64,000 nt of DNA, from positions 1-64,000 of the forward strand of contig NZ_JASJEB010000017.1 of the NCBI RefSeq assembly GCF_030064895.1. Reading direction: 5' to 3'. Shown here one piece after another: positions 1-64,000 of this stretch. The notes below the pieces were generated by a model. The model was not told the origin of the DNA. It searched no databases and saw only the letters and a program-made list of their open reading frames with translations. Positions within the stretch are counted from its first letter, which is position 1; each line of letters starts with the position of its first letter. The translations under genes were made by a program, and so were the position numbers. The stretch is from Crocosphaera sp. Lineage in GTDB: Bacteria; Cyanobacteriota; Cyanobacteriia; Cyanobacteriales; Microcystaceae.

Positions 1-398
1 CTAACTGATAGATTAACTGTACAAAGTACCCTGAAGCTCGTTTAACTACCCTAATTTGTTTCAAGAGAAACCCATCAGGAATAGGACGAGACATCCTCAT
101 ATTAACTTTCCCTATTTTGGGAAGTTTCACCCATCCATCACCCACCCATTCTTGCTTAACTGATGGGTAGAGAAAGCTTCTCATTTTCTTTTGGTTTAAT
201 CCTAGCTTTGGGAATAGCTTCCAAACATAAATCCCTTAAAATTCAAAAAAAATAGAAATAATGACTGAAGTGAGAGAAGTTTCTCTATAATTGTTGCTTC
301 TCTCCTTTTTTCTGGCCGATTTGGCAATCTCGCGGCGTAAAACCGCGAGTATTCTTTGAATCCTGGGATTATTGAGCCTTATCAGTTATAGATAGGTT
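1..398. other. Non-coding left edge, no gene seen
   Basis: I find no convincing coding frame or RNA gene in these bases. The stretch is AT-rich and lies downstream of the leftward AurF-like gene, so it probably holds that gene's 3' region plus the flank of a gene outside the window. No strong hairpin followed by a T-run was noticed. Confidence 0.4.
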
Positions 399-1340
399 TT
401 AGCTAGCTACACTAAGCAGCCCCATGTTAGCTAAACTGTCTTCTCCCCGTTTGGCATCTAGGTCTTGTACTAACTCAATCAGTTGGGTATAGTCAATACT
501 ATCTAAATTGCTAGTTTCTCCAGCGCGACAGTCTCTATAAATTTCTTCTGCTTTAGGAAATCCAATTTGCTCTAATACTGACTTCCAAACTTCTAATTCC
601 TTGTCAGCAAACCAATATAAAGGTTTAGGGAGAACTTCAATAAAGAACGCTTTTTGTTCTTGGGTTAACTCTGAGTATACGCACTGTACTAAACTCTTGA
701 AAATACAACTATGAGCATCTTCATCCCGATGATGAGCTTGTACCACCGCGCGGTTGAAAGGCTGAATGGTTTTATCACTAGATAAGAGTTTTAAATAGTC
801 ACTAACAAACACTTCAGACACAACAGAAGTTGCTAATTTAACTAGCATTTTTTTCCAATCTTCTTCATATAAATCTTGTTCTTTTCTCATACCTAGAACA
901 AGATTAAATTCAGGAGGTTTTAGAGACTGTAAACCTCTTTGTCTACTGGTAATAATACCAGCTTTTGTTACTAATTGAACATGATAAGATTCATCAACTA
1001 AAACATCAGTTGCTACTTCCTGAATTGCACTCTCAGTAACCCCAGGATAACGGTGATAGATAATATCCTCACAAACAGGATTAACTACTTTCAATTCAAC
1101 TGCAATGGTCTTCCAGTTGTAAATCAACCAACCACAAGATAAAATCTTATCTTTAGTTTCTTGAGAAGACTCTAAGAAAGCAGGGTGGTCTTTAAAGGGC
1201 AGTAAGTCAATGCGAAAATCTGGCCGACTATCATCGAGTAAAAGGGCTGCATCTATTTCCTTTTTCTTGACTTGAGAACGCTTTTCCCAAACATCACTAA
1301 TTCTGGAAAGTAATTTATGGCACTGAGAAATGGATCGCAT
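399..1340 (-). CDS. AurF-like diiron oxygenase family protein
   Basis: The 313-residue product has the carboxylate/histidine pattern of the AurF-type (p-aminobenzoate N-oxygenase) diiron fold. E108, E117 and H120 lie on one helix (DESYH), E176 on the next, and H203, E207 and H210 in HHRDEDAH. AurF enzymes oxidise aryl-amines, but related ferritin-like proteins act on other substrates, so the reaction is not predicted here. There is no signal peptide, so it is probably cytosolic. No biosynthetic genes sit beside it, and it is transcribed away from the amidotransferase at 1712. The ATG at 1340 follows GGAGC-like bases. Family assignment is fairly sure; substrate is unknown. Confidence 0.72.
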   Translation of the reverse strand: MRSISQCHKLLSRISDVWEKRSQVKKKEIDAALLLDDSRPDFRIDLLPFKDHPAFLESSQETKDKILSCGWLIYNWKTIAVELKVVNPVCEDIIYHRYPGVTESAIQEVATDVLVDESYHVQLVTKAGIITSRQRGLQSLKPPEFNLVLGMRKEQDLYEEDWKKMLVKLATSVVSEVFVSDYLKLLSSDKTIQPFNRAVVQAHHRDEDAHSCIFKSLVQCVYSELTQEQKAFFIEVLPKPLYWFADKELEVWKSVLEQIGFPKAEEIYRDCRAGETSNLDSIDYTQLIELVQDLDAKRGEDSLANMGLLSVAS

Positions 1341-1711
1341 TTTAAATTGCTCCTATTATATGAAGTAGACAGCTAGTTTATGACAGGCTAATTAATGTTA
1401 ATAATGTCGTAGTTACGGAATAAATCCCTAATAGATTTATGTCCATTAATCAAAGTGATAGTTAGGAAACAAATTACTTAATACATCGTATCTATGTTAT
1501 TGATTATAAATTTTAATATTTTTTTAATCTTCATCCGAAAGGATTATCTTCATGGGTGATTGAGACATAATTTCTGTTTGTCAGACTTCTTGCAAAAATG
1601 TTTCGTGGTACAATTAAAGGCTCCTCTTTTATTCGATGAAATCGAGGGTCTTCAATAGGACATTTTATGATATGATGAAAGCTTGGATAAATTAATGGGC
1701 AATGATTAAAC

Positions 1712-2428
1712 ATGAAACAAGCATTAGTAATCAGACATTTAATGTTTGAAGACCTAGGTTCATTAGCTCCTGCGCTACAAGCTAAAGATTATGAGATAAC
1801 TTACCTAGAAGCGGGATTTGATGATTTAAGTGCTATTGATGCCCTCGAATCAGAATTAGTTATTATTCTTGGTGGGCCAATTGGGGCTTATGATGATCAA
1901 GATTATCCATTCATTAAAGATGAATTGTCCCTCTTAAAAGAACGCTTAGATAGGGATTTACCCACCTTAGGAATTTGTCTTGGGGCTCAACTGATGGCAA
2001 GAGCATTAGGGGCAAAAGTCTACCCAGGTAATCAAAAGGAAATTGGTTGGTTTTCCATTAGACTTAGTGAAGCTGGAAAAGCCTCTGCATTAAAACATTT
2101 AGTTGAAGCAGGAGATATGGTTCTCCACTGGCATGGAGATACCTTTGATATACCGGAGGGTGCTGTTCACCTAGCGTCTAGCGAAAAATATGCCAATCAG
2201 GCTTTTAGTTGGGGTCAGTGTGGATTAGCCTTACAATTTCATCCAGAAGTAACCAAACAAGGACTAGGGCGTTGGTTTATTGGTCATGCTTGTGAAATTG
2301 GTCATGCCCCAGAGGTAACTGTGGCCAAGCTAAGGGAAAATACAGAAAAATATGCTGATTCTTTAGAAGTCAAAGGAAAAAAAATGTGGCAAGGATGGAT
2401 AAAACAAATTGAAGGTAGAAGTCATTGA
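1712..2428 (+). CDS. Class I glutamine amidotransferase (GMP synthase-like)
   Basis: This 238-residue protein is a stand-alone class I GATase domain. The nucleophile elbow is LGICLGAQL (C89) and the His/Glu pair is in FHPEV (H177, E179); an early GGP motif helps form the oxyanion hole. Such proteins hydrolyse glutamine or gamma-glutamyl compounds in the cytoplasm; the acceptor cannot be read from the sequence. No partner synthetase is adjacent. The start at 1712 overlaps by one base a short antisense frame that I regard as spurious. The catalytic triad is complete, so it is likely active. Confidence 0.85.
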   Translation: MKQALVIRHLMFEDLGSLAPALQAKDYEITYLEAGFDDLSAIDALESELVIILGGPIGAYDDQDYPFIKDELSLLKERLDRDLPTLGICLGAQLMARALGAKVYPGNQKEIGWFSIRLSEAGKASALKHLVEAGDMVLHWHGDTFDIPEGAVHLASSEKYANQAFSWGQCGLALQFHPEVTKQGLGRWFIGHACEIGHAPEVTVAKLRENTEKYADSLEVKGKKMWQGWIKQIEGRSH

Positions 2429-2531
2429 TATCGACTTACCAGAATGCAAAGAAGTGACAAAATTATTGGCAGAAGTTCCCACCTATAAATTCTCAAAAAA
2501 TATCCATATTTTAGCTTAATCGGCGAGAAAC

Positions 2532-2574
2532 CCCACACTTTGTTTTCGATAAAAAATAATTAAACAAGTGTGGG
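2532..2574. other. Imperfect hairpin downstream of the amidotransferase
   Basis: CCCACACTT near 2532 pairs with AAGTGTGGG ending at 2574, and the stem extends through TGTTT/AAACA with one bulged base. It lies between convergent genes (the amidotransferase and the methyltransferase) and may end transcription, though no long T-run follows. Confidence 0.35.
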
Positions 2575-2707
2575 ATTAATCGCCAGTGATGCTACAATAC
2601 CTTCAAGTGGGACTGGGCGTGTACCTCACTATAAAACGCCGTAGTGGGAAAGAAGGAGTACCACAATGGAAGTTCAAGAAGGATAATTTCCGCTTGAGGC
2701 CTACACT

Positions 2708-3685
2708 CTACGAATGTGAGTGTATGGAGCGTCGCGATGGTTTTGTGGCGACAATGGTACGATGACGATGATCACTAGGGAAGGTAGTTTGATAATCAAA
2801 TCCTAATTCTTGTAAGGTTTGTTCTACATTAAAAGTATAGTAATCATCGCTGTGGGGTTCGGTACTTTTCATTAACATAAATAAGGCCGGTGGTAAGTTT
2901 TGAATTACCTCTGAACGGGGGTTATTATCAACAATACCAAGAACACCTCCAGGGCGTAAAATGCGAAAAACTTCCTTAAAAATAGCGGTTGCAGCATCAC
3001 GGGGTAATTCGTGGAGAACAAACTGAATAGTAATTACATCAAAAGAATTATCATCAAAATTTGTTTTCTCTGCTAAACCATGTATCCATTGACTGATTTC
3101 TTGTTCTTCATCGGTAACTTTAGCTACTGCTAACATATAAGGGGATAAGTCAAGTCCGATGGTGTTGATTGGTAAATTGTTTTGTCGTTGGCTATAATAA
3201 CGGTGGGTTGCTTTGGTGGAAACGCCTATAGAACAGCCAATATCAAGGATGTTTTCAACTTGAGGAGGGCTATAAGGTTCCAAAACAGCATGAAAAGCTG
3301 CTCTTAACCTGTCTTGTGCTTCTTGCCAAGTTAAGTCTTCATTCTTCCAGACTCGCAGGCCAAGAGACTGGGTTGCAGGAACGGCTTCAAAGGCAGCTTT
3401 CCAGCATAAATTCCCTTGATCATAAGCATGAAAAGGAACTAGATAATAGTCGGGATAAACCACGTCAGGGTTAGTGATTTGGGATAATAAGCTTTTAGCA
3501 GGGGATTTTTCTAAGGTTTTACAGTTTTGTTCCCACGCAATGCCGTTTTTCTCTGCTGTTTTAATGATAACTTGTCTCGCTTGATGGGTCATGAGGCGAT
3601 AAATGGGCTTTGTTTGTATCATTAAATTAACAAAGCGTGAGAGAAGATCGTCACCTGTCCAGTCAGGTTTAACTTTATTCACCAT
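2708..3685 (-). CDS. Class I SAM-dependent methyltransferase
   Basis: The 325-residue protein carries a Rossmann methyltransferase core. Motif I ILDIGCSIGVS lies at about residues 146-156, an acidic strand end (IGLDLS) follows, then SFDVITIQFVLHEL and a post-motif RILRPGGVLGIVD. About 140 residues precede the fold, longer than a minimal methyltransferase and possibly substrate-binding. The substrate is unknown; the DNNP loop and layout resemble small-molecule or lipid methylases of the UbiE/Methyltransf_11 type. It is convergent with the amidotransferase and has no operon partner. ATG at 3685. Confidence 0.82.
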   Translation of the reverse strand: MVNKVKPDWTGDDLLSRFVNLMIQTKPIYRLMTHQARQVIIKTAEKNGIAWEQNCKTLEKSPAKSLLSQITNPDVVYPDYYLVPFHAYDQGNLCWKAAFEAVPATQSLGLRVWKNEDLTWQEAQDRLRAAFHAVLEPYSPPQVENILDIGCSIGVSTKATHRYYSQRQNNLPINTIGLDLSPYMLAVAKVTDEEQEISQWIHGLAEKTNFDDNSFDVITIQFVLHELPRDAATAIFKEVFRILRPGGVLGIVDNNPRSEVIQNLPPALFMLMKSTEPHSDDYYTFNVEQTLQELGFDYQTTFPSDHRHRTIVATKPSRRSIHSHS

Positions 3686-3882
3686 GATATAAGATTATGG
3701 ATTCCTACTCTGAAGATATTTCTAACTATATCACTCTTTAGTCATGTAATCATGTCATGCTTCATATCGTGATCGCAAAATGAAGGGTTTCTGGGATATA
3801 TTTAAGCATAAAAATAGAGATTCTTCGCTATCAATTTTGAAGCAAATATTACCTATATTAGTAACATAAAATCCCTCAGAAT

Positions 3883-3999
3883 GACCAAACATTGAACATT
3901 GAACATTTTGGTTTCAAGCCTCTCCCTTTAGGGAGAAAGAAGTTTGGGAGAGGTTTCAAGCCTACTTCCAAACGAATGATAAATGATAAATGAAATGAC
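3883..3999. repeat. Dispersed repeat with 7-bp arrays, copy 1 (117 bp)
   Basis: This 117-bp unit has two ATTGAAC heptamers at its left end (3891-3904), a core with two direct copies of GGTTTCAAGCCT and a CCTCTCCC/GGGAGAGG inverted repeat, and two AATGATA heptamers at its right end (3975-3988). It matches 10550-10708 in the same orientation. It fills most of the gap between the methyltransferase and the FAD oxidoreductase. Confidence 0.9.
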
Positions 4000-4011
4000 A
4001 GAATGTTAATG

Positions 4012-5166
4012 TCATAATAAAGATGGCATTTTTGTATAATCTTCTGTTACCCAACTAGCAAAACGTCTTGCTAAAGGAGGAGCAAACATAAGTGTGCTGG
4101 TAAACCCTGAAAATAAATGAAGTCCCTCAAAGTTGTCAATTTTACCTACTAAAAAATTAGAATCAGGACAAAAAGAAACTAAGCAATTATGTACTTTTCC
4201 TGGTAAATTTTGTAAATCAGGAAGTATTTTACTAACTCCTTCGCGAATGGTTTTTTCTGCTAAACTTTTATTAAGTTTTGCTGTAGTATTGGTTATAATC
4301 TGACTAATTTGACCTAAACAAAAACTTCCATCTAAAAATTGAATTGCACCAGGTTCCATGACATCAGAAATAATCTCATCATTAGGATTATTCCATAAAG
4401 ATTTAATTTCAGAATCTCCTGATTTTTCTTCAATATCAAGACGGTTTAAAATAGCTGGCATCACTAAAGCTTTTAGTTTTATATCTACATTGGAAGTTAA
4501 TATCAATTGAGAATGAGTAAAATAAATATTAATATTTATGCCCATATTTTGTAACAAAAAACGGCTTAAACCTCCTGCACAAATTACGACATTTTTACTA
4601 TAATATTCTTCCTTATTTGTTTTCACTCCTGCTATTTTTTGATTTTGAGATAACAGTTGAGTCACTTCTTGATAATTAATCGTTCCACCTAATCTTAAAA
4701 AAGCTTGTTGGTAAGCATTGTTTGTTTTCTGTGGGTGAATATGTCCATGAGGTAACTTAAGACATCCTGAGATATAATCAGTGTTTAATAAAGGTTCAAT
4801 TTCATTAGCTTCTTTTGGGTCTAATAATTGAGGTTTTATGAAAAATTTTTGATAATTTTCTACAATAGCTCGGGGTTCATTATTGACAGGAATAGTTAAC
4901 ATTAAATCCAGTTCTCTAAAATCAGTATTTTCTCCCAATTCTTCTGATAAATTATGATAAATATCTCGACTTTCTTGACATAATTGAATCGAATAGTTAT
5001 CTGTTCCAGACCAATAAGCGACTCCCCCATAACTATAACGAGTTGCATTATCATAATTGGGATCTTTTTCTAGTAGTAATACTTTTAAACCTTGTTTAGC
5101 CAATTCATAACTTAAACTTGATCCTGTAATACCAGCACCAACAACAATCCAATCAAAATTATTCAT
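4012..5166 (-). CDS. FAD-dependent oxidoreductase, DAO family
   Basis: The 384-residue protein opens with a dinucleotide-binding fold (VVGAGITGS, G10-x-G12-xx-G15), with a conserved acidic residue at the end of strand 2 (LLLEKD). It ends with the family's second FAD-contacting segment (FSGFTSTLMFAPPLA). This is the layout of glycine/D-amino-acid oxidases and related amine or sarcosine oxidases. The natural substrate cannot be told. It is monocistronic and divergent from trmH, with a 134-bp AT-rich gap that must hold both promoters. ATG at 5166. Confidence 0.82.
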   Translation of the reverse strand: MNNFDWIVVGAGITGSSLSYELAKQGLKVLLLEKDPNYDNATRYSYGGVAYWSGTDNYSIQLCQESRDIYHNLSEELGENTDFRELDLMLTIPVNNEPRAIVENYQKFFIKPQLLDPKEANEIEPLLNTDYISGCLKLPHGHIHPQKTNNAYQQAFLRLGGTINYQEVTQLLSQNQKIAGVKTNKEEYYSKNVVICAGGLSRFLLQNMGININIYFTHSQLILTSNVDIKLKALVMPAILNRLDIEEKSGDSEIKSLWNNPNDEIISDVMEPGAIQFLDGSFCLGQISQIITNTTAKLNKSLAEKTIREGVSKILPDLQNLPGKVHNCLVSFCPDSNFLVGKIDNFEGLHLFSGFTSTLMFAPPLARRFASWVTEDYTKMPSLL

Positions 5167-5300
5167 AGTCTTCTTATATAATTTTTAGCTATTTTATCAT
5201 AAATAGCTGATTAATTAAACTTTATATTTTAATATTATTTCTAAATCTAAATTGAAAAACTATGATAAAATGATGAACACAATTTCTGATTTATAACTGA

Positions 5301-5954
5301 ATGAATTTGCTTCCTAGACGTTATCATCGCATCAAACAAGTTCTTGACAAAAGACAACCAGACTTAACTGTATTAACCGAGGATGTTCATAAACCGCATA
5401 ACTTATCAGCTATTATTCGCACTTGTGATGCTGTAGGAATATTAGACGTTCATACTATTAATAAAACCGATGAATTTCCTACTTTTTCTCAAGTTTCTCA
5501 AGGCAGCGATAAATGGATATTTCTACACACTCACCCTGATATTAGAACAGCTATAAATTATTTAAAACATAAAAATTTTAAGATATATGCAGCACATTTT
5601 ACAGATCAATCTTTAGACTATCGTGAGATCGATTATACTCAACCAACAGCTATTTTATTAGGAGCAGAAAAATGGGGAGTTAGTGAAGAAGCAGCAAATT
5701 TAGTTGATGGAAACATTATTATTCCCATGTTAGGAATGGTGCAATCTTTGAATGTTTCTGTTGCTGCTGCGGTCATTTTATTTGAAGCACAACGCCAAAG
5801 ATTAGCAAAAAAAATGTATGATACCAGTCGCTTAGATGCTACTATATACCATAAAATATTGTTTGAATGGAGTTATCCAACCTTAGCAAGAGAGTATCAA
5901 AAAAAAGAGGTAAATTATCCATCTTTAGGAGAAAATGGAGAGATTATTAGCTAA
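5301..5954 (+). CDS. trmH: tRNA (guanosine-18-2'-O)-methyltransferase
   Basis: This 217-residue SPOUT (SpoU) methyltransferase resembles TrmH, which 2'-O-methylates G18 in the D-loop of tRNAs. Motif 1 is HNLSAIIRTCDAVG (about residues 32-46), motif 2 is LLGAEKWGVSE (about 117-127), and motif 3 is IPMLGMVQSLNVSVAAA (about 138-154); together they form the knotted SAM site. Length and motif order fit bacterial TrmH rather than the longer RlmB type. It stands alone, divergent from the FAD oxidoreductase. Confidence 0.88.
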   Translation: MNLLPRRYHRIKQVLDKRQPDLTVLTEDVHKPHNLSAIIRTCDAVGILDVHTINKTDEFPTFSQVSQGSDKWIFLHTHPDIRTAINYLKHKNFKIYAAHFTDQSLDYREIDYTQPTAILLGAEKWGVSEEAANLVDGNIIIPMLGMVQSLNVSVAAAVILFEAQRQRLAKKMYDTSRLDATIYHKILFEWSYPTLAREYQKKEVNYPSLGENGEIIS

Positions 5955-6039
5955 AATTATCCATAGAACAAAATTAAAACCACACCTAAAAACCATCAAT
6001 TAAAATGGTATCAGATATTGATATTAGTGGTGTATTTTT

Positions 6040-7728
6040 TTAGCGAAAAATATTATTATTCAATCTGAATTGTTCAATAATTTCTTTGAGTGCTTCCGAA
6101 GAATCTTGGCTAATTAAATGAGCTTTAAATTCTTCATCTTTACCTAAATACTGAACATAATTAGCTCGAAGATAGGGTGCATAATCTTGATTTTTTGTCA
6201 GATGTAATTCAAAAAAAGCTAACATTGTCGAGTTGGTATAATCATCTAATAACTCAGGACTGGGTAAAGTTAAATCGTCCACAGTATCTATTAAATCACT
6301 TAACCCTCCATCCACTTGAGAAAAGTCTACGTGAGCTTGTCCTTCTTGTAATAAAAGATAACTATTTGCTGTGGTTAACCAAGGAAAAGAACGAACTTGC
6401 TCAAACACAAACGGAGTAGCCGGATCGTAGTTTCCTGCAGCAATAAAAGTTGGTATTTTAATCTTAGCTAATCCTTTCGGACCAAAAATACTAGCATTGA
6501 CAGGATTAAGCGCATACACAGCTTGAATACGCTCATCCCTAAAATTGTAGTCTTTTTGTTCAATGTTTAAAGCTCTACATTGTAATAATAAAGCCGTATT
6601 CATATTCCCTAAATTAATGTTACAATCTTCCTCAAGATGTTCAAAATCTAAGGTTGCTCCTGATAGTGCTAAAACCGTATAACCACCAAAAGAATGACCA
6701 AATACACCCACATTTTCTAGGTCTAATATGCCTTGATACTGAATATTATTACGCTTCTCTAATTCATCTAAAGTTTGACTAATATCCAGGGGTCGATCCA
6801 CAAATTCTTCTACTAAAAATATCTGTCGAGATAACCCTTCTAAAAAATAATTTTTCTGTTGAATATCACTCCCTGGATGTTGGGGAACGGCAACAAAATA
6901 ACCGTAAGAAGCTAAATGTTTGGCCTGTTTAGCAAAAGCTTCCGGTTCAGAACTTAAACCATGAGAAATAATGACAACAGGAGTCTTTCCCTCACGCCAA
7001 GTTTTAGGTCGATAAACATCAACATAAAATCTTCTTTCTCCAAACCGAGTGCCACGGTTTTCATCTGTTAAATAAAAGCGTTGGGGTTCTAATACTTGAA
7101 ACGGTCCTGGTTGTTGGATATCTAATTTTTGAGAAAAATCTACAGGAGGATCATTTTCCGCTTCCAGTGCCGATAATCTAGCGGTTTCTTCACTAAATAA
7201 ATAAGTCGCTCGAACAATAATATCGATTTTTTCCCCTAAAACCAGAGCTTTTTTGACATCCAGTTGTATATTAGTGGAGAAGTTTCTCAAGACATTAATT
7301 AAACTTAATCCTTCCGGTTCAAACGCTGATTGTACTAAAGATCCTCTGATCACATATTGTCCATTGCGTCCACCTTGAATGTTAATAACATCACCAAAAT
7401 AATCAAGAAGACGTAATCCTTCATCAGTATGAAGACTACGAGAGATCAATACAGGATCGACGGGAACTGGTTTCGATAAAGCTTCCCGAAATAACGCTTT
7501 TTGTTCAGCAGTTATACCAGCAACATCTAAATAAAAAGCTAGATTACCAGTCGCTATTCCTTCATTAGCAAAAGTTTCCAGAGAATCCACCGACACCGAC
7601 AAAATCAGAGAATCGTACACAAAAGAGATTTTCTCCACTGCATAAGTAGGAACTGCGGTGATAGCGATCGCCCCAAAAGTGAGACTGCATAACCCAGAAT
7701 AAGCAGAAAATTTAGAAATATCCATCAC
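6040..7728 (-). CDS. Exported DUF1400 alpha/beta hydrolase
   Basis: The 562-residue protein starts with a probable signal peptide (cleavage near AVPTYA, residue 30). A DUF1400 domain, typical of cyanobacteria, spans about residues 32-160. A dienelactone-hydrolase/PAF-acetylhydrolase-like alpha/beta fold spans about 215-530. The nucleophile elbow is GHSFGGY with S346, and an upstream oxyanion segment reads ISHGLSS. Likely a periplasmic or outer-membrane esterase/lipase-like enzyme; the substrate is unknown. It is convergent with trmH and followed by a short T-rich tract. The start is fixed by the signal peptide. Confidence 0.84.
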   Translation of the reverse strand: MMDISKFSAYSGLCSLTFGAIAITAVPTYAVEKISFVYDSLILSVSVDSLETFANEGIATGNLAFYLDVAGITAEQKALFREALSKPVPVDPVLISRSLHTDEGLRLLDYFGDVINIQGGRNGQYVIRGSLVQSAFEPEGLSLINVLRNFSTNIQLDVKKALVLGEKIDIIVRATYLFSEETARLSALEAENDPPVDFSQKLDIQQPGPFQVLEPQRFYLTDENRGTRFGERRFYVDVYRPKTWREGKTPVVIISHGLSSEPEAFAKQAKHLASYGYFVAVPQHPGSDIQQKNYFLEGLSRQIFLVEEFVDRPLDISQTLDELEKRNNIQYQGILDLENVGVFGHSFGGYTVLALSGATLDFEHLEEDCNINLGNMNTALLLQCRALNIEQKDYNFRDERIQAVYALNPVNASIFGPKGLAKIKIPTFIAAGNYDPATPFVFEQVRSFPWLTTANSYLLLQEGQAHVDFSQVDGGLSDLIDTVDDLTLPSPELLDDYTNSTMLAFFELHLTKNQDYAPYLRANYVQYLGKDEEFKAHLISQDSSEALKEIIEQFRLNNNIFR

Positions 7729-7984
7729 ACCTTAAATAAATTCTAAAACTATCATTATAGTAAAAATAAAAACCAGAAAAATCAACCATTATCATAGTCC
7801 CAGTGCTGTAGCTGATCAAGAACTTTTAGAAATAAAAAATATTAATACTAAACAAGTAAATTAAACCAACTAGCAAACTTACTTGTAAAGCGATCGCCAA
7901 TAATTTAACAGTAGCATAAATATTATTGTATGATAGGATCAAATAACTGTTAATCACAATCACTTATTAAAAATCAATTAACTT

Positions 7985-8479
7985 ATGAGACCAACTCCTA
8001 TCCCTCCACAACCCGGTCAAGAATCTGTTTGGGACTATCCTCGTCCTGCTATTTTACAAGACACCGATAAACATCTCAAAGTAATTTGTAATGGTATTGT
8101 TTTAGCCGAAACCAGCAACGGAAAAAGAGTCCTAGAAACCAGTCATCCTCCTACCTATTATTTCCCTCCTGAAGATGTTAAGTTAGAATATCTTACTGAG
8201 ACTTCTAGAAAAATTCCTTGTGAATGGAAAGGAATATGTCTTTATTCTGATATTAAGATAGGAGATAAATATATTCAATATGGATCTTGGCGGTATTTTC
8301 AACCTACACCTGATTTTGTTTCTATTCAAACTTACTACGCTTTCATACCTGCTTTAATGGATGCTTGTTATGTTGATGATGAGTTAGCGACTCCCCAAGC
8401 AGGAGATTTGTATGGAGGATGGATCACTAAAGATATTGTTGGGCCCTTTAAAGGAGGCCCAGGAACTTGGGGATGGTAA
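7985..8479 (+). CDS. DUF427 domain protein
   Basis: The 164-residue protein fits the DUF427 family of small beta-rich proteins found in bacteria and fungi. The typical core VWDYPRPAIL, the VLETSHPPTYYFPPEDV segment and the final aromatic/Gly tract (GGWITKDIVGPFKGGPG) are all visible. No enzymatic function is established for the family. It has no signal peptide or membrane segment. It lies 27 bp before the 2OG-Fe(II) oxygenase gene on the same strand, so the two are probably co-transcribed. ATG at 7985. Confidence 0.83.
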   Translation: MRPTPIPPQPGQESVWDYPRPAILQDTDKHLKVICNGIVLAETSNGKRVLETSHPPTYYFPPEDVKLEYLTETSRKIPCEWKGICLYSDIKIGDKYIQYGSWRYFQPTPDFVSIQTYYAFIPALMDACYVDDELATPQAGDLYGGWITKDIVGPFKGGPGTWGW

Positions 8480-8506
8480 ACTAATCATAAAAATAAGGCA
8501 AAAACG

Positions 8507-9229
8507 ATGAAAATTAAAGCTGAAATTGAGAAAACAGGTTATCAAATTAACGATAATTATTTGACACTAGAGCAATGTAAGCATTTTTTAAAATTGATTG
8601 ATGATTACCGCAAGAATCACAAGGTTCCTAATGTTTATCGCCAATCTAGAGAACGTTCACTCGATTATTTTGTCATTGATGGTGTGCAAATTAAACAACA
8701 CTTGCCTGAAGTATGGCAGATATATCATAATGTTAACAATATAGTCAATGAACTAAGCGGACAAAAGCTTGTTCCGTTGGCTAATCAGAGAGTGGGAGTT
8801 AACATTAATATTATGTCAAGCGGGGGCGAATATCGTTGGCATTATGATAGAAATTTTGTGACAGTTCTCCTATATTTAAACGAAGTGAAAAAAGGAGGAG
8901 AACTAGAAATGTGTCCGAATTATAGATTATATATTAACCAACAAAAATATACTTTTATTCAGAAATATTTCGATTATTTATTTCAGTTAAAGATTATCCG
9001 AAATTTATTCGGAAATCAAATTAATGTAAAGCCATCTTCAGGAAGAATATTAATTATGCTGGGTGATAGGTGTTTGCATAGTGTTCAAGCTTTAGAAGGA
9101 AATGATGAGAGAATTAATATAGTCATGTCCTATGACATTCCTGGAAAAAATTTTCCAATTGAGAAACAACTTGATTCTTACTTATATACTCAAGAAGAAA
9201 AATATTCATCAGATCCAAATTATCTTTAA
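8507..9229 (+). CDS. 2OG-Fe(II) oxygenase, prolyl-4-hydroxylase-like
   Basis: The 240-residue protein has the double-stranded beta-helix signature of Fe(II)/2-oxoglutarate dioxygenases. The HxD pair is in WHYDRN (H112, D114), the distal histidine in CLHSV (H191), and R202 is placed to bind 2-oxoglutarate. The KKGGELEM strand between them is typical of the prolyl hydroxylase-like subgroup. The hydroxylation target is unknown. It follows the DUF427 gene by 27 bp. All iron ligands are present, so activity is expected. Confidence 0.82.
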   Translation: MKIKAEIEKTGYQINDNYLTLEQCKHFLKLIDDYRKNHKVPNVYRQSRERSLDYFVIDGVQIKQHLPEVWQIYHNVNNIVNELSGQKLVPLANQRVGVNINIMSSGGEYRWHYDRNFVTVLLYLNEVKKGGELEMCPNYRLYINQQKYTFIQKYFDYLFQLKIIRNLFGNQINVKPSSGRILIMLGDRCLHSVQALEGNDERINIVMSYDIPGKNFPIEKQLDSYLYTQEEKYSSDPNYL

Positions 9230-9302
9230 TTATTATTAGACATATCCATAATTTAATAAAATCAGACCAATAACACAAATTTGATCTTATTCTCTACTTT
9301 AT

Positions 9303-10538
9303 ATGATATATTTTTATATTATTTGGGAATATTTGGGGTATAAACAAGGTTTTGATATAAATATAATGATAAATCATAAAAAAAAGCAAAAATATTTCTA
9401 TATAAATGTGTTTAAAATTTTTTTATATAGTCCTATTATACTCATAATATATTTTCTTCATGTTTACTTTTTTGATATTCCAAATTATTCCTTACCCGAA
9501 ATCCCAACAAGCATTTTATACACATTTCCAGAAGAAAGCACCATACACGAAGGAACATGGTTGCAATGGCCACATCATTTTCAATACGGTAAACAATTTA
9601 GAAACCATTTAGATCAAACCTGGATTACGCTAACAAAAGAGCTTAAAACCAGCGAGAATGTTCACATCATTGCTTACAACGAAAACGAAAAAAACAGGAT
9701 TATTGGCCTTTTAGCTTCGGCTGGAGTCAACTTGGTAAATGTTAACTTTTATGTAATACCTAATAACGATTTTTGGATTCGCGATAACGGTCCAATTTTC
9801 GTTCACGACACAATGGGAAATTTGGTTATTCAAGATTGGGGCTTTAATGGCTGGGGAAATAAAGCCGATTTTGATTTGTGCAACAAGGTTCCTCAAGCCA
9901 TAGCAAATAATCAAAACCGAACGTTGGTTGATTTAAATGCTGTGATGATAAATGAAGGGGGAAGTGTAGAACTTGACGGGCGAGGCACTTTAATGGCCTG
10001 TAAAAGTTCAATTTTAAATAATAATCGTAATCCACACTTAGGTCAAGAACAAATAGAAGCCATATTTAAAGCTTATTTAGGAGCAGAAAATTTTGTTTGG
10101 CTTGATGGTCAAGCTGGATTAGAAATTACCGATCAACACATTGACGGGTTTGCTCGATTTGGCAACTCGAACACCATTGTTACTATGAACAATGCCGATT
10201 TATTGGCATTCGATGTGCTTCAAACCGACATCGATAAACTTTATAAAGCCAAAGATAAAGATGGACTACCTTACAATTTTTTGTTTTTGCCTTTAACTCA
10301 AAATAATGTTACTACAACTTATGGCAAAAATTTAGGCTACAAAGGTTCATACTGTAATTATTACATTGCCAATACCAAGGTTTTAGTTCCAACTTATAAC
10401 GATCCAAACGATACCTTGGCCATAGATTTACTTCAAGACTTATATCCGAACAGAAAAGTTGTTGGAATTGACTTTAGAAATGTATACGCCAATGGGGGAA
10501 TGGTTCATTGTGTTACGCAACAACAGCCAGCCGAATAA
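9303..10538 (+). CDS. Membrane-anchored agmatine deiminase-like (PPAD family) protein
   Basis: The last 340 or so residues of the 411-residue product form a peptidylarginine/agmatine deiminase (PPAD) fold: EGTWLQWPHH, DFWIRDNGPIF, an EGGS segment, HIDGFARF and the terminal catalytic cysteine in GGMVHCVT (C403). Agmatine deiminases make N-carbamoylputrescine. The N-terminus is unusual: ATG 9303 or, more likely, ATG 9366 starts a basic stretch and one hydrophobic helix, so the enzyme would be anchored and exported. Wording and codon choice of the catalytic part recall Bacteroidetes homologues, suggesting transfer (inference). Copy 2 of the dispersed repeat follows immediately. Confidence 0.78.
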   Translation: MIYFYIIWEYLGYKQGFDINIMINHKKKQKYFYINVFKIFLYSPIILIIYFLHVYFFDIPNYSLPEIPTSILYTFPEESTIHEGTWLQWPHHFQYGKQFRNHLDQTWITLTKELKTSENVHIIAYNENEKNRIIGLLASAGVNLVNVNFYVIPNNDFWIRDNGPIFVHDTMGNLVIQDWGFNGWGNKADFDLCNKVPQAIANNQNRTLVDLNAVMINEGGSVELDGRGTLMACKSSILNNNRNPHLGQEQIEAIFKAYLGAENFVWLDGQAGLEITDQHIDGFARFGNSNTIVTMNNADLLAFDVLQTDIDKLYKAKDKDGLPYNFLFLPLTQNNVTTTYGKNLGYKGSYCNYYIANTKVLVPTYNDPNDTLAIDLLQDLYPNRKVVGIDFRNVYANGGMVHCVTQQQPAE

Positions 10539-10549
10539 TTTTTTTCCTT

Positions 10550-10708
10550 GACCAAACATTGAACATTGAACATTAAACATTGAACATTGAACATTGAACA
10601 TTGAACATTTTGGTTTCAAGCCTCTCCCTTTAGGGAGAAATAAGTTTGGGAGAGGTTTCAAGCCTACTTCCAAACCAATGATAAATGATAAATGATAAAT
10701 GAAATGAC
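10550..10708. repeat. Dispersed repeat with 7-bp arrays, copy 2 (159 bp)
   Basis: Same element and orientation as 3883-3999. It carries seven ATTGAAC units (10558-10606, the third being ATTAAAC) and three AATGATA units (10677-10697). The 42-bp length difference from copy 1 equals exactly five plus one heptamers, so only repeat number differs in length. The core again has paired GGTTTCAAGCCT and the CCTCTCCC/GGGAGAGG arms. Confidence 0.9.
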
Positions 10709-10754
10709 CTTGGGAAAAGTTCGCCGTTTTCTTCAGTCTTAAACTAGCCAAAAG

Positions 10755-11870
<1,116 letters not shown>

Positions 11871-11871
11871 T

Positions 11872-11913
11872 CAGTTATCAGTTACCAGTTATCAGTTACC
11901 AGTTATCAATTAT
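11872..11913. repeat. Heptamer array CAGTTAT/CAGTTAC (six units)
   Basis: Six consecutive 7-bp units: CAGTTAT, CAGTTAC, CAGTTAT, CAGTTAC, CAGTTAT, CAATTAT. The array fills the tgt/MOSC gap and contains the MOSC stop codon (11910-11912). It is a short tandemly repeated repeat of the kind common in cyanobacteria. Confidence 0.9.
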
Positions 11914-12710
11914 TTCATTATTTCTACCTTATCTCCAACTTTTAAGGATGTTTCTTGTTGTAAGTTTACGATTTTTGTGTTAACACTTACTCGATAAAAA
12001 TGATTAAATTGACTGGAATTTACCCAACTGGGCAAGGTTTCTTTTCTTTTGGTTATAAAGTGTTTTTTAAAGTTGTTTGTTATGGCTCCTGTATAAGAAT
12101 TTTTTGTGGGAACGATACATCTTGGACAAGGCTTAATACCTTTAAAATCGACGTTACCAACACGAAAATTTACCCATTGATTTTTCTTAGCAAATAATTG
12201 ATCTTCCCAGAAAGCGGAAACTCCATTAATTTCTAGATTGGCTCTAAATCTCCTTCTTATTTCTTCTATTGTTAGTTCAGGAAACCAGTTAGCAATAGTT
12301 TCTAATGCGGCTTGACTAATAATAGTAGGTCCCGAGGCTTTTCTATCATCAGGAAAGCCAGTAATTTTATTTTCTTTCAAATAAACTATACAACCAAAAT
12401 AGTCACTTAAAAACTTTTCTATTTCTTTTCTTTCCTCTTCTAAATCAAAGGTTTGCTTTAAATCATTATCTTTATGTTCCAAAGTAACTTGACTTAAACT
12501 ATCACTATAAGTTGCTCTTAGTTGATAAATTTGGTTATTAGTTTTAGCATTAATTAATTTTCTATTTTTAGTAAAAATTGCCCATTGTCTGTCATATTCT
12601 AAAGCTCCACTTTTCAGAAGTTTTGCTTGGGAAATCGATAAACCATCTAAAGATTTAATGGGATAAATGATGATTTTGTCTAGAAAAGGTGTTTTATTGA
12701 TTGATTCCAT
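11910..12710 (-). CDS. MOSC domain protein (YcbX/molybdenum-cofactor-sulfurase-like)
   Basis: The 266-residue protein has an N-terminal MOSC beta-barrel (IIIYPIKSLDG, then LEYDRQWAIF) and a C-terminal MOSC domain with the conserved cysteine segment KPCPRCIVPT. MOSC proteins act in molybdenum-cofactor-linked sulfur transfer or reduction of N-hydroxylated compounds. Unlike E. coli YcbX there is no C-terminal ferredoxin domain, so an electron donor would have to be separate. It is upstream of tgt on the same strand with only the heptamer array between them. Confidence 0.86.
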   Translation of the reverse strand: MESINKTPFLDKIIIYPIKSLDGLSISQAKLLKSGALEYDRQWAIFTKNRKLINAKTNNQIYQLRATYSDSLSQVTLEHKDNDLKQTFDLEEERKEIEKFLSDYFGCIVYLKENKITGFPDDRKASGPTIISQAALETIANWFPELTIEEIRRRFRANLEINGVSAFWEDQLFAKKNQWVNFRVGNVDFKGIKPCPRCIVPTKNSYTGAITNNFKKHFITKRKETLPSWVNSSQFNHFYRVSVNTKIVNLQQETSLKVGDKVEIMK

Positions 12711-12827
12711 ACTTTCATCTCTCTATTGATTAATATAAGAATTCATGGTTTATAAATTCAATTTCCTTCCTATTTCCCTCTTGGGAGGGGTTAGAGGTGG
12801 GTAGGATTAGAGGTGTGTTAATTTCAT

Positions 12828-12920
12828 TTACCCCGACGTTTGCCAACCAACTAAACAAATAGCTGTAATGAGACCTAAGATAGGGAGAATTATCCAGGGC
12901 TTTATTTTATATCTTTTCAT
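12828..12920 (-). CDS. Possible 30-residue single-span membrane peptide
   Basis: A short frame starting ATG at 12920 encodes about 30 residues: a basic start (MKRYKIKPW), then one hydrophobic helix (IILPILGLITAICLVGW) and a short tail. A good ribosome site (AGGAG) lies about 8 bases before the ATG on the minus strand. Size and shape resemble the small one-helix subunits of photosynthetic or NDH complexes, but I do not recognise it as any of them. It lies between the MOSC gene and the ABC-2 permease gene. Coding status rests on the RBS and hydrophobic pattern only. Confidence 0.4.
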   Translation of the reverse strand: MKRYKIKPWIILPILGLITAICLVGWQTSG

Positions 12921-13037
12921 ACAATCACTCCTAAGGGGACATAATTCGGGGTATTTCTGTAAGATTATGATAACAGTAAGGCGATACTGGGGAATAATAA
13001 AAAAGTAAACAGCACTAAGAAAGATACTTGAACAACC

Positions 13038-13811
13038 ATGAATTTAATCAGAATCTGGATCATTGCTAGTAATGGATTTCGAGAAGTTATCCGCGATCGC
13101 ATTCTTTATGTAATTGGATTTTTTGCCGTTGTTTTAGCCCTCTCTTTGCGCTTACTTCCTGAAATTTCGGTGGGGGCAGATGGTAAAATTTTCCTAGATG
13201 TTGGTTTAGGGTTAACCTCTTTTTTAGGGGCGATCGTTGCTATTTTCGTAGGAACAGCTTTAATTAATAAAGAAATTGAAAAAAGAACCGTTTTAATTTT
13301 AATTCCTAAACCCATTAGTAGGGCGGAATTAATTGTGGGTAAACATCTGGGTTTGTGCGGTGTTTTAGCCGTAGTTCTTACTATTATGACTGCGCTTTAT
13401 TTAGGTGCATTAGCTTGGGCAAATATAATATTCTCTCCTGTTAGTTTATTAGTTTCTCAAGTTTATCTCTTATTAGAATTAGCGGTTTTAACAGCAGTTG
13501 CCATAACATTTGGGACGTTTACCAGTTCAATTTTAGCAACCCTTCTCAGCTTTGGTATCTATATTATTGGACATCTTAGTAGCGACTTACTTGAATTAGC
13601 GCAATTAAGCAAAAATCCCCAAATTACTGCTTTAACTGAAAGCATCTATTTAATTGTTCCTAACCTAGAAAGATTTAACCTCAAAAATACAGCAGTTTAT
13701 GGCATTCTTCCCAGTAGTTCTGACCTATTAATTAATGCCGTTTATGGAATTGTCTATATTGTCCTCTTGCTGACCATTTCTAGCTTTATTTTCTCCCGTC
13801 GACAGTTTTAA
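13038..13811 (+). CDS. ABC-2 type transporter permease
   Basis: The 257-residue protein has about six hydrophobic segments and the ABC-2 permease pattern: a cytosolic start with IIASNGFREVIRDRILY, then a cytoplasmic EKRTVLILIPKPISRAE loop that would contact the ATPase. Such permeases export lipids, polysaccharides or drugs with a separate ATP-binding subunit. No ATPase gene is adjacent. Cyanobacterial homologues are often solitary. ATG at 13038. A HIP1-like site lies inside the gene. Confidence 0.8.
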   Translation: MNLIRIWIIASNGFREVIRDRILYVIGFFAVVLALSLRLLPEISVGADGKIFLDVGLGLTSFLGAIVAIFVGTALINKEIEKRTVLILIPKPISRAELIVGKHLGLCGVLAVVLTIMTALYLGALAWANIIFSPVSLLVSQVYLLLELAVLTAVAITFGTFTSSILATLLSFGIYIIGHLSSDLLELAQLSKNPQITALTESIYLIVPNLERFNLKNTAVYGILPSSSDLLINAVYGIVYIVLLLTISSFIFSRRQF

Positions 13812-13926
13812 GAAGATATTCAGAGACATTCTGAAACACGAAATCAACCAATTGGGTGAACCGTCAACCGCTTCCAGTGATAAAATAGGTATAAGACACA
13901 TTCTTTAAGTCAGGAAATTCAGTTTG

Positions 13927-14688
13927 GTGTTATCCTCCATCATTGCCGATTTTCGTGTTATTTTTGACCGTGACCCCGCCGCCCGCAATTGGCTAGAAGT
14001 CCTTTTCTGCTATCCTGGGTTACAAGCGATTATGCTTCATCGTGTTGCCCATCGTATTTACAAGCAAGGAGTCCCCTTCTTCCCCCGTTTAATCTCCCAT
14101 CTGGCAAGATTTTTTACTGGGGTTGAAATTCATCCAGGTGCTAAAATTGGTACTGGTGTATTTATCGATCACGGCATGGGTGTGGTCATCGGTGAAACCG
14201 CTGAAGTCGGTGACTATAGTTTGATTTATCAGGGCGTCACCCTTGGGGGAACCGGGAAACAAAGCGGCAAACGTCATCCTACCCTCGGTAAAAACGTAGT
14301 TGTAGGGGCAGGGGCTAAAGTTCTCGGCAACCTTAATATAGGCAATAATGTTAGAATTGGCGCCGGTTCTGTCGTATTACGTGACGTTCCTTCTGATTGT
14401 ACCGTTGTGGGGATTCCTGGGCGCATTGTTTATCAATCTGGGGTCAAAGTCAACCCCCTAGAACATGGCAACTTACCTGATTCTGAAGCGAAGGTAATTC
14501 GGTTATTACTCGACAGAATTGAAGCTTTAGAAAAACAGGTTGAAGCATTACAAGAAGATAAATTAAAAGAACGGGAATTAGTAGTTAGTGGTGTGTCGAA
14601 TTTGGGAACTAATTCTGGTAATAATGAATCTCATAGTTGTTATATAAAAGATAAAGAAATCGAGGAATTTCTCGGCGGTACTATGTAA
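13927..14688 (+). CDS. cysE: Serine O-acetyltransferase
   Basis: This is a left-handed beta-helix acyltransferase that makes O-acetylserine for cysteine synthesis. The N-terminal SATase region ([20 protein letters not shown]) leads into hexapeptide repeats ([28 protein letters not shown]), with the catalytic His in DHGMG and the acetyl-CoA loop [13 protein letters not shown] chose GTG 13927 because family members start at this Met-Leu; a TTG three bases earlier is possible. The last 70 residues are a less conserved, partly coiled tail longer than in enteric CysE. A bidirectional terminator follows. Confidence 0.9.
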
Positions 14689-14710
14689 CTTTTTATCATA
14701 GCTAATTTTA

Positions 14711-14740
14711 GGGGTCAATGTTAATTGACCCCTTATTTTT
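14711..14740. terminator. Bidirectional terminator hairpin
   Basis: GGGGTCAAT pairs with ATTGACCCC across a four-base loop (14711-14732), followed by TTATTTTT on the plus strand. It sits between the convergent cysE and ABC ATPase genes. Confidence 0.8.
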
Positions 14741-16223
14741 ATTGTGATTTAATTCCCATCATTAATAAACCAATGGTTTCTACATCTGTTTTAGGATCAA
14801 CTATATCCATAAATTCTCCTCGGTAAATAATAGCTAGGCGATCGCTCATTGTTCTAACATCTTCTAACTCGGTGGAAATATATAAAATAGCTGATCCATT
14901 TTCCCTTGCTTTTAAGAGTTGTTGTTGTATATATTCGGTTGCTGTAATATCGAGTCCTCTAGTGGGTTGCATCGCAATAATTAATTGTGGATTATTAGAT
15001 AATTCACGGGCTAAAATTATTTTTTGTTGGTTTCCTCCTGATAGTTTACTAACGGTAAGATTGGGTTCAACTCCTCGAATATTAAAGTTATTAATTGCTT
15101 CATTTTCTATAGTTTTAATAGCTGTTTTCTGTAAAATTCCCCATTGATTAAAAGGATAGGAATGATATTGTTTTAGAATCAAATTTTTACCAATATTGAA
15201 GGAGGAAATTAAGCCCATTGTTTTTCTATCTTCTGGAATATAACCGATGGATAATTGTCTAATTATTTTTTTTATTTTCCAATCAGTAATATCAATATTT
15301 TTATATTTAATTTTACCATTTTTTGGTAGAATTAATCCCATAATAACTGATACTAATTCTTGTTGTCCATTACCATCAACTCCAGCAATTCCTAAAATTT
15401 CTCCTGCTTTGATTTGAAAAGAAATATCATTAATATTTTTAACAGCTAAATTATTGACTGTTAAAATTGTTTCTAGGAAAGTTAATGTTTTTTTGTTTAA
15501 ATTAACTGCTTGATGTTCACCAATCATCATCTTAGCTAATTTTTGAGGATTAAGATTTTTATTTTTAATAGTATCGATTACTTTTCCCTTTCTTAAAATT
15601 GTTATAAAATCACATAAATTAATAACTTCTTCTAATTTATGACTAATAAAAATAACTGTATTTCCTTGGTTAACAAATTGACGTAAAATTTTGAAAAAGT
15701 TGGCAATTTCACCAGGGGTTAAAACTGCAGTAGGTTCATCCAAAATTAACAGTTTTGCACCTCGATATAATACTTTTAAAATTTCTACTCTTTGCTGCAT
15801 TCCCACTGAAATATTTTCTACTTTAGCATCTAGATCAATTTCTAGTTTATAATCATCAATTAATTGTTTAATTTCTACTCTTTTTTGTTTTAATTTAAGT
15901 CCATATTTTCGCGATGTTCCTAAGATAATATTCTCTAAAACAGATAATTGAGGAACTAACATAAAATGCTGATGAATCATACCAATTCCTTGATCAATTG
16001 CATCTTGAGAAGAATTAATATGAACGACTTCATTATTAATATAAATTTCTCCTTCATCGGGACGATATAACCCTGATAATATATTCATTAATGTACTTTT
16101 TCCTGCACCATTTTCTCCTAAAATAGCGTGAATTTTTCCCTGATTAATAGTTAAAGAAATACTATCATTGGCAGTAAATGAACCGAATTTTTTAGTAATT
16201 CCTTTTAAACATAATTGAACCAT
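14739..16223 (-). CDS. Dual-domain ABC ATPase of a BMP/nucleoside-type importer
   Basis: Two ABC cassettes in one chain. The first has Walker A GENGAGKST, signature VGMQQRV and Walker B LLILDEPTAVL. The second has the degenerate Walker A GVDGNGQQE and the signature LSGGNQQK. This is the layout of RbsA/MglA and of nucleoside importers of the BmpA class. The frame is open to 16262, but MVQLCLKGITKKFG at 16223 is the natural family start. The BMP binding-protein gene lies just upstream on the same strand. The two permeases expected in such systems are not in the window. Confidence 0.87.
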   Translation of the reverse strand: MVQLCLKGITKKFGSFTANDSISLTINQGKIHAILGENGAGKSTLMNILSGLYRPDEGEIYINNEVVHINSSQDAIDQGIGMIHQHFMLVPQLSVLENIILGTSRKYGLKLKQKRVEIKQLIDDYKLEIDLDAKVENISVGMQQRVEILKVLYRGAKLLILDEPTAVLTPGEIANFFKILRQFVNQGNTVIFISHKLEEVINLCDFITILRKGKVIDTIKNKNLNPQKLAKMMIGEHQAVNLNKKTLTFLETILTVNNLAVKNINDISFQIKAGEILGIAGVDGNGQQELVSVIMGLILPKNGKIKYKNIDITDWKIKKIIRQLSIGYIPEDRKTMGLISSFNIGKNLILKQYHSYPFNQWGILQKTAIKTIENEAINNFNIRGVEPNLTVSKLSGGNQQKIILARELSNNPQLIIAMQPTRGLDITATEYIQQQLLKARENGSAILYISTELEDVRTMSDRLAIIYRGEFMDIVDPKTDVETIGLLMMGIKSQ

Positions 16224-16296
16224 CTTTATCTGTTTAATAATGGACAATATAGCACTTCTCATACTTGTGAGGTACAGAGGTTATATCTCAATAATC

Positions 16297-17391
16297 TTAA
16301 GAAAGAGATTTATTTACACAAAGAGTTGATTTTCCATTTTCTTGGCAAGGTTCAAAAGTTATTTTTTGAGAAACAATTGCTTCTTTAATAGTATTAATTT
16401 TGCTAATCATTTCATCACTAATAACATCATTGAATTCTCCCATATATAAAATATCAGAATAATCTAAACCTAAACTATAAATTTGACCTTTTAATTCTTT
16501 TTTCTCAGCTAATTCTGCCAGATAATTAATAGCTAAGTCTAAACGTTTAACAGGAGTAGTTAACACAGCTTTTGGTGCAATATTTAACTGATCAACCGTA
16601 TTACCAAAAGCATAAATTCCCTTTTCTTCTGCGGTTTGTAAAACAGCAGGAGACGCATTATCTAACCATTGATAAATGACATCAGATCCAGCAGAAATGA
16701 GGGCTAAGGTTGCTTCTTTTGCCTTAGCTGCGTCATTCCAATCCCCTGTATAACTGGGAGTAATTTTAATGTCAGGATTGATAGATTTTGCCCCTAATTC
16801 AAATCCCCTTAATTCTTCATCTGTAGCTTGAAAAGATTGGGCAGTAATATAGGCCATTTGATTACTTTTTGTCATCAATGCACCTAATATTCCACAAAGA
16901 TAACTTCCTTGTAAATGATCGATGCGTAAAGAGGCGATATTTTCCCCTGAAACTGCCCCATTTACCCCTATAAAAAAGGTGTCAGGAAATTGAGCAGCTA
17001 CCTGTTGAATAGCAGCATCAAATTGTCCCCCATGAGCATAAACTAAATTATAACCTCGTCTGGCAAAACCAGCTAAAGTTTCTGCTTGATCTGCTTGAGA
17101 AACTTGTTCAACATAAGCTGTTTCTACTCCTAATTTTTCTTCTATTAATTTAACTCCTTCATAACCACTTTGATTCCAAGCTTTATCTGTTATAATACCA
17201 GGTAAAACAATGGCTATTTTGAAAGGAATTGACTCTTTTTCTGTGAATCTATCTTCTATTATTGGAAGCTCTTGACTTTCTTGAGTAAAATACTGATCAG
17301 GAGTATTTCCACAAGCTTTTAAAATCAAACTTCCTAAGAATGCTGAGCTAAAACCTAAAAATTGTCTGCGTTTTAATGGTGAATTTTTCAT
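16297..17391 (-). CDS. BMP-family substrate-binding lipoprotein
   Basis: The 364-residue protein is a BMP (Med/BmpA) family binding protein, a family known to bind nucleosides in several bacteria. The N-terminus carries a twin-arginine-like motif (KRRQFLGFS) and a lipobox ending at C27 (LILKAC), so it is probably Tat-exported and lipidated. The body shows IVLPGIITDKAWNQSGYEG and VYAHGGQFDAAIQQVAAQFPD, typical of BMP. It overlaps lepB by four bases (stop/start ATGA) and precedes the dual ABC ATPase, suggesting one transcript lepB-bmp-ATPase. Confidence 0.87.
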   Translation of the reverse strand: MKNSPLKRRQFLGFSSAFLGSLILKACGNTPDQYFTQESQELPIIEDRFTEKESIPFKIAIVLPGIITDKAWNQSGYEGVKLIEEKLGVETAYVEQVSQADQAETLAGFARRGYNLVYAHGGQFDAAIQQVAAQFPDTFFIGVNGAVSGENIASLRIDHLQGSYLCGILGALMTKSNQMAYITAQSFQATDEELRGFELGAKSINPDIKITPSYTGDWNDAAKAKEATLALISAGSDVIYQWLDNASPAVLQTAEEKGIYAFGNTVDQLNIAPKAVLTTPVKRLDLAINYLAELAEKKELKGQIYSLGLDYSDILYMGEFNDVISDEMISKINTIKEAIVSQKITFEPCQENGKSTLCVNKSLS

Positions 17392-17987
17392 CTTATTATT
17401 GTGCTTAAAATACTACCGATACGTTGCCAAGGAAAGAAGCGAAAAACAGCATGACCAATGATATTTTTCTCAGGTAAAAATCCCCAAATATGAGAATCAT
17501 TACTATTATTTCGATTGTCCCCCATCACAAATAAATAACCTTCAGGAACTTCTACAGATTTTAAGTTATAGTGAGGAGATTCTAAAATATAGTTCTCTTC
17601 AAGAGGCAAATTATTGACATAAACTATACCATCTTGAACAGCAACTTTATCACCTCCTCTAGCAACAATTCTTTTAATAAAAGCTTGACCTTTTTCGTAT
17701 CCTTGCATTTGTAATTGCATGGGAGGTTCAAAAACAACTATATCTCCTTTTTCTGGTGGATGAAGATAATAAGAAACCTTTTCAATAACTAAGCGATCGC
17801 CTGTTTCTAAAGTAGGAGACATGGACTGAGAAGGAATATATCTGGGTTCGGCAATAAAAGTCCGAATAATAAATGCTAAAATAATAGCAATGATTAAAAT
17901 TTGTACATTTTCTCGTACAGTTTCTCCGATGCTATTTTTCTCGTTTAAATTGGAGTTAGATTGTTCTTTTTCTGGATCGATAGTCAT
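17388..17987 (-). CDS. lepB: Signal peptidase I
   Basis: The 199-residue enzyme cleaves signal peptides at the outer face of the cytoplasmic or thylakoid membrane. One N-terminal membrane helix (ILIIAIILAFIIRTFIA) is followed by box B IPSQSMSPTL with catalytic S55 and box D FIKRIVARGGD with the general-base lysine K105. Box E is GDNRNNSNDSHIWGF. It is compact, as in cyanobacteria and plastids. Its stop overlaps the BMP gene start by four bases. Confidence 0.93.
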   Translation of the reverse strand: MTIDPEKEQSNSNLNEKNSIGETVRENVQILIIAIILAFIIRTFIAEPRYIPSQSMSPTLETGDRLVIEKVSYYLHPPEKGDIVVFEPPMQLQMQGYEKGQAFIKRIVARGGDKVAVQDGIVYVNNLPLEENYILESPHYNLKSVEVPEGYLFVMGDNRNNSNDSHIWGFLPEKNIIGHAVFRFFPWQRIGSILSTIIR

Positions 17988-18016
17988 AAAAATTACCTAA
18001 ACTATTACGTGATTTT

Positions 18017-18044
18017 AAAACCCCGTAGTTAACTATGGGGTTTT
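18017..18044. terminator. Palindromic terminator downstream of mazG
   Basis: A 28-bp near-perfect palindrome (AAAACCCC ... GGGGTTTT, one G-T pair) lies between mazG and lepB. Both flanks give T-runs (TTTTATT on plus, TTTTAAAAT on minus). On the minus strand it directly follows the mazG stop codon. Confidence 0.7.
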
Positions 18045-18876
18045 ATTGATTTAGTTGTTTTTTAGCTTGTTGCCAAAGCTTTTCTAAATCTTTTAAAGGA
18101 TAATCTGTTAAAGGGCGATCTGCAAATTTCTCCATTTTAGAAAGTCGTTGAATAAATCTTTCATTAGTGCCTGATAATGCCTCAGAAATATCTAAATCAT
18201 ACCATCTGGCTAGGTTAACAATGGTAAACAATAAATCACCTAATTCTGCTTGTTGATGGCTTTTATTATCGGTTTCTAATGATTCTTTAAACTCGGTTAA
18301 TTCTTCCGAAAATTTTTCCCAAACGCCCTCGATATTTTCCCATTCAAAACCTGCTTTGGCAGCCTTAACTGAGATTTTACTACTAGCCATTAGAGGTGGT
18401 AAAGTACGGTGATAACGGTCTAATTTTCGACTCAATAATTGAGTCATTTCTGGGTTTTCTCCTTTTTCTTCTGCCTTAATTATTTCCCAATTTTGACGCA
18501 CTTCTTCACTATTTTCAACGGTTACATCGCTAAAGACATGAGGATGACGACGGATTAATTTTTCTGTGATCCCTTCTGCCACTTCTTGTAAGCTAAAATG
18601 ACCGTCATCTTTGGCTATTTGTGCTTGTAATACCACTTGTAACAATAAGTCCCCTAACTCTTCAACAATGGCCTCTTGATCCTCGCTTCTAATAGCATGA
18701 ACAACCTCATACGCTTCCTCTATGACATAAGGTATCAAAGTTTGAGGGGTTTGGGCCAGATCCCAAGGACATCCCCCGTCAGGCGATCGCAGTTTAGCTA
18801 CAACATTAATCAGATGATTTAATGCTTCTAAGATGGCGTGATAAGTTTGGGTTGGGGTGGTTTGAGGGTTAGACAT
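18043..18876 (-). CDS. mazG: Nucleoside triphosphate pyrophosphohydrolase
   Basis: The 277-residue protein holds two MazG domains, as in E. coli MazG, which hydrolyses NTPs and dNTPs to monophosphates and clears damaged nucleotides. Domain 1 shows CPWDLAQTPQTL and the metal-binding acidic residues of EEAYEVVHAI and VEELGDLLLQVV. Domain 2 has FEWENIEGVWEKFSEELTE and AELGDLLFTIVNLAR. All acidic motifs look intact. ATG at 18876. It is a single gene bounded by the palindromic terminator. Confidence 0.92.
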   Translation of the reverse strand: MSNPQTTPTQTYHAILEALNHLINVVAKLRSPDGGCPWDLAQTPQTLIPYVIEEAYEVVHAIRSEDQEAIVEELGDLLLQVVLQAQIAKDDGHFSLQEVAEGITEKLIRRHPHVFSDVTVENSEEVRQNWEIIKAEEKGENPEMTQLLSRKLDRYHRTLPPLMASSKISVKAAKAGFEWENIEGVWEKFSEELTEFKESLETDNKSHQQAELGDLLFTIVNLARWYDLDISEALSGTNERFIQRLSKMEKFADRPLTDYPLKDLEKLWQQAKKQLNQ

Positions 18877-18957
18877 AAATAGTCAGAATAAAACTCACCT
18901 ATCTATTGTTAACCAAGTTAGTATTTTTTTCAATCATTATTAGTCAATATATCTAAT

Positions 18958-20073
18958 TTACTGTTTTGCTTCCTGCATTTTAGTTTGAGCAAATTCTAAC
19001 AATTTTTGTGCTTCTTCATAAGCAGTAGTTCCTTTTTCAACTTTTTTCAATTGATCCATGGTTATTTGCATTTTATTAATAAATAGTTTTTGTTGATTAG
19101 ATTCAACTCCATTAGCAAACTTTTTTTGGATACCTTGGATCTCTTTTTTGGCAATTTCTAAAGCTAATACTGATTGTTTCTCAACTTTACTATTTAGTTT
19201 GACAACACTCAAATTAGTTTCATATTCTGCCAATAAATCTTGTGTTTCTAAATAGCCTATTTCATTTTGAGAAATTGTTTCTAGTCTCCTAATAGCCTTT
19301 TGCCATAGTTGTTGGCATTCTTGCCATTTATCCACAGAATGAGGAGGGTTTGTACATAATTTTTTGGCCGATAAAGAAAAACTTTTAGCTGCTGTAATCA
19401 TTGTATTAGTTCTTTGTTTACCTGTTATATTTCCTGTAACAGATTGAAAGTCCCTCTGATAAATATTTAATTTTGAATTAACTAAAGTTGCTGCAAAAGT
19501 TTGAGGAGGTAATTGTTGTAATTCATCTAAAGATTGTTGCCAACTTCTAACAATTGTTTGTTTTTCTTCTGGTTCCGTTGCTTGTTGATAGTTTTGTTTA
19601 GCTTCTTGTAGTTTTTTATCGGTCTCTTGATATGTATTAAAAGCATTTTTTTGTTGAAAAATAATTGCTTCCATTCTGCCTATTTTTTTTCTAGCTGCTT
19701 CAAATTCATCTATGGTAAACTGCCAACTACAACTAAACATTTCGCAGTATCTTTTGGGTTCATAACCAATAAACCAAACAGGAAGTTTATCTAAATTGTC
19801 TTGAGCAAGTTTAACCTTTTCTTCCCCTAATTTTATATCATCAAAACTAGAAACATGATGAATAAGTTGATCCGCTTGTTCTACATGAGCGATCGCTTCT
19901 CGATAATTATGATCCATCTCAATATAACTCGGTAATAATAATAATGGAGCAACTTTTGAGACGGGACGACGTATCATAGGATAAGGTAGATTAACAAGGG
20001 AAATAAGTCCTACTAAACCCGCAGTTGTAACCGTTGTAATGCCTAGACCCCAAGCAATTAGTTTTAGTTTCAT
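18958..20073 (-). CDS. Membrane-anchored coiled-coil protein of unknown function
   Basis: I recognise no named family in this 371-residue protein. A single N-terminal hydrophobic helix (LIAWGLGITTVTTAGLVGLI) anchors a mostly helical body rich in Gln, Lys and Glu, with several coiled-coil-like stretches (about residues 130-170 and 290-370). Cysteines cluster in FSCSWQ and near CTNPPHSVDKWQECQQ. Proteins of this shape occur in cyanobacteria without assigned roles. It probably faces the periplasm or lumen. It lies upstream of mazG and downstream of lnt on the same strand. Confidence 0.7.
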   Translation of the reverse strand: MKLKLIAWGLGITTVTTAGLVGLISLVNLPYPMIRRPVSKVAPLLLLPSYIEMDHNYREAIAHVEQADQLIHHVSSFDDIKLGEEKVKLAQDNLDKLPVWFIGYEPKRYCEMFSCSWQFTIDEFEAARKKIGRMEAIIFQQKNAFNTYQETDKKLQEAKQNYQQATEPEEKQTIVRSWQQSLDELQQLPPQTFAATLVNSKLNIYQRDFQSVTGNITGKQRTNTMITAAKSFSLSAKKLCTNPPHSVDKWQECQQLWQKAIRRLETISQNEIGYLETQDLLAEYETNLSVVKLNSKVEKQSVLALEIAKKEIQGIQKKFANGVESNQQKLFINKMQITMDQLKKVEKGTTAYEEAQKLLEFAQTKMQEAKQ

Positions 20074-20174
20074 AATTAATAGTAACCAGTATATTCAATA
20101 TTAGTATTCCCCATATTGAACAATTTGTTATCATTTAGCATCATCCATTATATTTAGCAACTTTAAGAAATTCC

Positions 20175-21806
20175 TTATTTTTCATAATTATAATTAGCAA
20201 TCATCCATAATATTCCTGAAAAAATAGTTAAAATAATGGTCAACCAATCTCCCCATTTAACATATAAAGTTTTGTTATTTCGAGGATAAATAGTCCCTCG
20301 ATGTAGTTGATAAATATTCATATCTGATATCCATAAAGTTTTCCCTTTTGGGTTAACAATAGCAGAATATCCAGTATTAGTCGCCCTGGCCATCCATCTA
20401 TCAGTTTCAATCGCACGAATAACATCTTGTGCGTGATGTTGTGCAGGCATAATTTCACTATAATGGGCATTATTAGAAGCCGTAATAATAAACTCTCCTC
20501 CTGCATTTGCTTGGCGACGAAAATGCTCACTAAAAGCAGATTCATAACAAATTCCTGTGATTGCTTGACCAAAAGGAGTGTTAAATTTTTGCTCAGGTTT
20601 TCCTGCAATTAAATGACTATCTAAAGGAGACAATCTATCAATTATCTTCCCTAAAATATTCTCAAAAGGAATATACTCTCCAAGGGGAACCAATTTTACT
20701 TTATCAAAACGACTTAAAATATTTCCTGTATTTGTTATCATAAATAAACTATTAGTATAACTTCTATCTTGACTACCAAAAGCCCCAAGAATCACAGGGA
20801 CTTGCTGCCCTAAAATAGCCCGATAAAAAGAACTATTTTTCAGAATCTCATCTATATCAAATGGGAGAGCAGTTTCGGGAGTAATAATTAAATCAACATT
20901 TTGATTACTAAGTTTTTCATATCCTTTAGTGTAACCCTCAATCGCTTTTCTCCATCCAGCAGCATAGAGTTTTATAGTATTAGGAATATTTCCTTGAATA
21001 ATCCCCACATTTATCGCCTTATCTTCGTCATTAATTAAGGGTTGTATATATAAGTAAAGTCCACCCAAATGTAACAAGAATATTCCTAATATTCCTGTTA
21101 AAATTAATAGTGAAAATTGTTTTTTATTTTGAGAGTAAAGCAAAATAGACTCGGCAAAAATACCATTAATAGCGACAATAGCAGCCGTAACTGTAGAATA
21201 ACCCGATAATTTTGTTAATTGTAAAATAATCAAATTATTAGGACTCTGAGTGTAAGATAAAGAAGTCCACCACAAAGCACCTTGATTCCAAAGTAATTCT
21301 AATAAACACCAAATTGCTACACCAAAACTAACCCTTGAAATTGCTGTAAAAATATTATTTTTTACCCATATATTTTTTTCAATACCTGTCCCTTCTTCCC
21401 TATTACCTATTTCCTTACTCCCAATAAAAAAACGTAAAATAATAGACCAAATAGTAACTAATATAGCACCCCAAATAGTAATAAATAACCAGCAAAAAAG
21501 AGCAATTAACACACTAAATATCCAAGGAACACCCATCCAAGTCATCGGATGAATACCAGTGATCCAAAATAAAGAAAAACCATGATAAGCAAATCCCCAA
21601 ATAAAAGCGATTAAGCTTGTTTCATTAACAATAATAGTTCTAATTTTTAACTTATTTTGCAACTCCATTCTTAAGGAAAAGTTATTATTAGATACAGTAA
21701 ATAACCATAAGGGAATTAATGCGATCCAAGCCAAGTAAAATGCAGAAAAGGGAGCAGTTGTCAAGCCCATTAATAAACCACTTATAGCAGTTAATAATAA
21801 TTTCAT
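20175..21806 (-). CDS. lnt: Apolipoprotein N-acyltransferase
   Basis: The 543-residue membrane enzyme adds the third acyl chain to lipoproteins. About six to eight membrane helices (residues 1-255) precede a nitrilase domain. The catalytic glutamate is E311 in ITPETALPF, the lysine is in FDKVKLVPLGEYIPFE (about 369), and the nucleophile is C420 in TGICYESAF. A last hydrophobic helix closes the protein. All three triad residues are present. Lipoproteins with clear lipoboxes are encoded nearby, for instance at 16297 and 59496. Confidence 0.9.
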   Translation of the reverse strand: MKLLLTAISGLLMGLTTAPFSAFYLAWIALIPLWLFTVSNNNFSLRMELQNKLKIRTIIVNETSLIAFIWGFAYHGFSLFWITGIHPMTWMGVPWIFSVLIALFCWLFITIWGAILVTIWSIILRFFIGSKEIGNREEGTGIEKNIWVKNNIFTAISRVSFGVAIWCLLELLWNQGALWWTSLSYTQSPNNLIILQLTKLSGYSTVTAAIVAINGIFAESILLYSQNKKQFSLLILTGILGIFLLHLGGLYLYIQPLINDEDKAINVGIIQGNIPNTIKLYAAGWRKAIEGYTKGYEKLSNQNVDLIITPETALPFDIDEILKNSSFYRAILGQQVPVILGAFGSQDRSYTNSLFMITNTGNILSRFDKVKLVPLGEYIPFENILGKIIDRLSPLDSHLIAGKPEQKFNTPFGQAITGICYESAFSEHFRRQANAGGEFIITASNNAHYSEIMPAQHHAQDVIRAIETDRWMARATNTGYSAIVNPKGKTLWISDMNIYQLHRGTIYPRNNKTLYVKWGDWLTIILTIFSGILWMIANYNYEK

Positions 21807-21832
21807 GATAATAGTTAATAATTTATATAAAG

Positions 21833-21860
21833 GTAGGGGTCAACAAGCGTTAACCCCTAC
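21833..21860. repeat. 28-bp palindrome, GTAG...CTAC type (1)
   Basis: GTAGGGGTCAAC and GTTAACCCCTAC flank a four-base centre with one mismatch in the arms. It lies between lnt and the upstream small gene. It has the same length and ends as the palindromes at 51815 and 60840. Confidence 0.8.
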
Positions 21861-21886
21861 AAAATTTCTACTTTTTCTAACAACGA

Positions 21887-22435
21887 TTATTCATTACGGC
21901 CAGGAAACAAACTAGGGGGAAAATCCTGTTCTGCTAAACAAATATTCATTGCTCGCATCGGTTCCATATCTATAACTTCTCTAGCAGTAGCAATAACACA
22001 TTCAGAATAAAAACCAGGCCGTGAACTCGTACGACAAGAACTTAATAAAGTTAATAAGTTCATATCTTCTCCATCCTTTTCCGAATCAATGCTTGCTAAA
22101 CTAGGAACAGCGTTATAAATATCAGCAACACAGTTTCCTAAATCAATGGGTCTTCTGACTTGAAAACAAGCATTTAAAGAGTCATCTCCATCGATAGGAG
22201 TTGCATTACCTATCATACTGACACATTCTGATAATTCTTTAGGAATCAGTGCATTAGAACAAGCAATAGCTGCATCTTCTCCTGATACATTAAACTTTTG
22301 TAATTGTGTCACACAAACACTATATTGGTTCCAGTCTCTGGCCTGCACCATAGGAACGGTGAACAACCCTAAACCAACGGAAACAGGAAACACTCCTAAC
22401 CCACGAAATAAACGATTTAATAACATGATTATCAC
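21887..22435 (-). CDS. Secreted Cys-containing protein of unknown function
   Basis: I do not recognise a family. The 182-residue product has a signal peptide (LFRGLGVFPVSVGLGLFTVP, cleavage near VQARD). A mature part carries evenly spaced cysteines in repeats of the type CV...AAIAC.., CVSMI..ACF, CVADI.., CVIAT..ICLAEQ, which suggests a helical disulfide-bonded periplasmic protein. It lies between lnt and an IscB relic. ATG at 22435. Confidence 0.62.
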   Translation of the reverse strand: MIIMLLNRLFRGLGVFPVSVGLGLFTVPMVQARDWNQYSVCVTQLQKFNVSGEDAAIACSNALIPKELSECVSMIGNATPIDGDDSLNACFQVRRPIDLGNCVADIYNAVPSLASIDSEKDGEDMNLLTLLSSCRTSSRPGFYSECVIATAREVIDMEPMRAMNICLAEQDFPPSLFPGRNE

Positions 22436-22480
22436 TGTTTGAAACAGTATTCTTAAAGTATCAACGAATCAAGCGAGAGT

Positions 22481-22505
22481 CCCCACGCTCAGGCACGGCG
22501 TGGGG
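22481..22505. other. Hairpin CCCCACGC/GCGTGGGG, insertion-sequence-end-like
   Basis: An 8-bp perfect stem with a nine-base loop, preceded by AAGCGAGAGT and followed by GGAGGT-like bases. The layout resembles the stem near the right end and omega-RNA 3' end of IS200/IS605-type elements (from memory of the family; inference). No transposase frame surrounds it. Confidence 0.45.
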
Positions 22506-22516
22506 AGGTAGAGCGT

Positions 22517-22549
22517 GTGATTTTCGAGGTTCGATGCCTCGAAAATCAC
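22517..22549. other. 13-bp perfect hairpin with TTCGATG loop
   Basis: GTGATTTTCGAGG pairs perfectly with CCTCGAAAATCAC around the seven-base loop TTCGATG. It directly follows the GC-rich hairpin and abuts the stop of the IscB relic at 22552. It may be a terminator or an element end; no T-run follows. Confidence 0.6.
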
Positions 22550-22551
22550 AA

Positions 22552-22785
22552 TTATCTTGCGATACATAACTTAGAACTCCTACTTAATAAACGAACATTC
22601 TTGGGATTAAACTGACCAATTCTTTTCCAGTTATGGTCATAGATTGAGACATTTTTAGAAGATTTACTATTGGTAAATCCTCCAATCCATCCCCTTATAA
22701 CTTGTCCTTTGCGACTGCTTTCTACATAGTCCCCAGACCGAAATCCAAAGCGATAGCGGGTCGAGGTAGTTGACAATCTACGAGA
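22552..22785 (-). pseudogene. C-terminal fragment of an IscB-type (HNH, RRxRR) nuclease
   Basis: The frame reads RYRFGFRSGDYVES, GWIGGF, DHNWKRIGQF and NVRLLSRSSKL, which matches what I know of the C-terminal tail of IscB proteins of IS200/IS605-type elements. It is only about 78 residues long (IscB is roughly 400-500) and is preceded in frame by a TAA. No ATG exists; the nearest start is a TTG at 22776. The RuvC, bridge-helix and HNH parts are missing, so it is a relic. Two hairpins lie just beyond its stop codon. Identification is from memory of motif shape and should be searched. Confidence 0.6.
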
Positions 22786-22822
22786 TTACTTGGATTTTAA
22801 CAAAAGATTTAGTAAAGTTACC

Positions 22823-23428
22823 TTAAAGCTCAAAATTTTCTTCAAACCATCCACGAGTCATGGGTTGTTCTACCATTAACCCTTCTCCTCCCAATAATTT
22901 TAAGGGTTCCCCTTCAACAGATAACCAAACTTGACCCTTCCCATGTAAACTGGTCGCAGTGTACAACAATTGCGCTAAACGTCCCTTCATAGAAGCACTA
23001 CCACCCCCTGTAGTGAATTCAGAAGAAAGATCAATCAACACCCCATTATCCTCCAATTTCAGGCTTAATAACCTAGTATTTGGGGGTATAGTGGTGTTAT
23101 GTTCAGAACTCTGGGGCCCTGATAATAAATCTTTAACCGCAGTTTCTAGAATTTCTTGTTCTGTTAAAGACTTTGAGAAGGTTAAAGGACTCTCTTGCAG
23201 TTGTAAGAGATCGTCTCTACTGTCTAACCAATATACTTGTGCTTGTCCTTTCTTTGCAGAAGGTTGACTAATGGGACTTTCTCTAGGGGTTGGGGCAGGA
23301 ATATCAGTATAATTACTTAAACTACGGATAGCCCACCAAGTGGAGACAGTTCCAGCAGTTACCATTGCTGCAAAAATTCCCGCAATAAAACCAGTAGAGG
23401 AACGATGTTGACGTTCATGATCTTGCAT
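22823..23428 (-). CDS. Membrane-anchored GerMN domain protein
   Basis: The 201-residue protein has one N-terminal membrane helix (GFIAGIFAAMVTAGTVSTWWA) and a GerMN domain: AVKDLLSGP, IPPNTRLLSLKLEDNGVLIDLSSEF, then MKGRLAQLLYTATS. GerMN domains, first seen in spore germination protein GerM, occur widely outside sporulating bacteria in exported proteins and are thought to bind cell-wall or other extracytoplasmic ligands. Here it is probably periplasmic. A Pro/Ser-rich linker joins anchor and domain. ATG at 23428. Confidence 0.82.
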   Translation of the reverse strand: MQDHERQHRSSTGFIAGIFAAMVTAGTVSTWWAIRSLSNYTDIPAPTPRESPISQPSAKKGQAQVYWLDSRDDLLQLQESPLTFSKSLTEQEILETAVKDLLSGPQSSEHNTTIPPNTRLLSLKLEDNGVLIDLSSEFTTGGGSASMKGRLAQLLYTATSLHGKGQVWLSVEGEPLKLLGGEGLMVEQPMTRGWFEENFEL

Positions 23429-23925
23429 ATTATTTTCCTCTTATCTTTCTTTATCCTAATATGACGATTCTAGCCTAGATAACAGTTCCTCCGTTGATGT
23501 TTAAATAATAGTTTATCGAATGAATTTACTCCCCCTCTTCCCAGACTTGTCACATTCCCAGTCAAACTTCAAGGATGATTTTTCTAAAGAAATGGAATAG
23601 TCCCAATTTTTGCTCAGTAAAAACACTTAAACATCAGTAATTGAAACAGTTTAAATCTTTATATTTCATATCAGTATACCCCCCGTTATCAATAATACTT
23701 AAAACACTTATAATGCACTTATTGTGATCGCCCAAAAGCTTTAAATAGTCTTTGAGTTTCTAAATATTTCAATGTTTATTATGAAGAAATTTTTAAACAG
23801 ATAATCTTCATGAAAACTAGCTGTTTGATTATTTTTAAAGCTTGCATTCAAACTGAGTAAATATTTAGTTCTGATGACAAATACATAAGCAAGATATCTA
23901 AGAGATTACGGAGGTAATTGTAACG
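23429..23925. other. 497-bp intergenic region between GerMN and protease genes
   Basis: This AT-rich divergent region must hold promoters for both genes. A TATAAT hexamer at 23707-23712 is a candidate -10 for the rightward protease, and GGAGG at about 23910 is its ribosome site, some 11 bases before the ATG at 23926. I see no frame of note and no strong hairpin. Confidence 0.5.
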
Positions 23926-26013
23926 ATGGTTTTTAATAACCAGGGACAGCGTATGGATGGCAATGGTCAGGCTATTGTGATTATAGATACAGGAATTGAC
24001 TTAAATCATCCTTTTTTTGGTCCAGACCTAGATAATAATGGAGTAGCAGATAGTATTGTTTACCACTACGATTATGCAGCAACTCCACTACAAAATACTA
24101 ATGATCCCACTAGCAATGATGATAACAATGCCAGCGATTCTGACAGTCATGGGAGTCATGTAGCCAGTATTGCAGCTTCAAGTGATGCCAATTATGAAGG
24201 AATAGCTCCTGGTGCTGATATTATTGTCCTCAAAGTTTTTGATCCGAACAATAGCGGCAATTTTTATGATATAGAACAAGCTTTACAATGGGTGGTTGCC
24301 AATGAGGACGTATATAATATTGCCAGTGTCAATATGTCTCTCAGCAATGGAGGTAACTATGTCAACCCGATAGATTTTGGCATTATCGCAGATGAAATAC
24401 AGCAATTAGCTCAAGAAGATGTAATTGTAGTTTCTGCTGCCGGTAATACAGGACAGTTCGGTGTATCCTATCCCGCTGCTAACCGTTACTCTTTAGCAGT
24501 TTCCTCCGTCGATGATTACACCAATAGACAAATTTCTTCCTTTTCTCAACATCATCCCGATTTAACCGATGTCTTTGCCGACGGGCACAATATTAGAGCC
24601 GCCAATCAAAACGGCGGAACAACCGTTAAATCAGGAACCAGTATGGCTGCTCCTGCGGTTAGTGGAGCGATCGCCGTAGCGCAACAGTTAGCTGAACAAG
24701 AATTAGGCAGAAGATTAACTTTTGATGAAATTAAAACCTTACTCTCACAAGGGGATGACGTTGTAGGTCAGTATGCAGATCAGTATCAAGGAAAAGTATT
24801 AAACATCGACAAATTAGGCAATGCTATCCTAGATATGGTAGAACCTGTTGAACCTGTTCAACCTCCCAGTGAGATGGTCATTGCTCAAGTAAGTGAAATC
24901 ACTGATTTAGACCATAATAGTCAAACCATTCTTTTTGACCAGAACTTTATTAATCCTGTTATCTTTGCTCAACCCCTATCTTATAATGGTGGCGATGCTT
25001 CCACCGTCAGAATTACTGATATTCAAGGCGATCGCTTCTCAGTGCAACTTCAAGAACCTGATACACTCGATGTCATTCATACAAAAGAAAGTTCTGGTTT
25101 CTTAGTATTTGAGAAAGGGATCTGGGAACTGTCTGATGGCACTATTATCGAAGTCGGGACTGTCACTACCGATGCCACTACTGTATCTGGTTGGGAAAGC
25201 ATAACCTTTACTAATAATTTTGACAATGCACCCATAGTTTTAACCCAAGTTCAAACCGATAACGATGAAACATTTGTGCAAACTCGTCAAAGGAATATCA
25301 CTGAAAATGGATTTGAGCTTGCCTTACAAGAAGAAGAAGCTTATCTTGATACTGGACACGGTGCAGAAACCATCGCTTGGTTAGCCATTTCTCCAGGGAC
25401 AGGTAACTGGGATGGCAACGCTTTTATGGCAGGGAATACGGGGGATCAAGTTACCGACAACTGGCATACTATTAACTTTGGTAACATCTTCAACAACGCC
25501 CCTAAATTGTTCGGTAATATTGCCACTTATGATGGAGCTGACCCTGGTGGATTAAGAACTCAAAATCTCAATAATGGGTCTGTTCAAATCAAGATTGACG
25601 AAGATATCAGTAATGATAGCGAAGTCGTTCACATGACAGAAAATATTAATTACTTTGCCATTGAAGCAACAGGTACCTTGAAAGGATCAGAATTTTCTGA
25701 TCCTATAACTGGTTTAGTTGTTAACCAAGTAGGAACAACTAATAACGATACTTTTGTAGTTGGAAATGCCCAAGAATCATTGTACGACACTTACGGACAA
25801 CAAGATTATTTGGAAATCTCTGGGTTTAATAGCTCCCAAGATGTCATTCAATTATACGGAACAGCCTCTAATTATGCCCTGGGTGTTTCTCCTTCTGGAA
25901 GTAATGATCAAGGAATCTTTTTGAAAGTTGCTGGTATGAAAGATGAGTTAGTAGCAATTGTTAAAAATAGCAATAACTTGGATTTAAACAGTAATGACTT
26001 TGCCTTTGTTTAA
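23926..26013 (+). CDS. S8 (subtilisin-like) protease with C-terminal beta modules
   Basis: In the 695-residue protein, the catalytic triad is D21 (VIIDTGIDLNHP), H75 (SHGSHVA) and S239 (SGTSMAAP), with N174 (AAGNTG) as oxyanion residue. No signal peptide or propeptide precedes the catalytic domain. Residues about 318-590 form two or three beta-rich modules resembling H-type lectin repeats (NNAPKLFGNIATYDGAD). The last 100 residues resemble the tails of hemolysin-type exported proteins. Type I secretion is therefore likely (inference). It ends 7 bp from the convergent DUF2993 gene. GGAGG supports ATG 23926. Confidence 0.86.
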   Translation: MVFNNQGQRMDGNGQAIVIIDTGIDLNHPFFGPDLDNNGVADSIVYHYDYAATPLQNTNDPTSNDDNNASDSDSHGSHVASIAASSDANYEGIAPGADIIVLKVFDPNNSGNFYDIEQALQWVVANEDVYNIASVNMSLSNGGNYVNPIDFGIIADEIQQLAQEDVIVVSAAGNTGQFGVSYPAANRYSLAVSSVDDYTNRQISSFSQHHPDLTDVFADGHNIRAANQNGGTTVKSGTSMAAPAVSGAIAVAQQLAEQELGRRLTFDEIKTLLSQGDDVVGQYADQYQGKVLNIDKLGNAILDMVEPVEPVQPPSEMVIAQVSEITDLDHNSQTILFDQNFINPVIFAQPLSYNGGDASTVRITDIQGDRFSVQLQEPDTLDVIHTKESSGFLVFEKGIWELSDGTIIEVGTVTTDATTVSGWESITFTNNFDNAPIVLTQVQTDNDETFVQTRQRNITENGFELALQEEEAYLDTGHGAETIAWLAISPGTGNWDGNAFMAGNTGDQVTDNWHTINFGNIFNNAPKLFGNIATYDGADPGGLRTQNLNNGSVQIKIDEDISNDSEVVHMTENINYFAIEATGTLKGSEFSDPITGLVVNQVGTTNNDTFVVGNAQESLYDTYGQQDYLEISGFNSSQDVIQLYGTASNYALGVSPSGSNDQGIFLKVAGMKDELVAIVKNSNNLDLNSNDFAFV

Positions 26014-26020
26014 CTCTAAA

Positions 26021-26830
26021 CTACTCATCATCTTCCACTGGAGAGAGACGAAAAAAAGCAGCAATATTTAAGCTTTCCTCGTTCATATTCGCCTGTAAAA
26101 CCCGGACTAAAAATCCTTGGTCAGCAAAAATGTCTAGACTTAATTGATCGCTAATTCCTGCCAGTAAGATATTAGTAAATCTTGGGGAGAGCTTTCTATC
26201 ATTAATAATGGCACTTAGATCCATTAATTTAATCATTTTACCTTCTTCTATTGAAAACCCAACTTCTGCGGTGATCGCTAGTTGGGTAGGAAACTCTCCT
26301 TCTTCTCCGTTTTGTTCTAATTCTATTTCTAATGCCAGACGATTTTCTGCCATAAAATTAAGTTGTAATTTTAAAATATTAAAACTTGGTGCTTCTGGAG
26401 GTAGAACTGTATCAATTAGTGCTTGTAATTGTTCTCTAATTCCAGAAGATTCCAAGGCTAAATTGAGATCATCTTCTTTAATAACTAGGCGAATAGCACC
26501 TTGAAAAGGTTTATTTAAAGAAGACTGAATGCTTTTAATACCGCTTAAAGATTGAATTTTATTAATATTTATATCAAGAGGATCGGTTTCCAGTTCCAGG
26601 GTATCTATCCTTAAATCATCAATAATTTCTACTCCACGACTAGCGATGCGAATGCGATCGATCTTTCCGGCCACAGGTTGATAACTAGGGGTATTATCAA
26701 CCCTGACAGCCAATGTTTCCACACTTTTGACCTGGGAACGTAACTGCTCAGCAACCACACTATCCACTACCAACCCTAAAGGAGAAATTATAGTGATTAA
26801 ACTTGATAAAAAAATAGTAAAAACTTCCAT
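26021..26830 (-). CDS. DUF2993 (LmeA-like) lipid-binding protein
   Basis: The 269-residue protein has an N-terminal hydrophobic segment and the DUF2993 pattern: VDSVVAEQLRSQVKSVETLAVRVDNTPSYQ, the start of the domain known from mycobacterial LmeA and abundant in cyanobacteria. It also has the amphipathic strand IRIASRGVEIIDDLRIDTLELET. The fold is thought to bind phospholipid at a membrane surface. Its specific role in cyanobacteria is not established. It converges on the S8 protease gene and lies upstream of nothing obvious. ATG at 26830. Confidence 0.82.
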   Translation of the reverse strand: MEVFTIFLSSLITIISPLGLVVDSVVAEQLRSQVKSVETLAVRVDNTPSYQPVAGKIDRIRIASRGVEIIDDLRIDTLELETDPLDININKIQSLSGIKSIQSSLNKPFQGAIRLVIKEDDLNLALESSGIREQLQALIDTVLPPEAPSFNILKLQLNFMAENRLALEIELEQNGEEGEFPTQLAITAEVGFSIEEGKMIKLMDLSAIINDRKLSPRFTNILLAGISDQLSLDIFADQGFLVRVLQANMNEESLNIAAFFRLSPVEDDE

Positions 26831-26877
26831 AAAAATAGCTAATTTAATTCAATTTTCTTGAGGGTAACACAGAATTA

Positions 26878-27189
26878 CTAATCTAAAATCCATTCAGAAC
26901 TTTTGTCTCCCAAGTCCAAAGGAATACTCACCGCTTTTCCTAGACGGGGACGTTCTTTGGTGGTTTCCAAATAGTTAATAATTTGTTGTTGACTACCCCA
27001 AGCTGTTAAATAATTAGCGATCGCATTCAAATGTTCAAAATATTCCTGTTCAGTCATGGGAAAAGAAGCTTGTTCAAGGTATTTCCACATAACTTGACAA
27101 AAAATCTTTCCTTTGACCTTTCTTAACTGTATATCGTAGGATCTACCCCATTTACTGTAGAGTAGTTGGTGTAAGTCTTGTCCAGTCAT
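26878..27189 (-). CDS. DUF3067 family protein
   Basis: The 103-residue protein matches the cyanobacterial/plastid DUF3067 family (MTGQDLHQLLYSKWGRSYDIQLRKV at the start, then VMWKYLEQASFPMTEQEYFEHL). There is no signal peptide or membrane helix. A role in thylakoid protein biogenesis has been suggested for plant homologues, but I would not assert it here. It lies 47 bp upstream of the DUF2993 gene on the same strand and may share its transcript. Confidence 0.82.
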   Translation of the reverse strand: MTGQDLHQLLYSKWGRSYDIQLRKVKGKIFCQVMWKYLEQASFPMTEQEYFEHLNAIANYLTAWGSQQQIINYLETTKERPRLGKAVSIPLDLGDKSSEWILD

Positions 27190-27309
27190 AGTTGTTTTCT
27201 CTCTTGATCATTAAAATCCCTTCTATAGGGTTATAACAAAAAGTTAAACTAAACCGCATCCATGTTCAAACCATTAGTTTTAAAACTTATTAAGGAAAAA
27301 GATGTGAGC

Positions 27310-28707
27310 TTACCGAAAAGGTCCTAAAACATCTGTTACGGTAATAGTCTGTTGATCGGTATAACCAGCAAAAGTTCGAGTTGCCACTATCTTAATTTCC
27401 ACCCCTAAACCTGATCGTAAATATTGAGATTCAATAGGTAACTGACCAATATTAAGGGTAAACTTATCCCCATCTAAAACAACTAAATCTTCTGGAATTT
27501 CCCCTTCATATTTAGTTGTATAATCGGACACAGGACGAAAGCGAGGATCGGAACGAGTAACACTATAAGTAATATCGAATTTTGTCGCAATTAAATTAGA
27601 TTGATCAGCCTCATCAATAATGGTTAATTTTAGGCTTCTCTCTCTTCCGTCAAGTCCTTGACTTTTTAAACGAGTGGCATCGTTTTTATAAATGGCATTA
27701 TAAACAATAAATTGAGTAATATTATTTCGTTTTTGTGTAGTTCCTTCCAGCCAAATACTATCAGGAATATCTACCTGAATACCCTGATCATTTTCGTATT
27801 TTAATGTCATTTTTTCTTGAGAAAATTGATTAAAAGATTGAGGAGCATTCCAAATCAATAAAAAGGAACGTTCTAACCGTTGCACCAAGGCTAAATATTG
27901 ATCATTAATCACTGACCCTGGAGCAAATAAGTTCGTTGCCCCATTACGAGTTTCCCAAATATTTTTAGACAATAAATAACCCTTATCTCTCAAGGCCGCC
28001 ATACTAACAGTAGCGGCTGGTTTATCTGGTTGTAGAGGCTTATCTAAGTTGATTAAGGTTAGTTGACCAGGTAAACCCTCTCTACCGAAAGCCCCACTCA
28101 CACCATTAGCCCCATTTTTACCATCTTGACAGCGAAATTCTAAGGTTGTACAACGATAGTCAGTATTGCCCGGGTTCCCACTACAGGTTTCGAGAGCCCA
28201 ATAGGGTTCGGTACAGCGACAACCTTGACCCCCTTGACCCCCTTGTCCTGATTGTCCCCCTTTCCCTCCTGAGGCATTGACAAATATTGGTTGTAGCTGA
28301 GATAGGTCTGTTGCATAAACGGTTAAATACCCCCCATTACCGCCATCTCCACCGTTGCCACCATTGCCACCATTACCACCACTGGGAGCGAGTAGGTTAT
28401 GTTTTACCCCAGTGGGTTGATTTGGACAATCAGCGTCTTCTCCTGGTTGCCCTTGCTGGCCTGCTTGACCGTCTTCTCCGGCTAAATTAAGGGTCAACGG
28501 AGACCCATCAGCAAAAATAGTCAAGTTATCACTATCTTTTCCATCTTTTCCAGAAAGTCCGACACTGGCGTTAGAACCAGTTTGACCAAAAGCTCTCACC
28601 TCTGTGGCCCGGGCAACCCCTAGACACATTTTGGAGGAAGAGAGGCTCGGAACTATTAGGGAACTGGCTAACAAGAGGAAAAATAGGGTAGATTTAGGTA
28701 ATGGCAT
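27310..28707 (-). CDS. Secreted glycine-rich collagen-like protein
   Basis: The 465-residue protein has a signal peptide (STLFFLLLASSLIVPSLSS). A low-complexity region at about residues 45-215 is built of GxG and GQxG repeats (GNGGNGGNGG, GGQSGQGGQGGQG), broken by a cysteine-rich patch. A folded C-terminal half at about 225-465 ends in a beta-sandwich-like tail. It resembles cyanobacterial collagen-like surface or sheath proteins; the repeats are Gly-rich but not strictly Gly-X-Y. Likely periplasmic or extracellular. Function unknown. ATG at 28707. Confidence 0.75.
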   Translation of the reverse strand: MPLPKSTLFFLLLASSLIVPSLSSSKMCLGVARATEVRAFGQTGSNASVGLSGKDGKDSDNLTIFADGSPLTLNLAGEDGQAGQQGQPGEDADCPNQPTGVKHNLLAPSGGNGGNGGNGGDGGNGGYLTVYATDLSQLQPIFVNASGGKGGQSGQGGQGGQGCRCTEPYWALETCSGNPGNTDYRCTTLEFRCQDGKNGANGVSGAFGREGLPGQLTLINLDKPLQPDKPAATVSMAALRDKGYLLSKNIWETRNGATNLFAPGSVINDQYLALVQRLERSFLLIWNAPQSFNQFSQEKMTLKYENDQGIQVDIPDSIWLEGTTQKRNNITQFIVYNAIYKNDATRLKSQGLDGRERSLKLTIIDEADQSNLIATKFDITYSVTRSDPRFRPVSDYTTKYEGEIPEDLVVLDGDKFTLNIGQLPIESQYLRSGLGVEIKIVATRTFAGYTDQQTITVTDVLGPFR

Positions 28708-28877
28708 TGATGGGTTAGGAGTTTAACTATCGCCACATTTTCAGACTAGGGTTAGTTAATTTTTGTTTCTTGCAAAACTTGGTAGATGTCTTTTTGCATG
28801 ATTCTCTCCCAAAGTATTATAGTTCGTGAACATATGGTGAAATATGATATATACTTAGTTTTATAACGAGGTTTTTT

Positions 28878-30392
28878 ATGAAGTTTGATGTTGTTATAAT
28901 TGGTAGTGGAATCGGTGGTTTAACCGCAGGGGCTTTATTAGCAAAATACGGCAAAAAAGTTGCTATTTTTGAAAGCCATTCTATCCCTGGCGGTGCTGCT
29001 CATACTTTTACTCGTCAAGGTTTTACTTTTGACTCTGGCCCTTCTTTTTACTGTGGTTTAGGTAATGATAAACCTTCTCTTAATCCCTTAAAGCAAGTAT
29101 TAGATATTATTGGAGAATCTTTGGATGTTATTCCTTATGATCCCCTCGGTCATTATCATTTTCCAGAAGGTAAATTTCCTGTTTACAGTGACTTAGAAAA
29201 ATATCGTCAAACTGTGGCTAAAATAACTCCAGAAGGAGCTAAAGAATTAGCTGCATTTGAGACAAAGATGTTAGAATTATATGACTGTTTAAAAGATATT
29301 CCTACCATTGCTTTGCGCTCAGATTGGCAATTATTTCCTGTTCTAGCAACCCGTTATTTACCATCTTTAGTTAAGAGTTTATTTCAAGTAGGAATGATTA
29401 GCGGTTCCGCTGGAGATATAATGGATAAAACTGTAAAAAATTCCTGGGTACGTCGTTTAATTGATCTTGAATGCTTTTTACTATCAGGATTAAAAGCAAA
29501 GGGAACAGTTGCCCCAGAAATTGCTTTTATGCTTGGGGAAAGAACTCGGGCAGGGGTAGAATATCCCGTGGGAGGAAGTGCAGCAATTATTGATGGTTTG
29601 ATCAATGGAATAAAACGACATGGAGGAGAACTATATCTCAATTCTCATGTTGATAAAATACTTGTAAAATCAGGGAAAGCAACAGGAATTAAACTTAAAA
29701 AAGGGAAGATTATAGACGCTTCTATTGTTATTTCTAATGCCACAGTTTGGGACACTTATCAACATCTTTTAGAAAAAGAAGATTTACCCGAAAGTCATCG
29801 AAAAGAACAATTAGAAACTCCTGCTGTTGAAAGTTTTATGCACCTGCATCTAGGAATAAAAGCAGAAGGATTAGAAAATTTAACAGGTCATCATGTGGTG
29901 GTTCATGACAGTAATAAAGATATTACTGTTCCTGGTAATACCTGTATGATTTCTATTCCTTCGGTTTGGGATAAAAATTTAGCTCCAGAAGGTCATTATG
30001 TGGTTCATGCTTACACTTTAGAACCCTATAAAGGATGGGAAAAAAATACAGACTATGAGAATAAGAAAAAACAGCGATCGCAAACTTTGTATAAAGCATT
30101 AGAAAAGGTTATCCCTGATATTCGTCAACGGGTGGTTCTAGAATTAATTGGAACCCCATTAACCCATAGTCGTTTTCTTCGTCGTTATCAGGGAACCTAT
30201 GGACCAGCGATCGCAGCAGGAAATGGTTTATTTCCTAGCTGTTATACACCCATCTCAGGACTTTATCGAGTGGGAGATAGTACGTTACCTGGTATTGGTG
30301 TTCCTGCTGTTGCTGCTTCTGGTGTTTTGTGCGCTAATACCTTAGTTTCTCCTCGGAAAGTAGAGGAAATAATTAATCAATTACCTAGTTAA
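28878..30392 (+). CDS. Phytoene desaturase/carotenoid isomerase-like flavoprotein
   Basis: In the 504-residue protein, the FAD-binding start VVIIGSGIGGLTAGALLAKYG is followed by SIPGGAAHTFTRQGFTFDSG. The typical C-terminal segment YRVGDSTLPGIGVPAVAASG places it among CrtI/CrtISO-like enzymes and retinol saturases. These desaturate, isomerise or reduce carotenoid-type polyenes. It differs in its N-terminal segments from the CrtH sequence I remember, so it could be a paralogue with another substrate. No other carotenoid gene is near. A TATGATATATACT promoter-like stretch precedes it. Confidence 0.8.
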   Translation: MKFDVVIIGSGIGGLTAGALLAKYGKKVAIFESHSIPGGAAHTFTRQGFTFDSGPSFYCGLGNDKPSLNPLKQVLDIIGESLDVIPYDPLGHYHFPEGKFPVYSDLEKYRQTVAKITPEGAKELAAFETKMLELYDCLKDIPTIALRSDWQLFPVLATRYLPSLVKSLFQVGMISGSAGDIMDKTVKNSWVRRLIDLECFLLSGLKAKGTVAPEIAFMLGERTRAGVEYPVGGSAAIIDGLINGIKRHGGELYLNSHVDKILVKSGKATGIKLKKGKIIDASIVISNATVWDTYQHLLEKEDLPESHRKEQLETPAVESFMHLHLGIKAEGLENLTGHHVVVHDSNKDITVPGNTCMISIPSVWDKNLAPEGHYVVHAYTLEPYKGWEKNTDYENKKKQRSQTLYKALEKVIPDIRQRVVLELIGTPLTHSRFLRRYQGTYGPAIAAGNGLFPSCYTPISGLYRVGDSTLPGIGVPAVAASGVLCANTLVSPRKVEEIINQLPS

Positions 30393-30627
30393 TTTGGTTG
30401 AGATCGACCCTTGGACGTTGTTCATCTTGCCTAGCACTAACTCCTGGCTGGAATTGATCCCAAGTCTTACGTACTTGCTCGTAGTATTGAGGTGGTGTAA
30501 TAGGTAGGTTTTTCAAGTAAAAGAACGTTGCTTGATCGAAAGACTCCAACAACAAGATAACCTCTGTTGTTGGAGCATAATTATCGACAACTTCCAAAAT
30601 GTGAGTAATCATAAAGTGATGGGGCAA
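30385..30627 (-). pseudogene. Truncated copy of the 158-residue gene at 32398
   Basis: Only the last 70 or so residues of the protein encoded at 32398-32874 are present (FMITHILEVV to GVSARQD), starting at an internal Met. The final residues derive from the antisense of the carotenoid-like gene end, which it overlaps by 8 bp. It is part of the 207-bp duplication 30424-30630. Probably not a functional gene. Confidence 0.7.
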
Positions 30628-30630
30628 AAT
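30424..30630. repeat. 207-bp direct duplication, copy A
   Basis: Matches 32434-32640 without gaps and with about ten mismatches counted by eye (near 95 percent). Both copies begin at ATCTTGCCTAGC and end at GATGGGGCAAAAT. Together they bracket the ROCO relic. Confidence 0.9.
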
Positions 30631-30642
30631 GTTTTTTTGACC

Positions 30643-30679
30643 TTTAGCTAATTAACACTCCACCTCGGCCAAGTAATAG
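30643..30679 (-). pseudogene. Fragment resembling the 3' end of the FeoB-like gene
   Basis: About 37 bases resemble 40425-40461 with five or six differences. On the minus strand the frame reads LLLGRGGVLIS-stop, against LLLAWGGLLIS-stop at the end of the FeoB-like gene. It is probably the last trace of a lost paralogue. Confidence 0.45.
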
Positions 30680-32216
30680 CAGTAGCCCGTCTTTCTGAAC
30701 TGATGCTAAAATGGCAGGAAATGGCGATTAATCAACTTAATTCAGGGGAGAAGGTCATTTTGAATAATCGATCTAAGACAATACAGACTCTTCAGAAAAA
30801 ATTGTACCCTTTTTGTCTTGCTACTGAAATGGAAGCCATTGAAACCGAACTCGCCGCAATTATCCCGGATGGAGCTGGTCTAGCTTATGCTCTAGATGAA
30901 AATGGAGAACTGGTTGGCTTAAAGCTTGGACTAAGAAAAATTAAGGAAGGAGTACTGACAGACAAATTTTTTGAGTGGCTTTATGGTCAAGCTTCTTTAC
31001 AGCGTCTTGTCATTGTTGCTCATGACTGGGAATTGCCAGAGGGAATTTCCAATATCAGTGGTCTCCAATATCTATGTATTCCTTTATGCTCTTCTCTTCC
31101 CAAAGACATTATTGACCTTCAACTTCCATTCTCGACTGATCAAGCAGGTCCTTTAAGTCCTTTTTATTTTAGAAGACTTATCAATCGTGGAAAAACCACC
31201 TTATCCACAGATAAAGAAGGTGAGCATTCGGAAGATGGAAAAAATGAAAGCCGACGGCAAGCAGCAGAGGGAAAGGAAAAGAATCTTGTGTTACAGCTTA
31301 ACAAGGATCCAAGTTTAAAGAAATCGATTCTTGCGATTACTGGAATATTTGTTAATGAAAGCTTAAAAGACCCGCCCCTCGAAATCGTGAATCGTGGTCG
31401 TGAGGCGGTGGGATTTTAACCCTCGATCAATTCTCAGAATGCCTTCAACAAGAAGACGCTGAGGTCTACCCTCGCGAGTGTCATAATTATATTCTCAGCG
31501 TCATGCAAAAGTTTGAGCTGTGTTATCTCATTGATGAAAGAGAGGTCTTGGTTCCAGACTTACTCCCAGTAGCTGAGCCAGAGTTTGAATTTGAACACAC
31601 AAATGTAGCCGTACTCAGGTACGAATATCGTAAATTTGTTCCTCGGTCTGTTATTCCAAGAATGATTGTGCGACTTCATGATCAAATTGAAAATAGCTTA
31701 TGCTGGCGTACGGGTCTTGTTCTTGCTGAGCAGGAACTTGGTGTTCGCGCTGTTGTACGTGCAGATTATGAGGCAAGATCGATTGAAATTACTGTATCTG
31801 GGCAAGCACGGCGTGATTATTTAGCTGTGATTCGATCTGAAATCCGTCACATACATCGACGGTTTGAGAATTTGGTATTTACTGAGCGTATTCCTTTGCC
31901 AGATCAACCTGAGTTAGGAGTTAGTTACGATCACCTCATAAGACTGGAAAGTGAGGGAGAGACGCAGATTTTCCCAGAGGGAGCGACTCATCGTTACCTA
32001 ATTTCAGAATTACTTGGTTCTGTAATGGTTACCCGTAAGTGGAGTGAGGAAGAGTTTTTGAATTTGCTACGAGTCGCCATTTCGGATGCTGATGACAGTA
32101 CGACAGCAGCTCAAGTTGCGAATGAAGTTTTTATGTTGCAGCCTAACTTTATGGGAATGGGTGTTAATCTAAATGAGCTGTTAGAGCGATTCTTCGCGAG
32201 CAGGAAAAAGCCATAG
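30661..32216 (+). pseudogene. Broken ROCO (LRR-Roc-COR) gene lacking the Roc GTPase
   Basis: Two frames make up the relic. 30661/30703-31419 ends in an LRR-type cap (KDPPLEIVNRGREAV). 31404-32216 encodes a COR domain beginning GILTLDQF, then FELCYLIDE, LVPDLLP and RYEYRKFVPRSVIPRMIVRL. In ROCO proteins a Roc GTPase of about 160-200 residues should separate them. Here the LRR cap runs into COR within a few bases and out of frame, with a TGA at 31401, so Roc was deleted. The COR frame has an internal ATG at 31503, but a truncated COR alone is unlikely to act. The 207-bp duplication flanks the relic on both sides. Confidence 0.68.
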
Positions 32217-32381
32217 TTGGCAAGGGTTGCTTCAATTAGAAAAGAGATTTGTTGCTGATGGTGACTCGCATTTTTTCCATTAACGCTAGAAGAGGAAGTG
32301 CCTCTAAATCCCCGGGCGCGATCGCTCACTCAGGGTTTGCTGGTCAACTAACAGGCTTTATTCAAGATTACGCGATCGCCA

Positions 32382-32421
32382 TCAATAATATTTTGCTTCA
32401 AGCGTCGGTCGATGGGCAGAT
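32382..32421 (-). pseudogene. 40-bp fragment of a metH-like gene
   Basis: Thirty-six of 40 bases equal 34616-34655 inside metH, in the same orientation. It is fused to the 3' end of the neighbouring 158-residue gene, where it is read in another frame and supplies the last residues and the stop. Confidence 0.65.
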
Positions 32422-32874
32422 ATGTTGATGTTGATCTTGCCTAGCACTAACTCCTGGCTGGAATTCATCCCAAGTCTTACGTACTTGTTCGTAGCATTGA
32501 GGTGGTGTAATGGGTAGGTTTTTCAAGTAAAAGAACGTTGCTTGATCGAAAGACTCCATCAATAAGACAACCTCTGTTGTTGGATCATAATTATCCACCA
32601 CTTCCAAAATGTGAGTAATCATAAAGTGATGGGGCAAAATTCCAGTGTCAGGAGCCGCTAACCAGGTATTCAGGAACGGCGCAAGGCGAGAACGTCCGAT
32701 AAAATGGGTTTTGAATGATTCTCCTGCAACACCCACCATCGGGGAATTCAGGCTACAAACTATCGCACCACGCTTTTGGCGCAGATGACCTGCCCAAGCA
32801 TTATAGCCAATGACCAGTAAATTACTGGCAATAAAATCTTGATGCCAATTCGATCTATCGTTTGTTTTACTCAA
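32398..32874 (-). CDS. Protein of unknown function with a recombined C-terminus
   Basis: I do not recognise the family of this 158-residue protein. It is cytosolic in character, with a start MSKTNDRSNWHQDF and conserved-looking blocks VIGYNAWAGHLRQKRGAIVC and ITHILEVVDNY. The C-terminal half is duplicated at 30424-30630. Its final residues (ICPSTDA) come from a 40-bp metH-like fragment read out of frame, so the original C-terminus has been replaced. Whether it is still functional is unclear. It lies 79 bp downstream of metH on the same strand. Confidence 0.5.
   Translation of the reverse strand: MSKTNDRSNWHQDFIASNLLVIGYNAWAGHLRQKRGAIVCSLNSPMVGVAGESFKTHFIGRSRLAPFLNTWLAAPDTGILPHHFMITHILEVVDNYDPTTEVVLLMESFDQATFFYLKNLPITPPQCYEQVRKTWDEFQPGVSARQDQHQHICPSTDA
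32434..32640. repeat. 207-bp direct duplication, copy B
   Basis: Partner of 30424-30630. Here it lies inside the longer gene 32398-32874, so this copy is likely the donor. Confidence 0.9.
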
Positions 32875-32955
32875 GAGAGACCTCTATTTTGAAACCAAAT
32901 CCAGTTAAAATTTAGAGGTCGCGCTGAAATCCAGGCGACCCCATTGCCGATCAAT

Positions 32956-35900
32956 CTAAGCACTAAAGTATCTAGCGACAGGATGATAGGTGACAAAAGC
33001 AGTGGTGGATTGCTCTGGATAAAGCTGTTCGCTCTCATCGATGGATAACCCAATGCGATCGCATCCTAATAATTGCAACTGTGGAATTTGATCCATAACC
33101 GTCGGACAAGCTGGATAGCCAAAACTATACCGGGAACCCTGATACCTCTGGGCTAATACATCGCGAATGTTATCTGGTTCTAAATCTCCATAACCTAATT
33201 CCCGACGAATCCTAGCATGACTCCATTCTGCTAAGCCTTCCGCCAACTGCACCGCCATCCCGTGAAAATAGAGATAATCGGTGTACTTGTTGTCTTGATA
33301 GAGTTCCTGTGCTTTTTCGGTGGCAATTTCTCCCATAGTGACTGCCTGCATAGGCAAGACATCAAATTCATTGTATTCAAGGGGGAGAATGAAATCAGCA
33401 ATGCACAGCCTACGCCCGGATTTCTGACGGGGGAATGTCCAAGTTACAAAGGGGGTTGCTGTTTTGGGTGTTAAGCCCTGCTCAATGACAGTGGGATCGT
33501 AAACATGAACGGAATTGCCGATGGCCGCACAGGGGAAATAACCATAAACTAGAGTAGGCTCTAACCATCGTTCTGTGCGAATTTTTTCTTTCCATTCTTC
33601 CAAGATTGGATGAACCTTCGATGCCAGGAACCAATCATATTCCTCGCGAGATTGGCCTTTCGGTTTACGGAATTGCCATTGGCCTGCAAACAGTGCCTGC
33701 AAATCCATGTACCAGAACAGTTCTTCTAACTCTAGCTCGGAACTCCGAAGAATTTTCGTCCCCCAGAAAGGCGGCGCAGGACGCTCGATATCAATGGCTA
33801 CATCTTCCGAACGTTTGGTATCGATGACAGTGGGTTCATCGGCTTTCTTGCCATTACCATTGACTTCTCCATCGGATTTTGCCCCATCACCATTGGCTTC
33901 TCGCTCGGAATCTTCAATGGCCTTACGTCCCTTTTGGTTAAACTGAGCAAATTCCCCTGTAAAGCCTTCCGTATCTACCCAGGATTCCTGCTCTTTAGCG
34001 GGCATTAGCCGGTCCATAAAGGTCAAATCTGCAAAAGCATCTTTCCCGTAAATCACCTGCCCGTTGTAAGTATCTTGACAATCTCCATACACAAACTTTG
34101 GTGTGAGTGCCGCACCCCCTAAAATCACTGGGACTGTAATACCTTTAGCATTAAATGCTGCGAGATTATCTTTCATAAATGCTGTAGATTTTACCAGCAA
34201 GCCACTCATGGCAATACAATCAGGTTGATGCTGCTCGTATGCTTCGACGATGGCTTCAATGGCTTGTTTAATGCCCAGATTGACCACCTTGTAGCCATTA
34301 TTGGTCAAGATGATATCCACCAGATTCTTACCGATATCATGGACATCCCCTTTAACCGTGGCAATCAGGAATTTCCCTTTACCGCGATCTTCGTCTTCTC
34401 CTTCGATTTTTTCCATGTAGGGTTCGAGGAAAGCAACGGCAGATTTCATGGTTTCGGCTGACTGCAACACGAAGGGTAATTGCATTTGACCAGAGCCAAA
34501 CAGTTCACCCACAACCTTCATTCCATCCAACAAGAAAGTGTTGACAATATCGAGTGCTTTATAACCGGCATCTAAACCCATCTTTAAGGCATCATCCAAT
34601 CCAATGCGCTCGCCGTCAATAATATGTTGTTTCAAGCGTTGGTCGATGGGCAAATCTGCTAAGGAAGGACCGGATCTAGCATCCTTGGCACTGACACCCG
34701 CAAAAATTTCTGTCAGCTTCGTCAAGGGATCGTAGGTGCAAATATCTCCTTCAAATTGGCGATTATCATAAATCAAATCGCGACACACCTGTTGATGTTC
34801 TTCGTCAATCTTTGATAAGGGCAAAATCTTGGCAGCGGAGACAATGGACCCATCCATACCAGCTTTCATGGCTTCATTGAGGAAGACGGAATTTAAGGTG
34901 ATACGAGTGGCTGGACTCAAGCCAAAGGAAATGTTAGAAACCCCGAGCATAAAGTGAACACCGGGCAGATTTTCCCGAATCATTTTAATTGATTCGATGG
35001 TTGCTTTGGCATTTTCCCTATCCTCTTCAATCCCAGTTGAAATGGGTAGGGCTAAGGTGTCATAGAAAATTTCATGGGGTGGAATGCCAAAGTTGAGCGC
35101 GTCTTCATAAGCTCGTTTGGCGATTTCAAATTTCTTCTGGGCGGTTCGAGCCATTCCCTCTTCGTCGATACAGCCAATAACGACTCCTGCGCCATATTCT
35201 TTAGCCAATTGCAACACTTTAAAAAATCGCTCTTCTCCATCTTCATAGTTGGTGGAATTGAGCAAACATTTGCCCCCGGCGACTTTGAGACCGGCTTCCA
35301 TTTTTGTCCATTCGGTGGAGTCCAGCATCAGTGGCAGGGTGGTATTGGTCACCAGTCGGGATACCAGTTCTCGCATATCCCGTTCCCCATCACGCCCGAC
35401 GTAATCTACGTTTACGTCCAGCATATGCGCCCCTTCTTTGACCTGGGATTTAGCGATTGCCAATAAGCCATCCCAATCATCTTCGTTCAACAGCTTGCGG
35501 ACTTTTTTGGAACCACTGGCATTTAATCGCTCACCAACGATTAAAAAGGAATTATCCTGCTCATAGGTTTGGGCGGAATAAATGGAAGCTGCTGCTGGGG
35601 TATAAGAGATGGGTTCTCGAAGCTCACCCACGGCATTTTGTCGCACCGATCGCTCTTTTATTTGGGTGTGTTCTACAGCATCGGCTAAGGCTTTAATATG
35701 TGCTGGCCGCGTACCGCAGCAACCACCGACAATCTGAACTCCATGTTCGGCAATGAAACCTGTCATGGCAGTTGTATATTCTTCGGGGGTCATTTTATAA
35801 ACGGCCTGACCCCCAACATTTTCTGGTAGCCCGGCATTGGGAATACAGGAAATGGGGAAGGGGGAATTTTCTGATAGATATTGAATATGAGAGGTCATCA

Positions 35901-36630
35901 AATTGGGACCTGTGGCACAATTTAGCCCCAAAATATCGATGGGGAAGGGTTCGAGAATTGCCAGTACCCCAGAGATATCTGTGCCTACCAACATGGTTCC
36001 TTGAATTTCCATAGTCACGGAAACCATTAAGGGGAGTCGTGAACCTTTTTTGGCAAATACGGCTTCAAAGGCACTCAATGCGGCTTTAATTTGCAGAACG
36101 TCTTGACAGGTTTCCACGATGAAGAGATCGGCTCCCCCGTCAAAGAGTCCTTCTGCTTGCACCATGAAGCTCGATCGCAATTCATCATAGGTGATATGGC
36201 CGAGGGTGGGTAGTTTGGTTCCTGGACCGATGGAACCTGCGACAAATCTTGGTTTTTCGGGAGTGGTAAACTCATCGGCACAACGGCGCGCCAACTCTGC
36301 TGCTTTTCTACTTAGTTCGTAGGCGCGATCGGCTAGATCGTACTCTGCGAGGACTAAGGGGCTAGATCCAAAGCTATCGGTCTCGACAACATCGGCCCCG
36401 GCTGCAAGAAAATCACGATGGACCTTGGCCACTGCTTCTGGCTTGGTGATGACTAAATATTCGTTACAACCTTCATATTCAGGTCCACCAAAGTCCTCGG
36501 CGGTCAAGTTTTGGGATTGGATATTAGTTCCCATCGCACCGTCAAAGATTACCACTGGACGATCCGGATTTTGGAGCCGTTCGAGAAATGAAGTCTTTAA
36601 CTGAGATTTGGGATTTTCAATACTTAGCAT
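32956..36630 (-). CDS. metH: Cobalamin-dependent methionine synthase
   Basis: All four MetH modules are present in the 1224-residue enzyme. The homocysteine domain has its zinc cysteines in GLNCATGPN and GGCCGTRP (about residues 235-310). The pterin/methyl-THF domain spans about 350-620. The cobalamin domain spans about 650-880 with [14 protein letters not shown]. The reactivation domain spans about 960-1215. A roughly 40-residue linker rich in Gly/Asn/Glu/Lys precedes the last domain. Base composition stands out: 36181-36240 has 32 G/C of 60 against 21 of 60 at 29161-29220. A Fur/Zur-like palindrome lies about 100 bp upstream; I see no cobalamin riboswitch. Confidence 0.96.
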
Positions 36631-37210
36631 AAAAAGGAGTAATGGTTATAGTTTGTTTCGGACTTTTCCTGCAACCTTGTTATTTTTAACTCCAAAGCAG
36701 GTCTGTTTGGAAGGCTGAGGAGGATAATTATGAGAACGATTATCATTCTCAAGGCTAATATAACACAACAATGCTTTGTATTTATTTACAATTGTGTCGG
36801 GTTAGGGGCGATCGCCTTAACGAAGTTCCTCACTCCGTTCCGGCGCTATCGCACAGAAGTGGTTTTTGACTTCGTTAATTTGCCTATTTTTTAAGTAATT
36901 ATTATTATTAAAAGTTGTACAATTATAGAACTAAACTACAAGCTCGTTACAAAATTTACGTCAGTATAGACTAATATTGTTCTACAATATAGTCGTTTCA
37001 AATAAGTTTGAGACAGAGTAGTGTGAGCATCCTGCTCACTGTGCTAACAATACAGTAGGAACGGTTTGTCTCATTTCTATTTGAATTAACTATTTATCTC
37101 TTAAAAGAAGTTAACCCCAAACCTCTTGAAAAAATGGAAAAAATGGGTTAGTCTAAGGTGAGATAACCTAACAAAAAAAGGTAGGAAGGAAACAGACTTT
37201 TTAAAATACG
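36631..37210. other. 580-bp intergenic region between metH and the Uma2 gene
   Basis: It holds the divergent promoters, a Fur/Zur-like palindrome (36731-36751), an inverted repeat TTAACGAAGT/ACTTCGTTAA (36817-36826 with 36869-36878) around a HIP1-adjacent GC-rich tract, and a GTGAGCA/TGCTCAC hairpin (37023-37039). No coding frame is convincing. AAGGTAGGAAGGAAA near 37180 may serve the Uma2 start. Confidence 0.55.
36731..36751. promoter_or_regulatory. Fur/Zur-like palindrome upstream of metH
   Basis: TGAGAACGATTATCATTCTC plus a final A is a 21-bp palindrome with nine of ten base pairs matching. It contains GATTATCATT, like the site before the CobW gene. It lies about 100 bp before the metH start. 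A Zn- or Fe-responsive repressor is a reasonable reader (inference). Confidence 0.5.
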
Positions 37211-37894
37211 ATGGTGACTACTGTAACTTCTTCTCAATTAAAGATTCCTCCTTTAGAAAATGGTGACAAGCTCACTCGCAAGGAATTTGAGCATCGTTAT
37301 CATGCTATGCCTAATCTGAAAAAAGCAGAATTAATTGAAGGAATTGTTTATATGGCATCGCCTTTGCGAGTAAAAGGACATGGAGAACCTCATTCTGATA
37401 TTATGACTTGGCTAGGAGTTTATAAAGCTTCAACCCCAGGGTTAATGTCTGCCGATAACGCTACTGTGCGTCTTGATGCTGATAATGAACCTCAACCGGA
37501 TGCACTGCTCAGAATTAAAATAGGTGGACAATCAACTATTAGTGAAGATGATTATGTAGAAGGTGCGCCGGAATTGATCGTCGAAATTGCTGCTTCTACT
37601 GCTTCTTATGACTTACATCAAAAACTTAATGTTTATCGTCGTAATCAAGTTCAAGAATATTTAGTCTGGCGAGTTTATGACAATGAATTTGATTGGTTCA
37701 AGTTAGAAGAAAGCAAATATATTCAACTTGAACCTAATAAGGATGGGGTAGTTTGCTCTCAAGTTTTTCCTGGATTATGGTTAGATAAAATGGCTTTATT
37801 GGCAGGAGATTTAGCTCAAGTTTTAGCCATTTTACAGTTAGGTTTAGGGACACCAGAATATCAATCTTTTGTAAAAAAATTGTCAGAACATTAA
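37211..37894 (+). CDS. Uma2 family endonuclease-like protein
   Basis: The 227-residue protein belongs to the Uma2 (DUF820) family, which is greatly expanded in cyanobacteria and has a PD-(D/E)xK nuclease-like fold. Visible are GIVYMASPLRVKGH, the QPDALLRI strand with its acidic residue, and PELIVEIAASTASYDLHQKL with the E and K positions expected of the fold. Targets and biological role are unknown. It is monocistronic behind a long leader that contains a hairpin. ATG at 37211. Confidence 0.85.
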   Translation: MVTTVTSSQLKIPPLENGDKLTRKEFEHRYHAMPNLKKAELIEGIVYMASPLRVKGHGEPHSDIMTWLGVYKASTPGLMSADNATVRLDADNEPQPDALLRIKIGGQSTISEDDYVEGAPELIVEIAASTASYDLHQKLNVYRRNQVQEYLVWRVYDNEFDWFKLEESKYIQLEPNKDGVVCSQVFPGLWLDKMALLAGDLAQVLAILQLGLGTPEYQSFVKKLSEH

Positions 37895-38083
37895 TCTCTA
37901 GCCAAGTAGAAATTACTAATTAAATTGATATTGATTGTGATCCGTTGGTCGGGTTATTTGCTGATTCTTCCGATTTATCTGTTAAATCTTCCGAAATTGG
38001 TTTCACTAAAAGTTAGCTGTAAACGTTTGGGGAATATTGAATAATCTTTTTATATATTTATCAAAATACGATAATTTTCTTCT

Positions 38084-38104
38084 TTTTGCCTTTTTACTTT
38101 TGCC
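38084..38104. repeat. Short heptamer run TTTTGCC/TTTTTAC
   Basis: Three units of 7 bp (TTTTGCC, TTTTTAC, TTTTGCC) lie in the gap after the Uma2 gene. They are of the same 7-bp period as the arrays near 3.9, 10.6, 11.9 and 46.7 kb. Confidence 0.55.
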
Positions 38105-38188
38105 TTTGCGAAGCGCGTGAACTCGTAAAAAAACAATGGACAATCAATACTTGGCAATGGAGTGTGATGGCGATATGTTACAGCTTTT

Positions 38189-40318
38189 TTAGTCTTGCGA
38201 GGAACCATTAATTCTTCGTTGAATCTCTCCCAAATCGAACTGACTATAATCTACTACCTGACTATACAAACACAAAGCGAAGATAGGTACACAAACAAAT
38301 TCAAAATATTCTGAGTAAGGTAGGTGTCCCACAGGTGTAGTATCTCGTAATTCAAAGGTGAGGTCTTCGTATCCCTTAAACTCTTTTCCCATTCCTAATA
38401 GTCCTTTTGTCCTCCAACCGACCTGATCGCAAAACTTGTACCAGATTCTTTCATTATAGTCTGTTCTTCCTCCAAGTTCACCATAATAGATTTTTTTCTG
38501 GACGCTGAAGCCAAATGTTCCTTTGCTGTAGTGTAGCCAAAGTCCATCAATGGTGTATAAGTCATCACAAGGGAATTTACGGCAATTTTCAAGCGTTAAC
38601 CATCCTTCAGACGCTGCTCGAAGCATAATATTAGAGGTTTCTTGGTCAGCTTCCTTCCATTTCCCTGCTGCTAGGAGGTCACGGAGTTTCGTATAGTCAA
38701 CCCCTTTTTCACTTTTGAGTCCTATTTCTGTACTTGTCGTTGAGTTAGAAGGTTTTGTTAGGTCATCTATTTGTTGTTGAAGTTGATTAATTTTTAATTC
38801 TTTTTCGTTTAATTGTTGTTGATATGATTTTAGTTGAACTTGTAGCTCTGATGATGATTTATGTGCGGTTGCTAAATGTTGTTGAAGTTTGTTGATTTGA
38901 GATTGAGATTGTATGAATCGTTTTTTAGTAATTTCAAGTTCTGTTTTTAATAATTCTATTTCTTGTTGTCGAGAACTATTTTTAGCAATTTCAAGTTTTT
39001 GTTTTAGTAATTCTATTTCTTGTTGTCGAGAACTATTTTCGGTTAATTTTTCAGGTAAATTTTTGATTAACTGCTCAAAGGCTTTATTTAGTTGTTGATC
39101 GAAACGATATTTTAGATCCTCAATACTATTATAACTTGTGTAAAAATGACCAAGGTTACTTAGTTTTTCCTTAAACTTAAGTAAGGTATTAATTTCAGTA
39201 GTAATCCGACTTAGGTTAATTGGTGCATCTTTAAAATAAGTGTAAATTAGAGGTTTATTATTTTCTTTAAATGTACCAAAAGCCGTGTCAAATTCTTCTT
39301 CAGTATATTGACCAACCTTAGTTAAAAAGAGACTAACAAATAAATCACATTCAGTAATTACTTTATTATATTCATCTTGGAGTCTCGTTTGAGACATTGC
39401 ATCAAGAAAATCCTCCCATATTACTAATTCTAAGAATATTCCTTGTTTGATGTATTGCTTATTTTTACGGTTGACAAAAATCTCGAATTGTTCTCTATCT
39501 TCTTTTAATTCAGAGGAAGAAGCTAGAAACAATTTAATTATTTTAATCCCGATTTTATTATCTGCTTTCTGGTCTGATTTTTCTGTTTCTAACTTTCGTT
39601 GTAGTTGTTCAAGCTCCTTTTGATAATACTGTTCCGCTTGTTCCTTTTCTAACTGAGTTTCTGTCAGCTTTTGATTATAAGTATTTGTTTTTCCTTTTGA
39701 TAATTTCTCTAATAATTGCTCTGCTAATTGATCCAATTGCTCATTTCTTTTCTTTAATTTAGCTTCTTCTTCTACAATTGAATTTAATTTTATTTGCTGA
39801 CAACTTCTAACCCAACCTCTCAGATCACTTCGTTTTTCAAACTCATTTAACGTTAAAATAATAGAAGTTTTAATTTGCTCAGAGTTCTCCCAAAACCTAA
39901 CCAATTTAGAGATTACTAATGTCCTGAAAATTGTATATTGAGAAGGATTATCTCTTTCTAAATACTTGTTAATATCTCCTTTATCCATTGCTCTTTTGTC
40001 AGGATTTCTGAGAACACAAGAAAAGACAGGGATTGATTTTTCTAAAGCATATTCATACTCAAGATGGGTATAACTTTTACCTGTTTTTTTATCTATACTT
40101 CCATATCTTCCCCCTAAAATTAGGAGATAAACATCAGATTGATCAATCCAATGTTTAATAACTTCCCATTGAGATTGATCTCCTGCGGTGAATAATTCCA
40201 TACCTGCCGGAATATGTTTAGCTTCTAGGATAGCTTGTACGGCTGCTTGTCTTTCTTCAATTAAATCAAGATAGGTAGAAGAGACGAAAACTTGTAATCG
40301 TTTAGGAAAGTCAACCAT
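38189..40318 (-). CDS. Double DUF4062-like, coiled-coil, GUN4 protein
   Basis: The 709-residue protein has an N-terminal DUF4062 domain at residues 8-120 (LQVFVSSTYLDLIEERQA, then LLILGGRYGS and THLEYEYAL). A second DUF4062/TIR-like domain lies at about 262-385 (LFLASSSELKEDREQF, CDLFVSLFLTKVGQYTEEEF). Coiled coils lie at about 175-255 and 425-515. A C-terminal GUN4 domain spans about 540-690 (LRDLLAAGKWKEADQET, GRTDYNERIWYKFCDQVGW). DUF4062 is known from NTPase-linked signalling proteins, and GUN4 binds tetrapyrroles. The combination suggests a sensor or effector (inference). No partner gene adjoins. Confidence 0.78.
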   Translation of the reverse strand: MVDFPKRLQVFVSSTYLDLIEERQAAVQAILEAKHIPAGMELFTAGDQSQWEVIKHWIDQSDVYLLILGGRYGSIDKKTGKSYTHLEYEYALEKSIPVFSCVLRNPDKRAMDKGDINKYLERDNPSQYTIFRTLVISKLVRFWENSEQIKTSIILTLNEFEKRSDLRGWVRSCQQIKLNSIVEEEAKLKKRNEQLDQLAEQLLEKLSKGKTNTYNQKLTETQLEKEQAEQYYQKELEQLQRKLETEKSDQKADNKIGIKIIKLFLASSSELKEDREQFEIFVNRKNKQYIKQGIFLELVIWEDFLDAMSQTRLQDEYNKVITECDLFVSLFLTKVGQYTEEEFDTAFGTFKENNKPLIYTYFKDAPINLSRITTEINTLLKFKEKLSNLGHFYTSYNSIEDLKYRFDQQLNKAFEQLIKNLPEKLTENSSRQQEIELLKQKLEIAKNSSRQQEIELLKTELEITKKRFIQSQSQINKLQQHLATAHKSSSELQVQLKSYQQQLNEKELKINQLQQQIDDLTKPSNSTTSTEIGLKSEKGVDYTKLRDLLAAGKWKEADQETSNIMLRAASEGWLTLENCRKFPCDDLYTIDGLWLHYSKGTFGFSVQKKIYYGELGGRTDYNERIWYKFCDQVGWRTKGLLGMGKEFKGYEDLTFELRDTTPVGHLPYSEYFEFVCVPIFALCLYSQVVDYSQFDLGEIQRRINGSSQD

Positions 40319-40426
40319 TTTTGTTTTATTTACTCTCTATCCTGTCTTTTCAAAATAACCATAAATTCAATAATACTAAAAACTGTTTAATAATTGCAAG
40401 CACAATTGAATTAAACAGTGCCAACT

Positions 40427-42076
40427 TTAGCTAATTAACAGTCCACCCCAAGCAAGTAATAAAGAAAAAACGATCGCAGCGATCGCTTGTTTACCTAACA
40501 ACAATAAGGCAAATCGAGAAGATTTTTCCTGCATAATGGTTAACAAAGTAACTAAACAAGGCAGTAATACTCCTGCTAAATAAACCCCAGTCAAAACTTG
40601 TAATGGGGTCAACATAGCCAAGGTTTCTGGTTCGGCAAATAGCAGTAAACCGTCTTTACGAATAGAAGCTAAAACAATAGGTAATGACGCTTCAGGAGGT
40701 AGATTAAACCATCCCATTAAAGGATTGATAATATTGGCTAAAGTTGCAATCACTCCTAACCAATTCAATAGAGAAGCAATAATCGTAATAATTACAAAGA
40801 TGGGGATTGCATTGAACAAAAATTGTTGAATAGTTGACTTAGCTTCGCGCCAAATAACCGACCAACGGGGAAATTCTAAAAATGCTCTTCCTTCAATTAC
40901 CAGGGAATTTTTAGTTGATTTTGCTGTAGAAGAAGAAATGATGCGAGTATATATCAAAGTCGTTGTGCTTAGATACAGTAAATAAGGAATTACCAAATAA
41001 GTTAACTTAGCAGCACTAAACACCCCTAAAGTTGCGCCAAACTGATAAGAACAAGCTGAACCAAAGGCGATCGCTGAAATACAAGTTCCTCTAGAACAAC
41101 TAGAACAACCACGAGTGTTAATTACCGCAGGAACATTACAGCCAAACCCCATAATTACTCGCACTAAATCCCTTCCCGATAACCCGAACTTACGCAGTAA
41201 AGGATCGAGAGTAATCGTAATCCGTTCTACCAAACCACTAGCTTTATATACACCCAAAAATAAAGCATAAAGAACTACCGTCGGCATTGCCCAAATAAAT
41301 AGCAACGGCCCCATCGTTACCAGTCCATACTGCCCTATGAGTATTTCTCTTAACCCGATGGGGAGTTGTGATAAAGGTTCAATCAAAGAAGCGATCACAG
41401 CTTGCATTATCGGGTCTACTATAGTTGCAAAGGAGTTAGCCCCCCAAACAGCAATTATGGCAGGAATCAGTAATAAGGCGATCGCTACTAACCAGCCCAG
41501 GTTAGGATGTTCTAGCAGCGTCCGTTGCGGTTGAATATGCCAGCCGGCTCTTTGAGGAATCCATTCTATAGGAAAAGGATGAGGTTCTCCTAGAGCATCT
41601 ACAATCAAGTTTTGCTGTTCTGGTGTCAGGTAGCGAGCATCTACAGTTACAATGCTCAGGTTAGAATTTTGGCTCCACTCTCGAACCACTTCTTGATTGT
41701 GAGTAGTGGAGGATAGCTTATCCCAAAAAGTAATCACCACAATACCCCGTTTATCTGCTACTAAGGGTAATAAGTCTGCTAAATCTTGATCTACGTCGGT
41801 TGCCTTGACTACTAATAACACAGTGTCATTCTCTTGCAACTGTCTTAAAGCTTGCCTAGTGGTTACAGTGTCGGAACGATAAAGAATTCCAGGGGTATCA
41901 ATAAAAGTATACGCTTCAGATTGATAAGTTTCGCAAGCTATTGTAGAGCCACGAAAATTGTCACTATATGCAGATTTGCCCGTCAGAGAAGCAATTAGTT
42001 GGGATTTGCCAGTATTTTCTTTGCCAATGACAACAACACAATCGCGCTCTATTTTTGAGGCTGTAAAAATATTCAT
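40427..42076 (-). CDS. FeoB-like GTPase membrane transporter
   Basis: In the 549-residue protein, an N-terminal G domain has G1 GKENTGKS (18-25), G3 DTPG (60-63) and an ITFWDK-like G4. It is followed by two nucleoside-recognition (Gate) membrane blocks (about 195-540). The FeoB signature GFGCNVPAVINTR is present, then an unusual cysteine cluster CSSCSRGTC and ACSY. It is shorter than classic FeoB (around 770) and lacks FeoB's long helical spacer. The ion could be Fe2+ or another divalent metal; proximity to zinc-type genes is suggestive only. It is divergent from the toxin-antitoxin pair. Confidence 0.8.
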   Translation of the reverse strand: MNIFTASKIERDCVVVIGKENTGKSQLIASLTGKSAYSDNFRGSTIACETYQSEAYTFIDTPGILYRSDTVTTRQALRQLQENDTVLLVVKATDVDQDLADLLPLVADKRGIVVITFWDKLSSTTHNQEVVREWSQNSNLSIVTVDARYLTPEQQNLIVDALGEPHPFPIEWIPQRAGWHIQPQRTLLEHPNLGWLVAIALLLIPAIIAVWGANSFATIVDPIMQAVIASLIEPLSQLPIGLREILIGQYGLVTMGPLLFIWAMPTVVLYALFLGVYKASGLVERITITLDPLLRKFGLSGRDLVRVIMGFGCNVPAVINTRGCSSCSRGTCISAIAFGSACSYQFGATLGVFSAAKLTYLVIPYLLYLSTTTLIYTRIISSSTAKSTKNSLVIEGRAFLEFPRWSVIWREAKSTIQQFLFNAIPIFVIITIIASLLNWLGVIATLANIINPLMGWFNLPPEASLPIVLASIRKDGLLLFAEPETLAMLTPLQVLTGVYLAGVLLPCLVTLLTIMQEKSSRFALLLLGKQAIAAIVFSLLLAWGGLLIS

Positions 42077-42214
42077 TTTCTTTTCAACTCAACTTGCTAG
42101 TTATCAATTCGATAGATAGGGTTCGATCTGGTGAATGAACTTCAGACTCTGCTCAATTTGGCTGAAAACACGGATAATGAAAAAGATATAGTTTATGTTC
42201 TAAGTGAAATAGCA

Positions 42215-42433
42215 ATGACTGAGTTACTTGACCGTGCGATCGCTAGGTTACAGACCTTAACTGAAAGTGAACAGAACGCAATTGCCTCGATTATCTTAGA
42301 GGAAATTGAGGATGAAAGGCGTTGGGATGATTCATTCTCCAGTTCTCCAGACGTTCTCGCCAAGCTTGCTGCTTCAGCAATGGCTGAGTACCACGATGGT
42401 GAAACCCAAGAACTCGACCCAGATAACCTGTGA
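42215..42433 (+). CDS. Antitoxin of a RelE/ParE-type pair
   Basis: A small acidic protein (MTELLDRAIARLQTL, then SEQNAIASIILEEIEDERRWDDSF) like cyanobacterial antitoxins paired with RelE/ParE toxins. I take ATG 42215 because homologues begin at this Met. The frame is open back to a GTG at 42131, which would add 28 residues of unrelated-looking sequence. Its stop overlaps the toxin's GTG start by three bases, the usual coupling. Expected role: bind and silence the toxin and repress the operon. Confidence 0.75.
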   Translation: MTELLDRAIARLQTLTESEQNAIASIILEEIEDERRWDDSFSSSPDVLAKLAASAMAEYHDGETQELDPDNL

Positions 42434-42699
42434 AATCACGCACTACCGCTCAATTCCGCAAAATGTTTGCTGATTTACCTCAGCAGGTTCAACAACAGGC
42501 CCGTGCAGCTTATCGCCAGTTTCAGCAAGACTCAAGCTATCCAAGCTTGCGTTTTAAGAAAGTGCATCCAGAACTTCCAATTTTCTCTGCTCGCATCAAC
42601 AAAAACTACCGAGCAGTTGGTCAAGTAGAAGGAGACACAGTGATTTGGTTTTGGATCGGCTCGCACGCAGATTATGACCGATTGCTAGGACAGATATAG
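42430..42699 (+). CDS. RelE/ParE-type toxin
   Basis: The 89-residue protein has the compact RelE/ParE fold signature: an N-terminal helix pair (FRKMFADLPQQVQQQARAAY), then SLRFKKVHPELPIFSARINKNYRAVG and the terminal WFWIGSHADYDRLL. Such toxins cleave mRNA on the ribosome or poison gyrase. R and K residues in the RFKK and RINKNYR segments could be catalytic, but family assignment does not decide which activity. It starts at GTG 42430, translationally coupled to the antitoxin. Confidence 0.82.
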   Translation: MKSRTTAQFRKMFADLPQQVQQQARAAYRQFQQDSSYPSLRFKKVHPELPIFSARINKNYRAVGQVEGDTVIWFWIGSHADYDRLLGQI

Positions 42700-42722
42700 C
42701 AACACAGGATACATCTTATACT

Positions 42723-43844
42723 TTAACAAATACAATCGTTATCGCAGCAAGAAAGGTCCTCTAAAAACAAGCCTTCCCGGCGATATACTTCTAAGGGAGT
42801 CGTGTCGATTTCCAGACGTTGAGCGATCGCATTAACTACCACGGCAAATCGTTGTCGGAATTTGTAAATAAAGCAAAAAATTAACTCGCCGTGACGTACC
42901 GAAGGCCCTACAACAAATAATCCTGGGGTTACGGTAGACTCATCTTCTTGAGTCAGTGCTGCATGGCCGTTTGACCAATCAAACATAGGAGCAATCTGTT
43001 TTAAACTGGTATCAAAACCGGTACAGAGAATCGGTGCTGTAGAACTAAACCACTTTTCAGACTCACTCTCTACCATATATCCATTTTCCACAGCCTTGAC
43101 TGCTTTGATGTCCTGTTCCCCAATTAGCTCCACTCGACCCATAGAATAAGCTATTTCTAGACGCATTAGGCTATAGGGAGATAAGGAAATACTGGGGTCG
43201 GGGTCTAAGTTTAACCAGCTACTGTTGCGGTCTAATAACTTTACTTTTTTCCCTAATGCTGCCAAGTTTGATGCCGCATCTACACCGCTTTCATAGCCCC
43301 CAATAACCACAAATTCATCTCCTTCAAGCTCGGACCAAGAACGTACTTGAGAATTATGAATACATAAATCCGCACCTGGAAAGGGGGTTAAACGAGGATA
43401 TTGAAATTCTCCTGCTGCCCAAATTACAAACTGCGATCTCAACTCTCCTCTATTGGTTTGAATAACAAACCCCTTGCATTGAGGTAAAGCTTCAATTTTT
43501 TCTACATTCGTCTCGGTTTTTACAGGAAGTTCAAGATATTCGGCGATAGTCTCCAAATATAAGGCATAATCTTTCCCCGAAAGATGTTCCTGTCTAAATG
43601 TGAGGGCGGGAGAAGTTTTTAATACTACTGAATTGAGATCCAGCAGTCCAAAACCATGACTGGGAAACGATGGCGTAATGAATCGCATTTCTTCTGGCCA
43701 ACGACTAAAAGAAGCTCCCACTTGATGCCGTTCTAAAATAACAAAGTTTTCAATTCCTAAATCTTTTAAGACTACTGCACAACCAATTCCAGCAGCCCCG
43801 GCCCCGACAATTACAACATCAAATTGGGGATTCTTGGTATTCAT
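42723..43844 (-). CDS. FAD/NAD(P)-binding oxidoreductase with Cys-rich tail
   Basis: The 373-residue protein is a flavin monooxygenase/thioredoxin-reductase-like two-dinucleotide-fold protein. FAD site: VVIVGAGAAGIGCAVVL (about 10-26). NAD(P) site: FVVIGGYESGVDAASNLAALG (about 172-192). The C-terminus ends in CCDNDCIC, a likely metal- or redox-active tail. It is divergent from the CobW gene across a shared Fur/Zur-like palindrome, so a part in metal (probably zinc) limitation is likely (inference). Substrate unknown. ATG at 43844. Confidence 0.78.
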   Translation of the reverse strand: MNTKNPQFDVVIVGAGAAGIGCAVVLKDLGIENFVILERHQVGASFSRWPEEMRFITPSFPSHGFGLLDLNSVVLKTSPALTFRQEHLSGKDYALYLETIAEYLELPVKTETNVEKIEALPQCKGFVIQTNRGELRSQFVIWAAGEFQYPRLTPFPGADLCIHNSQVRSWSELEGDEFVVIGGYESGVDAASNLAALGKKVKLLDRNSSWLNLDPDPSISLSPYSLMRLEIAYSMGRVELIGEQDIKAVKAVENGYMVESESEKWFSSTAPILCTGFDTSLKQIAPMFDWSNGHAALTQEDESTVTPGLFVVGPSVRHGELIFCFIYKFRQRFAVVVNAIAQRLEIDTTPLEVYRREGLFLEDLSCCDNDCIC

Positions 43845-43877
43845 TCGCAGACAACCTCTAGATACTTCCTATACAAG

Positions 43878-43896
43878 AATGATAATGATTATCATT
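43878..43896. promoter_or_regulatory. Fur/Zur-like operator between the flavoprotein and CobW genes
   Basis: AATGATAATGATTATCATT is a 19-bp palindrome with all nine arm pairs matching around the central base. It is a near-consensus Fur-superfamily operator, in the TGATAAT-x-ATTATCA form known for cyanobacterial Zur. It lies 34 bp from one start and about 105 bp from the other, so it could control both genes. Confidence 0.72.
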
Positions 43897-44000
43897 TTAA
43901 CGGTTAATGAGTTAATATACAAAGACAAGGTATATCAACCGATAGAGTGAATATACCTTTTGGTTGTTATCTTGTCCATAAATTAACTACAGAAAAAATT

Positions 44001-45128
44001 ATGCAAATAGTGGATAAACAGTCAGCAAACAATGACACAATGGATGCAGGAAAACAGGGCTTACCTGTAACAGTTATTACTGGGTTTTTGGGAAGTGGAA
44101 AAACAACACTACTCAACCATATTTTAACCAATCAAGAAGGAATAAAAACAGCAGTTTTAGTTAATGAATTTGGAGAGATTGGCATTGATAATGAGTTAAT
44201 TATTAGCACTGAGGATAATGTAGTTGAACTCAATAATGGCTGTGTTTGTTGCACAATTAATGAAGATTTGGTGCAAGCAGTTCATAAAATTTTAGATCGT
44301 CCTGAAAAAGTAGATTATCTAATTGTTGAAACCACAGGATTAGCCGATCCCCTTCCAGTTGCCTTAACGTTTTTAGGAACAGAATTAAGAGAGATGACTC
44401 GTCTAGATTCTATTGTTACTATGGTAGATTGTTGTAATTTTAGTCTAGATTTATTCGAGTCTGAAGCGGCAAAAAGTCAGATTGCTTATGGAGATATTAT
44501 TGTTTTAAATAAGACTGATTTAGTAGATGAAAATGAGGTTGATTCTTTAGAAAATAGAATTAGAGATATTAGAGAATCCGCTAGAATTTTGCGTACTAAG
44601 AAATCTCAAGTTTCCTTGCCTTTAATTCTGAGTGTGGGATTATTTGAATCTGATAAATATTTTGAACATCAAGAGGTTGAACATCATCACGATCATGATC
44701 ACCATGCTCACCACGATCACGACCACGATCACGACCACGATCATGATCACCATGCTCACCACAATCACGACCATGATCACCATAACCATGATCACCATTC
44801 CCATCATTTAGAAAATGATGGTTTTACCTCCATTTCTTTTGAAAGCGATAAACCTTTTTCTATTAGGAAATTTCAATATTTTCTAGATAACCAACTGCCA
44901 AAAAATGTTTTTCGAGCTAAAGGTATTTTGTGGTTTGATGAAAGTGAAGATCGCCACATTTTTCATCTTAGTGGTAAACGGTTTAGTTTAGAAGATGATC
45001 AATGGAAAGGTACACCAAAAAATCAATTAGTTTTCATTGGACAAAATTTAGATAAGGATAAATTGTATCAACAGATCGAGCATTGTTTGTCTGTTCCTAC
45101 TACAACCAAAGACAAAGAATTGAATTAA
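44001..45128 (+). CDS. CobW/COG0523 GTPase, putative zinc metallochaperone
   Basis: The 375-residue product shows Walker A GFLGSGKTTLL, the metal-binding CxCC in GCVCCTI, the ETTGLADP switch and the NKTDL specificity motif. A His/Asp-rich loop (runs of HDHDHH, nearly 50 residues at about 230-280) separates it from the CobW C-terminal domain. These features define COG0523 metallochaperones such as ZNG1/YeiR, which deliver zinc to client enzymes. The frame is open from a GTG at 43947, but ATG 44001 is favoured. The operator at 43878 supports induction on zinc shortage (inference). Confidence 0.88.
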   Translation: MQIVDKQSANNDTMDAGKQGLPVTVITGFLGSGKTTLLNHILTNQEGIKTAVLVNEFGEIGIDNELIISTEDNVVELNNGCVCCTINEDLVQAVHKILDRPEKVDYLIVETTGLADPLPVALTFLGTELREMTRLDSIVTMVDCCNFSLDLFESEAAKSQIAYGDIIVLNKTDLVDENEVDSLENRIRDIRESARILRTKKSQVSLPLILSVGLFESDKYFEHQEVEHHHDHDHHAHHDHDHDHDHDHDHHAHHNHDHDHHNHDHHSHHLENDGFTSISFESDKPFSIRKFQYFLDNQLPKNVFRAKGILWFDESEDRHIFHLSGKRFSLEDDQWKGTPKNQLVFIGQNLDKDKLYQQIEHCLSVPTTTKDKELN

Positions 45129-45134
45129 TTTTAT

Positions 45135-45857
45135 TCAATTAGCAAAACCCTTTTTCTCCCCATAGTAAACTGTCTTAAACTCCAAGCGATCGCTATTGGG
45201 ACTATAAAGGGTATAAGTAGCGTTTCCGGGTTCTCTACCCACATTCCCCACCCCTACAACCCTTCTTTTGGGTGCAGTCATTGTTTGCATGGGTTGCTGG
45301 TTATCTAAAGTCATCACCGAACTGTTAACCGAGCCTCCTTGTAGTACATATTCAAATACTTGACCAGAACGACCACAAAAAAGAGAATTGGCCTCAACTC
45401 TCTGCAAACGGTCTAGCATTTGCCAGGGTGGGGTTTCGGGGGTTAGCTCATCGCTGGCACTAACAGTGCTGCCGTGAATTAACAAACAATCTAATTCAAA
45501 GAAGCCAAAATGACAGTTGCGTAACCATAGTACCGTTTCACGAGATACAGAGTCCCAAAGAAGTTTAACGGTTTCCATACCAAAGCGATCGATTAATTCT
45601 GTGGGTTCTCCTGTTGAACCCATAGCGTGTAAAGCAAAACATTGTTCCTCCCACCAACCTACACAGACTTGAGGTTGTAATTCTCCAGGTAAAGGGTTTT
45701 GAATTCGTTTAATTACTTTTTCGCTATTGGGGTTTGCTGCTATAGTGTCCCCTAAAATATACAATGTTTCTACTGGGATGCGTTGGCGTTTGATATCTGC
45801 CAATACTGCCTCGTAAGCTGCTATATTTCCTTCAATTCCGCTTAAAATTGCCCACAT
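45135..45857 (-). CDS. Degenerate calcineurin-like metallophosphoesterase
   Basis: The 240-residue protein aligns with the metallophosphoesterase fold, but metal motifs are altered. The first DxHGN is ILSGIEGN, with Asp and His replaced. GDxVGYGP is GDTIAANP. The GNHD position reads GWWEEQ, and the last GHTH reads CGRSGQ. Only the central HGST and GD remain recognisable. It may be a pseudo-enzyme or a divergent binding protein. It converges on the CobW gene (6 bp apart), and a Fur/Zur-like site lies about 20 bp before its start, so zinc-linked regulation is likely (inference). Confidence 0.72.
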   Translation of the reverse strand: MWAILSGIEGNIAAYEAVLADIKRQRIPVETLYILGDTIAANPNSEKVIKRIQNPLPGELQPQVCVGWWEEQCFALHAMGSTGEPTELIDRFGMETVKLLWDSVSRETVLWLRNCHFGFFELDCLLIHGSTVSASDELTPETPPWQMLDRLQRVEANSLFCGRSGQVFEYVLQGGSVNSSVMTLDNQQPMQTMTAPKRRVVGVGNVGREPGNATYTLYSPNSDRLEFKTVYYGEKKGFAN

Positions 45858-45876
45858 TACTCTGCTTATTTTTAAT

Positions 45877-45894
45877 AGTGATAATCATTATATC
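45877..45894. promoter_or_regulatory. Fur/Zur-like half-perfect operator before the phosphoesterase gene
   Basis: AGTGATAATCATTATATC contains TGATAATCATTAT, matching TGATAAT-x-ATTATCA except for an extra A in the right arm. It lies about 20-37 bp upstream of the ATG at 45857, suitable for repression. Confidence 0.5.
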
Positions 45895-45954
45895 AAATAC
45901 TTGCACCAGAACAAATTGATACAATTAGTATATCGCCATCGGTAAATCAAAAGT

Positions 45955-46380
45955 ATGTATGAAATCGAAGAATTAAGGAAAAAAATTGAAGCACAGGACT
46001 ATATTGGTGCTTTGCAAATTATTGATGAAATAGATGAAATGTCAAAGGAAGATAAGCTTAATAAAATCTACAGCTATATGGTGATTCTTTTGCTTCATCT
46101 AATTAAACAACAGGCAGAACAAAGAACCACTAGCTCCTGGGATCGATCAATTTTTAACTCAATTGACAATATCAATCGTACTAATAAAAGAAGAAAGTCA
46201 GGGGGGCATTATGCCAATAGTGATGTCCTGAAAGAAATAATTGACGAAGCATATCCGCGAGCAATTAAAGAGGCTTCTTTTGAGGCATTTGAAGGAAAAC
46301 TAACTGTCGATATGCTTGAAGAAAAGGTCGATCTCAATATGATTAAAAAGAAAGCTCTTTCACTTTTAGAATGTAATTGA
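45955..46380 (+). CDS. DUF29 family protein
   Basis: The 141-residue helical protein shows the DUF29 layout: an N-terminal helix with DEIDEMS, a central hydrophobic helix YMVILLLHLIKQQAEQ, a Trp-containing SSWDRSI segment and an alpha-helical tail. DUF29 proteins are abundant in cyanobacteria and have no known function. It lies about 1.5 kb before the tandem DUF29 array but is clearly diverged from it. ATG at 45955. Confidence 0.75.
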   Translation: MYEIEELRKKIEAQDYIGALQIIDEIDEMSKEDKLNKIYSYMVILLLHLIKQQAEQRTTSSWDRSIFNSIDNINRTNKRRKSGGHYANSDVLKEIIDEAYPRAIKEASFEAFEGKLTVDMLEEKVDLNMIKKKALSLLECN

Positions 46381-46631
46381 TTTTGAGATTCAGGATTAAA
46401 ACAATTAGTGCGATTTGGGGTTTAGTTGTATTTTTACTACAATTATAGATATTCCGTACAATAAATAGTTGATCTGCATATCTTGGAGGTAATTAGTGAG
46501 TGAATTCATCGGTATCAAAAGCTTGCTTGGAGTTTATGGCTATAAATTCAAACAAGTTGTGCCTACTCCATTTGCTTTTGATACAGAAGAGCTTTTGGAA
46601 AAGGTCAAACTTAAACATAAGACACCCATTA

Positions 46632-46738
46632 TATAGCAATAGACAGGCTAGTTAGGACACATAAATTATATTTTAAGGGAACAGGGAACAGGGAACAGGG
46701 AACAGAAAAATGTCCTAATAGCTTTGGCGACTGCTATA
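46632..46738. mobile_element. MITE 1 with TATAGCA terminal inverted repeats
   Basis: A 107-bp element, counted with its TA ends. The left end TATAGCAATAGACAGGCTAG and the reverse complement of the right end (TATAGCAGTCGCCAAAGCTA) are about 75 percent alike over 29 bases and share TTAGGACA. Four GGGAACA heptamers lie inside (46677-46704). TA ends suggest IS630/Tc1-type mobilisation (inference). It carries no gene. Confidence 0.8.
46677..46704. repeat. GGGAACA heptamer array inside MITE 1
   Basis: Four perfect GGGAACA units lie between the terminal inverted repeats, of the same 7-bp period as the other arrays in the window. Confidence 0.9.
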
Positions 46739-47767
46739 TTTGAAGGAAGAGCGGATTTCCTAAGCTCTCTATTCGAGCCTATTGATACAGATAGATCAAA
46801 TCTCGCTCGACAAGGCTTACTAAATGAGCTAAAGAGAGATATGCTTTTTTTTGACAAGATATATGTCTGTCCTGAAGAATATAGATCTGTCTTAAACTGG
46901 GGTGTAAGTGAACTTGAAGAGATCTATGAGCGTGGCTACTTCAAATTTTCAGAATCGGCTGCAACATTACACTCAGGTCCGCTAGCTGAGGCAACACGGA
47001 ACACAGGTAGAGTGCTAATGCATTACTGGCCCTGTTTACATAGAGTTAGGAATAATGAGGAGAAATTTGTAAGTAATATAGAGGTCGATAGAGAAGAAGT
47101 TAAAAATTTATTTCATCGCCTTAAGCGTCTAGGTTTCAAGAAGGCATTGCAGGAATTTTCAGATTTTGGCCAATTCAATCATGATCTTCAGGCAAGGCGA
47201 GATGCTTTACTTTTAAACAAGAAATATGAGCTAGATGTTGTTCCAATTGTAAATTCAAATTTATCTTTCGATATTGCTAAATTCACATCAGTTGCACCTA
47301 AAAAACTACGTAAAGTTATAACTGCTAATGATAAACAGAATGTAGCTCACATAATTCTAGATAAGTTACCTCTACCAACAAACGATGTTTCAATCAGCCA
47401 AATCATGGACTTTAAAGAAGAGCCTGAAACACGAAGGCTATTTCTAGGAATGAAGAGATGGCTCCGAAAAACACTTGATTCTAAAACTAGCTTAGATGAA
47501 TTAAATGAGGAAATTGAATATTTAACTTTGGAATACAAGCACTACATGAAGATTCACAACATGAAGACAACTACTGGCACCCTTGAAACTTTGGTAGTTA
47601 CGTCTGCTGAAATTATTGAAAATTTAGCTAAATTAAATATTGGAAAAGCAGCTAAAAGTTTCTTCTCTGTACAGAATGAGCGTGTAGCCTTAGCGGAAGC
47701 AGAGATGAAGGCCCCTGGTAGAGAGATATCTTACCTCATATACGCAAATAATAAGTTTGGGTAAACA

Positions 47768-47805
47768 AAAATACAATTTGGAAGATATTATCAACGATTG
47801 ATAAA
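47768..47805 (+). pseudogene. 3' remnant of a DUF29 gene
   Basis: The bases encode KYNLEDIIND-stop, the same tail as the intact DUF29 gene ending at 48338. They lie exactly one 534-bp period upstream of that tail. They begin four bases after the stop of the interrupted gene. Confidence 0.7.
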
Positions 47806-47906
47806 ATAAAGCTATCGCTTTCCTTAATTTGAGACAATAATAATCAACATGACTAGATCGCACAGTAAAATAAGACTAACAGCTAATTTTTAAAGTCTTA
47901 GGAACT

Positions 47907-48338
47907 ATGTTAAAACATAACATTGATACAGAATATGATTCCTGGCTATTGGAACAAGCACAATTATTACGCGATCGCAATTTTCAACATTTAGACATCG
48001 ATAATTTAGTTGAGGAGATAGAAGCATTGGTAAGAGGCGAAAAGTCATCGGTGGAGCAATTTGCTTACTTAATTATGCTTCATCTGTTACTAATTGAATA
48101 CTGGTACGAAGAATCGGAGTGGAATCGCAATCATTGGGAGGCGGAAATAACAGGATTCAGACTACAGCTTAACAATAAATTAACCACTAATTTACGCAAC
48201 CATCTCGCTCAACGTTTAGACTTTCTCTATAGTAAAGCATATCAAGCTGCGGTCAAAAAAACCAAAAGTAGTATCAATGGCGATCGCTTTCCTCAAGAAC
48301 GAAAATACAGCTTGGAAGATATTATCAACGATGGATAA
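47907..48338 (+). CDS. DUF29 family protein, intact copy of a tandem array
   Basis: The 143-residue protein has the full DUF29 pattern: YDSWLLEQAQLLRDRNFQHLD, NLVEEIEALVRGEK, then the hydrophobic LIMLHLLLIEYWYEESEWN with the conserved Trp, and an HWEAEITGFR helix. The family has no known biochemical role. It is the only complete member of the array. CTTAGGAACT is its ribosome site, shared by the next copy. The HIP1 octamer occurs within it, as elsewhere in the window. Confidence 0.85.
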   Translation: MLKHNIDTEYDSWLLEQAQLLRDRNFQHLDIDNLVEEIEALVRGEKSSVEQFAYLIMLHLLLIEYWYEESEWNRNHWEAEITGFRLQLNNKLTTNLRNHLAQRLDFLYSKAYQAAVKKTKSSINGDRFPQERKYSLEDIINDG

Positions 48339-48440
48339 AATTGAGCGATCGCTTTTCTGAATTTGAGACAATAATAATCAAGATGACTAGAGCGCACAGT
48401 AAAATAAGACTAACAGCTAATTTTTAAAGTCTTAGGAACT

Positions 48441-48587
48441 ATGTTAAGATATAATATTTATACAGAATATGATTCCTGGCTATTGGAGCAAGCACAATTA
48501 TTGCGCGATCGCGATTTTCAACATTTAGACATCGATAATTTAGTTGAGGAGATAGAAATACTCGTTGGCAAAGAAAAGAAAATATAA
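48441..48587 (+). pseudogene. 5' fragment of a DUF29 gene, cut near a MITE
   Basis: Start, ribosome site and the first 40 or so codons copy the intact gene (YDSWLLEQAQLLRDR, NLVEEIE). The frame then ends after 48 residues at TAA 48585, five bases before the inverted-repeat element at 48592. The central and C-terminal helices are missing. Confidence 0.8.
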
Positions 48588-48591
48588 GCAA

Positions 48592-48688
48592 TATAGCAAT
48601 CAGTAATCAGTTGTGAGAATTAACTTTGAGTACAAGGGAAAAGATAAACAAAAATTATATCTCATCAATCATTATTGTGATTGCTATA
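48592..48688. mobile_element. MITE 2 with TATAGCAATCA terminal inverted repeats
   Basis: A 97-bp element. The left end TATAGCAATCAGTAATCAGT and the reverse complement of the right end (TATAGCAATCACAATAATGA) share the first 11 bases, and both continue to TGAGA. It has the same TATAGCA tip as MITE 1 and MITE 3 but a different body, so it is another subfamily. Confidence 0.7.
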
Positions 48689-48755
48689 TTTAACTGTCAA
48701 ATAAATCATCATACCGATAATGTGTAGATAAAATCTGTGATTTATTTGGGGTAGT

Positions 48756-49178
48756 TCACACTTCTTTACAGCGATCGCAAACTCCCTCAACAATCACTTC
48801 ATAACGTTCCGGGGTAATACCTGGACGTAACCCTTGTAAATCTAAGGGTTGAAAAGTCTCCCAAGGAATATCCTCAATCACTCCACAACAACGACAACGA
48901 AAGTGATGATGGGATTCTACGTTAGCATCATAGCGACATACCCCTGGCTCTAACAACACTTCTCTGATTAAACCCACCTCACGTAACGCTTGTAAGGCAG
49001 TGTAAACCGTTGCTTGCGAAGAAATTGGAACATTTTCATTGAGATCCTTTAAAATCTGTTCTGCCGTCGGATGATCGTTTCTCTGGAGTAAATTGGCGTA
49101 AACAGCGAAACGTTGCGGTGTAACTCTCAATTTCTTGGCTTTTAATGCGTTTACGATCTTATTAGCTTCTTTCTTCAT
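48756..49178 (-). CDS. perR: PerR-type Fur family repressor
   Basis: The 140-residue protein has a winged-helix start (RVTPQRFAVYANLLQRN) and the Fur recognition helix region (SSQATVYTALQAL). It has a His-rich segment ESHHHFRCRCCG with one CxxC, and a second CxxC (CDRC) at the end, giving the structural zinc site. It is divergent from the peroxiredoxin gene, the same pairing as slr1738/sll1621 of Synechocystis, where the regulator is PerR. Expected role: peroxide sensing and repression of the peroxiredoxin and itself. Confidence 0.85.
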   Translation of the reverse strand: MKKEANKIVNALKAKKLRVTPQRFAVYANLLQRNDHPTAEQILKDLNENVPISSQATVYTALQALREVGLIREVLLEPGVCRYDANVESHHHFRCRCCGVIEDIPWETFQPLDLQGLRPGITPERYEVIVEGVCDRCKEV

Positions 49179-49295
49179 GGTTTTAACTTGCTCTCGTTTT
49201 TGTGTTCCTATATTATAATTTAAGGTTTTTGAAATTATTTCATATCTTAAAATTGTTCAATAAACTGAGTATTTATTACTATTGACTTTTTCTTA

Positions 49296-49308
49296 AATAA
49301 GAATTATT
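49296..49308. promoter_or_regulatory. Candidate PerR site
   Basis: AATAA-GAA-TTATT is a short inverted repeat in the perR/peroxiredoxin gap, about 50 bp before the peroxiredoxin ATG. It resembles AT-rich Fur-family boxes only loosely, so the call is tentative. Confidence 0.35.
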
Positions 49309-49360
49309 CTGATATACGTCGGTAAAAACCAATACAAAATTCATTGTTAAGAGGTGAAGT

Positions 49361-49933
49361 ATGGCTGTTGTTGAGACTGTACCCAGTGTTGTCTTTAAAA
49401 CCCGTGTCCGTGATGAGTCTGTTGCCGGTCCCAACCCTTATCGTTGGCAAGATGTAACCACCGAAGAAATTTTCAAAGGGAAAAAAGTGATTGTTTTTTC
49501 CTTACCTGGTGCCTTTACTCCCACTTGTTCCTCTAACCACTTACCTCGCTACGAAGAGTTATACGAAGAATTCAAAGGTTTAGGAGTTGACCAAATCATT
49601 TGTGTGTCAGTGAATGATGCTTTTGTGATGTTCCAATGGGGTAAACAACAAGAAGCCAAAAACGTCTTCTTATTACCCGATGGAAACGGCGAATTCAGCC
49701 GTAAAATGGGTATGTTAGTAGAGAAATCTAACCTCGGTTTTGGTATGCGTTCTTGGCGTTACTCTATGTTAGTCAACGACTGCAAGATCGAGAAAATGTT
49801 TGTTGAAGCTGACTTCAGCGATAACTGTCCTACTGACCCCTTTGAAGTATCCGACGCTGACACCATGTTAGCTTACCTCAAAGGAACAGAGTCTGCCGGT
49901 GTTTCTGAACCCCGCAAAGCTTTTGTTGGTTAA
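49361..49933 (+). CDS. Type II (Prx5-like) peroxiredoxin
   Basis: The 190-residue peroxiredoxin reduces H2O2 and alkyl hydroperoxides with thioredoxin or glutaredoxin as donor. The peroxidatic site is [20 protein letters not shown], with the Cys in PTCS. The length, WRYSMLV strand and lack of a second conserved resolving Cys near the C-terminus fit the PrxII/Prx5 group (homologue of Synechocystis sll1621). It is divergent from perR and followed by a very strong terminator. GAGGTG is its ribosome site. Confidence 0.92.
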
Positions 49934-49949
49934 TTTTTAACAAATTGAC

Positions 49950-49995
49950 AATCTTCCGTTATAATCACAAATTATAACGGAAGATTCTTTTTTTT
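49950..49995 (+). terminator. Rho-independent terminator of the peroxiredoxin gene
   Basis: AATCTTCCGTTATAAT pairs perfectly with ATTATAACGGAAGATT around CACAA (16-bp stem), followed by CTTTTTTTT. It lies 17 bp after the stop codon. Confidence 0.93.
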
Positions 49996-50137
49996 ACTCC
50001 TCTTAGCTAGCCGATATCACCTTGAATTCCCCCCTGATTAAGGGGGGTTAAAATTGTTGGTAATATTTTTAGCGGGGGACTTCTGCCAACATTCTGTTAA
50101 AAAACCATAAATCAGATATTCTAAGTAACAATGATCT

Positions 50138-50499
50138 TAATCTAACTGAGTTCGTTCACCAACCCTGCACTTTTAGGGTAGGGATTGCCTAGACCAATCT
50201 AAGTGACGTAAGAGGTGAATACCGCATTGAGACACAGCTTGGTACACACTTCCGAATGCTTCCCTAGTTCGGACCATCTGTAAACCTAATTGGTGAGGTG
50301 CTATTAGACAGGACATCTTAGTTGTGTTGCGGGAGGGGACTTTAAACGAGTTTGCGGGTCTCGGCCTTATAGGTTTTTCAAAACTCGCTTCCCGTAAGGG
50401 AACTGTAAAGCCGTCCTGGAAGCGGTCGGATGAGGCGGAATTTACTTCCGCATCTCAGACTGACCAAGAGAGGACGGGGTTTCAAACCCAAAATTTCTG
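50138..50499 (+). ncRNA. Orphan HEARO/IscB omega RNA-like element
   Basis: This GC-richer, non-coding 345-bp block begins at GTTCACCAACCC (50154). It shows hairpins CCCTGCAC/GGGTAGGG, CGAGTTT/AAACTCG and GCGGAA/TTCCGC, and a last GGGTTT/AAACCC. The start, the AAGTGACGTAAGAGGTGAAT segment and the overall size fit my memory of HEARO RNAs, now known as IscB omega RNAs. Such elements sit before ATGA or GTGA; here ATGA follows at once and is the DUF3110 start codon. The roughly 16 bases before 50154 would be the guide. No iscB gene adjoins. A covariance search with the Rfam HEARO model would decide it. Confidence 0.68.
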
Positions 50500-50895
50500 A
50501 TGAGTGAAATTTACGTACTACTCTTTAACGCCCGAACCGAAAACGAAGGCATTCATACGGTGCAAATGGGCGATCGCAATAAAATTTTGATGTTCGAGTC
50601 AGAGGACGATGCCACTCGCTATGCCTTACTACTCGAAGCACAAGACTTTCCCACCCCCACTGTTGAACGCTTTGACTCAGGGGAAATTGAGGAATTTTGT
50701 CGTCAAGCAGACTATGACTGGGAACTAATCGCTGCTGGTGAGTTAGCCATTCCTCCGGAGCAAAACGTCGAGGAGATAACCTGGGGAGAAGAAGAAGAAG
50801 AACCCCCAAAAGCGACAGAAAGCGAGCCAACAGACTCGGGAATGTCCTCAGAAGAATTAGAACAAATGCGTCGTAAATTAGAAGGCTTACTATAA
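50500..50895 (+). CDS. DUF3110 domain protein
   Basis: The 131-residue protein has the cyanobacterial/plant DUF3110 domain at about residues 1-85: YVLLFNARTENEGIHTVQ, then the MFESEDDATRYALLLEAQDFP core. An acidic, Pro/Glu-rich tail follows. Function is unknown. The start codon ATG 50500 lies directly at the 3' end of the HEARO-like RNA, so that RNA would be part of its leader if transcribed together. murQ follows 5 bp after the stop, suggesting one transcript. Confidence 0.85.
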   Translation: MSEIYVLLFNARTENEGIHTVQMGDRNKILMFESEDDATRYALLLEAQDFPTPTVERFDSGEIEEFCRQADYDWELIAAGELAIPPEQNVEEITWGEEEEEPPKATESEPTDSGMSSEELEQMRRKLEGLL

Positions 50896-50900
50896 CCCCT

Positions 50901-51818
50901 ATGGAAAATATACAACAACGAGGTCATCTGTTAACCGAACAGATCAACCCCAACTCCCAGAATTTAGATCAACTCAATACCGTTGAGTTGGTGACCCTCT
51001 TTAACAGCGAAGATGCTCGAACCCTAACAGCCATCGCTCAAGCAAAATTAGAACTGGCTCAGGCTATTGATGCTGCTAGTGCGGCTCTGAGTCGAGGGGG
51101 TCGTTTATTTTACGTTGGAGCAGGTACTAGCGGACGTTTAGGGGTGCTAGACGCTGCGGAATGTCCCCCCACCTTCTGCACCGATCCCGACATGGTACAG
51201 GGCATTATTGCTGGGGGTGCGGCTGCTTTAATCAGGAGTTCAGAAAATTTGGAAGATCGTCCCCAAGACGGGGCCGAAGCGATCGCCCAACGTAAAATTA
51301 TAGAAAAGGATGTGGTAGTAGGTATCAGTGCAGGAGGCACCACACCCTATGTTCATGGGGCTTTAAACGCAGCTAAACAGAGAGGTGCAACCACTATCGC
51401 CATTAGTTGTGTTCCAGCCGAACAAGTCCCCATAATCGTAGATATTGATATTCGCTTGTTAACTGGTCCGGAAATTTTAGCCGGTTCAACTCGTCTCAAA
51501 GCGGGAACGGTGACCAAAATGGCTTTAAATATCCTTTCAACGGGGGTGATGGTCAAATTAGGCAAAGTTTATGGCAACCGCATGATCGACGTTTCTGTGA
51601 CCAATAGCAAGCTTTATGACCGTGCTTTGCGTATTCTAGAAGAATTGACGGAGTTAAGCCGTCCAGAAGCAGCAGAGTTACTCGATCGCAGTGGTAAACG
51701 GGTTAAACTCGCTCTATTAATGCACTGGACAGGACTTGAGCCTGAAGCCGGGCAGTTATTATTAGATAAGCATCATGGTAATCTTCGCACTGCCCTTGAA
51801 AGCAACAAAAACCCGTAG
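50901..51818 (+). CDS. murQ: N-acetylmuramic acid 6-phosphate etherase
   Basis: The 305-residue SIS-domain enzyme splits MurNAc-6-P into GlcNAc-6-P and lactate in cell-wall recycling. The substrate loop is FYVGAGTSGRLGVLDAAECP, followed by GIIAGG, the phosphosugar motif VGISAGGTTPYV and the LKAGTVTKMALNILSTG segment. Length and motif order match bacterial MurQ. It lies 5 bp after the DUF3110 gene. Its stop codon falls inside a 28-bp palindrome. Confidence 0.94.
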   Translation: MENIQQRGHLLTEQINPNSQNLDQLNTVELVTLFNSEDARTLTAIAQAKLELAQAIDAASAALSRGGRLFYVGAGTSGRLGVLDAAECPPTFCTDPDMVQGIIAGGAAALIRSSENLEDRPQDGAEAIAQRKIIEKDVVVGISAGGTTPYVHGALNAAKQRGATTIAISCVPAEQVPIIVDIDIRLLTGPEILAGSTRLKAGTVTKMALNILSTGVMVKLGKVYGNRMIDVSVTNSKLYDRALRILEELTELSRPEAAELLDRSGKRVKLALLMHWTGLEPEAGQLLLDKHHGNLRTALESNKNP

Positions 51819-51842
51819 AGACGTTTCATGAAACGTCTCTAC
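51815..51842. repeat. 28-bp palindrome, GTAG...CTAC type (2)
   Basis: GTAGAGACGTTTCA and TGAAACGTCTCTAC form a perfect 14-bp inverted repeat with no loop. It includes the murQ stop codon (51816-51818). Confidence 0.85.
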
Positions 51843-51870
51843 AAAACTGGCAATTATTGTTTATAAAACT

Positions 51871-53391
51871 ATGTTAAATACACCAGAAACTACAACCATT
51901 TTAGTCATTATTTTAGTTGCCTTTGGCTTGTTAGCCTGGGGTTATAATCGTGCTAAAGGATACGGTAAATTAGGTAAATTAGCCTGGCTACAATCTGTTA
52001 GTTTGATGGCACCTTGGCTAGTCTTTTTTGGTCTATTTGCTGTAGGAATTTATCTTAATATTGTTGGCATTTTATTTTTATTGCTCGCCTCAATCATTCT
52101 CTATATCTATTTAGGTAAAAAGCTGAGAACCGAGGGACAAGACGTTATGTTACGGGAAAAAGCAGCAAAAAGAATTGAAGAGGAAGAAGCGAAAAAAGCT
52201 GAAAACAAAACTCCTTCTTTGAACACCGGTTTTGATGATAATTCTAAGGACAAAAATATGAGTGATATAATACCTGTTCCTGATGAAGATTTACTGTTGA
52301 TTAAAGGAATTTTTAGTATTGATACTTTCTTTGCAACTGAAACTATTTCTTATCAAGAAGGAGCTATTTTTAAAGGTAATTTAAGAGGAGAAACTGAGGA
52401 ATCTTATCAGAAACTTTCTGATAAACTTAAGGCTACTTTTGGTGAGAAATATCGTCTATTTTTAGTGGAAGGATCTGAGGGAAAACCAGTGGTTATTATT
52501 CTTCCTAGTAGTGATGATCCTCAACCCACCACCCTAGTTCAAAAAAATCTGGCCTTAGTGTTGTTTGTAGCAACATTATTTACAACGTTGGAAGCAGCTA
52601 GTATTTTGTTAGGCTTTGATTTAATTAATAATTGGAATCGCTATCTAGACACTTTACCTATTGGTTTAGCTTTGTGGGGAATATTTATTTCTCATGAAAT
52701 AGGACATAGAATAGTGGCTAAACGATACAATATTAAAATGAGTGTGCCATTTTTCCTCCCTACTTGGCAAATTGGTTCTTTTGGTGCAATTACTCGGTTT
52801 GAATCTTTAATCCCTACTCGAAATGCTTTATTTGATGTTGCTTTAGCTGGGCCTGCTTGTGGGGGAATTTTATCATTAATTTTACTAATGAGCGGTTTAG
52901 TTTTATCCCATGAGGGCAGTCTTTTTCAAGTTCCTACACAGTTTTTCCAAAGCTCAATTTTAGTAGGAAGTTTGGCTAAAGTTGTGTTAGGAGAACAGTT
53001 ACAAAATGCTATTGTTGATGTTCATCCTTTAACCGTTGTTGGTTGGTTAGGATTAGTAGTTACAGCCTTAAATTTAATGCCAGCAGGACAATTAGATGGT
53101 GGAAGAATTATTCAAGCTATTTATGGCAGGAAAACCGCCAGAAGAACTACAATTGTTACTCTAGTAATTTTAGGAATTGTTACTATATTTAGTCCTGCTA
53201 ACCCTATTCCTTTATACTGGGCCGTGGTTATTTTATTCTTACAAAGAGACTTAGAAAGACCCAGTCTTAACGAATTAACTGAACCCGATGATACTCGCGC
53301 AGGATGGGGTTTATTAGCTCTATTTTTAATGTTAGCAACCCTAATTCCTTTAAGTCCAGCATTAGCAGGAAGATTAGGTATAGGTGGTTGA
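51871..53391 (+). CDS. Site-2 protease family (M50) membrane metalloprotease
   Basis: The 506-residue membrane protease resembles plant/cyanobacterial EGY-type proteins. Two N-terminal helices (residues 5-85), a charged KRIEEEEAKKAENK stretch and a soluble NRGN-like module (IKGIFSIDTFFATET, EGAIFKGNLRGE, about 145-215) come first. The catalytic membrane core follows, with zinc motif HEIGH (about 275) and NLMPAGQLDGGR for the third ligand. Site-2 proteases release membrane-bound regulators; the target here is unknown. ATG at 51871. Confidence 0.88.
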   Translation: MLNTPETTTILVIILVAFGLLAWGYNRAKGYGKLGKLAWLQSVSLMAPWLVFFGLFAVGIYLNIVGILFLLLASIILYIYLGKKLRTEGQDVMLREKAAKRIEEEEAKKAENKTPSLNTGFDDNSKDKNMSDIIPVPDEDLLLIKGIFSIDTFFATETISYQEGAIFKGNLRGETEESYQKLSDKLKATFGEKYRLFLVEGSEGKPVVIILPSSDDPQPTTLVQKNLALVLFVATLFTTLEAASILLGFDLINNWNRYLDTLPIGLALWGIFISHEIGHRIVAKRYNIKMSVPFFLPTWQIGSFGAITRFESLIPTRNALFDVALAGPACGGILSLILLMSGLVLSHEGSLFQVPTQFFQSSILVGSLAKVVLGEQLQNAIVDVHPLTVVGWLGLVVTALNLMPAGQLDGGRIIQAIYGRKTARRTTIVTLVILGIVTIFSPANPIPLYWAVVILFLQRDLERPSLNELTEPDDTRAGWGLLALFLMLATLIPLSPALAGRLGIGG

Positions 53392-53544
53392 ATGATGTCA
53401 GAAGTGTAACTTATAGTTGACGATTCTAACAAGCAACTAAAATTAAGATGAAATCAGAGGTAGGAATCAATGATAATAACTTATCTCGAATCTACTATAT
53501 TAATTGCTGCTGCTAGAGGGACTACATCTTTGATGATTATTTTG

Positions 53545-53651
53545 TATAGCAGTCGAACTAAAGGTTAAGACGTTTCCCCTTTTACTGTATAGTAGTTCCC
53601 TGTTGCTTTCATCTCAAATATGATGTCTTAATCTATGCTTCCACTGCTATA
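53545..53651. mobile_element. MITE 3 with TATAGCAGT terminal inverted repeats
   Basis: A 107-bp element. The left end TATAGCAGTCGAACTAAAGG and the reverse complement of the right end (TATAGCAGTGGAAGCATAGA) match at 23 of 29 positions and share TTAAGAC. It has the same length and tips as MITE 1. Its right end supplies the last codons and stop of the leftward gene 53633-54457. Confidence 0.8.
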
Positions 53652-54457
53652 TTCCAACCTAGTTGTTTAACTATACTGTCAATTTTCTTAGGATCAACTC
53701 CATAGGTTCGTAAACGTCTCACAGAGCTTCCCTTACCATATTTTGCCACATCAACAAATACCTCTTCATTTGTAATTTTTTTACGAAAGGTTTTATTAGA
53801 TGAAAGTTTTGTAAGAGATTTTGTCATACATGGTGATAAAGATTGAACTTTCTCAAAGACTTTATCATCAACTGAAATATCTTCAGATATAGGTTCTGGA
53901 AGTGCATCAGTTGGTAACTCGTTAAAAAAATCAGACAGTGGTTCAGGATTCAAGCGTCTTAAAGTTGCAAAGAATATCTTAGTAGAAATATAATTTTCAC
54001 CTTTTCTTTGCGCTTGTACTGCGGCTAAAGCAAGTGCATCTTGTAAAGATGGATCGAGTTTATCCCAAATTGACTTTAACAATGAATTACCAGGATTAAT
54101 ATATATAGTAATATTTAATTTTAATGCTTTAATATCTTCTAATTTAATTCCGATTTCCTCTAGTTCTGCCTCTGATAAAGTTTGAATATGATCTATTAGT
54201 ATTTTAGCTTGTTCTAAAATCTCCAGCTTCTGATCAGCCTTAACTTCACTCCAATATTTAATAAGATTTTCTCGACCTTTCTCGGAATTAAGATTTTCTT
54301 CTATAGGCTTAGGCTGAATATTTAGATTTTGATAACGACGTTTGATAATTGCTTTTAAGCCTTCATAGCTATCATTTACAGCCTTTCCAGCAACAGATTG
54401 CAAGCCACTAGCAGCGCCTAATGCTAAAACAGTGACAATAGTAGTAATAGGTTCCAT
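53633..54457 (-). CDS. Clp-N-like helical protein, C-terminus altered by a MITE
   Basis: The 274-residue protein begins with a hydrophobic helix (ITTIVTVLALGAASGLQSVA) and a helical KAVNDSYEGLKAIIKRRY segment, as seen in cyanobacterial proteins associated with NTPase signalling. Residues about 135-170 (LQDALALAAVQAQRKGENYISTKIFFATLRRL) resemble a Clp N-domain helix pair; the remainder is uncharacterised. The last five residues and the TAG come from MITE 3, so the native end may be lost. It is divergent from the AAA-WD40 gene with a 113-bp gap. Confidence 0.6.
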   Translation of the reverse strand: MEPITTIVTVLALGAASGLQSVAGKAVNDSYEGLKAIIKRRYQNLNIQPKPIEENLNSEKGRENLIKYWSEVKADQKLEILEQAKILIDHIQTLSEAELEEIGIKLEDIKALKLNITIYINPGNSLLKSIWDKLDPSLQDALALAAVQAQRKGENYISTKIFFATLRRLNPEPLSDFFNELPTDALPEPISEDISVDDKVFEKVQSLSPCMTKSLTKLSSNKTFRKKITNEEVFVDVAKYGKGSSVRRLRTYGVDPKKIDSIVKQLGWNIAVEA

Positions 54458-54570
54458 TTATCAAGAATTTAAATTTAAGAGTCTGTGAAGCACAGTATAA
54501 CATGGAAAAAAGAAACTTTTTGTTAATTAAAATAAACTATAATCAAGATAAATGGTTGGTTTTAAAGTAG

Positions 54571-57500
54571 ATGAATACTGATGTAAATCAAAGTGATTTT
54601 TTATACGAATATCAAGTAGGAGGAAGTCTCAGAATTAATGCACCAAGTTATGTGGTACGTCACGGGGACAGTCAACTTTATCAAGCTTTGTTAAAAGGTG
54701 ATTTTTGTTATGTTCTCAATACTCGTCAAATGGGAAAATCTAGTCTTAGGGTTCGTATTAAAAACCGTTTACAAAAAGAAGGTTATCGTTGCGCTTCTTT
54801 AGATTTAACCAGTATTGGCAGTGAAACCACAACTCCTATACAATGGTATAAAGGCGTAATCTGGGAATTATGGCGCGGTTTTAATCTTATTGGTAAAGTT
54901 AATTTAAAAGCTTGGTGGAGCGAGCAAACAGATTTTTCACCCATACAACGTCTAGACCATTTTATACAAGATATTCTCCTCGAGTCAATCCCCTCTCAAC
55001 CCATTGTCATTTTTATAGATGAAATTGATAGTGTTTTGGGATTACCCTTTGCAGTGGACGATTTGTGGGCATTAATTCGCTTTTGTTACAATGAAAGGGC
55101 AGAAAATGACGAATATAACCGTCTAACCTTTGCTTTATTCGGTGTCGTTACCCCTTCCGAATTAATCCAAAGTAAAGATCGCACCCCCTTTAATATTGGC
55201 ACAGCGATCGAATTGAGAGGGTTTCAACCCCATGAAATTAAGCCTCTGATTGGGGGTTTAAAGGGGTCATTAACCTATCCACAGCAAATTTTGGATGAAA
55301 TTATCTATTGGACGGGAGGACAGCCGTTTCTAACGCAAAAACTCTGTCATAAGGTGATTGCAGAAACTTCTCCCTCCTTAACCCCGGAAACCGTACCCCA
55401 ATGGATAGAAAGATTAGTGCGATCGCAAATTATTGATCATTGGGAAACTCAAGACGAACCGGAACACTTACGCACTATTCGCAACCGTATCCTACGGGAT
55501 GAAGGGAATATAGGAAGTATTTTAAGCTGCTATCTGGAAATTTTACAACAGGGACAAATTCCTTTAGATAATAGTTTAGAACAACGGGAATTATTATTAT
55601 CAGGAATCGTAGAAAAACGGGGATCTTGTTTACGAGTCCGCAACCCAATTTATGAAATGGTGTTTAATAAAAGTTGGGTTAATGAACAATTAGATCGTCT
55701 TCGTCCCTACAGTTCCCTGTTGAAAGTATGGGTTAAATCTAACTATAAAGATCAGTCTCAACTATTACGAGGAACAGGTTTATTAGAGGCACAAAAATGG
55801 GCGAAAAATCATCGTTTAAGTGACCTTGATTATCAATTTTTAGCAGCTTCTGAAACCTGCGATCACCGTGAAACTCAACAAAAATTAGAAGCAGAAAAAT
55901 TAAAAGAAACTCAAAAGAGAGTAAAAGCACAAAAAAGATTAATTGCAGTAATTAGTTTTGCTTTGTTGGTGTCCTGTGGTTTAATTTGGGTAGCTATGAA
56001 TCAATATCGTCAAGCAACTTTAAATGAGATTCAAGCGATCGCCCGTTCTTCTCAAGGATATTTAGTCTCGCAACAGGGTTTAAACTCATTGATAGCAGCG
56101 ATCAAAGCAAAACGAAAGTTACAACGCTTAAAAATTAATGATCGAGAAACTCAACAAGAGGTAGAAATAGCGTTAGGAAAAGCGGTTTATGGTGCATTAG
56201 AATTCAATCGTTTTATAGGTCATAAAGATGGGGTTTGGGGAGTTGATATCAGTCAAGATGGGGAAACTTTAGTAACAGCAAGTTGGGATCATACTCTAAA
56301 ATTATGGCAACGGAACGGAAAATTATTAAAAACACTCTCAGGTCATACAAACCGTGTTTATAAAGTTAAATTTAGTCATAATAATCAACTAATTTCTTCT
56401 GCAAGTATCGATCGCACTATTAAAATTTGGACAGTTGACGGTCAACTTTTGCATACCCTTGTCACCGATGAACAAGTTTATGACGTTACCTTTAGTCCCG
56501 ATGATAAAACCCTGATCGCAGCAACAGGAAATCATCTCCAAGTTTGGACAGTAGAAGGAGAATTTGTCAAAAAAATAGAAGGACATACAGCACAAGTTTA
56601 TGATGTAGAATTTAGTCATAATGGTCAATTTTTACTCTCCAGTAGCAAAGATAAAACTATCAAACTATGGAACAAAAACGGCCAACTCCTAAAAACTTTT
56701 ACGGGTCATAATAATACTGTCTGGGAAGTAGAATGGGGTGAAGATGATAGTTATTTTCTCTCTGGTAGTGAAGTAGGAAATATTAAACAATGGAACCTAG
56801 ACGGCAATCTGGTTAAGACCATTCCTGCTCATTCTAGCGCAGTTATGGATATAGAATTTGTGCCTCAAAGAAAAGCCTTTTTTTCCACAGGAGAAGATCA
56901 AACTATTAAATTATGGTCTATTGAAGGGGAATTAATCGATACATTTAAAGGCCATGAAGACGGTATCTTAGATTTAGCGATCGACCCCAATCAAAAATTT
57001 TGGGTGTCTGCAAGTTGGGATAAAACTGTTAAACTCTGGAAACCAAATAAACCCCTTTGGATCGATTTTTTGGAACATAAAGCAGAAATTCGCGGTATTG
57101 CTTTTAGTCCCGATCAAACCCACATTGTCACAGCTAGTCGAGATCATACACTAAAATTATGGAACCCTGAAAAAAAATCAATTATTCCCCTAAAAAATCA
57201 CACCGATGGGGTATCAACGGTGGTTTATAGTCCCAATGGACAGTTTTTTGCCTCAGGAAGTCGCGATGAAACGGTCAGGTTATGGAGTAGTCAAGGGGAG
57301 AATTTTCGCACGTTACAGGGTCATACTGATTGGGTTTTAACTGTTGCTATTAGTCCTGATAGTCAATTAATTGCTTCGGGAAGTTTGGATAAAACTATTA
57401 AATTATGGCATCGGGATGATACATCAATTAAAACTAAAACTATTACAGGACATTCTCGGGGGGTTTTAGACATCGCTTTTAGTCCTGATGGTCAATATTT

Positions 57501-58032
57501 GGTTTCTGGGAGTAGCGATAGAACCCTGAAAATTTGGCGACTGGATGGTAGTTTGGTGAGAACCCTTAAGGGACATCAAGCACCGGTGAGAAGTGTTGCT
57601 ATTAGTCCCGATGGCAGTAAAATTGTCTCAGGAAGTCGAGATAACACGGTAAAAGTCTGGAGTTGGGAAGGAGAGTTATTACATACCTTAGACCAACATC
57701 AAGAAAGGGTTTGGTCTGTTGCTTTTAGTCCCAATGGTGAGATGATAGCATCGGGAAGTGATGACGGGACGGTAAGATTTTGGGATCTTGATGGCCAATT
57801 AATTAAAACTTTATACGGTTATAGTAGTATGATTCGTTCTCTTGCTTTTAGTCCTGATGGTCAACAAATAGCGGTAGGGAGTCGGGAAAATAGGCTTATT
57901 TTATGGGATTTAAAGGAAGTTTTAGCCCTCGATGAATTGCGTTATGGATGTGCTTGGATTAAAGATTATTTAAAATTTAATGCTACTCTATCAGAAAGCG
58001 ATCGCCGTATTTGTGATGGAATTAATCAATAA
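54571..58032 (+). CDS. AAA-like ATPase with 14 WD40 repeats
   Basis: The 1153-residue protein has an AAA-like (AAA_35) ATPase at about residues 14-340: phosphate-loop NTRQMGKSSLR (50-60) and Walker B IVIFIDEIDS (near 150). A coiled stretch and one membrane helix follow (LIAVISFALLVSCGLIWVAM, about 460-480). Then come 14 WD40 repeats (about 545-1110), enough for two seven-bladed propellers. The ATPase resembles STAND switch proteins of cyanobacteria, with WD40 as sensor or scaffold. It is followed 87 bp later by a potassium-channel gene. Ligand unknown. Confidence 0.87.
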   Translation: MNTDVNQSDFLYEYQVGGSLRINAPSYVVRHGDSQLYQALLKGDFCYVLNTRQMGKSSLRVRIKNRLQKEGYRCASLDLTSIGSETTTPIQWYKGVIWELWRGFNLIGKVNLKAWWSEQTDFSPIQRLDHFIQDILLESIPSQPIVIFIDEIDSVLGLPFAVDDLWALIRFCYNERAENDEYNRLTFALFGVVTPSELIQSKDRTPFNIGTAIELRGFQPHEIKPLIGGLKGSLTYPQQILDEIIYWTGGQPFLTQKLCHKVIAETSPSLTPETVPQWIERLVRSQIIDHWETQDEPEHLRTIRNRILRDEGNIGSILSCYLEILQQGQIPLDNSLEQRELLLSGIVEKRGSCLRVRNPIYEMVFNKSWVNEQLDRLRPYSSLLKVWVKSNYKDQSQLLRGTGLLEAQKWAKNHRLSDLDYQFLAASETCDHRETQQKLEAEKLKETQKRVKAQKRLIAVISFALLVSCGLIWVAMNQYRQATLNEIQAIARSSQGYLVSQQGLNSLIAAIKAKRKLQRLKINDRETQQEVEIALGKAVYGALEFNRFIGHKDGVWGVDISQDGETLVTASWDHTLKLWQRNGKLLKTLSGHTNRVYKVKFSHNNQLISSASIDRTIKIWTVDGQLLHTLVTDEQVYDVTFSPDDKTLIAATGNHLQVWTVEGEFVKKIEGHTAQVYDVEFSHNGQFLLSSSKDKTIKLWNKNGQLLKTFTGHNNTVWEVEWGEDDSYFLSGSEVGNIKQWNLDGNLVKTIPAHSSAVMDIEFVPQRKAFFSTGEDQTIKLWSIEGELIDTFKGHEDGILDLAIDPNQKFWVSASWDKTVKLWKPNKPLWIDFLEHKAEIRGIAFSPDQTHIVTASRDHTLKLWNPEKKSIIPLKNHTDGVSTVVYSPNGQFFASGSRDETVRLWSSQGENFRTLQGHTDWVLTVAISPDSQLIASGSLDKTIKLWHRDDTSIKTKTITGHSRGVLDIAFSPDGQYLVSGSSDRTLKIWRLDGSLVRTLKGHQAPVRSVAISPDGSKIVSGSRDNTVKVWSWEGELLHTLDQHQERVWSVAFSPNGEMIASGSDDGTVRFWDLDGQLIKTLYGYSSMIRSLAFSPDGQQIAVGSRENRLILWDLKEVLALDELRYGCAWIKDYLKFNATLSESDRRICDGINQ

Positions 58033-58119
58033 ATAAAGTAGTAAAATGGGAACAATTTTTACTCTCTTATCAATAGATAATTGATGATTAATTAATTCCC
58101 TTATCCATTAATTTTTTTT

Positions 58120-58995
58120 ATGCGTCTTTCCAAAAGTTTAATTAAGTCTTTTAATTCCCTAACAAAACTCAACCCCATAACTTTCTTACATCCGAAAAAC
58201 TACGATCTCTATCATTGGTTATTAGCCCTTCGTTGGCGATATTTTTTAATCTTAATTAGTTTGTTTTATTTTAGCATTAACAGTTTGTTTGCCTTAGCTT
58301 ATATGACGGCTGAAGATGGTATTGCTAATGCAGAACAGGGATCATTTAAAGATGCTTTCTTTTTTAGTATTCAAACTTTATCAACGGTTGGATATGGTTC
58401 CATGTATCCTCAAACTTTATATGCTCAAATTTTAGTGACAATTGAAATATGGCTCGGGTTATTATTATTAACTATTTTAACAGGATTAATGTTTGCCCGT
58501 TTTTCTCGTCCAACTGCAAAAGTTATTTTTAGTAATGTAGCAGTTATTTGTCCTTATAACGGGATTCCAACCCTAATGATTCGCACAGCTAACCGGCGAG
58601 ATAATCGCATTTTAGAAGCGCAAATAAGACTCTGTTTTATTCTCAATGAAGTGAGCGAAGAAGGATATAAATTAAGACGTTTTTATGACTTAGAATTATT
58701 GCGATCGCAAACCCCTGTATTTGACTTAAGCTGGTTAGTTATGCACCCCATAGATCACAATAGTCCACTGTATGGAGAAACCCTGGAGTCTTTAGCTGAA
58801 AAAGACGGAGAAATAGGGGTAATGTTAACCGGTCTTGATGAAACTTTCTCCCAAACAATTCATGCTCGTCATGTTTATTCCCTGGTCAATATTTTACCTA
58901 ATCGGCGATTTGTAGATATTTTTGCCCGTAATGCTCAAGGTCAAACCTATGTTAATTTAACTCATTTTCATGATGTTGTTTCTATCAATAATTAA
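58120..58995 (+). CDS. KirBac-type inward-rectifier potassium channel
   Basis: In the 291-residue protein, TM1 spans about 41-62, the pore helix and selectivity filter lie at STVGYGSMYP (TVGYG at 89-93), and TM2 spans about 104-126. A cytoplasmic Ig-like Kir domain follows (RPTAKVIFSNVAVICPYNGIP, RTANRRDNRI, then DLSWLVMHPID). Length and order match prokaryotic KirBac channels, gated by membrane lipids and cytosolic signals. It lies 87 bp after the AAA-WD40 gene on the same strand, so co-transcription is possible. ATG at 58120. Confidence 0.9.
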   Translation: MRLSKSLIKSFNSLTKLNPITFLHPKNYDLYHWLLALRWRYFLILISLFYFSINSLFALAYMTAEDGIANAEQGSFKDAFFFSIQTLSTVGYGSMYPQTLYAQILVTIEIWLGLLLLTILTGLMFARFSRPTAKVIFSNVAVICPYNGIPTLMIRTANRRDNRILEAQIRLCFILNEVSEEGYKLRRFYDLELLRSQTPVFDLSWLVMHPIDHNSPLYGETLESLAEKDGEIGVMLTGLDETFSQTIHARHVYSLVNILPNRRFVDIFARNAQGQTYVNLTHFHDVVSINN

Positions 58996-59013
58996 TAATT
59001 ATTAGGTGTTCAT

Positions 59014-59373
59014 TCAAGCTTTTAACCAAGCGATTGCTTCTGCTTTTTGAGCATGGGTAAAATGTTTAACTTGGATACTAGGGAATAATGGATCTGCGAT
59101 TTCTATCCATTTTTCTATCCATTTTTTTTCAGTGACAACTGCTTTTTTACTAAATCGTTTAAAGTTGGGAAGAGCAAATTTTAACTCCGCTATCAGTGCA
59201 TCTAAAGTAATTCCTCCAAAGGTATCAACTTCCACATAAATACTCACTTGCCCAGACTGCAAGAATTTTGTCTCAATTGCTTTAATTACTTCGTTGATAT
59301 CTGATTTATCTAATTTTCCTGATACCGTAATAGCGATCGCATTTTCAATTTCAATAGGTAGGAGTTTAAGCAT
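59014..59373 (-). CDS. SpoIIAA-like (STAS-related) protein
   Basis: The protein has the SpoIIAA-like fold (PF11964 type): a central strand with VTVSGKLDKSDINEVIKAIE, IYVEVDTFGGITLDALIAEL, then VKHFTHAQKAEAIAWL at the end. The family is related to STAS anti-anti-sigma factors but lacks a clear phosphorylatable Ser motif. The frame is open to 59430; ATG 59373 (MLKLLPIEIE) matches the usual family start. It converges on the KirBac gene with an 18-bp gap. Confidence 0.78.
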   Translation of the reverse strand: MLKLLPIEIENAIAITVSGKLDKSDINEVIKAIETKFLQSGQVSIYVEVDTFGGITLDALIAELKFALPNFKRFSKKAVVTEKKWIEKWIEIADPLFPSIQVKHFTHAQKAEAIAWLKA

Positions 59374-59495
59374 AATTATGTATTCCCCTAATTGTTCAAT
59401 ATTTTCAACTGCACCACCTTTATTATACATTTATTATTTTCTACTTTTTTCGATAAGAAAAAAGTGTCTCGTATTAGTGAATGAATTATAGCCAA

Positions 59496-60779
59496 TTATC
59501 TTATATCTAACTCAGGTTGTAGAGGTTCAACTTGATCAATAACCGCTAATGTTCCATCTTCTTTAACTTGCCAAACCCGATAGGGACTGATCACATCTCC
59601 ATATTCATCCATATCAACTGCACCACTAACACCCTGATAATTTATCTCCTTTCCTTCACGAAGAAGTTTAAGAGCTTGACAAGGATCCCTCACCTCAACT
59701 CCTGGAGCATTAGAAACTTGCCGAATTTGACCCTTGATCCCTGTCCCTGTATTGGTTTGTGAAGCCTGCGCCGCTAACATTAACAAGACCGTAGCATCCC
59801 AAGTATGGGGAAAATAGGTCGAAACATCTGCTGTTCCCAGTTTTTCTTGCCATTTGGCTGTTATGTCAGACTCCTCCAGCTTACTCCCAGGAACAGTACC
59901 TAATGCACCTGCTAAGATCCAATCTCCTTCCTCATTTTTTCCTACTTGTTTAATAAATTTTTGAGAATAAACTGCATCCGTCAACAGGAGTTGAGCTTTC
60001 TTTCCAAAGTTCTGTCCATTGCTCGATTGAAGGATCAGTTTTCCTTCTTCAGTAGAAAAAATGCCGACGATCGCCTGAGCGTTTTTAGCTAAAATGGCAG
60101 TGGTTTCTTGGTCAAAATTTTGACCTTGGGCTGCATAACGGATGGGGTTTTGGTCGTCTAATACTCTGCCACCCAATTTATCAAAGATATTGACTAATTG
60201 TCGTTCAAAACCAATGCCATAATTATTACTAACGGCAATAGTGGCCAGTGTTTTAATACCTCTTTGACGAGCCACAGAAGCCAAAGCCTTGGCTTGATGG
60301 ATATCTGAAGGAACGGTTCTTGCCCAAAATCCTCGAAAATCACCCCTTCCTGCCCGATTTGTAAACATTGGGCTGGTACTAGAGGGAGAAATTAACATCA
60401 CTCGATTGCGAACGGCCACATCAATAACAATGTTAGACACACCACTAAATCTTGCTCCTACCACACCTGCCACTCGATCTTCTTCAGCTAACTTGGTGAT
60501 GGCGATTGCTCCTTGGACAGCTTCTCCTTGACTATCTTCTTGAATTAGGGTGACTGGTTTACCATTGACTCCCCCACAAGCGTTCACTTCCTCAACAGCT
60601 AAAGCGGCAGCTTTAGAAAGGTCTAGACCACTGATAATATTTCCGCTCTTTGGTAAGACAGTACCGAGTTTTAACCCTTCTTGCACACTGGAATGAGGAG
60701 GAGGTGAAGAGGTGCAACTGGTGAGCAAACTAAGGCTAAAACAGGTAAGGACGAGACTTAGGATTCGGATTTGAAACAT
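59496..60779 (-). CDS. Branched-chain-amino-acid-type ABC binding lipoprotein
   Basis: The 427-residue protein has a lipoprotein signal ending in LLTSC (lipid on C22) and the Peripla_BP_6 (LivJ-like) fold: LKLGTVLPKSGNIISGLDLSKAAALAVEE, then GVVGARFSGVSNIVIDVAVRN, LISPSSTSP and VAVSNNYGIGFE. Such proteins bind branched-chain or other amino acids or act as sensors. No permease or ATPase genes adjoin, so its transporter is elsewhere or it serves sensing. ATG at 60779, close to a palindrome. Confidence 0.87.
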   Translation of the reverse strand: MFQIRILSLVLTCFSLSLLTSCTSSPPPHSSVQEGLKLGTVLPKSGNIISGLDLSKAAALAVEEVNACGGVNGKPVTLIQEDSQGEAVQGAIAITKLAEEDRVAGVVGARFSGVSNIVIDVAVRNRVMLISPSSTSPMFTNRAGRGDFRGFWARTVPSDIHQAKALASVARQRGIKTLATIAVSNNYGIGFERQLVNIFDKLGGRVLDDQNPIRYAAQGQNFDQETTAILAKNAQAIVGIFSTEEGKLILQSSNGQNFGKKAQLLLTDAVYSQKFIKQVGKNEEGDWILAGALGTVPGSKLEESDITAKWQEKLGTADVSTYFPHTWDATVLLMLAAQASQTNTGTGIKGQIRQVSNAPGVEVRDPCQALKLLREGKEINYQGVSGAVDMDEYGDVISPYRVWQVKEDGTLAVIDQVEPLQPELDIR

Positions 60780-60839
60780 TGTTTTAGGTGTTCGGTTCTA
60801 ATACCATTTTCGTTAACTGAGACTACATAAATTTATCTT

Positions 60840-60867
60840 GTAGGGGTCAACGGCCGTTGACCCCTAC
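60840..60867. repeat. 28-bp palindrome, GTAG...CTAC type (3)
   Basis: GTAGGGGTCAACGG and CCGTTGACCCCTAC form a perfect 14-bp inverted repeat with no loop. It lies between the binding-lipoprotein and MscS genes and shares GTAGGGGTCAAC with the copy at 21833. Confidence 0.85.
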
Positions 60868-60894
60868 CCAAATGTGTAGCTTAATAATTTAAAA

Positions 60895-62346
60895 TTATGC
60901 TGCTAAGTCCTTTGCAGAAATTTGTTGCTGTCGCAATTCCATCATTTCTCCCATCATATTAGAGAGATAGGGGAATTGGTGCATAATATCTTTCAGTTTT
61001 TCATTACTAATTACTAAAAGTTCTACATCGTTGATTGCACTAACCGTTGCATCAGATACTTGTCCAGAGATTAAAATAGCTTGGATACCAAAAATATCCC
61101 CTCGATAGAGAGTATCAATGATACGAACTTTATCTGATTCACCATTCTCATTATCGAAAATTGATAGAGTGGCACAACCTTCTAAGATGACAAATAAACC
61201 CCTTAAAGGAGCATTCACTTTAACAATAATTTCTCCTATAGCATAGTCTTCAACAGTGGCTGCTCGAGAAATTTCTTTTAAAGTATCAATAGGAATCGTT
61301 TCCCATCCTGGAATTTGTTGCAAAACTTGAACCGCCTTATCCTGAATATCAGACAATTTAGGGGCGGTGGATTCAAATCTAGCAAGAGTTTGAATCGGAT
61401 AAGGAATAGTTAATCCTTCCCGTTTACTAGCGTACCAAATACGATTTTTAAAAATACGAGCATTATTTAAGGCAGCAGGAAAATTAACGCCATATAGACG
61501 AATAAGATAATTAATCCCAGAATCACCATAGGTTGTAATAGTAATAAAAGGAGGCGGATCATTTAAAACCCCATCAATTTCTAAAGCCGTTTCTCGCAGC
61601 ACTTGAATGACTTTGTGTGGAGGATCATCATAAGAGTAACCTAACTCAACGCTTTTGCCATAAGCAGCTTCAGGACGATTAAAATTAATAAAACTCCCTT
61701 TAGCTAATTGACCATTAGGAATTACAACTAAACTTTTCTCAATAGTTGCTAAATGAACCGATCGCCAAGTAATTTCCACCACCTGACCTTGATAACCATC
61801 AACTTCAATCCAATCACCAATTTGAACGGGTTGTTCAAATAAAAGTGTTACCCCAGAGAAAACATTTCCTACACTATCTTGGAGGGCTAAACCAATCACT
61901 AATGATCCTACCCCTAAAGCGGTAATTAAGCCCCCTAAATCTGCCCCCCAAACCCTAGATAAAACAAAAGCTGATCCCATTAAAACCACAAAGGTACGAA
62001 TTAAATCCAATAATAATTTAGGAATATTAGCTTGCCATGTTCCTTCTTTAGCAGCGACAACAACATATTGATTCACTAGACTAATTCCCCAATAAATTAG
62101 GGAAATCAAAAAACAGGTTTCACTCAATTTAGCCCAAAGATTATCAGTTGGTAAAGCAACTACCACCGATAATAAAAAATAGACTCCCCAAGCGGGAATG
62201 ACTAAATTACGCAAGATGCTAACTAATTGGGTAAAGGGACTATTACGCCGTTCTAAAATGAAAACTATTTCTCCTAAACCTACCATTAAGAGGGGAAAAC
62301 CAAAGGTTAGGAATAAAGTAGGGGTCAGCCAACTAGCATTAATCAT
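60895..62346 (-). CDS. MscS mechanosensitive channel with cyclic nucleotide-binding domain
   Basis: The 483-residue protein has about four membrane helices (residues 8-170). The MscS pore helix follows (GGLITALGVGSLVIGLALQD) and the beta domain (FEQPVQIGDWIEVDGYQGQVVEITWRS). The C-terminal CNB domain lies at about 345-465 (AVEDYAIGEIIVKVNAPLRGLFVILEG, YRGDIFGIQAIL). The canonical phosphate-binding GExxxxxxxxxxxxRxA is weak: GDIFGI replaces GE.FGE. The cyclase-like gene lies 39 bp upstream on the same strand, so the pair may be linked. Confidence 0.87.
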   Translation of the reverse strand: MINASWLTPTLFLTFGFPLLMVGLGEIVFILERRNSPFTQLVSILRNLVIPAWGVYFLLSVVVALPTDNLWAKLSETCFLISLIYWGISLVNQYVVVAAKEGTWQANIPKLLLDLIRTFVVLMGSAFVLSRVWGADLGGLITALGVGSLVIGLALQDSVGNVFSGVTLLFEQPVQIGDWIEVDGYQGQVVEITWRSVHLATIEKSLVVIPNGQLAKGSFINFNRPEAAYGKSVELGYSYDDPPHKVIQVLRETALEIDGVLNDPPPFITITTYGDSGINYLIRLYGVNFPAALNNARIFKNRIWYASKREGLTIPYPIQTLARFESTAPKLSDIQDKAVQVLQQIPGWETIPIDTLKEISRAATVEDYAIGEIIVKVNAPLRGLFVILEGCATLSIFDNENGESDKVRIIDTLYRGDIFGIQAILISGQVSDATVSAINDVELLVISNEKLKDIMHQFPYLSNMMGEMMELRQQQISAKDLAA

Positions 62347-62385
62347 GTTAATTAGAATTTAGAATAAGAAAATATGCAAATTAAA

Positions 62386-64000
62386 TTAATCATCAGAGTC
62401 ATCATCAGAGTCATTCTCAGTTTCATTCTCATGATCCCAAGTGTAATTAACAACCTCTGTTATCTGCCTTGAGGGTTTAACTTTTGTGGTAAAATTATCA
62501 GGAATTTCTACACTCCATATAGGAATTTCACCAATTCCTTTGACACTAATAGGTTTAAGAGAAACAAAGGAATAGGTTTTTTGCAAAGCTAAAAAGACAG
62601 GTTCGGTTACTTGAATCAGGTTTCGTTCTGGAGAAGAATGAATCCCATGAACAATTTGCATGGTACAGCCCCAAATCTCATAAATAAATTTAGTTTTGCC
62701 GATAATACCACCGACAACTTCCCCCGAATGAATGCCAATGTCTAAGGTGAGATCGGTGAGGTCTGTAAGATTGGTAAGATTGGCTTGACGATACCGTTCA
62801 ATGGTTTTGAACATGGCAATAGAAAAGTCAACCGCTTGTTTAGCATGATCGATGCGTGGGTTAGATAACCCTGAAACTGCAACGTAGGAGGTGCCAACGG
62901 TTTTCAGTTTATCAATTCCATAAGTTTCAGCCATTTCGTCAAACGCTCCAATCAGTTGATTAAGCAGTTTAACAGAGGCTTGTGGGGTAAATCTTGAGCA
63001 TAAACTAGGGAATCCTCCAATATCAGCATAAATAATCGTGACATCTGTATAATTATCGGCAAAGTCCCTTTCTCCCCGTTGCATCCGTTCCACGGCGATG
63101 GGGGGTAATACATTGAGTAAAAGTTTTTCGTTTTCTGCCAGTTGTTTTTGCAGACAGATGTCTTTTTCGTATAGTTTCTGGGACATCAGGTTAAAAGATT
63201 GACCTAATTTTCCTAATTCATCCTTTGAAGTAATACACACCTGTACATTTGTGTCCCCCTCGGCAATACTGCAAGTTCCGCTAAGTAAACGGGCAATGGG
63301 ACGGGTAAACAGTCCCGAAATCCAATTTGATAGCAAAGCAACTGTGGGTAAGAGAATAGCCGCAGTAATTAACAAGCGACGGGCAAAGTGATTAATGGGG
63401 GCAAAGGCTTCTGCTTCGTCCATTACCGTCATCAATGCCCAGTTAAAGGGGCCTAGCTGCACTGGTTGATAGGAGACGAGAATTGGCTTTTTGCTTAAAT
63501 CTTGGGAACGTTCTGTGCCTTCTTTGCCGTTTAAGGCTTTTTCCACCAGAGGATGTTCCATTGTTTGAAATAAAATTGGGGTGCGAGAATGACGAATTTT
63601 GGCGATCGTATCCTCCATTACACCAATATCGTGCAAAGATTCTAGGTATTGTTCAGGATTTTCAATAAATTCACGGGGTTCTGACCTTAAAGTATAATCC
63701 CGTCCCACTAATATGCTTTCTCCTGTTTCCTGTAAACCCACTTCACGCCATTTACCATCAACGGTCATATTTTGATTAATGCGATCGATGGAAATTTGAA
63801 ATACCAATGATCCTAGAAATCGAGTCCCATCAAAAATAGTGGTGGCAATAAAGGCCGCGGGGCGATCATAAGAGGGTCGATAGGTTTCAAAGTCAACTGC
63901 GGTGGTAAAGTTAGGATCTCTTGATTTTAAAACCTGTTTGAAGGCATTCCCTAAGTTGGTATAGGCATAGATACCATTTCTCAAATTAGTGGAAAAATCT
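62386..64000 (-). CDS. Class III nucleotide cyclase-like sensor, 5' end outside the window
   Basis: The frame stays open past the right window edge, so the N-terminus is missing. Visible are an extracytoplasmic dCACHE-like sensor (first 215 or so residues), a membrane helix (ITAAILLPTVALLSNWISGLF), a HAMP domain (TRPIARLLSG to LYEKD) and a class III cyclase domain. Metal residue 1 is present (YADIGGF). The second Asp is Thr (LKTVGTSYVAVSG), and the WGDTVNxASR motif reads WGCTMQIVHG, losing the transition-state Asn and Arg. It may be a pseudo-cyclase. It precedes the CNB-MscS gene by 39 bp. The tail is acidic (DSDDDSDD). Confidence 0.85.
   Translation of the reverse strand, partial: DFSTNLRNGIYAYTNLGNAFKQVLKSRDPNFTTAVDFETYRPSYDRPAAFIATTIFDGTRFLGSLVFQISIDRINQNMTVDGKWREVGLQETGESILVGRDYTLRSEPREFIENPEQYLESLHDIGVMEDTIAKIRHSRTPILFQTMEHPLVEKALNGKEGTERSQDLSKKPILVSYQPVQLGPFNWALMTVMDEAEAFAPINHFARRLLITAAILLPTVALLSNWISGLFTRPIARLLSGTCSIAEGDTNVQVCITSKDELGKLGQSFNLMSQKLYEKDICLQKQLAENEKLLLNVLPPIAVERMQRGERDFADNYTDVTIIYADIGGFPSLCSRFTPQASVKLLNQLIGAFDEMAETYGIDKLKTVGTSYVAVSGLSNPRIDHAKQAVDFSIAMFKTIERYRQANLTNLTDLTDLTLDIGIHSGEVVGGIIGKTKFIYEIWGCTMQIVHGIHSSPERNLIQVTEPVFLALQKTYSFVSLKPISVKGIGEIPIWSVEIPDNFTTKVKPSRQITEVVNYTWDHENETENDSDDDSDD

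Follow-up and report, generated by a model that had tools for sequence, protein, structure and literature searches.

What is a 345-bp non-coding block doing directly in front of a cyanobacterial start codon: is it a guide RNA, a mobile element or simply the leader of its host gene? The block occupies positions 50155-50499 of the window (i.e. the whole stretch of 64,000 nucleotides analysed here, from a Crocosphaera genome assembly of 5.5 Mb in 188 contigs). It lies downstream of a peroxiredoxin-like gene (named from its sequence, with no family search), and its right edge abuts the ATGA start of a DUF3110 gene. The original prediction described it as a single orphan HEARO/IscB omegaRNA inserted at that start codon, with a guide ending at 50153 and no nuclease gene behind it, which might either act with an IscB encoded elsewhere or have been co-opted as a 5' UTR. 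The data below are best explained if the block belongs to an IsrB-omegaRNA transposon family of the IS200/IS605 type, as a stand-alone member that is not autonomous.

Anatomy and affiliation of the element

The non-coding block and its junction with the start codon at 50500 are present as predicted (Table 1). The ORF list of the window holds no nuclease ORF within the element or directly 3' of it, again in agreement with the prediction; an isrB ORF is absent from 50155-50499, so this is not a nickase-autonomous IsrB element. The left edge moves by one base: TTCACC is common to the compared copies from 50155 onward and the preceding base is variable, so the guide would end at 50154 instead of 50153. 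The leader remnant in front of the element would be the guide if the transcript began upstream. Further upstream, a perfect-looking long terminator hairpin (49950-49986), which contains a promoter-like match, is found 3' of the peroxiredoxin-like gene.

Table 1. Features of the element and its flanks, in window positions.
Feature	Position	Strand	Remarks
Remnant of the host leader, adjoining the element on its 5' side	50137..50154	+	sequence differs between copies; only partly homologous to the DUF3110 leader of relatives
omegaRNA core, putatively of IsrB type	50155..50346	+	HEARO RF02033 positions 1-211, 40.3 bits; alignment A3
First stem of the omegaRNA core	50155-50160 pairs with 50214-50219	+	
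3' hairpin of the stand-alone family	50354..50388; outer stem 50354-50359 with 50383-50388	+	
Right end: terminal hairpin, then AT-rich tail	50404..50499	+	~92% identity to right-end-only copy L008
ATGA: motif adjoining the insertion, also the first four bases of the DUF3110 gene	50500..50503	+	copies stop directly before ATGA
DUF3110 gene, 131 aa	50500..50895	+	Pfam PF11360, E 2e-41

The full length of the Rfam HEARO model (RF02033) can be aligned to the element, with 40.3 bits (E 8.1e-7). This is below the curated gathering cut-off of 83 bits, and the element is therefore not a member of RF02033 by that threshold; across the whole window, no match to any Rfam family attains gathering level. 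Genome-wide, the model matches at six places. Two matches exceed the cut-off (119 and 116 bits), both beside iscB genes with HNH motifs (contigs C70 and C159), and three stand-alone copies are matched at 34-40 bits, none reaching it. A weak HEARO-like match of another type (31 bits) occurs at locus L014 on contig C24 (32580-32706).

RRXRR proteins are encoded at five places in the same genome. One of them, on contig C137, is an intact isrB ORF of 381 aa preceded by an RNA that can be aligned with the element. Its protein matches DtIsrB (PDB 8dmb) over nearly the whole length (E 6e-51), and Pfam finds RRXRR without HNH in it, as opposed to RRXRR plus HNH in the C70 protein. The closest protein-linked relatives of the element precede isrB, not iscB, and among named isrB loci the nearest are from Crocosphaera. 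The element also has the sequence and fold that are common to RNAs directly 5' of isrB. Given a DtIsrB-like protein without HNH and an RNA that aligns with the element, the element appears to be a divergent IsrB-type omegaRNA. The predicted omegaRNA type is thus upheld by the full-length alignment, while its assignment to HEARO and IscB is not. At least one intact candidate partner gene does exist elsewhere in the genome, as anticipated, but it is isrB; pairing with IscB was considered and rejected, as both iscB loci (C70 and C159) bear a different, high-scoring HEARO RNA. The stand-alone and C137 omegaRNAs are only ~71% identical (over 141 bases), and the match between this RNA and the C137 IsrB is accordingly assumed.

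Comparison with known systems places the element among related forms. It shares with IsrB-omegaRNA (DtIsrB) an omegaRNA of the kind found 5' of the ORF, a flank-derived guide, an NTGA-type motif after the right end and a putative RuvC-only partner, but differs in having no isrB in the element, an extra 3' hairpin and many copies at start codons. HEARO elements reportedly insert 5' of ATGA/GTGA, an observation attributed to Weinberg in 2009. With HEARO/IscB the element shares this insertion before ATGA and the end-to-end alignment of the model; it differs in score and in its linked relatives, which lack HNH.

Fold and distribution of the stand-alone copies

Folded as a single sequence, the element does not stand out from shuffled versions (z -1.47, equalled by 9 of 100), so support for its structure is comparative. 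Alignment A3, which combines 21 stand-alone and 8 isrB-type copies (29 sequences), has 45 pairs, 32 of them with changes on both sides, and 97.4% of its cells are paired, a value reached by none of 500 shuffles. When the partners are slid by 1-3 columns, at most 48.2% of cells pair. RNAalifold applied to 22 stand-alone copies alone gives 57 pairs, 20 with compensatory changes.

The 3' hairpin is common to the stand-alone copies and sits where isrB-bearing elements pass into the ORF. It covaries: at its six stem positions, 125 of 126 cells are paired in 21 stand-alone copies (L088, with a deleted arm, is left out of this count), and the pairing observed among its 8 distinct arm pairs is reached by 2 of 2000 shuffles. 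The common fold of copies from several genera, together with a covarying 3' hairpin of their own, indicates that the stand-alone form is a separate RNA lineage and not a fresh deletion in this genome. A group I intron or IStron was also considered and rejected: the covariance search of 49900-50560 yielded no intron family, even with E values of up to 10 admitted.

The element is far from a single orphan, contrary to the original prediction. The genome holds seven near-full copies (including that of the window), which end at ATGA, and one copy that consists of the right end only, so a dispersed stand-alone family takes the orphan's place. Standalone omegaRNAs that function with IscB are said to have been described originally by Altae-Tran in 2021. 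They are mentioned in PMC9581776, and they resemble the present copies in that no nuclease gene lies beside the omegaRNA and in their possible trans action; the present copies differ in being putatively of IsrB type, in forming a mobile family, in having their own 3' hairpin and in lying at gene starts. In the open-licence literature, as judged by title and the start of the abstract, we found no description of residence at start codons, of IsrB RNAs that stand alone, or of a family of the latter with a separate 3' hairpin at gene starts. Standalone omegaRNAs with IscB are already in print.

Insertion sites and mobility

ATGAGT is conserved at DUF3110 in the 9 other loci compared. The element is absent directly before this gene in 8/8 congeneric genomes, and also before the second copy of DUF3110 in this genome; in genome G003, an isrB element lies ~120 bp further upstream. 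Six of the nine comparison loci share the block AAATCAGATATTCTAA(G/A)TAACAAT(G/A)ATCT with the window, and the leaders of these relatives are ~36 bases longer (including GAGGAG) before ATGAGT. A shared block with the ~36 leader bases missing from the window suggests insertion plus loss of leader bases, perhaps by deletion between short TTCA repeats. At DUF3110, the left junction has changed, and the present guide of the window differs from the empty-site sequence before the ATGA of relatives. This leader loss explains why the predicted empty site, a simple junction of 50153 with 50500, was not found at DUF3110. Immediately after the second DUF3110 gene itself (locus L009, contig C70, 1109-1495) comes an iscB element (1501-3070) whose HEARO RNA scores high and whose right end appears to be AAAG|ATGG.

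A clean empty site is found at dxs instead. In this genome, a copy is inserted between ...AAACCATT and ATGAATTT. Of the 8 congeners compared, 6 have a dxs match and 2 have none; in 5 of the 6, ...AACCATT is joined directly to ATGAATTT. The junction lies at the start codon, and no base is duplicated or lost relative to the empty site. Insertion at dxs has thus taken place 5' of ATGA and left the target sequence unchanged. In the remaining case, genome G007, a remnant copy has lost the 5' part of its omegaRNA and keeps its right end beside the start codon. A fixed short adjoining motif without target duplication, as seen in the dxs sites and in the ends before ATGA, is characteristic of the IS200/IS605 type.

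Mobility of a related element has been seen in the laboratory. According to PMC11237433, an isrB-like gene of Microcystis entered gene gp49 of phage Mic1 together with 207 bp of its upstream and 59 bp of its downstream sequence, at an ATGA inside the coding region. The Microcystis-group element L085 of the present comparison has a downstream part equal to these 59 bp and an upstream part of ~215 bp.

The genome has 15 Y1_Tnp matches, some of them fragments, and none is linked to the element. At three loci (L008, L032 and L075), a divergent tnpB-like frame lies beside a sequence equal to the right end of the element (50404-50499). This suggests that one transposase may serve both tnpB elements and IsrB-omegaRNA elements. 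IS200/IS605 miniature elements are likewise short and non-autonomous, produce no target duplication and share an end with tnpB-linked copies; the present element differs from them in carrying a conserved guide-RNA scaffold.

Alternatively, the block could be an inert miniature element whose omegaRNA is just an end kept by descent and has no guide function, with mobility provided in trans by a transposase. Such inertness would fit (i) two genomes that have stand-alone copies and in which no RRXRR protein was detected, G053 (listed as 100% complete) and G008 (91%); (ii) the G007 dxs copy, which retains its right end after losing the omegaRNA 5' part; and (iii) the guide of the window, which has no clear target. 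A genome search with 14 guide bases plus NTGA gave no clear second site: allowing up to 3 mismatches, the pattern occurs at 23 places (13 for the reversed pattern), and the best place besides the locus itself has 2 mismatches and no NTGA. However, compensatory changes preserve the omegaRNA fold in stand-alone copies of several genera and the stand-alone-specific 3' hairpin covaries; neither is expected of dead ends, although transposition could itself require structure. We therefore consider an inert element unlikely.

Start codons, host promoters and guides

Residence at start codons was scored by asking if an open frame of 80 codons or more begins with the ATGA that follows the right end. 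An automatic right-end search missed 28 of 44 loci, so ends were anchored by eye and then re-measured by script. Of 55 loci, 12 were left uncounted (8 right-end-only copies, L008 and L070-L076, and 4 unreadable ones, L016, L020, L066 and L080). Stand-alone copies have a start codon at the right end in 18/26 distinct sites, or 19/27 if L056, a possible ortholog of L002, is included; the 27 contain L062, an isrB element with an internal deletion, and L088, which ends in ATAA. For isrB-type loci of the same genomes the count is 11/12 (16 loci less 4 orthologs, with the truncated isrB of L049 among those kept). Among 78 named isrB loci, the end could be assigned in 64 (51 ATGA, 3 ATGG and 10 TTGA); after 3 of the 51 had been dropped as already in the first set, 28/48 of the ATGA type have a start codon at the right end. 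The ATGG type has one in 2/3 and the TTGA type in 0/10, the latter being expected anyway since TTG is a rare start. Many of the TTGA-ending isrB elements belong to Xenococcaceae and Pleurocapsa (L157, L161, L163, L167-L169, L171, L172, L174 and L175).

For comparison, 20/120 non-coding ATGA sites of the window begin such a frame and 19/120 are starts by the gene caller, null rates that come from one 64-kb window and a simple gene caller and are set against right ends picked by eye. Relative to all non-coding ATGA sites, start codons are strongly enriched at the right ends, with p 4e-9 in the stand-alone set and p 3e-8 and 8e-11 in the two sets of isrB loci, and Fisher tests of each set against the null give p 2e-7 to 3e-7. 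When the null is limited to sense sites within 100, 50 and 30 nt of a gene, 35, 53 and 79% are expected at starts; p then becomes 0.0003, 0.068 and 0.92 for the stand-alone set and 2e-9, 0.008 and 1.0 for all 86 sites pooled. Under the 50-nt null, the stand-alone, same-genome isrB and named isrB sets give 0.068, 0.0055 and 0.27. Since the excess shrinks as the null narrows, survival in short sense leaders can explain most of the start-codon bias, with a small remainder.

The strong enrichment over all non-coding ATGA sites could also arise if the transposase or the IsrB-omegaRNA complex preferred start-codon DNA, i.e. from a bias of insertion instead of survival. Two different elements do sit at the same ATGA of homologous mycosin-like protease genes, a stand-alone copy here (L002) and an isrB-bearing one in another Crocosphaera (L124), as repeated choice of a site would produce. 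However, the excess is weak against the 50-nt sense null and vanishes against the 30-nt one, and the sole laboratory insertion, that in phage Mic1 (PMC11237433), lies inside a coding region, which agrees with survival. We regard active choice as improbable.

The element usually stands immediately in front of a gene and has the same orientation. The genes concerned include, by NCBIfam matches above cut-off (10 such genes scanned), dxs, F0F1 ATP synthase subunit A, magnesium chelatase ChlI, RNase III, GatA, LeuB and RlpA. A co-opted cis-regulatory 5' leader of the host gene, which would suit the sense orientation between promoter region and ORF and the G007 right end that stays at the start codon after loss of the left part, can hardly be reconciled with the lack of a common function among these genes or with the absence of the element at DUF3110 in all 8 congeners and at dxs in 5/6; the suggested co-opted 5' UTR, taken as a conserved leader of DUF3110, is rejected with it.

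The explanation that we consider moderately probable as a whole is a non-autonomous IsrB-omegaRNA element that inserts before ATGA, persists between host promoter and ORF and works with a trans-acting IsrB. A Y1 transposase supplied in trans would move the element. The host gene's own promoter would then yield an RNA with the host leader (the guide) at its 5' end, followed by the omegaRNA; IsrB encoded elsewhere would bind this RNA and nick guide-matched NTGA sites, e.g. a freshly emptied site; and such nicking would favour the return or keeping of the element. In PMC9581776, NTGA is the target-adjacent motif reported for DtIsrB. As the guide of an omegaRNA comes from DNA 5' of the element, the promoter must also lie outside. 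The promoter scan found none directly upstream of the element and a strong match only at 49937-49965, in the terminator-like stem of the upstream gene; the conserved block upstream of DUF3110 may hold the promoter. ATGA would fix the strand, so that an element next to a start codon shares the orientation of the gene and lies downstream of its promoter, and host transcription would provide guide and scaffold while the ORF remains whole. Placement at start codons would then follow from the sense orientation set by ATGA, the promoter needed just upstream and the loss of gene-breaking insertions.

More tentatively, the copies may form a widespread cyanobacterial stand-alone IsrB omegaRNA family with gene starts as its niche, in which housekeeping leaders (among those observed, dxs, atpB, chlI, gatA, rnc and leuB) become host-transcribed guides for one trans-acting IsrB, whose guide supply would then be coupled to the expression of host genes. 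Since NTGA-type recognition contains the start codon plus A, each insertion would make the 5' leader of a gene into a guide.

OMEGA systems are ancestors of Cas9, and their persistence in nature is largely inferred. An element that takes both promoter and guide from outside faces a supply problem, which residence between a host promoter and a start codon would solve; this idea can be tested in culturable cyanobacteria. The Rfam HEARO cut-off misses such leaders: in this genome, two iscB-linked copies reach it and no stand-alone copy does. Essential-gene mRNAs in these bacteria may therefore have a 300-nt omegaRNA leader, and ordinary gene leaders may at the same time serve as guide RNAs of a transposon.
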